DNA from: Actinomycetota bacterium
GTDB taxonomy: Bacteria; Actinomycetota; Coriobacteriia; Anaerosomatales; Anaerosomataceae
Assembly (NCBI GenBank): GCA_004348925.1
Contig: RCMX01000001.1
Span: 1-36,512 of the forward strand
Length of the DNA stretch: 36,512 nucleotides
Direction: 5' to 3'
Part shown: one piece after another, positions 1 through 36,512 of the stretch
Numbering within the stretch: the first letter of the stretch is position 1
How the letters are laid out: each line of letters starts with the position of its first letter
Translations under genes and position numbers: made by a program
The notes under the pieces: model-generated
Database searches by the model: none
What the model was told of the DNA's origin: nothing
Seen by the model: the letters and a program-made list of their open reading frames with translations, nothing else

Positions 1-28
1 GTAACGACCGTCGACGGAGGGTTGAGTG

Positions 29-337
29 TTGGCGAACCAGAAGATACGAATCCGGCTCAAGGCGTACGATCACGAGATCGTGGATCAGTCCACGAAGCTC
101 ATCGTGGAGACTGCGCAGAAGACGGGCGCAAAGGTCGCGGGTCCCATCCCGCTGCCGACCGAGCGCAATCTGTATTGCGTGATTCGGTCACCGCATGTGA
201 ACAAAGACAGCCGCGAGCATTTCGAGATGAAGACGCACAAGCGTCTGATCGACATCCTCGAGCCGACCCCCAAGACGGTCGACTCTCTGATGCGTCTTGA
301 CCTGCCGGCGGGCGTCGACATCGAGATCAAGCTCTAG
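29..337 (+). CDS. rpsJ: 30S ribosomal protein S10
   Basis: This is S10 of the small-subunit head, which also acts with NusB in antitermination. The product is 102 aa, the normal length, and opens with the family pattern [17 protein letters not shown] chose TTG at 29 because it gives the usual N-terminus and lies 8 nt after the GGAGG at 16-20; the in-frame GTG at 26 would add one residue. It is the first gene of the S10 operon here, and its upstream neighbour is outside the window. It is followed by a 121-nt spacer full of hairpins before rplC. Confidence 0.97.
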
Positions 338-360
338 TCGACGACTGGTTGGGTTATGAT

Positions 361-434
361 CCGGCGGGCGTCCGCCGGTGTGAGGACGCGGTCCTCTGGG
401 AGCGGCACAGGTGTGCCGAACGGGTCCCAAGACC
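361..434 (+). other. tandem stem-loop array in the rpsJ-rplC spacer
   Basis: Four short stem-loops follow one another in a 74-nt stretch. They are CCGGCGG/CCGCCGG with loop GCGT (361-378), GAGGAC/GTCCTC with loop GCG (382-396), CGGCAC/GTGCCG with loop AGGT (403-418) and a weaker GGTC/GACC with loop CCAA (423-434). There is no T-run, so a simple terminator is unlikely. An RNA-processing site or an r-protein regulatory leader is possible but not shown. Confidence 0.55.
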
Positions 435-458
435 GCACGAAGCAGAAGGTGAGCTGTA

Positions 459-1079
459 ATGGCAAAGACGATCCTCGGCAGGAAGCTGGGCATGACCCAG
501 ATCTGGAGCGCTGACGACAAGCTGATTCCGTGCACCGTCATCGAAGCCGGCCCCTGCGTCGTGGCGATGATCCGCACCGAGAAGCGCGACGGCTACCGTG
601 CCGTCCAACTCGGCTACGGGGACATCAAGGAGTCGAAGGTCAACAAGCCGCAGGCCGGTCACTTCAAGAAGGCCGGTGTCACTCCTACGCGCTATCTCGC
701 AGAGGTGCGCCTGGAGGATGGCGAGGAGTTCAAGCTCGGCGACAAGATCACCGTCGATGGCTTTGAGCCCGGGATGCACGTGCATGTCACGGGCACCAGC
801 AAGGGTAAAGGTTTCGCGGGTGTCATGAAGCGCCACAACTTCAAGGGTGGTCCCGGTGGTCACGGTTCGCACTTCCACCGTGCTCCGGGTTCGGTCGGCA
901 TGTGCGCCAGCCCGTCGCGCGTCCTCAAGGGCGTCGGCATGCCTGGCCATATGGGTAGCGAGACCGTGACTGTGCGCAACCTCGAGGTTGTGAGGACCGA
1001 CGCCGAGCAGAATCTGCTCATCGTCAAGGGCGCAGTGCCCGGCGGCAAGGACGGCTTCCTGACGATCCGACTCGCCTGA
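459..1079 (+). CDS. rplC: 50S ribosomal protein L3
   Basis: L3 is an early-assembly protein that reaches toward the peptidyl-transferase centre. The 206-aa product has the normal length. It begins MAKTILGRKLGMTQ and carries the conserved extended loop around residues 108-165 (GTSKGKGFAGVMKRHNF, then the GGHGSHFHRAPGSVG segment with the glutamine-methylation neighbourhood). ATG at 459 follows a purine-rich AAGGTGAG. Its stop is followed within a few bases by a hairpin and T-run ahead of rplD. Confidence 0.98.
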   Translation: MAKTILGRKLGMTQIWSADDKLIPCTVIEAGPCVVAMIRTEKRDGYRAVQLGYGDIKESKVNKPQAGHFKKAGVTPTRYLAEVRLEDGEEFKLGDKITVDGFEPGMHVHVTGTSKGKGFAGVMKRHNFKGGPGGHGSHFHRAPGSVGMCASPSRVLKGVGMPGHMGSETVTVRNLEVVRTDAEQNLLIVKGAVPGGKDGFLTIRLA

Positions 1080-1105
1080 TCACCGCTGAGAGCGGCGGGC
1101 TTTTT
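1074..1105 (+). terminator. terminator-like hairpin between rplC and rplD (possible attenuator)
   Basis: A compact stem CCGCT (1083-1087), loop GAG, AGCGG (1091-1095) can be extended by GCC (1074-1076) pairing with GGC (1098-1100). It is followed directly by TTTTT at 1101-1105. This has the form of an intrinsic terminator inside an essential operon. It lies just before the Shine-Dalgarno AAGGAG (1107-1112) of the L4 gene, so partial termination or attenuation is the likeliest role. The stem is short and termination is not proven. Confidence 0.5.
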
Positions 1106-1118
1106 CAAGGAGTGAACG

Positions 1119-1742
1119 ATGGCAACTGTTGAAGTTAAAGACATGAGTGGCAAGAAGGTGGGCACGGCGGATCTCGCCGACACCGTCTTCGCCATCGCAC
1201 CCAATACGTTTGCGGTGCATCAGGTGGTGCGAAGCCAGATGGCTGCGCGTCGCCAGGGCACGCACGACACCAAAGGCCGCAGCGAGGTCTCCGGTGGCGG
1301 AGCGAAGCCATGGCGCCAGAAGGGCACCGGTCGTGCTCGTCAGGGCAGCATCCGCTCCGGTCAGTGGAAGGGCGGCGGCGTGATCTTCGGGCCGACGCCG
1401 CGTAGCTACGCTTTCAAGGTGCCGAACAAGGTCGTCAAGCTTGCGATGCGCAGTGTTCTCTCGGCCAAGAACAATGACGGCGAGCTCTATGTGGTCGACG
1501 GTTTCGGCATCACCGAGCCGTCCACCAAGCAGGCTGCAGCCATCCTCAAGGCCCTCGGCATCGAGAAGCGCGTCACGATCGTCGTCGAGAACGACGACGT
1601 GAACACGATCCTCTCGTTCCGGAATCTCCCGAAGGCGCGTATCATCACCGCCTCCGAGGCGAACACGTATGACCTCGTCGACAATCAGTCGGTTCTGTTC
1701 TCCAAGCCGGCGCTCGAGTGGCTTGAGGGGGTGCTGAAGTAA
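1119..1742 (+). CDS. rplD: 50S ribosomal protein L4
   Basis: L4 binds 23S rRNA and extends a loop into the exit tunnel; in Escherichia coli it also represses the S10 operon. The 207-aa product has the tunnel-loop region near residues 50-90 with the typical RSEVSGGGAKPWRQKGTGRARQ pattern split across 1272-1345. ATG at 1119 follows AAGGAG at 6 nt. The TAA stop overlaps the next start by one base (TAATG), which indicates translational coupling to rplW. Confidence 0.98.
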   Translation: MATVEVKDMSGKKVGTADLADTVFAIAPNTFAVHQVVRSQMAARRQGTHDTKGRSEVSGGGAKPWRQKGTGRARQGSIRSGQWKGGGVIFGPTPRSYAFKVPNKVVKLAMRSVLSAKNNDGELYVVDGFGITEPSTKQAAAILKALGIEKRVTIVVENDDVNTILSFRNLPKARIITASEANTYDLVDNQSVLFSKPALEWLEGVLK

Positions 1743-2029
1743 TGTATGACGCGCGTAACATCATCATCCGCCCCATCGTGTCCGAGAAGTCGTATGCGCT
1801 CATGGAGCTCAATCGCTACACGTTCGAGGTGGACAAGCACGCAAGCAAGCCGCATATCGCTCAGGCCATCGAGGAGATCTTCGGTGTGACCGTCAAGGGC
1901 GTGAACACGATCAACGTGCCGGGCAAGCCCCGCCGGCTGCGTTACAGCAAGGGTGTCACCCGCACGTGGAAGAAAGCGATCGTCACGCTGAAAGACGGCG
2001 AGAAGATCGATCTGTTCGAGGGTCGCTAG
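1742..2029 (+). CDS. rplW: 50S ribosomal protein L23
   Basis: L23 sits at the tunnel exit and is the docking site for trigger factor and SRP. At 95 aa it has the usual bacterial length. The family features [11 protein letters not shown] at the N-terminus and [12 protein letters not shown] in the second half are visible. Its start overlaps the rplD stop by one base. The downstream gene rplB is 143 nt away, a long spacer for this operon. Confidence 0.97.
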
Positions 2030-2114
2030 AGCACCCTGGGTTTGATGATGGTTGCCGGTTCGAGCTCCACAATGGAGTCGCCCGGCACCGTGGTAGGTCC
2101 GGCGTCGAGTCGCC

Positions 2115-2133
2115 GAGCGTGTGAAAGACGCTC
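2115..2133 (+). other. stem-loop in the rplB leader
   Basis: GAGCGT (2115-2120) can pair perfectly with ACGCTC (2128-2133) around a 7-nt purine-rich loop, about 30 nt before the rplB ribosome binding site. The rest of the 143-nt rplW-rplB spacer contains no convincing ORF or T-run. No function can be assigned. Confidence 0.35.
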
Positions 2134-2172
2134 AGTCCCAGGCGACGCGGCCATCGGACGGAAGGAGAGGAC

Positions 2173-3003
2173 ATGGGACTGAAGAAGTACAAGCCGACCT
2201 CGCCGGGTCGCCGTTTCCAGACGGTCTCCGATTTCGCGGAGATCACACGGTCGACCCCGGAGAAGTCGCTGCTGGAGCCACTGCCGAAAAACGGCGGTCG
2301 CAACAACAACGGTCGTATTACCACGCGTCACCAGGGCGGCGGTCATAAGCGCCGCTACCGCAAGATCGATTTCAAGCGCAACAAGGATGGCGTTCCTGCC
2401 AAGGTAGCGACGATCGAGTACGACCCGAACAGGTCGGCCCGCATCGCGCTTCTGCACTACGCTGACGGTGAGAAGCGGTACATCCTGTGCCCGCAGAAGC
2501 TGTCGGTCGGCGACTTCGTCATGTCGGGCGTCGATGCTGACATCAAGCCCGGCAACGCGCTGCCACTCGAGAAGATCCCGACCGGTACGGTCGTGCATGC
2601 CATCGAGCTTCAGCCGGGACGCGGTGCGGCGATTGCCCGCTCCGCTGGAACCTCGGCACAGCTCATGGCGAAGGAAGGCCCGTACGCGATCCTGCGTATG
2701 CCCTCCTCGGAGATGCGTATGGTTCCGCTCGTCTGCCGCGCCACGATCGGTGTGGTCGGCAACCCGGAGCACGAAGGCATCTCGATCGGTAAGGCCGGCC
2801 GCAAGCGCTGGGCCGGCGTTCGCCCGACGGTTCGTGGTACTGCGATGAACCCGGTCGACCACCCGCACGGTGGTGGCGAGGGCAAGAACAAGACCGCCGG
2901 TCGCCATCCGGTGACGCCGTGGGGCGTGCCCACCAAGGGCCACCGCACCCGTTCCAAGAAGAAGGCGTCCAACCAGATGATCATCCGCCGCCGCAAGAAG
3001 TAG
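2173..3003 (+). CDS. rplB: 50S ribosomal protein L2
   Basis: L2 is needed for subunit association and peptidyl-transferase centre formation. At 276 aa the length is typical. The N-terminal half has [18 protein letters not shown], and the C-terminal half holds the highly conserved [10 protein letters not shown] motif with the essential histidine. ATG at 2173 is preceded by AAGGAGAGG. The C-terminus ends in the usual lysine- and arginine-rich tail. It is separated by 30 nt from rpsS. Confidence 0.98.
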
Positions 3004-3033
3004 CGGGTCGTAGAGGAGCTGGAGTTCAAAGCC

Positions 3034-3312
3034 ATGAGCAGAAGCCTTAAGAAGGGACCCTACGTCGAGCCGCGTCTGCTGCAGCGGATTCACGCGATGA
3101 ATGAGGCCGGCGAGAAGAAGGTCATCAAGACGTGGTCGCGTTCGTCCACTATCTTCCCGGAGATGGTGGGTCACACGATCGCAGTCCACGACGGTCGCAA
3201 GCACGTCCCGGTCTACGTGACCGAGTCGATGGTCGGCCACAAGCTCGGCGAGTTTTCCCCGACGCGCACGTTCCGTGGGCACGCCGAGGACAGGAAAAAG
3301 GGCAAGCGATAA
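3034..3312 (+). CDS. rpsS: 30S ribosomal protein S19
   Basis: S19 lies in the head of the 30S subunit and contacts S13 and the large subunit. The 92-aa product opens with the family start [12 protein letters not shown]. It contains [21 protein letters not shown] and ends with the [11 protein letters not shown]-type basic tail, so it is complete. ATG at 3034 follows a GAGGAGCTGGAG purine-rich region. A GC-rich hairpin lies in the spacer to rplV. Confidence 0.97.
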
Positions 3313-3331
3313 GCACCGGTCGGTCGTGACC

Positions 3332-3361
3332 CCGGCCACGCGCGACAAGCGCGCAAGCCGG
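3332..3361 (+). other. composite stem-loop in the rpsS-rplV spacer
   Basis: CCGGC (3332-3336) pairs with GCCGG (3357-3361), and inside it CGCGC (3339-3343) pairs with GCGCG (3349-3353) around a GACAA loop. It is one of several GC-rich hairpins placed in the gaps of this operon, without a T-run. It may be an RNA-processing or stability element. Confidence 0.4.
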
Positions 3362-3383
3362 TCGTAGTCGGAGGTTCGAGTAG

Positions 3384-3725
3384 ATGGAAGCCAGAGCAAC
3401 AGCGAGATTCGTGAGGGTGGCACCGCGCAAGGCGCGGCTCGTCATCGACCTCGTGCGCGGCAAGTCAGTCGCCGAGGCAGAGGCGATCCTCAAGTTCTCG
3501 GATCGCAGCGCCGCTGAGATCGTCGCCAAGGTGGTTCACAGCGCCGCGGCAAACGCCGAGAAGAACCTGAAGGTCAAGCCGGAGACGCTCTTCGTCTCGC
3601 AGGCGTACGTGGACGAGGGTCCGACGCTCAAGCGTATTCGCCCTCGTGCCATGGGCCGTGCGTTCCGTATCAACAAGCGCACCAGCCATATCACGGTAGT
3701 CGTCAAGCAGCGAGAGGAGGCGTAG
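3384..3725 (+). CDS. rplV: 50S ribosomal protein L22
   Basis: L22 binds domain I of 23S rRNA and lines the exit tunnel with a long beta-hairpin. At 113 aa the length is normal. The N-terminal [23 protein letters not shown] motif and the tunnel hairpin region [23 protein letters not shown] near residues 77-100 are clear (macrolide-resistance mutations map to this loop in other bacteria). The gene ends 6 nt before rpsC. Confidence 0.97.
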
Positions 3726-3731
3726 GCCGCC

Positions 3732-4457
3732 ATGGGTCAGAAGGTTTACCCTACCGGGTTCCGACTCGGCATCACCGAGGACTGGCGCTCGCGCTGGTTC
3801 CAGGCGAAGGACTACGACAAGGTCCTCGCTGAGGATCTCGCGATCCGCAAGTACCTGAAGCTCAAGCTTCGCCGCGCTGCCGTCTCGCGCGTCGATATCG
3901 AGCGCAAGGGCGACAAGGTGATCACCGAGATCTGGACCGCACGTCCCGGTATCGTCATCGGGAAGAAGGGCGCCGAGGTCGACGTTCTCCGCAAGGAGCT
4001 CGAGACGCTCGCCGGTCGTCCGGTTGCGATCAACATCGTCGAGATCAAGCGGCCTGAGCTCGACGCCGTTCTCGTGGCACAGAGCGTTGCCGAGCAGCTC
4101 GTTGCTCGCGTCTCGTTCCGCCGTGCGATGAAGAAGGCCGTCACGAGCGCTATGAAGAGCGGCGCTCTCGGCATCAGGATCCAGTGCTCGGGTCGCCTCG
4201 GCGGTTCCGAGATGGGTCGTCGTGAGTGGTATCGCGAGGGTCGCGTGCCGCTGCACACCCTGCGCGCCAAGATCGACTACGGCGCAGTGGATGCGGTCAC
4301 CACCTTCGGCGTCATCGGCGTCAAGGTGTGGGTCTACCGGGGCGACAAGCTTCCCGGCCAGGAAATGGTTGACGAGCGCACCACCGAGCGTCCGCGCTCG
4401 GAGCGGGAGCGCCCGAGCGGTCGCGGCCGCCGGCGTGAGGGCGAAGGGAGAGCGTAG
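3732..4457 (+). CDS. rpsC: 30S ribosomal protein S3
   Basis: S3 helps form the mRNA entry channel. The 241-aa product starts [15 protein letters not shown] type-II KH domain carries GIVIGKKG at residues 73-80, and the C-terminal S3 domain follows. The last 25 or so residues are an arginine- and glutamate-rich tail ([15 protein letters not shown]) that goes beyond the core and is probably disordered. It sits 6 nt after rplV and 2 nt before rplP. Confidence 0.98.
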
Positions 4458-4459
4458 AG

Positions 4460-4885
4460 ATGCTTCTGCCCAAGCGAGTTAAGCACCGCAAGGTTCAGCG
4501 CGGTCACATGAAGGGTTCGGCCAAGGGCGGCACACAGGTCACGTTCGGCGACTATGGTCTAAAGGCCATGGAAGGCGCGTGGATCACGAACCGGCAGATC
4601 GAGGCCGCTCGTATCGCGATGACCCGCTACATGAAGCGTGGCGGTAAGGTTTGGATCAATATCTTCCCGGACAAGCCCGTTACGCAGAAGCCCGCCGAGA
4701 CCCGCATGGGTTCCGGTAAGGGTAACCCGGAGAAGTGGGTTGCTGTCGTGAAGCCCGGTCGCGTTATGTTCGAGCTGGCCGGTGTCAGCGAAGAGGTCGC
4801 CAAGGAGGCAATGCGCCTTGCGGCCCAGAAGCTCCCGATCAAGTGCAAGTTCGTTACCAGAGCCGAATCTGGCGGTGAAGCATAA
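4460..4885 (+). CDS. rplP: 50S ribosomal protein L16
   Basis: L16 lies near the A site and helps position tRNA. The 141-aa product has the family start [15 protein letters not shown], the loop [28 protein letters not shown] (residues 57-84 approximately) that points to the peptidyl-transferase centre, and the C-terminal [12 protein letters not shown]. The stop codon is directly followed by the ATG of rpmC with no spacer, so the two are likely translationally coupled. Confidence 0.98.
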
Positions 4886-5098
4886 ATGAACGCAGTAGAA
4901 ATCAAGGGTCTCGCGGACCAGGAGCTTGCACAGAAGCTGAAGGATGCTCGTACGGAGCTGTTCAACCTTCGCTTCCAGCTGGCGACCGGTCAGCTGGACA
5001 ACCCGGGCCGCATCAAGGCCGTCAAGAAGGACATCGCCCGTCTGCACACTGAGCTGCGCGCCCGCGAGATCGCGGCCGCCCGCAGCCAGGCGTCATAG
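4886..5098 (+). CDS. rpmC: 50S ribosomal protein L29
   Basis: L29 is a small helical protein at the tunnel exit beside L23. The 70-aa product has the two-helix pattern: [29 protein letters not shown], then [23 protein letters not shown]. Its ATG abuts the rplP stop codon. The C-terminal AAARSQAS is a short extension without recognisable features. Confidence 0.96.
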
Positions 5099-5119
5099 AC
5101 GGCAAGGAAGGGATGACGG

Positions 5120-5380
5120 ATGACTACCGACCGTAACCGCCGGAAGGAGCGCCAGGGCCTCGTCGTCTCGGCGAGCGGCGACAAGACCTGTGTGGTTCTT
5201 GTCGAAGAGCGCAAGAAGCACGCCTTCTACGGCAAGATGATCACTCGCAGCAACAAGCTCCACGCCCACGATGAGGAGAACGTCGCGCAGGTCGGCGATC
5301 GCGTTCTTATCATGGAGACGCGTCCGATCTCCAAGCTCAAGCGGTGGCGTCTCGTGGAGATCGTGGAGAAGGCCAAGTAG
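5120..5380 (+). CDS. rpsQ: 30S ribosomal protein S17
   Basis: S17 is a primary 16S rRNA binder with an OB fold. The 86-aa product includes [27 protein letters not shown] and the characteristic [39 protein letters not shown]-terminal half. ATG at 5120 is preceded by AAGGAAGGG. It has normal length and no oddities. A small hairpin, GCCAC/GTGGC (5395-5410), lies in the spacer to rplN. Confidence 0.97.
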
Positions 5381-5442
5381 CACCGGTCCGCTCGGCCACA
5401 TGAGCGTGGCTTGATGACCGGGTAGGCAAGACGGAGGAACAG

Positions 5443-5811
5443 ATGATCCAGCAGGAGACGCGGCTCAAAGTCGCCGACAACTCAGGTGCACGTAAGGTAG
5501 CGTGCATCAAGGTTCTCGGCGGATCCAAGCGCCGGTATGCGTATGTCGGCGACACGATCGTGTGCGCCGTGAAAGAAGCGACCCCGAACGGCAACGTCAA
5601 GAAAGGCGATGTCGTCAAGGCGGTCGTCGTGCGCTGCAAGAAGGAAGTCCGCCGTCCCGACGGCAGCTACATCAAGTTCGACGAGAACGCCGCGGTCATC
5701 ATCGATGCCGCCGGCAACCCTCGCGGAACCCGTATCTTCGGCCCGGTGGCGCGTGAGCTTCGTGATCGCAAGTTCATGAAGATCGTCTCGCTCGCACCGG
5801 AAGTCCTCTAG
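5443..5811 (+). CDS. rplN: 50S ribosomal protein L14
   Basis: L14 contacts 16S rRNA at an intersubunit bridge. The 122-aa product is the exact usual length. It starts [27 protein letters not shown] and contains the motif [18 protein letters not shown] followed by [21 protein letters not shown] at 5443 follows ACGGAGGAAC. It is 14 nt from rplX, with GGAGG of the rplX binding site overlapping its end. Confidence 0.98.
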
Positions 5812-5825
5812 GAGGTGACGCAGTA

Positions 5826-6149
5826 ATGGCAAACTCAATGACAGTCCGCAAGGGCGACAAGGTCCGCGTCATCGCCGGCAAGGACAAGGGCAAGGAAGGC
5901 AAGGTCCTTCGCTCGCTTCCCGAGAAGCAGCGCGTCGTGGTCGAGAACGTCGCCATGATGAAGAAGGCCGTCCGCCCGAGCCAGGGCAATCAGCAAGGTG
6001 GCATCATCGAGATGGAGGGGACCATCCACGTCTCGAACGTGATGCTCGTATGTCCGAGTTGCAGCCAGCCGACGCGTGCTGGCCGCCGCCGCGACGAAGG
6101 CACGCGTATTCGCGTATGCAAGAAGTGCGGCAAGGACATCGACAAGTAG
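5826..6149 (+). CDS. rplX: 50S ribosomal protein L24, zinc-knuckle form
   Basis: L24 starts assembly of the 50S subunit near the tunnel exit. The 107-aa product has the KOW motif at residues 8-35 (VRKGDKVRVIAGKDKGKEGKV). The C-terminal half carries four cysteines (C76, C79, C98, C101) in two CxxC pairs, so it is a zinc-binding variant. ATG at 5826 follows TAGGAGGTGACG. A perfect 8-bp hairpin follows the stop. Confidence 0.97.
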   Translation: MANSMTVRKGDKVRVIAGKDKGKEGKVLRSLPEKQRVVVENVAMMKKAVRPSQGNQQGGIIEMEGTIHVSNVMLVCPSCSQPTRAGRRRDEGTRIRVCKKCGKDIDK

Positions 6150-6155
6150 TCGACT

Positions 6156-6208
6156 CCCGGCGCACACGCGCCGGGGTGGCAAGTCCCGTCGGGTCGGAAT
6201 CTGACGGG
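6156..6208 (+). other. two stem-loops in the rplX-rplE spacer
   Basis: CCCGGCGC (6156-6163) pairs perfectly with GCGCCGGG (6168-6175) around ACAC. A second stem, CCCGTC (6185-6190) with GACGGG (6203-6208), encloses a 12-nt loop. Neither has a T-run. They are typical of this operon's structured gaps and may mark RNA processing or control sites. Confidence 0.45.
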
Positions 6209-6234
6209 CGCGGAACACGGAGGTAGGAGTACAC

Positions 6235-6777
6235 GTGACACCCCGATTGAAAGACAAGTATCGCAGCGAGATCGTGCCTGCGCTCATGGAGAGCCAGCAG
6301 TACGGCAACGTAAACCAGGTGCCGAGGCTTGAGAAGATCGTGCTCAACATCGGTGTCGGTGCGGCAGTTGCGGACCCCAAGCAGCTTGAGGTGGCCATGG
6401 CCGACCTCACGATCATCGCCGGGCAGAAGCCCGCGATCACTCGTGCGAAGAAGTCCATCGCCGGCTTCAAGGTCCGCCAGGGTATGCCCATCGGTGCGAA
6501 GGTCACCCTTCGCGGCGATCGCATGTGGGAGTTCCTGGACCGCCTGCTGTCGACGGCGCTGCCGCGCATCCGCGACTTCCGCGGTATCAGCGCGACTGCG
6601 TTCGACGGCCGCGGCAACTACTCGCTCGGTGTGACCGAGCAGCTGATCTTCCCCGAGATCGACTACGACAAGGTCGATCGGGTTCGTGGCATGGATATCA
6701 CGTTCGTCACCAGTGCGAAGACAGACGCGGAATGCCGGGCACTGCTTGATGCGTTCGGATTCCCGTTCAAGCGATAG
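6235..6777 (+). CDS. rplE: 50S ribosomal protein L5
   Basis: L5 binds 5S rRNA and touches the P-site tRNA. The 180-aa product has the standard length, with [18 protein letters not shown] near residue 24 and the conserved [26 protein letters not shown] segment. The start is GTG at 6235 after GGAGGTAGGAG; no ATG is better placed. The C-terminal DAFGFPFKR ending is typical, so the gene is intact. Confidence 0.97.
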
Positions 6778-6832
6778 ATAAGCGCGGATCATTCGTCCGG
6801 AAGGCGGATGGTCCTGGCAAGGAGGTCACCCA

Positions 6833-7018
6833 GTGGCAAAGAAGTCGATGATCGCCAAGGCCAAGCGTACGCCGAAGTTCAGCGTGCGTGCGGTGAACCG
6901 GTGCACGCGTTGCGGTCGTCCGCGCGCGTTCTACCGCCAGTTCGGTCTGTGCCGCGTGTGCGTCCGTGAGCTTGCCAGCCGTGGCGAGCTTCCCGGCGTT
7001 CGCAAGGCGAGCTGGTAG
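6833..7018 (+). CDS. rpsZ: 30S ribosomal protein S14, zinc-binding type Z
   Basis: This is the short, 61-aa type of S14 found in many Gram-positive bacteria. Zinc ligands C24, C27, C40 and C43 form the ribbon ([20 protein letters not shown]). It starts with GTG at 6833 after AAGGAGG. The N-terminal [16 protein letters not shown] and the ending GVRKASW match the family. Zinc-rich S14 is often replaced by a zinc-free paralogue under zinc limitation in other species; no such copy lies in this window. Confidence 0.97.
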
Positions 7019-7020
7019 GC

Positions 7021-7085
7021 CACCGGCCACAGGCGGCATTCGTGGCCCGCAAGGCGTCTGCGTCATGGGCGTAGACGAACCGGTG
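7021..7085 (+). other. possible branched RNA structure in the rpsZ-rpsH spacer
   Basis: GGCCAC (7025-7030) pairs with GTGGCC (7042-7047) and CGTCT (7055-7059) pairs with AGACG (7073-7077). An outer CACC (7021-7024) with GGTG (7082-7085) could close both into a three-way junction. It lies 30 nt before the rpsH start. S8 is a known RNA-binding regulator in E. coli, but I see no proof that this is its site. Confidence 0.35.
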
Positions 7086-7117
7086 AGCCTGAAGCGTCCA
7101 ACCATAGGAGGTTATAA

Positions 7118-7516
7118 ATGAGCATGACAGACCCCATCGCCGACATGTTGACTCGCGTGCGCAACGCGAACTCGGCGTTCCAGTCCTCGGTCTCCATGCC
7201 CTCGTCCAACAAGCTCGTGGAGATCGCGCGCATCATGAAGGATGAAGGCTACGTTGAGGAGTACGTCGTGAAGCCGGGCGAGCCGCAGGCGACGCTCGAG
7301 ATCACGTTGAAGTACGGCCCCAAGAAGCAGCGGACCATCACCGGCATCCGCCGGATCAGCAAGCCCGGTCTGCGCGTCTACGCCAAGAAGGACGAGCTTC
7401 CCCGCGTCCTTGGTGGGCTGGGCATCGCCGTCATCTCCACGTCCAACGGCGTCATGACCGAGAAGAAAGCCCGCGCTGCCGGTATCGGCGGCGAAGTGAT
7501 CGCGTACATCTGGTAA
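7118..7516 (+). CDS. rpsH: 30S ribosomal protein S8
   Basis: S8 binds the central domain of 16S rRNA and represses the spc operon in E. coli. The 132-aa product begins [18 protein letters not shown] and holds the C-terminal RNA-binding [26 protein letters not shown], the normal family ending. ATG at 7118 follows TAGGAGG. The preceding 99-nt spacer can fold into a branched structure. Confidence 0.98.
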
Positions 7517-7544
7517 CTGGCGGACTGAGAAAGGAGCGATAGCC

Positions 7545-8081
7545 GTGTCTCGAATCGGCAAGCAGCCCATCCCGGTCCCGTCCGGGGTCGAGGTGACCAT
7601 CAATGGATCCGAGGTCGTGGTGAAGGGCCCCAAGGGCACCCTCAGCTCGGTATTCGACAAGGATATGATCATCGGAATGGAGGACGGCGCCATCGTCGTC
7701 AGCCGTCCAACTGACGAGCGTCGTCATCGCTCGTTGCACGGTCTTACCCGCACGCTCATCTCCAACATGGTGATCGGCGTGTCGGAAGGCTTCAAGAAGG
7801 ATCTTGAGATCGTGGGCGTGGGTTATCGTGCCGCGCTCAAGGGCTCCGATCTGGATATGAGCCTGGGCTTCAGCCACCCTGTCGTGGTCGTGGCCGAGCC
7901 CGGTATCACCTTCGAGGTACCCGCGCCGACGAAGATCAGCGTCAGCGGTATCGACAAGCAGCGTGTCGGCCAGGTGGCCGCCGAGATTCGCAAGCTGCGT
8001 CCGCCGGAGCCCTACAAGGGCAAGGGCGTGCGCTACGCGGGCGAGAAGGTTCGCCGCAAGCTGGGTAAGGCCGCCAAGTAG
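7545..8081 (+). CDS. rplF: 50S ribosomal protein L6
   Basis: L6 lies at the base of the L7/L12 stalk and has two related domains. The 178-aa product starts [17 protein letters not shown]. It carries the second-domain signature [19 protein letters not shown] near the C-terminus. It uses GTG at 7545 after AAAGGAGCG. The length is standard and no damage is seen. Confidence 0.98.
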
Positions 8082-8138
8082 AGCATCGATCGCCGCGCCG
8101 CAATCGCGGGTGCGACATGAGGAGAGTGGAACGGAACG

Positions 8139-8507
8139 ATGGATAAGACCAAGGCAAAGGCAGCAGCGCTGGCTCGCCGCCAGCGCCGCGTCCGCGGCAA
8201 GGTGAGCGGTTCCGCCGAGCGGCCCCGCCTCCGTGTCACCAGGTCGAACGCGCACATCTACGCCCAGGTCATCGATGACGGCTCAGGCCGCACGGTGGCT
8301 GCTGCCTCGACGCTCGATGCAGAGCTCAAGGGCGCGCTTAAGTCTGGCTCGAATATCGATGCTGCGAAGGCCGTCGGTGAGCTCGTTGCTCGCCGTGCGA
8401 TCGAAGCCGGCATCACGCAGGTCGTTTTCGACCGTGGTGGACGCCTCTATCACGGCCGCGTCAAGTCCCTCGCCGAGGGCGCCCGTGGCGCCGGCCTGAC
8501 GTTCTAA
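8139..8507 (+). CDS. rplR: 50S ribosomal protein L18
   Basis: L18 binds 5S rRNA with L5. The 122-aa product has a basic N-terminal extension ([20 protein letters not shown]), then [20 protein letters not shown] and the C-terminal [28 protein letters not shown] ending, all characteristic. ATG at 8139 is preceded by GAGGAGAG further up. The stop is 12 nt before the rpsE start. Confidence 0.97.
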
Positions 8508-8519
8508 GGGAGGTTGTTG

Positions 8520-9035
8520 ATGGCACGCGAACGCGATAACGCACCTGTTTCCGAACTTCAGGAGAAGGTCGTCTATATCAATCGTGTATCCAAGGTCGTC
8601 AAGGGTGGTCGGCGTTTCTCGCTGACCGCGCTGGTCGTCGTTGGTGACGGCAAGGGCCGCGTCGGAGTCGGCATGGGCAAGTCCGCCGAAGTCCCCGTCG
8701 CAATCAAGAAGGGCGTCGAAGACGCGAAGAAGAACATGTTCACGTTCCCGCTTGCAGGAACCACCATTCCTCACGCCATTCTCGGTGAGTACGGTGCCGG
8801 CAAGGTACTCCTGAAGCCCGCCGCTCCCGGTACCGGTGTTATCGCCGGCGGTCCGGTGCGCGCCCTTCTCGAGCTTGGTGGCGTGAGCGACGTTCTCTCG
8901 AAGTCGCTTGGCACCAACAACGCGCTGAACATGGTGAAGGCGGCCGCAAAGGGTCTTCAGGACCTGGCAAGTGCCGAGGACATCGCCAAGCGCCGCGGCA
9001 AGACCGTGGCTGAGATCTACGGCAAGGAGGGCTAG
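8520..9035 (+). CDS. rpsE: 30S ribosomal protein S5
   Basis: S5 is at the mRNA entry channel and affects decoding accuracy. From ATG at 8520 the product is 171 aa. Two in-frame TTG codons at 8514 and 8517 lie closer to the GGGAGG (8508-8513) and are less likely. The S5 N-terminal dsRNA-binding domain ([37 protein letters not shown]) is followed by the C-terminal domain ending [13 protein letters not shown]. Confidence 0.97.
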
Positions 9036-9039
9036 CATC

Positions 9040-9237
9040 ATGGCGAAAGTACAGAAGACGGCCATGCTGCGCATCACGCAGGTCAAGAGCATCATCGGCA
9101 CCCCTGCGGATCAGCGGGGCACCGTGCGTGCGCTCGGTCTCAAGCGCATCAATGACACCGTGGAGCAGGCCGACACGCCGGTTATCCGCGGTATGGTTTT
9201 CAAGGTCAAGCATCTCCTCAAGGTCGAGGAGCTCTAG
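9040..9237 (+). CDS. rpmD: 50S ribosomal protein L30
   Basis: This is a small 23S rRNA-binding protein of 65 aa. ATG at 9040 lies just after the rpsE stop and the GGAGG at 9026-9030. The L30 pattern is clear: LRITQVKSIIGTP near residue 10, then TVRALGLKRIND and VIRGMVFKVKHLLKVEEL. Two stop codons in a row (9235-9240) end it, followed by a small hairpin. Confidence 0.96.
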   Translation: MAKVQKTAMLRITQVKSIIGTPADQRGTVRALGLKRINDTVEQADTPVIRGMVFKVKHLLKVEEL

Positions 9238-9239
9238 TA

Positions 9240-9253
9240 GGCGCATCTGCGCC
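9240..9253 (+). other. stem-loop after rpmD
   Basis: GGCGC (9240-9244) pairs with GCGCC (9249-9253) around ATCT, right at the rpmD stop. The remaining spacer to rplO (94 nt) is GC-rich with weaker pairing and no T-run. It is one of the recurring gap hairpins of this operon. Confidence 0.35.
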
Positions 9254-9331
9254 GAATTGGCAGTCAGTCGGCGGCGAGCGGCCGGCACCGGGGCAGTGCT
9301 CCGGGAGCGATGAATAGGAGCGAGACAAGCT

Positions 9332-9778
9332 ATGCAGATCAACGACCTCTTCCCGGCTCCGGGTTCGCGGAAGGACCGCAAGCGCGTCGGTCGCGGACAC
9401 GGTAGCGGTCACGGCGGCACGTCCGGCCGTGGCGACAAAGGACAGAACTCCCGCTCCGGCGGAGGCAAGGGTCCCGGCTTCGAGGGTGGGCAGAACCCGC
9501 TTGCGATGCGTATGCCGAAGCTCCCTGGGTTCAAGAACCGCAACCGCGTCGAGTACGCGGTCGTGAACGTGTCTCGCCTCGATGGCCTGTATGCCAAGGG
9601 TGAGACCGTCAACGTCGACTCCCTGTTCGCCAAGGGCGTCATCAAGTCCAAGACGATGCCAGTCAAGGTCCTCGGCGATGGCGAGATCACGAAGGCGTTG
9701 ACCGTGAACGTCGACAAGGTCTCCGCCCCCGCGAAGGTGAAGATCGAGGCAGCCGGAGGGACGGTCGAACAGCCGTGA
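9332..9778 (+). CDS. rplO: 50S ribosomal protein L15
   Basis: L15 is a late-assembly protein of the large subunit. The 148-aa product has the glycine-rich, basic N-terminal extension that threads through rRNA (GRGHGSGHGGTSGRGDKGQNSRSGGGKGPGFEGG, about residues 19-52) and the C-terminal globular domain ending APAKVKIEAAGGTVEQP. Its TGA overlaps the GTG start of secY by 4 nt, so translation is likely coupled. Confidence 0.97.
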   Translation: MQINDLFPAPGSRKDRKRVGRGHGSGHGGTSGRGDKGQNSRSGGGKGPGFEGGQNPLAMRMPKLPGFKNRNRVEYAVVNVSRLDGLYAKGETVNVDSLFAKGVIKSKTMPVKVLGDGEITKALTVNVDKVSAPAKVKIEAAGGTVEQP

Positions 9779-11043
9779 TCGAGGCACTCGTCAACGCATT
9801 CAGGATTCCGGATCTTCGCAAGAAGATTCTCTTCACGCTAGGCATCATCGCTCTGTACCGCGTCGGTGCGCATATCCCTGTGCCCGGCGTCGACCCGGGT
9901 TCCGTGAAGGAACTCGTGCAGTCGGGGGCAGCGCTCGGCCTGCTGAACCTGTTCGCGGGTGGCGCGCTCGAGAACTTCGCGATCTTCTCGCTCGGAATCA
10001 TGCCGTACATCACGTCGTCGATCATCATGCAGCTGCTCCAGGCGGTCATCCCGACGCTGGAGCGCTGGTCGAAAGAGGGCGAGGCTGGTCAGCGCAAGAT
10101 CACGCAGACGACTCGGTACCTCACGCTGGCGATCGGTCTTGTCGAGTCGGTGGGTCTGCTGTCGGTATTCCAGGCTCCCGCCAGTAGCGGCGGCCTCGGC
10201 ATCAGCTTCTCGTTCTTCAACCAGGTCATCATCGTGATCAGCCTTCTTGCCGGTACCGCATTCATCATGTGGATGGGCGAGCTTGTCACACAGCGCGGTG
10301 TGGGCAACGGCATGTCGCTCCTGATCTTCGCGAGCATCGTCTCCCGCTTCCCGGTGACGATCATCAACTCGGTGCAGCTGCAGGCGTGGTATGCCACGGT
10401 CATCCTGCTGGCGATGTCGCTCATCGTCGTCGCCGCGGTCATCTTCATGGAGCGCGGCCAGCGTCGGATCCCGGTGCAGTACGCCAAACGCGTTGTCGGT
10501 CGCCGAGTGTATGGCGGCCAGGGAACGTACATTCCGCTCAAGGTGAACGGCGCGAACGTCATCCCGATCATCTTTGCATCCTCGATCCTGCTCTTCCCGG
10601 CAACGCTCGCCCAGTTCTTCCCGAGGGTCGCCTGGCTGAGCAGCATGTCGAAGATGCTGTCGCAGGGTACCGTGCACATCATCCTGTACGCGGTGTTCAT
10701 CGTGTTCTTCACGTACTTCTATACGGCTCTTGTCTTCAACCCGATCGACCTTGCAGACAACCTCCGCAAGAACGGCGGGTTCATCCCGGGCGTCCGTCCG
10801 GGCAAGCAGACGGTGACGTACATCGAGAACGTGCTCAACAGGATCACGCTTCCGGGTGCGCTCTTCCTTGCTGCTATAGCGGTCCTTCCGCAGATCCTCT
10901 TCGAATTCCAGGCAACGGCATCACCGCTGCTTAAGTCGTTCGGTGGGACATCGATCCTCATCATGGTCGGCGTCGCCCTCGAGACGATGACGCAGCTCGA
11001 AAGCCAGCTGAAGATGCGTCACTACGACGGCTTCTTCAAGTAG
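9775..11043 (+). CDS. secY: protein translocase subunit SecY
   Basis: SecY forms the protein-conducting channel of the inner membrane with SecE and SecG. The 422-aa product shows ten hydrophobic segments. It carries VPGVDPG in the plug region, IMPYITSSIIMQLL in TM2, and the cytoplasmic loop VQYAKRVVGRRVYGGQGTYIPLKVN used for SecA and ribosome contact. The start is GTG at 9775, overlapping rplO by 4 nt. It is followed 14 nt later by adk, the usual neighbour. Confidence 0.98.
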   Translation: MIEALVNAFRIPDLRKKILFTLGIIALYRVGAHIPVPGVDPGSVKELVQSGAALGLLNLFAGGALENFAIFSLGIMPYITSSIIMQLLQAVIPTLERWSKEGEAGQRKITQTTRYLTLAIGLVESVGLLSVFQAPASSGGLGISFSFFNQVIIVISLLAGTAFIMWMGELVTQRGVGNGMSLLIFASIVSRFPVTIINSVQLQAWYATVILLAMSLIVVAAVIFMERGQRRIPVQYAKRVVGRRVYGGQGTYIPLKVNGANVIPIIFASSILLFPATLAQFFPRVAWLSSMSKMLSQGTVHIILYAVFIVFFTYFYTALVFNPIDLADNLRKNGGFIPGVRPGKQTVTYIENVLNRITLPGALFLAAIAVLPQILFEFQATASPLLKSFGGTSILIMVGVALETMTQLESQLKMRHYDGFFK

Positions 11044-11057
11044 GGGAGAGACGCCAG

Positions 11058-11702
11058 ATGAACATCATGCTTCTTGGCGCACCGGGCGCCGGCAAGGGAA
11101 CGCAGGCGGCCAAGCTGATCGAGGCGTTCGGATACGCGCACATCTCGACCGGCGACATCCTGCGCAAGGCGGTTGCGAATCAGACGCCGCTCGGCCTCGC
11201 CGCGAAGGGTTACATGGACAAAGGCGAGCTCGTGCCCGACATGGTCGTCATCGGCCTCGTGAAGGCGCGCCTTCAGGAGCCAGACGCCGAGAAGGGCTTC
11301 ATCCTCGACGGCTTTCCCCGAACGGTCGTGCAGGCCGACGCGCTTGGCACGGCACTGGCCGAGCTCGGCAAGACGCTCGATGCTGTGATCAGCATCGATG
11401 TGGAGAAGAATGCGCTGGTCGAGCGCCTCACTGCTCGCCGTACCTGCAAGCAGTGCGGAGCGATCTTCAACGTCGTGTCGCAGCCAGAGACCGCGAATGG
11501 CGTGTGTCCCGCGTGCGGCGGCGAGTTGCTGCAGCGCGACGATGACACGGTCGAGACCGTCACGAACCGGCTTGACGTCTACGAGCGCTCGACTGCTCCT
11601 CTGATCGCGTACTACAAGGATAAAGGCATGTTGCGTTCGGTGAACGGCAACCGCTCCGCCGATGACGTGTTCGGCGATGTGCGCGCGATCGTGGAGGCAT
11701 AA
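11058..11702 (+). CDS. adk: adenylate kinase, zinc-lid form
   Basis: This enzyme interconverts ATP plus AMP and two ADP. The 214-aa product has the P-loop GAPGAGKGTQ (residues 7-16), DGFPRT at 84-89 and a long LID domain. The LID holds C130, C133, C150 and C153, so it is the zinc-stabilised form common in Gram-positive and thermophilic bacteria. ATG at 11058 follows GGGGAGAG. map starts 6 nt after its stop. Confidence 0.98.
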   Translation: MNIMLLGAPGAGKGTQAAKLIEAFGYAHISTGDILRKAVANQTPLGLAAKGYMDKGELVPDMVVIGLVKARLQEPDAEKGFILDGFPRTVVQADALGTALAELGKTLDAVISIDVEKNALVERLTARRTCKQCGAIFNVVSQPETANGVCPACGGELLQRDDDTVETVTNRLDVYERSTAPLIAYYKDKGMLRSVNGNRSADDVFGDVRAIVEA

Positions 11703-11708
11703 CCCTTC

Positions 11709-12455
11709 GTGATCGTGCTCAAGTCGCCTGTTGAGATCGAGATGATGCGCGAGGCCGGTCGCGTGACGGCCGTCGCGCTTCGTCTCGTAGGCGAGGCGGT
11801 TCGCCCCGGTGTCACCACCGGCGAACTCGACGCGATTGCCGAGGAGTACATCCGCTCTCAAGGCGCCAGGCCGGCGTTTCTCGGCTACCAAGGGTTTCCG
11901 ACAACGCTGTGTACGTCGGTTAACGAGCAAGTGGTCCATGGGATTCCCGGCAAGCGGGTCCTGAACGAGGGCGACATCCTCTCGGTCGATTGCGGTGCCG
12001 TCGTTGACGGATTCTTCGGCGACTCGGCGATGACGTTTCCGGTAGGAGCGGTCAGTGCCGATGCGCGGGCGCTTCTGGATGCGACGCGGTCTTCACTTGA
12101 GGCGGGTATCGCCAAGATGCGCCCGAACATGCGCCTGTACGACATAGGTGCGGCCGTGCAGCACGTCGCCGAGGCTGCGGGTTTCTCGGTGGTACGCGAG
12201 TATGTCGGCCACGGAATCGGCCGTGCGATGCACGAGGAGCCGCAGGTTCCGAACTTCGGGCAGGCTGGCCGAGGAGCACAGTTGAAGCCCGGCATGGTCT
12301 TCGCCGTCGAGCCGATGGTCAATGCCGGCGGGTATGAAGTGCGCTCGCTTGACGACGGGTGGACGGTCGTGACAGAGGACGGATCGCTGTCCGCACACTT
12401 CGAGCATACGATCGCAGTCACCGAGGACGGACCGGTAATTCTCACGGTCGAGTAG
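11709..12455 (+). CDS. map: methionine aminopeptidase, type I
   Basis: This enzyme removes N-terminal methionine from new proteins. The 248-aa product shows the type-I motifs: TSVNEQVVHGIPG around residue 75, the metal aspartates in SVDCGAVVDGFFGDSAMTF, GHGIGRAMHEEP with the catalytic histidine region, FAVEPMVNAG, and the C-terminal glutamate in SAHFEHTIAVT. It starts with GTG at 11709 just after adk. There is no N-terminal SH3-motif extension. Confidence 0.97.
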   Translation: MIVLKSPVEIEMMREAGRVTAVALRLVGEAVRPGVTTGELDAIAEEYIRSQGARPAFLGYQGFPTTLCTSVNEQVVHGIPGKRVLNEGDILSVDCGAVVDGFFGDSAMTFPVGAVSADARALLDATRSSLEAGIAKMRPNMRLYDIGAAVQHVAEAAGFSVVREYVGHGIGRAMHEEPQVPNFGQAGRGAQLKPGMVFAVEPMVNAGGYEVRSLDDGWTVVTEDGSLSAHFEHTIAVTEDGPVILTVE

Positions 12456-12463
12456 GTTAAGGG

Positions 12464-12493
12464 TGGACTGAGCCGCTAGGACTGAGATATACT
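12464..12493 (+). promoter_or_regulatory. candidate promoter for infA
   Basis: A -35-like TGGACT (12464-12469) and a good -10 TATACT (12488-12493) are 18 bp apart. They lie just after map and about 40 nt before the infA start. The -35 matches the sigma-70 consensus at four of six bases. It would give infA-rpmJ and the alpha operon their own promoter. Confidence 0.5.
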
Positions 12494-12532
12494 TCACGTT
12501 TGCGGCTTCTCAGTGGTGAAGGAGAGGTGTAG

Positions 12533-12754
12533 TTGGGAAAGCGCGATGATGCCATCGAGATGGAGGGGACGGTTACCGAACCCCTTCCGAATGCTATGTT
12601 CCGTGTTGAGTTGGAGAACGGACACAAGATTCTTGCGCACATCTCAGGCAAGATGCGCATGCACTACATCCGGATCCTTCCGGGTGACAAGGTCACCGTC
12701 GAGCTGTCCCCGTACGATCTGAGCAGGGGGAGAATCACGTACCGGTTCAAGTAA
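12533..12754 (+). CDS. infA: translation initiation factor IF-1
   Basis: IF-1 occupies the 30S A site during initiation. The 73-aa product is a single S1-type OB fold with the family sequence [40 protein letters not shown] and the ending [16 protein letters not shown]. The start is TTG at 12533, 5 nt after GGAGAGG; no ATG is available. A sigma-70-like promoter lies just upstream. The 122-nt spacer to rpmJ has a strong hairpin. Confidence 0.97.
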
Positions 12755-12773
12755 CCGCGTCGTGAGCGCCTAT

Positions 12774-12801
12774 GGAGACACCCGGCACCGTGGGTGTGTC
12801 C
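12774..12801 (+). other. stem-loop in the infA-rpmJ spacer
   Basis: GGAGACACCC (12774-12783) pairs with GGGTGTGTCC (12792-12801) around an 8-nt loop, with one mismatch in ten. No T-run follows. It may reduce readthrough or mark an RNA-processing point between infA and the alpha operon. Confidence 0.4.
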
Positions 12802-12876
12802 CGTAACGCAGAAACGAAACACCTGCGGCTGGGTGTGTAGATAGAGCTACGAGCATGATCCGAAAGGACCATATCG

Positions 12877-12990
12877 ATGAAGGTACGACCGTCAGTCAAG
12901 AAGATGTGTGAGAAGTGCAAGATCATCCGCCGTCACGGGCGGGTGCTCGTGATCTGTGAGAACCCCCGCCACAAGCAGCGCCAGGGTTAG
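12877..12990 (+). CDS. rpmJ: 50S ribosomal protein L36, zinc form
   Basis: This is a 37-aa gene. The product starts [15 protein letters not shown] and has zinc ligands C11, C14, C27 and H32, the classic C+ L36. ATG at 12877 follows AAAGGA at a suitable distance. It sits where L36 is expected, between infA and rpsM, and is followed 14 nt later by rpsM. Confidence 0.96.
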
Positions 12991-13004
12991 GTAGGAGGGA
13001 GCAC

Positions 13005-13379
13005 GTGGCACGTATCGCAGGCGTCGACCTCCCGCGCGAGAAGCGCGTAGAGATCGGATTGACCTACATATTCGGCATTGGGCTCACGACGAGCCAGCAG
13101 ATCCTCCGGGAAACCGGGATCGACCCGAACACTCGCGTCCGCAACCTCACCGAAGAAGAGGTAGTGCGTCTTCGCGAGTTCATCGACCGCAATCTGAAGG
13201 TCGAGGGTGACCTCCGCCGTGAGGTCGGGCAGAACATCAAGCGTCTGATGGAGATCGGTTGCTACCGTGGTCTCCGTCACCGCAAGGGTCTGCCGGTCCG
13301 TGGCCAGCGCACGCATACCAATGCGCGCACTCGCAAGGGCCCCCGCCGTCAGATCGGTGCGAAGAAGAAGGGCAAGTAG
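13005..13379 (+). CDS. rpsM: 30S ribosomal protein S13
   Basis: S13 is in the 30S head and bridges to L5 and the P-site tRNA. The 124-aa product starts [25 protein letters not shown] with the helix-two-turns-helix region, and has the conserved [26 protein letters not shown] basic segment. GTG start at 13005 after GTAGGAGGG. The stop lies 3 nt before rpsK. Confidence 0.98.
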
Positions 13380-13382
13380 TCA

Positions 13383-13784
13383 ATGGTTGCCAAGAAGAAG
13401 ACAGTAAAGACCCGCCTGAAGCGCAGCGAGCGCAAGAATATCGCTGTAGGCCAGGCACACATCAAGAGCACGTTCAACAACACGATCATCACCATCACCG
13501 ATCCTTCGGGCAACGTGATCTCATGGCAGTCTGCCGGCACGGTAGGCTTCAAGGGTTCGCGCAAGTCCACGCCGTTCGCGGCGCAGCTGGCGGCCGAGAA
13601 CTGCGCGAAGATGGCGCAGGAGCACGGCCTCCGCAAGGTATCGGTATTCGTCAAAGGCCCGGGCTCGGGCCGCGAGACCGCAATCCGCTCGCTTCAGGCC
13701 GCTGGCCTGGAGATCGCGAGCATCCAGGATTGCACCCCTGTCCCACACAATGGTTGTCGGCCGCGCAAGCGCCGCCGCGTGTAA
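13383..13784 (+). CDS. rpsK: 30S ribosomal protein S11
   Basis: S11 lines the platform and mRNA exit. The 133-aa product has [26 protein letters not shown], the [18 protein letters not shown] segment and the C-terminal [18 protein letters not shown], which are all diagnostic. ATG at 13383 immediately follows the rpsM stop region. It is 19 nt before the rpsD start. Confidence 0.98.
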
Positions 13785-13803
13785 CTTCGGGAGGACCACC
13801 CCT

Positions 13804-14430
13804 ATGGCACGCTATTCCGGGGCGGACTGCAGACTGTGCCGCCGAGAAGGTATCAAGCTTTTCCTAAAGGGCGATCGCTGCTATAGCGATAAGTGCGCGA
13901 TTGAGCGCCGCCCGTACCCGCCTGGTATGGCGGGAAAGAAGCGTCCTCGCGACAGCGAGTATCGCATCCAGCTTCGCGAGAAGCAGAAGGCAAAGAGGAT
14001 CTACGGGATCCTCGAGAAGCAGTTCCGCAACTACTACAAGCTGGCGAGCCGGACGACCGGCATCACCGGTGAGAACCTGTTGCGCCTGCTTGAGAGCCGT
14101 TTGGACAACGTCGTGTACCGCCTTGGTTTTGCGGCGTCGCGCGATGAGGCTCGCCAGAACGTACGTCACGGCCACTTCCTGGTGGACGGTCGTCGGGTAG
14201 ACATCCCGTCGTTCCGTGTGAAGCCGGGTCAGGTCGTTGCGGTTGCTGATAAAGCCAAGGAGCTGACCGTCGTCAAGGCCGCCATCATCTCTTCCTCCAA
14301 GGTGGAGATTCCGGGCTGGCTCGAGGTCGACGTCGAGAAGCTTCAGGGCAAGGTACTTGCGCTTCCGTCGCGCGATCAGATCGACGCGCCGGTTCGCGAG
14401 CAGCTCATCGTCGAGCTGTACTCCAAGTAA
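13804..14430 (+). CDS. rpsD: 30S ribosomal protein S4, zinc form
   Basis: S4 is a primary assembly protein of the 30S subunit. The product is 208 aa from ATG at 13804, which follows GGGAGGAC. The N-terminus carries a zinc knuckle of C9, C12, C26 and C31. An S4 RNA-binding domain covers about residues 97-160 ([20 protein letters not shown], then [17 protein letters not shown]). An in-frame upstream ATG at 13750 lies inside rpsK and would add 18 residues without family support. Confidence 0.97.
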
Positions 14431-14463
14431 GACGAACTGATCGAGGCCAAGGAGGCTCTCTAC

Positions 14464-15402
14464 ATGACCGAGTTCATGAGGCCAGAGGTTGCAGTCGATG
14501 TCATCGACGAGCGTACTGCTCGCTATGTCGTCGAGCCGCTCGAGCGCGGCTACGGCTACACCCTCGGCAACTCGATGCGTCGCGTGCTCCTGAGTTCGCT
14601 GCAGGGTGCGGCGGCTACCTCGATCCGCGTCGAAGGCAAGCAGCACGAGTTCTCGAGCATCGAGGGCGTTCGCGAGGACGTCACCGACATCGTGCTCAAC
14701 GTCAAGGGTCTGGTGTTCCGCGAGACCGGCATCGGTGCCGGCGACGGTGTCGCCACACTGAGCGCTTCCGGTCCGGGTGAAGTCACGGGCGCGGACCTCA
14801 AGGTCCCGGCCGAGTTCGAGCTCATCTCTCCCGAGCAGGTCATTGCGACCCTCGAGAAGGGTGCCAAGCTCGAGATGAGCATCCGTATCGGTGTCGGCCG
14901 CGGCTATGTCACCGCCGACCGTAACAAGCGTCCCGAGGATCCACTCGGCGTTATCACGGTCGATTCGCTGTTCAGCCCGGTTGTGCGCTGCACGTACGTC
15001 GTGCAGAACACCCGCGTGGGCCAGCGCACGGACTACGATCGCCTGGTCCTCGAGGTCGAGACCAACGGTGCGGTCGACCCGAGCGACGCAGTCGCACGGG
15101 CCGGACTTATCATCAACGAGCACATGGCGCTCTTCGCGGACCAGGCCGTCACGGCTGTGAGCGAAGAGGGCATCTTCACGGCGGCGCTTGACGAGAACGA
15201 GGGTGTTCTTGACACGCCGATCGAGGAGCTCGACCTCTCCGTGCGTTCGTACAACTGCCTTAAGCGTCAGGGTGTCAACACGATCGGCCAGCTCACCGAG
15301 TGCTCTGAGGCCGATCTGCTGAACATCAGGAACTTCGGCGCCAAGTCCATCGAGGAAGTCAAGGACAAGCTCCAGGCGATGGGCCTGGGCCTGGCTGGGT
15401 AG
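14464..15402 (+). CDS. rpoA: DNA-directed RNA polymerase subunit alpha
   Basis: The alpha subunit dimerises to start RNA polymerase assembly. The 312-aa product has the N-terminal assembly domain (ERGYGYTLGNSMRRVLLSSLQGAA, near residue 30) and a C-terminal domain from about residue 250 (ELDLSVRSYNCLKRQGVNTIGQL, then NIRNFGAKSIEEVKDKLQAMGL) for upstream DNA and activator contact. ATG at 14464 follows CAAGGAGG. rplQ follows 12 nt later. Confidence 0.98.
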   Translation: MTEFMRPEVAVDVIDERTARYVVEPLERGYGYTLGNSMRRVLLSSLQGAAATSIRVEGKQHEFSSIEGVREDVTDIVLNVKGLVFRETGIGAGDGVATLSASGPGEVTGADLKVPAEFELISPEQVIATLEKGAKLEMSIRIGVGRGYVTADRNKRPEDPLGVITVDSLFSPVVRCTYVVQNTRVGQRTDYDRLVLEVETNGAVDPSDAVARAGLIINEHMALFADQAVTAVSEEGIFTAALDENEGVLDTPIEELDLSVRSYNCLKRQGVNTIGQLTECSEADLLNIRNFGAKSIEEVKDKLQAMGLGLAG

Positions 15403-15414
15403 GAGAAGCACGCT

Positions 15415-15768
15415 ATGAGACATGCCAAGCAGGGACGCAAGCTCGGAACGGATGCCAGCCACACCAAGGCCATGCTCCGCAGCCTCGCGCGCGCCCTCTT
15501 CCTGAACGAGCGGATCAAGACCACCGAGACCCGCGCCAAGGAGGTTCGCACGCTTGTCGAGCGGATCGTCACTTGGGGCAAGCGCGGCGACGTTCATTCG
15601 CGCCGTCTTGCACTTGCGGAGCTCGGCGATCGCGAGCTTGTTCACAAGATCTTCGCGGACATCGCTCCGCGCTATACCGAGCGCGAGGGTGGCTACACCC
15701 GCATTCTCAAGCTTGGCCCGCGTAAAGGCGACTCCGCGCCTATGGTCATCCTGGAATTGGTTGACTAG
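15415..15768 (+). CDS. rplQ: 50S ribosomal protein L17
   Basis: L17 is at the tunnel exit and is the usual last gene of the alpha operon. The 117-aa product starts [28 protein letters not shown] and ends [25 protein letters not shown], as in the family. It is followed by a terminator-like hairpin before ecfA1, so the ribosomal transcript may mostly end here. Confidence 0.97.
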
Positions 15769-15809
15769 AGCGCACGTCGTCCGGTCACGACCGGGTTCGA
15801 TCTCACGTC

Positions 15810-15840
15810 GAGGGCCACGCCGTATGGCGGGCCCTCGTTC
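15810..15840 (+). terminator. hairpin after rplQ, probable terminator
   Basis: GAGGGCC (15810-15816) pairs with GGCCCTC (15830-15836), with an inner GCC/GGC and a GTAT loop. A weakly T-containing GTTCGTATTC follows. The T-run is poor, so termination could be partial, letting some transcripts enter the ecf genes. Confidence 0.5.
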
Positions 15841-15864
15841 GTATTCTGGAGGCAAGCAGCACGC

Positions 15865-16677
15865 ATGATCGCCGTCGAGGATGTGACATACACCTACCCC
15901 GGTGCCGGGAGTGCCGCGCTTGATGGCGTCTCGGCGACTATCGCGCCGGGTACGTGGACGGTCATCGTCGGGCCGAACGGGTCCGGGAAGTCCACGCTCG
16001 CGCGACTTCTCAACGGGCTGCTCGCGCCGTCGGCCGGGCGGGTGACCGTCGACGATATGGATACAGCGGACGAGGCGCGCGCCTGGGACGTGCGTTCGCG
16101 CGTGGGGCTCGTGCTCCAGAATCCGGATAACCAGATCGTCGGTACCGTGGTGGAAGAGGACGTTGCGTTCGGACCCGAGAACCTCGGCGTGCCGCGCGAC
16201 GAGCTGCGACGCCGGGTCGACGAGGCCCTCGCGGCTGTTCGGCTGACCGGGCTCGAACGTCGGGAGCCGCACCTGCTGTCCGAGGGCCAGAAGCAGCGCC
16301 TCGCGATCGCGGGTGCGCTTGCGATGCGGCCCGCGTATCTCGTGCTCGACGAGCCCACCGCGATGCTCGATGCGGAAGGCCGCAGCGACGTTCTCGGCGT
16401 GCTCCGGGAGTTGCAGGCAGCTGGTACCGCCATCATCCACATCACGCACGACCTCTCCGAGGCGCTTTACGCGCAGCGTGTGATAGCGCTCAAGCATGGC
16501 GCGGTCGCATACGACGGCCCTGCGTCGGCGCTGCTTGCCGACGACGCGTTGATGGCGTCGCTCGGACTGGAAGTGCCGCCGCTCGCGCGGCTTGTCTCGG
16601 CGCTTCGTGGTGCGGGTCTCGACGTGGGCGATGCGCGTACTGCCGAGGACGTGGTGGAGGCGCTATGGCCCTCGTAG
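15865..16677 (+). CDS. ecfA1: ECF transporter ATPase A1
   Basis: This is one of two ATPases that power energy-coupling-factor importers for vitamins or metals. The 270-aa product has Walker A GPNGSGKST (residues 36-44), Q-loop QNPDNQ (85-90), Walker B LVLDEPTAMLD (159-169) and the switch histidine H195. The ABC signature is LSEGQ (138-142) instead of LSGGQ. ATG at 15865 is 12 nt after GGAGG, a long gap. Its end overlaps ecfA2 by 13 nt. Confidence 0.94.
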   Translation: MIAVEDVTYTYPGAGSAALDGVSATIAPGTWTVIVGPNGSGKSTLARLLNGLLAPSAGRVTVDDMDTADEARAWDVRSRVGLVLQNPDNQIVGTVVEEDVAFGPENLGVPRDELRRRVDEALAAVRLTGLERREPHLLSEGQKQRLAIAGALAMRPAYLVLDEPTAMLDAEGRSDVLGVLRELQAAGTAIIHITHDLSEALYAQRVIALKHGAVAYDGPASALLADDALMASLGLEVPPLARLVSALRGAGLDVGDARTAEDVVEALWPS

Positions 16678-17486
16678 CCGACGCGCTCTCATATACGTAC
16701 GGTTCGGGCACCGCGTTTGCCGCGTCCGCACTGGCGAACGTGTCGCTCGCGCTCGCTCCCGGCGAGCTGGTGCTGGTCGTCGGCGCGACCGGCTCGGGCA
16801 AGTCCACGCTTCTGCGGTTGCTCTCGGGACTGCTTGAGCCCGACGCTGGGACGGTGCTGGTCGACGGCGAGAAGCCGGGGCGTCCCGGTTGCGTGGGCAT
16901 CGTCTTCCAGAACCCCGAGACGCAGTTCTTTGCCGAGACGGTCCTCGACGACGTGCTCTTCGGCCCGCGCAACCTGCGATTTGTAGATGCCGAGGATGCG
17001 GCGCGCGAGGCGCTTGTAAGCGTCGGGCTGCCTGTTGAGCGCTTCGGCGACCGCTCGCCGTTCACGCTTTCGGGAGGCGAGGCGCGTCGCGTCGCAGTCG
17101 CCGGCGTGCTGGCGATGCGCCCGGCGTACCTGTTGCTCGACGAGCCGACCGCCGGGCTCGATCGCGAGGGCCGCGATGCTGTGCTTGCCGCGATCGCCGT
17201 TGCGCGCGAGCGTGCGGGCGTTCTCGTGGTCACGCACGACCCCGAGCAGTTCCTGCCGGTGGCGACACGCGTGCTTGCGCTCGCCTCAGGAGCGACGGCG
17301 TTCGACGGAAGCGTGAGCGAGCTGCTGGAGGACCCCGGTCCGTATGAGCGAGCCGGACTTGCGCTGCCGGACGTCATCCGGGCGCAGGTCCTGGCCCGCG
17401 CTCGCGGCGCCGCGATCTCATCGATCGCACTTGACCCCGTTCAGGCGGCCGCCACTCTCGCCAAAGCCAGGGCGGTGCTCCGATGA
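16665..17486 (+). CDS. ecfA2: ECF transporter ATPase A2
   Basis: This is the second ATPase of the ECF module, forming a heterodimer with EcfA1. The 273-aa product shows Walker A GATGSGKST (residues 40-48), Q-loop FQNPETQFF (81-89), the signature LSGGE (135-139), Walker B LLLDEPTAGLD (156-166) and the H-switch H191. It overlaps ecfA1 upstream and shares a 4-nt ATGA overlap with ecfT, so all three are likely coupled. The substrate-binding S component is not encoded here. Confidence 0.94.
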   Translation: MALVADALSYTYGSGTAFAASALANVSLALAPGELVLVVGATGSGKSTLLRLLSGLLEPDAGTVLVDGEKPGRPGCVGIVFQNPETQFFAETVLDDVLFGPRNLRFVDAEDAAREALVSVGLPVERFGDRSPFTLSGGEARRVAVAGVLAMRPAYLLLDEPTAGLDREGRDAVLAAIAVARERAGVLVVTHDPEQFLPVATRVLALASGATAFDGSVSELLEDPGPYERAGLALPDVIRAQVLARARGAAISSIALDPVQAAATLAKARAVLR

Positions 17487-18280
17487 GAGTCCCCGTCGCA
17501 TTCGGACAGTACGTGCCGGTCGAATCGCCGGTGCACGCCCTCGACCCGCGGACGAAGATGGGTCTTGTGGCCGCGTTCACCTTCTCGCTCTTCCTCATGC
17601 ACGGCCTCATCGGCCTTGCGCTCGCGGGCGTGCTCGTCGCCGCGGTCGTGCGCATCTCGCGCGTGCCGTGGCGGATCGCGCTCCGTGGCACCAAGGCGGT
17701 CATGCTCATCCTGATCATCACTTTGGCGGCGCACGCGCTCAGGTGGAACCCCGCCACGGTGAGTCTCGTTCGTATCGGCCCGCTTGCCGTGGACGGCCCG
17801 GGGCTGCTCACGGGCGTCTTCTTCGCGGCGCGCATCGTGCTGCTCGTGGTGGGGACGTCGCTCCTCACGCTCACCACCTCGCCGGTCGCGCTCACCGACG
17901 GCCTCGAGCGACTCATGCACCCGCTCGAGCGGGTGCACTTCCCGGCAAGCGAGGTCGCGATGATGCTCACCATCGCGCTTCGCTTCATCCCCACCACCGC
18001 GCAAGAAGCCGAGAAGATCCTCGTTGCCCAGACAGCACGCGGTGCGCGCTTCGACGAGGGCGGCCCGATCCGTCGCGCGAAGGCATTCGGGCCGGTGCTG
18101 GTGCCGCTCTTCGTGAACCTCTTCCGCCGGGCGGACGACCTTGCAACCGCCATGGAGTCGCGCTGCTACCGTGGTGGCATCGGCAGGACCCGGCTGCACG
18201 AATCGGTGATGCGAACCGCCGACTGGGCGGTGCTATGCTTGGGCTCGGCTGCGCTCGTGGCGCTGGGCCTGGTGCTCTAG
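17483..18280 (+). CDS. ecfT: ECF transporter transmembrane protein T
   Basis: EcfT is the membrane scaffold that joins the two ATPases to exchangeable S components. The 265-aa product has several hydrophobic segments (about residues 28-57, 72-85, 108-130, 157-170 and 247-264). It carries the two coupling-helix motifs TARGARF (184-190) and MESRCYRGG (224-232). With no S gene nearby, it probably serves several substrates, as group II ECF systems do. Confidence 0.93.
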   Translation: MRVPVAFGQYVPVESPVHALDPRTKMGLVAAFTFSLFLMHGLIGLALAGVLVAAVVRISRVPWRIALRGTKAVMLILIITLAAHALRWNPATVSLVRIGPLAVDGPGLLTGVFFAARIVLLVVGTSLLTLTTSPVALTDGLERLMHPLERVHFPASEVAMMLTIALRFIPTTAQEAEKILVAQTARGARFDEGGPIRRAKAFGPVLVPLFVNLFRRADDLATAMESRCYRGGIGRTRLHESVMRTADWAVLCLGSAALVALGLVL

Positions 18281-18288
18281 GAGGATCG

Positions 18289-19065
18289 TTGTCCGACGAA
18301 GTCATCGTTCTCACCGTGTCCTACGACGGGACCGACCTATCGGGATTCGCACGCCAGCCGGAGTGTGACACCGTGCAGGGTCGGCTTGAAGCTGCGCTTG
18401 AGACCATCCTGCGCGAGCCGGTCGAGACCACCGGCGCGGGTCGCACCGACGCTGGCGTTCACGCGCTCGGCCAGGTCGTGACGTACGCCGCAACCGGTGC
18501 CGAGCCGGACTCGCGCGCGTTCATCCGCTCGCTCAATGCGCTCTGCGGTCCGGAGGTCATCGTCACCGGCGTTCGCCGCGCGCCCGCGGGCTTCAGCGCG
18601 CGCTTCTCGGCGGTTGGCCGAGAGTACCGCTACCGCATCGTGCCCGGTCCGGTCGCACCGCTCTTCCTCGGCCGGTTTGCCTGGTGGACGCCCTCGGCGC
18701 TCGACCTGAACGCGATGCGCGAGGCGGCAGCACTGCTGGTGGGGGAGCACGACTTCCGGTCGTTCTGCGTGACGGACTCCGCGGTGGGCAAGCGTACCGT
18801 GCGCCGTATCGAGGCGATCGAGATCGCACCCACGCACGAGATGGGGGAGCACTGCATCGTCGTGCGCATCGTGGGCAACGGGTTCCTGCACTCGATGGTG
18901 CGCATCATCGTAGGCAGTCTCGTGGAGGTCGGCCGGGGCAAGCGCTCTCCCGAGTGGATAGCCGAGGTTCTTGCGGCGTGCGACCGCGGCGTTGCCGGCC
19001 CTACGGCGCCGGCGCTTGGTCTCACGCTCTGGCATGTGGACTACGCCGAGGAGTGCTGGCTGTAA
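18289..19065 (+). CDS. truA: tRNA pseudouridine(38-40) synthase
   Basis: TruA makes pseudouridine at positions 38-40 of tRNA anticodon arms. From TTG at 18289 the product is 258 aa. SYDGTDLSGFARQP near the N-terminus and GAGRTDAGVHALGQ with catalytic D54 are diagnostic, as are HDFRSFC and NGFLHSMVRIIVG. TTG was chosen because it lies 4 nt after AGGAGG and gives the normal N-terminus. The ecfT-truA-rplM order is common in Gram-positive bacteria. Confidence 0.94.
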   Translation: MSDEVIVLTVSYDGTDLSGFARQPECDTVQGRLEAALETILREPVETTGAGRTDAGVHALGQVVTYAATGAEPDSRAFIRSLNALCGPEVIVTGVRRAPAGFSARFSAVGREYRYRIVPGPVAPLFLGRFAWWTPSALDLNAMREAAALLVGEHDFRSFCVTDSAVGKRTVRRIEAIEIAPTHEMGEHCIVVRIVGNGFLHSMVRIIVGSLVEVGRGKRSPEWIAEVLAACDRGVAGPTAPALGLTLWHVDYAEECWL

Positions 19066-19103
19066 GCAGGCCGCGAGAGGATAGATACGCCCGGTGGCGT
19101 TTG

Positions 19104-19132
19104 TTGACTATCTGAACTCCCGCGGCTAAAGT
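19104..19132 (+). promoter_or_regulatory. sigma-70-type promoter for rplM-rpsI
   Basis: TTGACT (19104-19109) and TAAAGT (19127-19132) are separated by exactly 17 bp, five and four matches to the consensus. They sit in the 138-nt gap between truA and rplM, about 60-70 nt before the rplM start. This gives the L13-S9 pair its own promoter. Confidence 0.7.
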
Positions 19133-19203
19133 GTAAGGGTTCGTTTCCTGAGCCCCGTGAACTCATGAAAACGACACCGTAATCTCAGTTTCTGGAGGAC
19201 TTA

Positions 19204-19638
19204 GTGAAGACCTATTACGCGAAACCCGGCGAGGTCGAGCGCGAGTGGCTGCTCATCGATGCCACCGACATCCCGCTCGGCAGACTGGCGAGCGAGGTCG
19301 CGACAATACTGAAGGGTAAGCGCAAGCCGCAGTACACCCCTCATGTCGACACTGGCGATTTCGTCATTGTCATCAACGCGTCCAAGATCAAGCTCACCGG
19401 TAACAAGCTCACCGACAAGAAGAAGTTCCGCCACTCCGGTTATCCGGGCGGACTCAAGTCGATCACCATGGGTGATCTGCTTGCCAGCAAGCCGGAGCGC
19501 GTCATCGAGGGTGCCGTCAAGGGCATGCTCCCCAAGAACACGCTCGGCCGCGCAATGGGCATGAAGCTCAAGGTGTACGCCGGTCCCGAGCACAAGCAGC
19601 AGGCTCAGAAGCCGCGTCAGATCACCCTGGAGGGCTAA
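19204..19638 (+). CDS. rplM: 50S ribosomal protein L13
   Basis: L13 is an early-assembly protein of the large subunit. The 144-aa product starts [30 protein letters not shown]. It contains [16 protein letters not shown] and the C-terminal [29 protein letters not shown] motifs. GTG start at 19204 after CTGGAGGAC. A good promoter lies upstream. It is 3 nt from rpsI, its constant partner. Confidence 0.98.
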
Positions 19639-19641
19639 CGC

Positions 19642-20040
19642 ATGGCCGAGAACAAAGCAGTCTACTGGGGTACCGGACGCCGTAAGACGTCTGTAGCCCG
19701 TGTGCGCATCACCCCCGGCACCGGCGTGTACACGCTGAACGGCCGTGACTTCGACAACTACTTCGGTCGTCCGGAACTCAAGAACTTCGTCGATCAGCCG
19801 TTCAAGGTCACCGAGACCCTCGGCCACTTCGACGTTATCGCTACCCTCAAGGGCGGCGGCGTCTCCGGTCAGCTTGGCGCGCTGCGCCACGGCATCTCGC
19901 GCGCACTGCTCGAGGCCGGCGACGACTATCGTGGCGAGCTTAAGGCCGCTGGCTTCCTGCGTCGTGACCCGCGTATGGTCGAGCGCAAGAAGTACGGTCT
20001 GAAGAAGGCTCGCAAGAAGCCGCAGTTCTCCAAGCGTTAG
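19642..20040 (+). CDS. rpsI: 30S ribosomal protein S9
   Basis: S9 reaches the P site with its C-terminal tail. The 132-aa product has [21 protein letters not shown], the [19 protein letters not shown] segment and the typical basic ending [12 protein letters not shown], whose last arginine contacts P-site tRNA in other bacteria. ATG at 19642. A strong intrinsic terminator follows 22 nt after the stop. Confidence 0.98.
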
Positions 20041-20062
20041 AGCTGCGAGGCTGGATTCGTAC

Positions 20063-20095
20063 GAAGGGCCTGCCCAAGCGGCGGGCCCTTCTTTT
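20063..20095 (+). terminator. intrinsic terminator after rpsI
   Basis: GAAGGGCCTGCC (20063-20074) pairs with GGCGGGCCCTTC (20080-20091) in a 12-bp stem with one wobble and a CAAGC loop. TTTT follows at 20092-20095. It ends the rplM-rpsI transcript only 13 nt before the glmM start, so glmM either relies on readthrough or has a promoter not obvious here. Confidence 0.8.
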
Positions 20096-20108
20096 CGGAG
20101 GAGAACAG

Positions 20109-21443
20109 ATGTCCCGACTCTTCGGAACCGACGGCGTACGCGGAATCGCGAACGACGACCTTACGCCCGAGCTGGCGTTCAAGCTCGGCGAGGCGGCCGG
20201 TCACTTCCTCGGCGAGAAGGGCCGTGGCAGCATCGTCATCGGCATGGACACGCGACGCAGCGGTGACATGCTCGAAGCGGCGCTCGTGGCGGGCGTGTGC
20301 TCCGGCGGGGCCGACGCGTACCGGCTGGGCATCGTTCCCACGCCTGCGGTCGCGTACCTCACGCGGGCGCTCAAGGCGGACGGCGGTGTCGTGATCTCGG
20401 CATCGCACAATCCGGCCGCGTACAACGGCATCAAGTTCTTCGACCGCGATGGCTTCAAGCTTCCGGACGAGATCGAGGACGAGATCGAGGAGTTCCTCGT
20501 TTCCGAGCGGACGTGGAAGCGCCCGACCGGTCTTGGCGTTGGACGCTCGAAGATGGTGCCGGATGCCATCGACCGCTACATCTCGCATGCGGTAGAGAGT
20601 GTCCGAGGCGACCTGGTGGGGCTCACGATCGCGGTCGACTGCGGCCACGGCGCTGCGGCAAAGGCGACGGTGAAGGCGCTCAAGGACCTTGGCGCGCGCG
20701 TGCACGCCATCAACTGCGAGTACGACGGCATGGACATCAACGACGGCTGCGGATCCACGCACCTCGAGGTCATCTCTGAGCTCGTCAATGCGCACGAGGT
20801 CGACTTCGGCATCGCACACGACGGCGACGCTGACCGCGTGCTGGCTGTGGACGAGACCGGCGCCGAGCTTGATGGCGACGTGATCATGGCCATCTGCGCC
20901 GCGAAGATGAAGGAGCGCGGCGAGCTGCCGGGTGACACCGTCGTGGCGACCGTGATGAGCAACCTCGGCTTCGAGCGCGCCATGCGTGAGCGCGGCATCA
21001 ACGTCATCAAGACCAAGGTGGGCGACCGCTACGTTCTGGACCAGATGCGCACGTCGGGCGCGATGCTCGGCGGCGAGCAGTCCGGCCACGTCATCTTCCT
21101 CGCGCACACCACCACCGGCGACGGCCTCATCACCGCGCTGCAGCTTGCCGCGATCGTCCGCGAGTCGGACGAGCCGCTCTCGGAGCTGCGCCAGGTGATG
21201 CACCGCTACCCGCAGGTTCTGGAGAACGTGCACGTGGCCGACAAGGGCCTGCTCTCGGGCAGCTCGGCAATCCACGATGCCGTCCGCGCCGCCGAGGAAG
21301 AGCTTGGCGAGCATGGCCGAGTGCTGGTGCGCGCATCGGGCACCGAGCCGCTCGTTCGCGTGATGGTGGAGGCCGCCGACACCGAGACCGCCCGTGCGAT
21401 CGTCGACCGGATCTCGGAGGTCGTGCGGCGCGGGCTGGGGTAG
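20109..21443 (+). CDS. glmM: phosphoglucosamine mutase
   Basis: GlmM converts GlcN-6-P to GlcN-1-P for UDP-GlcNAc and cell-wall synthesis, the step after GlmS. The 444-aa product starts MSRLFGTDGVRGIAN. It has the phosphoserine loop SASHNP with catalytic S99, the metal loop DGDADRV, the sugar loop GGEQSGH and the phosphate-binding RASGTEPLVRVMVE at the C-terminus. ATG at 20109 follows CGGAGGAGA. An accessory block separates it from glmS. Confidence 0.97.
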   Translation: MSRLFGTDGVRGIANDDLTPELAFKLGEAAGHFLGEKGRGSIVIGMDTRRSGDMLEAALVAGVCSGGADAYRLGIVPTPAVAYLTRALKADGGVVISASHNPAAYNGIKFFDRDGFKLPDEIEDEIEEFLVSERTWKRPTGLGVGRSKMVPDAIDRYISHAVESVRGDLVGLTIAVDCGHGAAAKATVKALKDLGARVHAINCEYDGMDINDGCGSTHLEVISELVNAHEVDFGIAHDGDADRVLAVDETGAELDGDVIMAICAAKMKERGELPGDTVVATVMSNLGFERAMRERGINVIKTKVGDRYVLDQMRTSGAMLGGEQSGHVIFLAHTTTGDGLITALQLAAIVRESDEPLSELRQVMHRYPQVLENVHVADKGLLSGSSAIHDAVRAAEEELGEHGRVLVRASGTEPLVRVMVEAADTETARAIVDRISEVVRRGLG

Positions 21444-21515
21444 GATGGGGTCGCGGGGGCGGCAACCGGTGGCTGTCTGGTTGTCGGCGGCACACTGGTA
21501 GACGGGGTACGCACC

Positions 21516-21845
21516 ATGGGGATTCTCGGCCTTTGTGTGGTCATCCTTCAGCTTGCCACAGGCATCTGGACGATTGCCCTGGCCCGAAGCGGGTCGGAGA
21601 TGGCGCGCTTCGCACGAGGGATGCACTGGAGTGTTCTGATCGGCTTCTTCACGATGGGAGTCCTGCAGTCCAGGTCAGGCATCGTGGTGGATCCGGTCGT
21701 GATCTTCCCAGACAACGCCAAGACGTTCCTCATCGTATGCGCGGTGGAGCTTCCGCTGCTGCTATTCCCGGGAGACCACCTTCGGCGCGGACGCCGGACT
21801 GAGGCGTCCGAGATGCCTGACCCAGCCGAGGGGAATGGGCAATGA
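21516..21845 (+). CDS. small membrane protein of unknown function
   Basis: I do not recognise this 109-aa product. It has hydrophobic segments at about residues 3-22, 37-50 and 71-85, and a polar, acidic C-terminal tail (RRTEASEMPDPAEGNGQ). The ribosome binding site is weak. Its stop overlaps the ATG of the next tiny ORF by 4 nt, which suggests these small ORFs form a coupled set. It is the first gene of the accessory segment after glmM. No function can be proposed. Confidence 0.6.
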   Translation: MGILGLCVVILQLATGIWTIALARSGSEMARFARGMHWSVLIGFFTMGVLQSRSGIVVDPVVIFPDNAKTFLIVCAVELPLLLFPGDHLRRGRRTEASEMPDPAEGNGQ

Positions 21846-21976
21846 GCGACTACCTCATCTTCGGCTGCATCGTCATCACGGTGCTGCCTGCGCTTCGATG
21901 TTCCGAAACGGATCAGGACAAGGACTGCCGCTCTATGCGGAGCCGAGGCCGTGGGAGGCAATGTGAACGGGTTTGA
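21842..21976 (+). CDS. tiny ORF, possibly a frameshifted small membrane protein
   Basis: A 44-aa reading frame begins with ATG at 21842, overlapping the previous stop by 4 nt. It opens with a hydrophobic stretch (YLIFGCIVITVLPAL) and then turns arginine- and cysteine-rich. In the +1-related frame from 21898, a tail (FRNGSGQGLPLYAEPRPWEAM) ends at 21966, overlapping the next start GTGA by 4 nt. One missing base between about 21885 and 21898 would join the two parts. It may be a real short gene with a frameshift. Confidence 0.35.
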   Translation: MSDYLIFGCIVITVLPALRCSETDQDKDCRSMRSRGRGRQCERV

Positions 21977-22352
21977 GCCAAGCGATGTCATCCCGGCCGT
22001 GATTGCGGCTGTGCTATACGCGATCGCCTTCTCGCGCGTGAGCCGAAATGCTCGCAGAAGCGTGGATCGAGCCAATCGGACGATTGACGCCACGGTTGCT
22101 CACGGGTGGTTTAGGGATGTCCGCAGACTCAACGCTGCGACTCTGGGCGCGTTTGCGCTGTTCGTGTTGTTCGATGGAGTCCGGCGTCCGGGGTTTCTTC
22201 CCGTAGGCGTTGTGCTTGTGGCGGTCTTGGGTGCGATAGGTTGGCTGGTGCTCATGATGCCGATTGCGCCGCACCAGGAGCTCTTCTACGTCCGTTGGGT
22301 GCTAGGTGTGTCAGGGTACTCCCCGGCGCAAGTGGACCGTGATGATACCTGA
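21963..22352 (+). CDS. small membrane protein of unknown function
   Basis: This is an unrecognised 129-aa protein. I chose GTG at 21963 because GGGAGG lies 5 nt upstream; a GTG at 21951 would add four residues and overlap that ribosome binding site. Hydrophobic segments lie at about residues 8-26, 62-76 and 81-104, separated by a basic loop (RVSRNARRSVDRANR). The C-terminus runs directly into an RHS-repeat fragment in another frame, so the last residues may be altered by a recombination junction. Confidence 0.55.
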   Translation: MNGFEPSDVIPAVIAAVLYAIAFSRVSRNARRSVDRANRTIDATVAHGWFRDVRRLNAATLGAFALFVLFDGVRRPGFLPVGVVLVAVLGAIGWLVLMMPIAPHQELFYVRWVLGVSGYSPAQVDRDDT

Positions 22353-22489
22353 CCACCAAGTCGGTCTGGTCAGGCGGCCAGCTCGCCGTCGAGCTCGACT
22401 CCGACGGCACCCGCTACACCTACCTCTGGGGTCCCGGCCGCATCCCGCTCTCGGTCACGGCGAAGATGTCGCCAACGACGCAATACTGA
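22346..22489 (+). pseudogene. remnant of an RHS/YD-repeat protein gene
   Basis: Read from 22349, an open stretch gives LTTKSVWSGGQLAVELDSDG, then TRYTYLWGPGRIPLSVT, before losing similarity and stopping at 22487-22489. The pattern of YD-type repeats with DGTRYTYLWGPGR just before the core is familiar from RHS-repeat polymorphic toxin and wall proteins. There is no start codon or ribosome binding site, and only about 37 codons remain. It is a broken fragment left by recombination. I recognise it by style, without a search. Confidence 0.5.
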
Positions 22490-22548
22490 CAGTTCTAGTG
22501 ATGCAACGGAGGGGATGATGGACGGACTCCCGGCCATCTTCATCCTGC

Positions 22549-22577
22549 TGGACACTTGCCCCTATGATAACTATAGT
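22549..22577 (+). promoter_or_regulatory. promoter of the winged-helix / nucleotidyltransferase pair
   Basis: TGGACA (22549-22554) and TATAGT (22572-22577) are 17 bp apart, each five of six matches to the sigma-70 consensus. The transcript would begin near 22584 with a leader of about 40 nt carrying GGAAG (22612-22616). The -10 element lies inside the first of two palindromic operator-like repeats. Confidence 0.65.
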
Positions 22578-22603
22578 GGTCAATTGAGAACTATAGTTGT
22601 CAA
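22564..22603 (+). promoter_or_regulatory. two tandem 20-bp palindromic operators
   Basis: Two abutting 20-bp units occupy 22564-22583 and 22584-22603 and agree at 17 of 20 positions. The second, TTGAGAACTATAGTTGTCAA, is an inverted repeat with a single mismatched pair; its centre AACTATAGTT is a perfect palindrome. The units cover the -10 and the predicted start of transcription and are spaced two helical turns apart. This is the geometry expected for cooperative binding and autorepression by the downstream winged-helix protein. Confidence 0.65.
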
Positions 22604-22624
22604 GTGGAAACGGAAGTGTGCCCC

Positions 22625-23548
22625 ATGCGTGCCCCACGAGTCCAGCGCAGCAGACTGAGATACCCGCTTGATGTGGTGTTCGGTTCCGCAGCTCATGTTC
22701 GTCTGATGCGTGTCATCCAGCATGCGGTAGGCGGACCGGTCAGTGTTACCGATGCCGCCAGAATGGCGGGTTTGTCCAGGACTGGTGCGCGCAAGGCGCT
22801 GGAGGTGCTCGCCGGACTGGGTGTCATCAAACGCGTGGGGACCGGTCGGGCTCAGAAGTACGGCCCAGCAGAAGACGGCTTCTTCTCACCCGGGCTCATC
22901 CAGCTGTTCCAGCAGGAGCAGCAGCAGTATGAAGAGCTACTCGGCAGCCTGCGCGAGGCCGTAGGGATGCCGGAGATCCGGAATGCCTGGCTGAGCGAGC
23001 GAGTCGACCTAGAGGAACGCGCTCTTGAGCTTGACGTTGTGGTGGACACCAAGGTACTTAGCTGGATCGGACCCGAGCTTCGCACCCGTCTTATGCCCAC
23101 CGAGAAGCGATTCGACATCATCATCGAGTTCAACGCCTTCACACGAGCAGATGAGCCTCAGCTTCCCGCGGATGCCGTTCTCATTTGGGGACCTGGCGAC
23201 GAGGCCGCCGGTGAGCGTTCATCGGGTGCGCTGAGGTATACCGATTCGGTTGAGCGCTCCTGGCGGACGGCGCAGGCAATCGCAGAGATGATGAAGTCCG
23301 ATCCCTCGCTCGCCCGCAGGGCGCTGCAGTACACCAACATGCTCCTGCGCGAGGATCAGGGAACCGCAAGCGGCGACCTTGGTGAGTGGCGCCAGCTGCT
23401 GGAGAGCTACTCGGCAGAACGACTGCGCGACTTGCTGGTATCAAGGAGTTCTCGCGCCGATAGACTGCGGCGCAGCTCACCCTTCTTCGCCGTCCTGACC
23501 GCGGATGAGCGAGATCGGCTGCTTGAAGAGATCGAGAGCAGGCGATGA
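22625..23548 (+). CDS. winged-helix protein, putative antitoxin/regulator
   Basis: This is a 307-aa protein with a winged helix-turn-helix at about residues 25-80 (SVTDAARMAGLSRTGARKAL, then VIKRVGTGRAQKYG as the wing). It is followed by a glutamine-rich helix, a domain at about 108-175 that resembles a nucleotidyltransferase fold without active-site residues, and a helical C-terminus with RLRRSSPFFAVLTADER. I prefer ATG at 22625 (GGAAG 8 nt upstream) to GTG at 22604, which abuts the operator. It overlaps the next gene by 4 nt. It probably represses its own operon and may neutralise its partner; this role is inferred. Confidence 0.75.
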   Translation: MRAPRVQRSRLRYPLDVVFGSAAHVRLMRVIQHAVGGPVSVTDAARMAGLSRTGARKALEVLAGLGVIKRVGTGRAQKYGPAEDGFFSPGLIQLFQQEQQQYEELLGSLREAVGMPEIRNAWLSERVDLEERALELDVVVDTKVLSWIGPELRTRLMPTEKRFDIIIEFNAFTRADEPQLPADAVLIWGPGDEAAGERSSGALRYTDSVERSWRTAQAIAEMMKSDPSLARRALQYTNMLLREDQGTASGDLGEWRQLLESYSAERLRDLLVSRSSRADRLRRSSPFFAVLTADERDRLLEEIESRR

Positions 23549-24081
23549 GATATGACCAGCTGGAGCATGCAATTAGAGCCGCTTGTGACGTTGCGGGTGA
23601 TACGGAGCTACTGATCTTCGGCTCGCAGGCGATCCTGGCGAGCGTTCCTGAGGCGCCAGAAGCACTGAGAGCGTCGATCGAAGTGGACGTCCAGTCCAAG
23701 AATCGTCCGGAGATGACGGACTTCATCGACGGGGCGCTGGGCCAAGACTCGATGTTCCATGCAACCCACGGCTTCTACGTTCATGGTGTCTCTATCGAGG
23801 CGGCCACGCTTCCAGATGGCTGGCTGGAACGGACGGTGGCCGTCTCGCATCCTGTCAGAACCAAAGGGGGCACCGGGCAGTGCCTGGAAGCCCACGACCT
23901 GGCTGCGAGCAAGCTCGTTGCATACCGGGAGAAGGACAGGGTCTTCGTCGCCACGCTTCTTGGCGAAGGACTCATCGATAGCCAGGTTCTGCTCGGGCGG
24001 ATTCGTTCGCTCCCTGTGACTGACGCTGTCCGCAACAAGCTGATCCGATGGGTCGAAGTCACGATTGAAGATCTCGGGTAG
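23545..24081 (+). CDS. DUF6036-like nucleotidyltransferase, putative toxin
   Basis: This 178-aa protein resembles the DUF6036 group of nucleotidyltransferase-fold proteins, related in layout to AbiEii toxins. Visible elements are GSQ (G26-S27), an ExD pair E46 and D48 in ASIEVDVQ where DxD is usual, the family core IDGALGQDSMFHATHGFYVHGV (split around residue 71), ATLPDGW, and the AHDLAASKLVAYREKDR segment with D118, K123 and D131. The ATGA overlap with the upstream gene implies a fixed ratio of the two products. Target and toxicity are not known. Confidence 0.72.
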   Translation: MRYDQLEHAIRAACDVAGDTELLIFGSQAILASVPEAPEALRASIEVDVQSKNRPEMTDFIDGALGQDSMFHATHGFYVHGVSIEAATLPDGWLERTVAVSHPVRTKGGTGQCLEAHDLAASKLVAYREKDRVFVATLLGEGLIDSQVLLGRIRSLPVTDAVRNKLIRWVEVTIEDLG

Positions 24082-24154
24082 CACCGATTTGCGACGACAT
24101 TCACCGTCACAAGGCCGCCCCGCATCACCCGTAACCCTCCCGACAACCGCACAC

Positions 24155-24163
24155 TGATATAAT
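24155..24163 (+). promoter_or_regulatory. extended -10 promoter of glmS
   Basis: TGATATAAT gives a perfect TATAAT (24158-24163) with an extended -10 TG (24155-24156). No good -35 is seen at the right distance, as expected for extended -10 promoters. The transcript would start near 24170, about 50 nt before the ribozyme cleavage site. Confidence 0.6.
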
Positions 24164-24219
24164 CCTCGGCAAGCAAAGCGACGATGCCCGAGGAGGAATG
24201 CCCCACACATCTGAATGCG

Positions 24220-24386
24220 AGCGCCAGGACTGGCAGCGCAAAGCGCAGCGGAGGCACACACCCCCGCGCCAGTTGACGAGGTGAGGGCTTATCGAAAGAC
24301 TCGGCGGATGGCCCTCCGGCTCTGGAGTCGAAACGACGAAGACAAAGCCCCCGGGTGACCGGGAGACAAAGCGACGTCGATCCAGG
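24220..24386 (+). ncRNA. glmS ribozyme (GlcN6P-responsive self-cleaving leader)
   Basis: The glmS leader contains the conserved glmS ribozyme core in order. A|GCGCC has the expected cleavage between A24220 and G24221. P1 is ACTGGC (24229-24234) with GCCAGT (24268-24273). Then come TTGACGAGG (24273-24281), GAGGGC (24283-24288) with GCCCTC (24311-24316), TTATCGA (24289-24295), TCGGCGG (24301-24307), and a 3' domain with a GTGA-capped hairpin at 24350-24363 and a closing CTGGA/TCCAG pair ending near 24386. GlcN6P would act as cofactor for cleavage, lowering glmS expression. The 3' limit is approximate. Confidence 0.93.
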
Positions 24387-24494
24387 TTCACGCAGACACA
24401 CGCTGGCGCGCCCCGCACGGGGAATCATCGTGCCTGCATTCGCGGCGAATCGCCGCACACACCCTGACCAGCTACCTCGCGAGAGGATGTACCT

Positions 24495-26321
<1,827 letters not shown>

Positions 26322-26339
26322 ATGACAGCGGAGCGCTCG

Positions 26340-26825
26340 ATGATCAACGGCCTTGGCGTCGACATCGTGGAGATCGACCGCATGCGCCTCGCGCTTGCGC
26401 GGCATCCGCGTATGCGCGAGCGGGTCTTCTCGGCTGCGGAACGCGAGTACTGCGACAAGCGCAACAAGCCCGAGATCCACTACGCGATGCGCTTCGCCGC
26501 GAAGGAGGCGGTCTTGAAGGCGCTGGGGACCGGCTTCAGCAGCGGCATCCGCTTCACCGACGTGGAGGTCATGCGCGACGACCGCGGCCGTCCGGTGCCC
26601 AAGCTCTCCGGCCGTGCCGAGGAGGTCGCCCGCGAGGCGGGTGTGATCGAGATGCATCTCTCGCTCTCGTTCACGCACGCGAACGCGGTGGCCTCGGCAG
26701 TGGCGATCACCGACGACATGCGGCCGCGCAAGGACGACTCGGCGCCGACGCAGCGCGAGCAGCTGGCCGCGACGTTCAAGGACGCGCGCGGGCTGCTCGA
26801 CGAGGTTGGGAACGAAGAAGCATAG
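26340..26825 (+). CDS. acpS: holo-[acyl-carrier-protein] synthase
   Basis: AcpS moves phosphopantetheine from CoA to acyl carrier protein. From ATG at 26340 the product is 161 aa and starts INGLGVDIVEIDR, the family start, with metal-binding D8 and the motif RFAAKEAVLKALG with K55-E56. An ATG at 26322, directly after the glmS stop, would add six residues. The core ends near residue 125; the remaining 35 or so residues form a charged, probably helical tail not normal for AcpS. A hairpin follows the stop. Confidence 0.93.
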   Translation: MINGLGVDIVEIDRMRLALARHPRMRERVFSAAEREYCDKRNKPEIHYAMRFAAKEAVLKALGTGFSSGIRFTDVEVMRDDRGRPVPKLSGRAEEVAREAGVIEMHLSLSFTHANAVASAVAITDDMRPRKDDSAPTQREQLAATFKDARGLLDEVGNEEA

Positions 26826-26833
26826 CGAGACCA

Positions 26834-26857
26834 AACGGGCCGCGTGAGCGGCCCGTT
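26834..26857 (+). terminator. perfect stem-loop after acpS
   Basis: AACGGGCCGC (26834-26843) pairs perfectly with GCGGCCCGTT (26848-26857) around a GTGA tetraloop, 9 nt after the acpS stop. Only GCAC follows, so there is no T-run. It may be a weak terminator or an RNA-stability element between acpS and the NAD(P)HX repair gene. Confidence 0.5.
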
Positions 26858-26879
26858 GCACATCCGGGGGAGTGACGGG

Positions 26880-28409
26880 ATGCAGTACGCGCTCGGCGCT
26901 GATGGGATGCGTTCGGCCGAGAAGGCCGCAGTCGACAGCGGCGAAGCGACGCTTGCGGGGCTCATGGCCCGCGCGGGTGCGATGCTTGCCGACGAAGTGG
27001 AGCGGTCGGTGCCGGCGGGCGCGATCGCTGTCGTGACCGGCAAGGGCAACAACGGCGGCGACGGCTGGGTCGCGGCGCGCGTGCTGGCGGCCAGCGGTCG
27101 CGAGGTGCGGGTGCTCGCGCTTGCAGTCCCCGATGCGCTCGCGGGCGAGGCAGCCGCGGCCGCTCAGGCCGCGCTCGAAGCCGGCGTGCGCTGGGAGCCC
27201 GCCGGCGACGCGCTTGCGATGGCGGAGCAGCTCGACGGCGTGGCGGTCATTGTCGACGCGGTCTTCGGCGTGGGATTCTCGGGTGCGGCGCGCGAGCCGT
27301 ACGCCTCGGCGATCGTGGCGATGGACGACGCGGACGCGCCGGTGATCTCGGCGGACGTGCCCTCGGGCGTGGATGCCGGTACGGGCGCGGTCGCGGGACC
27401 CGCCGTGCACGCTGCGGTGACGGTGACGTTCTCGGCGCCGAAGCCGGGGCTGCTGCTGTATCCGGGCGCCGGCTGTGCGGGCGAGATCGTGGTGGCCGAT
27501 ATCGGGTTGCAGCGCGATGTGCTCGACTCGGCAGGCGGTCTGGAGGTCTGGGACCGCGGCGACTACCGCGCGACGCTGCCGGTGCCCTCGCCCGACGCGC
27601 ACAAGGGCCAGCGGGGGAGCGTGCTGCTGGTCGCGGGCTCGCGGCTGTACGCGGGCTCGGCGGTCCTCGCGGCGGCCGGCGCGATGCGCATGGGCGCCGG
27701 CTACGTATTCGCGGCCGTGCCCGCCTCGGTGGCGCCGGTCATGCAGGCAGCGCTGCCGCACGTGATCGCGGTCGGCCTCAAGGAGACCGCCGAGGGGACG
27801 CTCGCGGCGTCGTCTGTGGAGCGCATCATCCGCCTGGCTGCCGAGGTCGACGCCGTCGTTCTCGGCCCGGGGCTTACCACGCATGCCGAGGCGGTGAGCG
27901 TGGTGCGACGCCTCGTGGAGCTGCTGCCGAGCCCGCTCGTGCTGGACGCCGACGGTCTCAACGCGTTCGCCGAGACGGGCCCGGGGCCGATCATGGCGCG
28001 CTCGGCGCCGACGGTCATTACGCCACACCCCGGCGAGCTTGCGCGGCTGCTCGGGGTGAGCACGCCCGAGGTGCAGGCCGATCGTGTCTCGGCAGCGGGG
28101 CGCGTGGCGGGCTGCCGGCTGGCGTGCGTCCTCAAGGGGGCGCGGACGATCGTCTCGGCAGGCGGTCGGACGGTCGTGACGCTTGCGGGCAACCCGGGCA
28201 TGGCGACCGCTGGCAGCGGCGATGTGCTCGCGGGGATGATCGGCACGCTTCTCGCGCAGGGGCTCGACTCGCTCGAGGCGGGTGCGCTCGGCGCGTTCGT
28301 GCATTCGCGGGCGGGCGATCTGGCCGCCGAGGAGCTCACCGAGATATGTCTGACCGCGAAGGACCTGCCCGCGTATGTGCCCGCAGCGGTCAGGGAGATT
28401 CTCGGCTAG
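26880..28409 (+). CDS. nnr: bifunctional NAD(P)HX epimerase / ADP-dependent dehydratase
   Basis: This enzyme repairs hydrated NADH and NADPH. The product is 509 aa from ATG at 26880, which lies 7 nt after GGGGGAG. The N-terminal epimerase domain carries GKGNNGGDG (residues 54-62), DAVFGVGFSG and DVPSGVDAGTG. The C-terminal dehydratase, ribokinase-like, has LLVAGSRLYAGSAVLAAAGA, DADGLNAF (near 357), TPHPGELARLLG and AGSGDVLAGM (near 443). Position between acpS and alr matches other Actinobacteria. An upstream GTG at 26844 lies inside the hairpin and is unlikely. Confidence 0.95.
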   Translation: MQYALGADGMRSAEKAAVDSGEATLAGLMARAGAMLADEVERSVPAGAIAVVTGKGNNGGDGWVAARVLAASGREVRVLALAVPDALAGEAAAAAQAALEAGVRWEPAGDALAMAEQLDGVAVIVDAVFGVGFSGAAREPYASAIVAMDDADAPVISADVPSGVDAGTGAVAGPAVHAAVTVTFSAPKPGLLLYPGAGCAGEIVVADIGLQRDVLDSAGGLEVWDRGDYRATLPVPSPDAHKGQRGSVLLVAGSRLYAGSAVLAAAGAMRMGAGYVFAAVPASVAPVMQAALPHVIAVGLKETAEGTLAASSVERIIRLAAEVDAVVLGPGLTTHAEAVSVVRRLVELLPSPLVLDADGLNAFAETGPGPIMARSAPTVITPHPGELARLLGVSTPEVQADRVSAAGRVAGCRLACVLKGARTIVSAGGRTVVTLAGNPGMATAGSGDVLAGMIGTLLAQGLDSLEAGALGAFVHSRAGDLAAEELTEICLTAKDLPAYVPAAVREILG

Positions 28410-28488
28410 CGCAGGTCACAGCTTCCTCGGGTAGAATCCTCATGTGAAGAAACTCCGGCCACGCGCCGGTCGACGCTTTGGAGGAACC

Positions 28489-28947
28489 ATGGGACGCACT
28501 GCTCGCGACATCATGACCCCGAATCCACTCACGGTTGCCCGCGACCTCACGGTGACCGACGCCGCGAAGCTCATGGTCGAGCATCGCGTAGGCGCACTTC
28601 CCGTGCTCGACGGCGAGAAGCTTGTGGGAATCGTGACCGAGGGCGACCTCATCATGCAGGACGTCCGCATCGAGTTCCCCACGTACATCCACCTGCTTGA
28701 CGGCTTTATCATGTATCCGCCGTCGACGGCGCGCTTCGAGAGCGAGCTCAAGAAGGCTGTTGGCGCGACGGTCGAGGACGTCATGACCTCCGAACCGGTC
28801 ACCGTGCAGGCCGACACCACGGTCGAGGACTTGGCGACGCTCATGGTCGAGCGCGAGGTGAGCCGCGTGCCGGTGCTCGAGGGCGACAAGCTCGTGGGTA
28901 TCGTGAGCAAGTCGGACATCGTTCGCTCGCTGGTCGCGGGAGAGTAG
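28489..28947 (+). CDS. tandem CBS-domain protein
   Basis: The 152-aa product is made of two CBS domains, at about residues 7-62 (ARDIMTPNPLTVARDLTVTD, then GIVTEGDLI) and 95-150 (VEDVMTSEPVTVQADTT, then GIVSKSDIVRSL), separated by a linker with YIHLLDGFIMYPP. CBS pairs usually bind adenosine nucleotides and act as sensors. No catalytic domain is attached, so the target is unknown. ATG at 28489 has GGAGGA 3-4 nt upstream; GTG at 28444 would add 15 basic residues. A TAGAAT at 28432-28437 could be a -10 element. Confidence 0.88.
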   Translation: MGRTARDIMTPNPLTVARDLTVTDAAKLMVEHRVGALPVLDGEKLVGIVTEGDLIMQDVRIEFPTYIHLLDGFIMYPPSTARFESELKKAVGATVEDVMTSEPVTVQADTTVEDLATLMVEREVSRVPVLEGDKLVGIVSKSDIVRSLVAGE

Positions 28948-28950
28948 CAC

Positions 28951-30069
28951 ATGACGTATCGGCGCTCCGCGTGGGTGGAGATCGACGCCGCCGCGATCAC
29001 ACGCAACGTCCGCGCGCTCAAGGCGCTGACGCGGCCGGGCACCCGGTTCATGGCGGTCGTGAAGGCTGACGGCTACGGCCACGGTTCGCTTGTGACGGCG
29101 CAGGCCGCGCTTACCGGCGGCGCGGATCGCCTCGGCGTTGCCACGCTCGAAGAGGCCGCCGCATTGCGCGAGGGGGGCGTCTCGGCTCCACTCCATATCC
29201 TGAGCGAGCCGCCGGTCTCGGGCGTTGGACTCGTGATCGAGCTTGGCGTGATCCCCGCGCTCTACTCCCGCGAGTTCGCCGTCGCGCTCAGCCGGGCGGC
29301 TACGCTTGCAGATGTGACGGTACGCTACCACCTCAAGGTCGACTCGGGCATGAACCGCATCGGCGTTCGTGCCGAGGAGGCCCACGACATGGTCGCGTGG
29401 CTCAAGGGCCTGCCTGGCATCGAGATGGAGGGCGTCTTCACACACTTCGCCACCGCTGATGCTCCAGGCGACTGGGAGTTCGACGGTCAGGTCGACCGGT
29501 TCCGTCGCGCGATCGACAGAATGCGCTCCGAGAAGGTGCTGCCTTCGATGGTGCACGCGGCCAACAGCGCTGCGACGATCCTTCATCCCGAGACGCATTA
29601 CGACATGGTGCGCTGCGGCATCGCCATCTACGGACTCCATCCGGCACCCTCCACGTATGGGAAGATCGAGCTTGCACCGGCGATGTCGGTGAAGGCGCGC
29701 GTCAGCCTCGTGAAGCGCATCGGGCTGGGCGACGGCGTGTCGTACGGGTTCACGTACCACGCTGGCGGGCCAACGACCATCGCCACGGTGCCCATGGGGT
29801 ATGCCGACGGCGTCCACCGCGTTCTCTCGAACCGCATGGAGGTCCTCATCCGCGGTGTCCGGTGCCGTCAGGTCGGGCGCGTGTGCATGGACCAGATGAT
29901 GATCGAGGTCCCGGATCGCCTCGGCGTGACCGTCGGCGACGAGGTCGTTCTCGTCGGCGAACAGGGTGCCGAGCGCATCGTGATGGACGAACTCGCTGAG
30001 CACGCGGGGACCATCAACTACGAACTCGCATGCGGGTTCGCGCTGCGGATGGGCCGCTTGCAGGTCTAG
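28951..30069 (+). CDS. alr: alanine racemase
   Basis: Alr makes D-alanine for peptidoglycan using PLP. The 372-aa product has the PLP lysine K38 in MAVVKADGYGHG, the substrate-binding KVDSGMNRIGV segment, HAANSAATI, the GVSYGFTY region with the catalytic tyrosine area, and VCMDQMMIEV. ATG at 28951 lies 4 nt after the CBS gene stop. A 239-nt spacer with hairpins follows, separating it from the ATPase operon. Confidence 0.96.
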   Translation: MTYRRSAWVEIDAAAITRNVRALKALTRPGTRFMAVVKADGYGHGSLVTAQAALTGGADRLGVATLEEAAALREGGVSAPLHILSEPPVSGVGLVIELGVIPALYSREFAVALSRAATLADVTVRYHLKVDSGMNRIGVRAEEAHDMVAWLKGLPGIEMEGVFTHFATADAPGDWEFDGQVDRFRRAIDRMRSEKVLPSMVHAANSAATILHPETHYDMVRCGIAIYGLHPAPSTYGKIELAPAMSVKARVSLVKRIGLGDGVSYGFTYHAGGPTTIATVPMGYADGVHRVLSNRMEVLIRGVRCRQVGRVCMDQMMIEVPDRLGVTVGDEVVLVGEQGAERIVMDELAEHAGTINYELACGFALRMGRLQV

Positions 30070-30308
30070 GCGCTCACGCCGCCTGCGCGCCGCCGCACAC
30101 TCCTTCCACAAAAATCAGGTTTCCTTGCAGGAAACACCTTCGCTCACGGCGAAAACTCCCACTGACACCGGGATGAAGTCGCCGGGTGTCGTTGGTTCGC
30201 GCAAACGGACCGGATCGGCACGCGGGTGTCGGTCGGTAGCGGTTCTGTATCCAGTCCGGAACTGCGTCCGGATCGGACCTGCAAGAGCACCGGATGAAGG
30301 AGTGATCC
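30070..30308 (+). other. alr to V-ATPase spacer with stem-loops
   Basis: This gap has no convincing gene. GTTTCC (30119-30124) pairs with GGAAAC (30130-30135) around TTGCA, next to a short A-rich stretch. A second, longer inverted repeat uses GACACC and GGTGTC about 25 nt apart near 30164-30200, and GTCCG/CGGAC closes a small hairpin near 30270. No clear promoter pair was found, though a promoter for the ATPase operon must lie here or upstream. Confidence 0.4.
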
Positions 30309-30677
30309 ATGGACGAGAAGGTTCTGGAGGAGATTCGATTCCATCAGGACGTCGTCAACAAGGACGCCAACTCGCCTCTGTATCAGATTCGCGAGAAGGA
30401 GATGGAGATCTCCGGGCGCGTCCTTGCTGCGAAGACCCAGTCCGAGAAGATCGTCAGCGACGCCCGCAAAGCGGCGACCGACATCCTGCGTACCGCCGAG
30501 GCGGACGCGGACAAGGCCGCCAAGAAGCACGCCGAGGTCGCGATCACCAGTGCGGAGAGCGAGGCGGCTACACTGCGCGAGCAGATCACGGTCGACGCCG
30601 ACGCTCTTAAGAGTCAGTTGGATAAGCGCCACTCCGAAGCCGTGGATGCCGTTGTATCCATGGTCACGTCGGTCTGA
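30309..30677 (+). CDS. V/A-type ATPase stalk subunit H (G-like)
   Basis: This is a 122-aa, almost wholly helical, charged protein with heptad-like Ala, Glu and Lys repeats (VLAAKTQSEKIVSDARKAATDILRTAEADADKAAKKHAEVAIT). That fits the peripheral-stalk subunit that pairs with subunit E as a coiled coil. Position at the start of the operon, just before subunit I, agrees. ATG at 30309 follows GAAGGAGTG. Sequence in this family is weakly conserved, so the name rests on size, coiled coil and context. Confidence 0.82.
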   Translation: MDEKVLEEIRFHQDVVNKDANSPLYQIREKEMEISGRVLAAKTQSEKIVSDARKAATDILRTAEADADKAAKKHAEVAITSAESEAATLREQITVDADALKSQLDKRHSEAVDAVVSMVTSV

Positions 30678-30731
30678 CGCTCTTCCTGTACGTACGTACC
30701 GTTACCCGTACCAAGGGGGGAGGGTTCAGGC

Positions 30732-32699
30732 ATGTTGGTCCCAATGGCCAAGGTCGAACTGATCGGGCCGAAGAACCGCTTCTATGATGTCGTGAGCTTG
30801 CTTCACGATATCGGGACGCTGCACATCGAAGACCTCTCGAAGAAGATCAACAAAGGCGAGATCCCACTCGACCAGATGTCAGTCGTTGAGGGCCAGGCAG
30901 CCGAAAAGGAGCGCATGGAAGATCTTCTCCTGCGCCTCCGCTCGATCGTGAAGGCCCTGAGCCTTCCTGCTGAGACCATCGACGAGGTCGAACGCGAGAA
31001 GCAGTACCTTCAGCTGTGGAGCATGGACGCCCGCGAGCTCGCGCAAGAGGTGACCGAGGTCATCGAGCAGGTCGAGGATCGCACCTCCAGCCTCGCACAG
31101 GCACAGTCCACCATGGAAGCGGAACTTGCGCTTCTGGCTCGCTACGAGCCGATCCTCCACAAGATCCAGCCGCTTGCCAAGCAGATCGTCACGACCGGGA
31201 CGTACGACTCGGTCGCATTGCTCGTCGAGCGCCGCTACAAGGGTGCGCTTGAGGAGCTCAAGAAGGAGCTCGACGAGATCACGAAGAGCCAGTGCGAGAT
31301 CGTCTCCACAGACGTTGATGAAGAGACGACCGCCGTGATCGTGGTCTTTGCACGCAAGTACTCCGATGGCGTTCATAAGTTCCTCGCCATGGAGAACGTG
31401 AACCAGATCCGCCTTCCCTCCGAATTCCAGGATATGCCGTTCGACGTGGCATATGACCATATCAAGGAGCGTCGCGCGAGCCTGCCGAAGCGCCTTGAGG
31501 AAGTCCGGACCGAACTGCACGACATGTCGGTCAAGTGGTACGTGAAGCTCTCCACGATCCGCGATGTCCTCTCGGACAAGGTCGAGGAGATCAGTGCGAT
31601 TCCGAAGTTCGGTCAGACCGAGTACGCGTTCGTCATCACCGGCTGGCTCCCCGTGGAGCATGTGAAGCCGCTGCGTCGGGCTGTCGTCGAGCGCTTCGGA
31701 ACCGACGTCATCATCAACCAGCTCGAGATCGATGAGCACGAGTTCGAAGAGACGCCGGTCGCGCTCAACAACCCCAAGTGGGTTCAGCCGTCCGAGTGGG
31801 TCATGGGTTTCCTGATGGGTGGCAAGCCGCAGTACGGCACGATCGACCCGTCGCTCGTGTGGGCTCTGAGCTTCCCGCTCATCTTCGGCATGATCGTTGG
31901 CGATATCGGCTACGGCGCCATCATGCTCGGGATCATCCTGTGGATGCGCTTCAAGTTCAAGGACAACAAGGGCGTCCAGATGGCTACCGGTCTCATGGGG
32001 CCGGCCGCCACCGCAGCGATCATCTTCGGCTTCTTCTACGGTGAGTTCTTCGGCGGCATCCTGTGGGAAGCGGGCGTCATCCGAGAGATTCCGCTGTTCG
32101 GGGACTTCGTATTGCCATACAACCGAGAAGCGAGCGTACTCCCGCTCATGGCGATGGCCCTCGGACTCGGCGTGATACAGATGATGTTCGGACTCATTCT
32201 GGGTGTCGTGAACGCAGTCAGGACGAAGCATCTGAAGCACGCGTGGGTGAAGGGCGGACTTGCCGGTCTCTTCCTGGGTGGCATCGTGTTCGCCGTTGCA
32301 GCCTACTTGCTGAGCGGCGTCGCGCAGCCGATGGTGCAGATCGCCGGCGCTGTCATCTTGGTCGTCTCTGTGTATGCGGTGCTCCGGTACGGCGGCTTCA
32401 TGGGCGTCATCGAGACGCTCGAACTCGTCTCCAACACCGCAAGCTACATCCGTATCATGGCCGTCGGCCTGTCCGACGCCATCTTCGCAAGCGCCATCAA
32501 CAAGATGGCCGAGAGCATGCCGTTGATCGTCGGCATCATCGTGGCGGTGCTGTTCCATGCGTTGCACCTGGCGCTGGCAGCGTTCACGCCCACCATTCAT
32601 GCACTACGTCTCAACTTCTACGAACTCGGTCAGAAGTACTACGAGACGAGCAAGTCAGAGTATGAGCCGTTCCACAAAACCGGAGGTGAAGAGAGCTAA
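30732..32699 (+). CDS. atpI: V/A-type ATPase subunit I
   Basis: This is the membrane stator subunit that forms the ion half-channels. The 655-aa product has a cytoplasmic N-terminal half (about 1-340, with coiled-coil regions) and a C-terminal half with about eight membrane segments. The latter carries GMIVGDIGYGAIMLG, FGFFYGEFFGG and the late helix VSNTASYIRIMAVGLSDAIFAS with the essential arginine. ATG at 30732 is 8 nt after GGAGGG; ATG at 30744 would drop four residues. Its stop overlaps subunit K by one base. Confidence 0.96.
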   Translation: MLVPMAKVELIGPKNRFYDVVSLLHDIGTLHIEDLSKKINKGEIPLDQMSVVEGQAAEKERMEDLLLRLRSIVKALSLPAETIDEVEREKQYLQLWSMDARELAQEVTEVIEQVEDRTSSLAQAQSTMEAELALLARYEPILHKIQPLAKQIVTTGTYDSVALLVERRYKGALEELKKELDEITKSQCEIVSTDVDEETTAVIVVFARKYSDGVHKFLAMENVNQIRLPSEFQDMPFDVAYDHIKERRASLPKRLEEVRTELHDMSVKWYVKLSTIRDVLSDKVEEISAIPKFGQTEYAFVITGWLPVEHVKPLRRAVVERFGTDVIINQLEIDEHEFEETPVALNNPKWVQPSEWVMGFLMGGKPQYGTIDPSLVWALSFPLIFGMIVGDIGYGAIMLGIILWMRFKFKDNKGVQMATGLMGPAATAAIIFGFFYGEFFGGILWEAGVIREIPLFGDFVLPYNREASVLPLMAMALGLGVIQMMFGLILGVVNAVRTKHLKHAWVKGGLAGLFLGGIVFAVAAYLLSGVAQPMVQIAGAVILVVSVYAVLRYGGFMGVIETLELVSNTASYIRIMAVGLSDAIFASAINKMAESMPLIVGIIVAVLFHALHLALAAFTPTIHALRLNFYELGQKYYETSKSEYEPFHKTGGEES

Positions 32700-33025
32700 T
32701 GATCGACAACAAGCTCGCAAGGAAGGTATTCGGTAGCGCTTTCGTAGCTACCATGGTCGTCCCGGCCATGGCATTCGCACAGGCAGCAGAAGGTGCTGCA
32801 CCTGTGGACTATCGGGTGGGCGTTGCCAAGGCGATCGCGGCCGGCGCGTCCATGAGCGTTTCCGCTCTGGCTGCTGGTTATGCCCAGGCAAAGATCGGTT
32901 CGGCCGGTGCCGGTACGCTCGCAGAGCGCCCTGAAGTCGCGACGAACATCATCGTTCTGCAGGCACTCCCTGAGATCATCGCGCTTCTCGGCTTTGTTAT
33001 CGCGTTCATGATCGGTACCGCGTAG
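32699..33025 (+). CDS. atpK: V/A-type ATPase rotor ring subunit K
   Basis: This 108-aa proteolipid forms the rotor ring. Residues 1-30 look like a signal peptide or leader (basic start, hydrophobic core, AMAFAQA). Two membrane helices follow (about 43-70 and 83-106). E92 in LPEIIALLGFVIAFM is the ion-carrying carboxylate, and Q63 in GYAQAKIG matches the glutamine near the site in sodium-pumping rings. The threonine after the glutamate is isoleucine here. ATG overlaps the atpI stop. Confidence 0.94.
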   Translation: MIDNKLARKVFGSAFVATMVVPAMAFAQAAEGAAPVDYRVGVAKAIAAGASMSVSALAAGYAQAKIGSAGAGTLAERPEVATNIIVLQALPEIIALLGFVIAFMIGTA

Positions 33026-33078
33026 TTCTGACGACGGAAGCACGTCCGACGCGCAACAAACGCGGGGAAGGATCGGTC

Positions 33079-33657
33079 ATGGCGATAGAGGACATCTTCC
33101 GAGCTTTGGAAGAACAGGCTGACGCGGAGTGCAGCGAGATCCTCAGGGTGGCGGAGGCGCAGGCTGCCTCCATCAAGGAGGAGGCCCGCCGAGAGGCGGA
33201 CCGCATCAAAGCACAGAAGCTCGCCGCCGTTGAGGAAGTCGTGAAGGCGAAGGCGGGCAAGACGCTCAACGCCGCGAGGCTTGAGAACAAGAAGGCGCTT
33301 GCCGCCGTACGCGACCGTGCTGTCGACGGTGTCTTCGACGACGCACTGGCCAAGCTCGGCAAGCTTCGCGGCACGGGAGAGTACGAGAAGGTCTTCGCAG
33401 CGCTTGCTGCTGAGGCTTTGACCGGCATGACCGGCGAATGCGAGGTCCTCGTGGATCCCGCCGACGTCGCATTGGCCGAGAAGGTCGTTGCATCGCTGAA
33501 CGCGGGCTGCACGGTGAAAGCGGGAGCGCCGCTAGCCGGCGGACTCGTGGCGACCATGCACGGCGGCAGGATCACCCGCCGCAACACGTTCGAGTCGAGA
33601 CTCGCGAAGGTACGCACGCTCGCGCAGGCTCGCGTGGCGGAGATCCTGGGCCGATGA
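33079..33657 (+). CDS. atpE: V/A-type ATPase stalk subunit E
   Basis: The 192-aa product is a peripheral-stalk subunit with a long N-terminal helix (about 5-95, rich in Ala, Glu, Lys and Arg) and a C-terminal globular part with GLVATMHGGRITRRNTFESRL, the family ending pattern. It should pair with subunit H as a stator. ATG at 33079 follows GGGGAAGG. It shares an ATGA overlap with atpC. Confidence 0.93.
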   Translation: MAIEDIFRALEEQADAECSEILRVAEAQAASIKEEARREADRIKAQKLAAVEEVVKAKAGKTLNAARLENKKALAAVRDRAVDGVFDDALAKLGKLRGTGEYEKVFAALAAEALTGMTGECEVLVDPADVALAEKVVASLNAGCTVKAGAPLAGGLVATMHGGRITRRNTFESRLAKVRTLAQARVAEILGR

Positions 33658-34745
33658 GCAGCACCACGACCATGAAGCGCGTGAGCCCTTCCAAGCGGGA
33701 CTACGGGTACTGCAACGCCCGGGTTCGCGGCATGCGTTCACGACTGCTCAAGCAGGCGTTCATGGATGGCCTCATGCAGGCCAAGGACCTTGGCGGGATC
33801 ATCACGAGTCTCATGGAGACCGAGTATGCTCCCGAGCTTGAGGAACGGTTGCTGCACGGTCGTTCGACCGGGCAGATCGACCTCGCCCTCAAGGACAACA
33901 TGGTCCGCACGTTCCGCAAGGTACTCTCGCTCGTGAACGACGAGTCGCTCGAGGTTCTCGGTGCGCTTCTCGGCAGATGGGACTTGTTCAACATCAAGAC
34001 GGTCATCCGTGGCCGTCACATGAGCCTGTCGTCCGAGGAGATAACCGAAAGCATGGTCGCGGTCGCTCAGCTCTCGCAGATCGACCTCGATGAGCTCTCG
34101 CGCCAGCAGAGCGTCAAGGGCGTGGTCGACACGCTCTCGACGTGGAAGCTGCCGTTCGCGGTGCCGCTTCGCGCGGCGATGCCCGAGTACGTCGAGAGCG
34201 GGAACCTCGCGGTTCTCGAACTCGCGCTCGACAAGTACTACACGGAGTGGGCCGCGAAGCGTCTCAAGGGCCGCGGTGTCAACCAGCGGCTCTCACGTCG
34301 CTTTCTCGGCACGCAGATCGACACGATCAACCTGCTCACTTGTTTCCGGCTTCTCAATGCCGACCTCGGTGACCAGGATGCCCTCCGGTTCTTCCTTCCG
34401 GGTGGCACCTTCGTGACAGAAGCGCTGTTCCGTGACCTGGCGAGCATGTCCGATGTCGACGAAGTGTATGACCGACTCAAGCGGACACCGTACGGGCGTC
34501 CGGTCGAAGAGGTCGCGATCAAGTACATCGAGTCGGGATCGGTCTCCGTCTTTGAGCGCGCGTTGGAGGATTTCCTCATGCGTCGGGCATTCGCGGCCGG
34601 CCAGGGTGATCCGCTCGGCGTTGGCATCATCATCGGCTATCTGTGGATGAAGGCCAACGAAGTCACCAACCTGCGCATCATCGTCAAGGGTGTCTCGGTA
34701 GGAATGCCCATGGAGCGGATGAGGGAGGAGCTCATCGTTGTATAA
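33654..34745 (+). CDS. atpC: V/A-type ATPase subunit C
   Basis: Subunit C links the rotor shaft to the membrane ring. From ATG at 33654 the product is 363 aa, almost all helical, with the early YGYCNARVRGMRSRLL motif and the later RFFLPGGTF and GVGIIIGYLWMKANEVTNLRIIVKG motif typical of V-type subunit C/d. ATG at 33672 is an alternative start seven codons in. It overlaps atpE by 4 nt and atpF by 8 nt. Confidence 0.94.
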   Translation: MSSTTTMKRVSPSKRDYGYCNARVRGMRSRLLKQAFMDGLMQAKDLGGIITSLMETEYAPELEERLLHGRSTGQIDLALKDNMVRTFRKVLSLVNDESLEVLGALLGRWDLFNIKTVIRGRHMSLSSEEITESMVAVAQLSQIDLDELSRQQSVKGVVDTLSTWKLPFAVPLRAAMPEYVESGNLAVLELALDKYYTEWAAKRLKGRGVNQRLSRRFLGTQIDTINLLTCFRLLNADLGDQDALRFFLPGGTFVTEALFRDLASMSDVDEVYDRLKRTPYGRPVEEVAIKYIESGSVSVFERALEDFLMRRAFAAGQGDPLGVGIIIGYLWMKANEVTNLRIIVKGVSVGMPMERMREELIVV

Positions 34746-35070
34746 GCTCGTCGTACTCACCGATACCGATACGGGCGACGGTTTCCGGCTCGCGGGCGTC
34801 GACGTCATCACTGTCGAGTCTCCCGAGGAAGCGCGGAAACGCCTGAACGAACTGATCGACGACGACTCCAGTGGAATCGTCGCTGTCAACGAGGCTTTCA
34901 TGGCTGACATTGACGAAAGAACGCAGCAGAAGATCAACTCGACGTACCGGCCGATCGTGATCTCTCTTCCGATACGCGAGAAGCTGCATACGGATGAGGA
35001 TCACAGGGCGTATTTGTCACGCCTGATCCGACGGGCAATCGGATTCGACATCACACTGAGGCGAGGCTGA
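34738..35070 (+). CDS. atpF: V/A-type ATPase subunit F
   Basis: Subunit F is a small central-shaft protein that stabilises the rotor. The 110-aa product has the Rossmann-like pattern [19 protein letters not shown], then [19 protein letters not shown] and [13 protein letters not shown]. The start is TTG at 34738, preceded by GGGAGGAG inside atpC; no nearby ATG fits. The TGA overlaps the atpA start by one base. Confidence 0.93.
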
Positions 35071-36512
35071 TGATTCTCGGAACGCTGTCCAAGATCACCG
35101 GTCCGGTCGTCGTCGCTGACGGCATGATCGGCATCAAGATGTATGACGTTGTCCGGGTCGGCGCTGCCGGCCTGATGGGCGAGGTCATTCGACTCGAAGG
35201 TACGCATGCGACGATTCAGGTATACGAGGACACCTCGGGTCTGAAGGTCGGCGAGCCTGTCGAGTCGACGGAGGGTCCGCTCAAGCTTGAGCTGGGTCCT
35301 GGCCTGCTGTCTTCTATCTATGACGGCATCCAAAGACCGCTGCCGGTGATCGCGTCGCAGACCGGCAGTGACTTCATCGCACGCGGTACGACCGTCTCGG
35401 CGCTCGACCACGAGAAGCTCTGGGAGTACACCCCGATCGTCGAGGTGGGCCAGGAGCTTGTCGAGGGCGACGTCGTCGGTACGGTGCCGGAGAGTCCGAC
35501 CGTTCTGCACAAAGTCATGGTGCCCCCGGGCATCAAAGGCAAAGTGACGAACGTCATCGCTCCCGGGTCCTACACCGTGGACGCTGTTGTCGCCGTTCTC
35601 GATGGCGACAAGGAGATCCGCATGAGCCAGTGGTGGCCGGTACGTGAGGGCCGCCCCTATGCTCGCAAGCTCGACCCCACAACCCCGTTCCTGACGGGTA
35701 TGCGGATCCTCGACACGTTCTTCCCGATCGCCCTCGGCGGCAACGCCATCATCCCGGGCGGATTCGGAACGGGCAAGACGGTCACCCAGCAGTCGCTCGC
35801 CAAGTGGGCCGACGTCGACATCATCGTCTACGTTGGTTGCGGCGAGCGCGGCAATGAGATGACCGAGGTTCTCAAGGAGTTTCCGGAGCTGGAGGACCCG
35901 CGTACGGGTTCCAAGCTCATGGATCGAACCGTTCTCGTGGCGAACACCTCGAACATGCCGGTTGCCGCTCGTGAAGCCTCCATCTACACGGGCGTCACGC
36001 TGGCGGAGTTCTACCGTGACATGGGGTACAACGTCGCGATGATGGCCGACTCCACGTCCCGTTGGGGCGAGGCGCTCCGCGAGGTCTCCGGTCGACTCGA
36101 AGAGATGCCTGGCGAGGAAGGGTACCCTGCGTACCTCGCAACGCGTCTTGCAGCGTTCTACGAGCGCTCGGGTCGCTGTGCGTCGCTTGGCAAAGAAGAG
36201 CGTGTCGGATCGGTCACGATGGTCGGCGCCGTTTCACCTCCTGGCGGCGACATGTCCGAGCCGATGACACAGAACTCACTGCGCGTCACCGGTGCATTCT
36301 GGGCGCTCGATACCTCACTCGCACATCGCCGTCACTTCCCGGCAATCTCCTGGACCAAGTCGTACACCCTGTTCCTGGGTCAGGTACGTCCGTGGTTCGA
36401 GGAGGAGGTCGCGGACGACTGGGCCGATGTCCGCGAGCGGGCGATGTTCTTGCTCCAGAAGGAGACCGAGCTCCAGGAGATCGTGCAGCTGGTCGGACCG
36501 GACGCATTGCCC
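35070..36512 (+). CDS. atpA: V/A-type ATPase catalytic subunit A (3' end outside window)
   Basis: This is the catalytic subunit, present here for 481 codons and cut by the window end; the family is about 580-600 aa. The N-terminal beta-barrel opens [18 protein letters not shown]. The extra A-type domain of about residues 110-200 is present. Walker A GGFGTGKT lies at 230-237, then [24 protein letters not shown] and [11 protein letters not shown]. There is no intein and no internal stop. Subunits B and D would be expected next. Confidence 0.97.

Follow-up and report, generated by a model that had tools for sequence, protein, structure and literature searches.

The window, the whole 36,512-nucleotide stretch of actinobacterial DNA analyzed here, carries a ribozyme-bearing glmS leader, with glmM upstream of glmS and a run of genes downstream. 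The features are listed below with their coordinates, strand and basis.

20109-21443: glmM, upstream of glmS
24158..24163, +: −10 hexamer TATAAT with TG extension, TGATATAAT (seen directly)
24190..24197, +: Shine-Dalgarno-like GAGGAGGA, within the 5′ fragment that cleavage would release (anti-SD pairing)
24209..24389, +: glmS ribozyme (RF00234; core identity; covariation in 40 actinobacterial copies)
24220..24221, +: predicted cleavage site A(-1)/G(1), A24220/G24221 (RF00234 alignment)
24221-24225, +: GCGCC after the cleavage site (sequence)
24228..24274, +: P1, with enlarged GC-rich loop 24235-24267 (RF00234, alignment, sequence)
24275-24281, +: GACGAGG (sequence)
24289-24295, +: TTATCGA (sequence)
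24292-24304, +: P2.1 (sequence)
24301-24307, +: TCGGCGG (sequence)
24303..24306, +: GGCG, 3′ strand of P2.2, partner of CGCC 24222-24225, completing the double pseudoknot (sequence)
24322..24385, +: P3.1 pseudoknot, CTGG 24322-24325 with CCAG 24382-24385 (compensatory changes)
24355-24358, +: GTGA tetraloop (GNRA) capping the P4 domain (sequence)
24478..24491, +: glmS ribosome-binding region, GAGAGGA in the short self-complementary CCTCGCGAGAGG (sequence)
24495..26321, +: glmS, glutamine-fructose-6-phosphate aminotransferase, 608 aa (TIGR01135; Pfam SIS and GATase domains)
26322..30069, +: acpS, nnr, a CBS-domain gene and alr, downstream of glmS (profile matches)

The glmS product scored 841 bits against the TIGR01135 equivalog (cut-off 418), and acpS, nnr, the CBS-domain gene and alr, judging from their spacing and strand, likely share its transcript. 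A hairpin like that at the glmS ribosome-binding region was found only in several members of the family. A first-pass annotation had placed an extended −10 promoter upstream of a ribozyme standing directly before glmS; both placements were recovered, with TGATATAAT present and the glmS ATG at 24495 lying 274 nt past G1. A sigma-70 scan returned no −35/−10 pair at this promoter, and the support is for an extended −10 only. From the extended −10 the transcription start is predicted at ~24170, so that cleavage would free a 5′ fragment of ~50 nt, and most leaders of the host's GTDB order (the order, below) carry a comparable extended −10 element, placed ~54-77 nt before the cleavage site.

A covariance-model search of the window matched RF00234 at 24209-24389 on the plus strand, covering model positions 1-167 of 167 at 86.5 bits (E 9.4 × 10−19) against a gathering score of 37 bits; no other Rfam family reached threshold within the window, and the 2.25-Mb genome holds 1 copy. 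The covariance-model search suggested with the first-pass annotation gave significant RF00234 scores here and in other Coriobacteriia, and the annotation's call of a glmS ribozyme for this actinobacterium stands. The motifs it had named (A/GCGCC, P1, GACGAGG, TTATCGA, TCGGCGG and GTGA) were each found where it had put them. Its span of 24220-24386 lies within the ribozyme but falls short of the full extent. The score is lower than that of most relatives (the maximum in the order is 111.5 bits), mainly because P1 has an enlarged loop and helices end in non-canonical pairs.

Core positions were defined as those at least 93% conserved among 59 Bacillota ribozymes, and the window is identical to these at 37/37. 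The cleavage dinucleotide A/G is invariant in 40 actinobacterial and the 59 Bacillota copies. The fold was assessed on an alignment of the 40 actinobacterial copies, 31 of them from the order, where two-sided changes occur at 24/34 pairs and 92.6% of cells are paired; the covariation score was 0.450, where shuffles gave 0.176 and slid pairings no more than 0.158. Covariation in this alignment supports pairing in the P1, P2, P3 and P4 helices and in P3.1, where 3/3 counted pairs show compensatory changes and 90.8% of cells are paired. The strands of P2.1 and P2.2 (UCGA/UCGG and CGCC/GGCG) are complementary and invariant or nearly so, and covariation is hence uninformative for them. Taken alone, the sequence gave a minimum-free-energy fold no stronger than that of shuffles (z −1.0), as is usual for a pseudoknotted RNA. 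Read from the sequence, the cleavage site, the helices, the double pseudoknot and the GNRA-capped P4 domain are all intact.

The glmS ribozyme, or GlcN6P riboswitch (RF00234), is known from B. subtilis, T. tengcongensis and B. anthracis. The copy described here resembles these in its conserved architecture, cleavage site, core bases and place before glmS, and single-copy state aside it differs in three respects: its host is a high-GC actinobacterium with RNase J as well as RNase E/G, the loop of P1 is GC-rich and enlarged, and the 5′ leader is specific to the order and holds an SD-like motif at a near-fixed distance.

The ribozyme was present as a single copy in 49/69 genomes of the order, or in 49/57 of those in which an orthologous glmS start was found. 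Across the phylum Actinomycetota it was found, again in single copy, in 75/396 genomes, which include about ten further families, Acidimicrobiia and Thermoleophilia MAGs among them; in Bacillota, 77/119 genomes carried it. The first of two readings offered by the first-pass annotation, a wider distribution of the ribozyme, agrees with these counts. Other orders of the same class gave matches in 6/229 genomes, five of them in one family; the sixth (G124, where glmS sits on another contig) scored below the cut-off and is probably a chance match. In the family with five matches (f18, L120-L124) the ribozyme precedes a GlmS on a long branch, and the leaders carry a GGAGG-type stretch near the cleavage site. 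A literature search combining the glmS ribozyme with Coriobacter or Rubrobacter, which did not take in the main distribution surveys, returned no paper, and part of the actinobacterial distribution may already be known.

Twenty genomes of the order lack the ribozyme. In 5 the assembly contains no glmS, 7 encode a different GlmS (~50% identical), and 8 have an orthologous glmS without the ribozyme. All of these last 8 keep a −10-like hexamer at the head of the leader, and RF00234 detected no degenerate ribozyme in them even at E 5. Since these eight relatives manage without it, the ribozyme is not essential. On the GlmS tree the order's clade contains 4 independent changes, made up of three cases outside genus g2 and g2 itself, and G097, which is absent from the tree, may be a fifth; within the order, at least four or five lineages cleanly lost the ribozyme while keeping the promoter. 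The clean deletions fall in five genera (L169, L172, L173, L174, L284, L285, L286 and L291). The different, ~50% identical GlmS without a ribozyme in L178-L183 of the same family (genera g4, g9 and g10 and one g3 genome) is a whole-gene replacement. The order thus holds two kinds of natural experiment: sister genera that kept promoter and gene while the ribozyme was cleanly deleted, and other genera in which the entire glmS gene was replaced.

A GlmS tree of 132 proteins (quick method, LG+G4) joined the 43 sequences of the order into one clade (support 99), which adjoins Collinsella, Enorma, Slackia and Adlercreutzia within Actinomycetota (53 rows jointly, support 99); these neighbours point to Coriobacteriia as the class of the order. 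Ribozyme presence requires at least 13 changes on this tree. We read the ribozyme most simply as ancestral to the order, inherited vertically and sometimes lost, which would make it a standard inherited regulator across this Coriobacteriia order and many other actinobacterial families and not a strayed Firmicutes speciality. A different history, in which the leader alone entered the ancestor of the order and spread across actinobacterial lineages by recombination before resident glmS genes, strikes us as possible though somewhat less than even in its chances. It would account for a presence that is patchy across the actinobacterial classes and for the near emptiness of the rest of the class (6/229, one below cut-off), but frequent clean losses mean that old inheritance followed by loss fits the same pattern, and the position of a 160-nt RNA on a tree is not reliable. 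The second reading in the first-pass annotation, that the ribozyme was transferred together with glmS, fared worse. Constraining the GlmS of the order and of Bacillota to form a clade cost 81 log-likelihood units and was mildly rejected (AU p 0.041), so tree and AU test together do not support an import of glmS with its leader. A recent horizontal acquisition of both from Bacillota is very unlikely, even given the patchy presence in Actinomycetota and the changes it requires on the GlmS tree, because the GlmS of the order sides with other Coriobacteriia and not with Bacillota, and because the ribozyme occurs in nearly all sampled families of the order, including the deepest branches of the GlmS clade.

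The leader upstream of the ribozyme carries a second recurrent element. In most leaders of the order a purine-rich complement of the anti-SD lies between promoter and ribozyme, with a median position of about −35 relative to the cleavage site; in the window it is GAGGAGGA, which begins 31 nt before G1 and pairs with the anti-SD at −10.1 kcal/mol. The mean best anti-SD energy in the order was −9.18 kcal/mol, compared with −6.84 ± 0.27 for dinucleotide shuffles; with one leader per family the values were −9.31 and −6.45 kcal/mol, a difference matched by 0/500 shuffles. With three background windows from further upstream in these loci as the reference, the order gave p = 8 × 10−6, a value not corrected for relatedness. 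Bacillota leaders showed the same enrichment at looser positions (−9.61 vs −6.98; background p = 6 × 10−4), and enrichment was weak in leaders of other Actinomycetota. An GAGAGGAG stretch is often followed by TGCC (24190-24197 in the window; leaders L002-L031 and L125-L139). A search of the rest of the genome for the layout TATAAT-to-AGGAGNNTGCC gave no match, but the pattern's fixed two-base gap misses the window's own three-base site, which makes this result uninformative. Pairing of the SD-like stretch with the hairpin at the glmS ribosome-binding region was considered and rejected (−30.2 kcal/mol, against −29.7 ± 0.45 for swapped partners).

No enrichment of start codons at SD spacing was seen in the order (10/44, compared with 8.5 ± 2.3 in shuffled spacers), behind its strong SD-like sites (7/28, expected 4.5 ± 1.6) or in Bacillota (14/38, expected 15.1). 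This lack of enrichment, together with varying lengths, makes it improbable that ribosomes use the SD-like stretch to translate an upstream ORF that extends into the ribozyme, even though the window has such a frame, 28 codons from ATG 24198 to TGA 24282-24284, and three genus mates have one of varying length. A 5′ anti-SD complement without a start codon, the arrangement of STAB-SD elements, is found order-wide; the window has the ATG at 24198.

A strong SD close to the 5′ end of a Bacillus mRNA acts as a stabilizer whether or not a start codon follows (PMC3997798), as in the STAB-SD 5′ mRNA stabilizers of that genus (Agaisse and Lereclus 1996, as cited in PMC3997798). Once cleaved, the glmS mRNA is degraded there by RNase J1, starting at the 5′ end (PMC3997798). 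Within the literature covered, a search for STAB-SD together with glmS found this review alone. The host genome encodes an RNase J (TIGR00649, 574 bits, cut-off 400). Based on the order-wide enrichment, the Bacillus precedents and the RNase J of this genome, we propose that the SD-like stretch may be a 5′ stabilizer that cleavage would remove. Like a Bacillus STAB-SD, it is a strong SD-like sequence near the 5′ end, has no associated start codon and occurs in an RNase J host; unlike one, it precedes the cleavage site of a ribozyme, and its protective effect is putative. The broader view, that cleavage in both Actinomycetota and Bacillota would be an amputation that strips the mRNA of a dedicated, ribosome-bound SD stabilizer lacking a start codon and exposes it to RNase J, is tentative and on balance doubtful. 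An SD-like element before the cut nonetheless gives a testable idea of why cleavage destabilizes the mRNA.

Taken as a whole, the leader would be a complete GlcN6P-dependent glmS ribozyme exerting negative feedback on glmS, and probably on the downstream operon genes too, a reading to which we give a probability of about 95%. Glucosamine-6-phosphate, on accumulating, would bind the preformed pocket as a cofactor, and the leader RNA would undergo self-cleavage at the A24220/G24221 junction. This would leave the downstream mRNA with a 5′-OH and open it to degradation from that end, with the RNase J of this genome as the most likely enzyme. The GlcN6P dependence, the cleavage and the mRNA decay are expected here by analogy with the ribozyme family, and the genome also encodes RNase E/G, so that decay may differ from that in Bacillus. 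That the RNA is instead a structurally conserved relic, either independent of GlcN6P or catalytically dead, is extremely unlikely, since the below-average score that might suggest it goes with an unchanged cleavage dinucleotide, unchanged P2.1/P2.2 active-site segments and core bases and a fold preserved by compensatory changes, and since lineages that abandoned the ribozyme show full absence and not decay.

Finally, the interval upstream of this leader varies within the order. Genus g2, which lacks the ribozyme, has a glmM-like frame that, as read from the sequence, ends right before glmS, and the winged-helix/DUF6036 gene pair of the window is absent from its glmM-glmS interval. In the window glmM and glmS are separated by other open reading frames, which include these two overlapping genes (22604-24081), one encoding a winged-helix protein and the other a DUF6036 nucleotidyltransferase. 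The winged-helix protein has a weak match to PADLOC PDC-M05A and AbiEi, and the two genes are possibly an abortive-infection or toxin-antitoxin-like pair.
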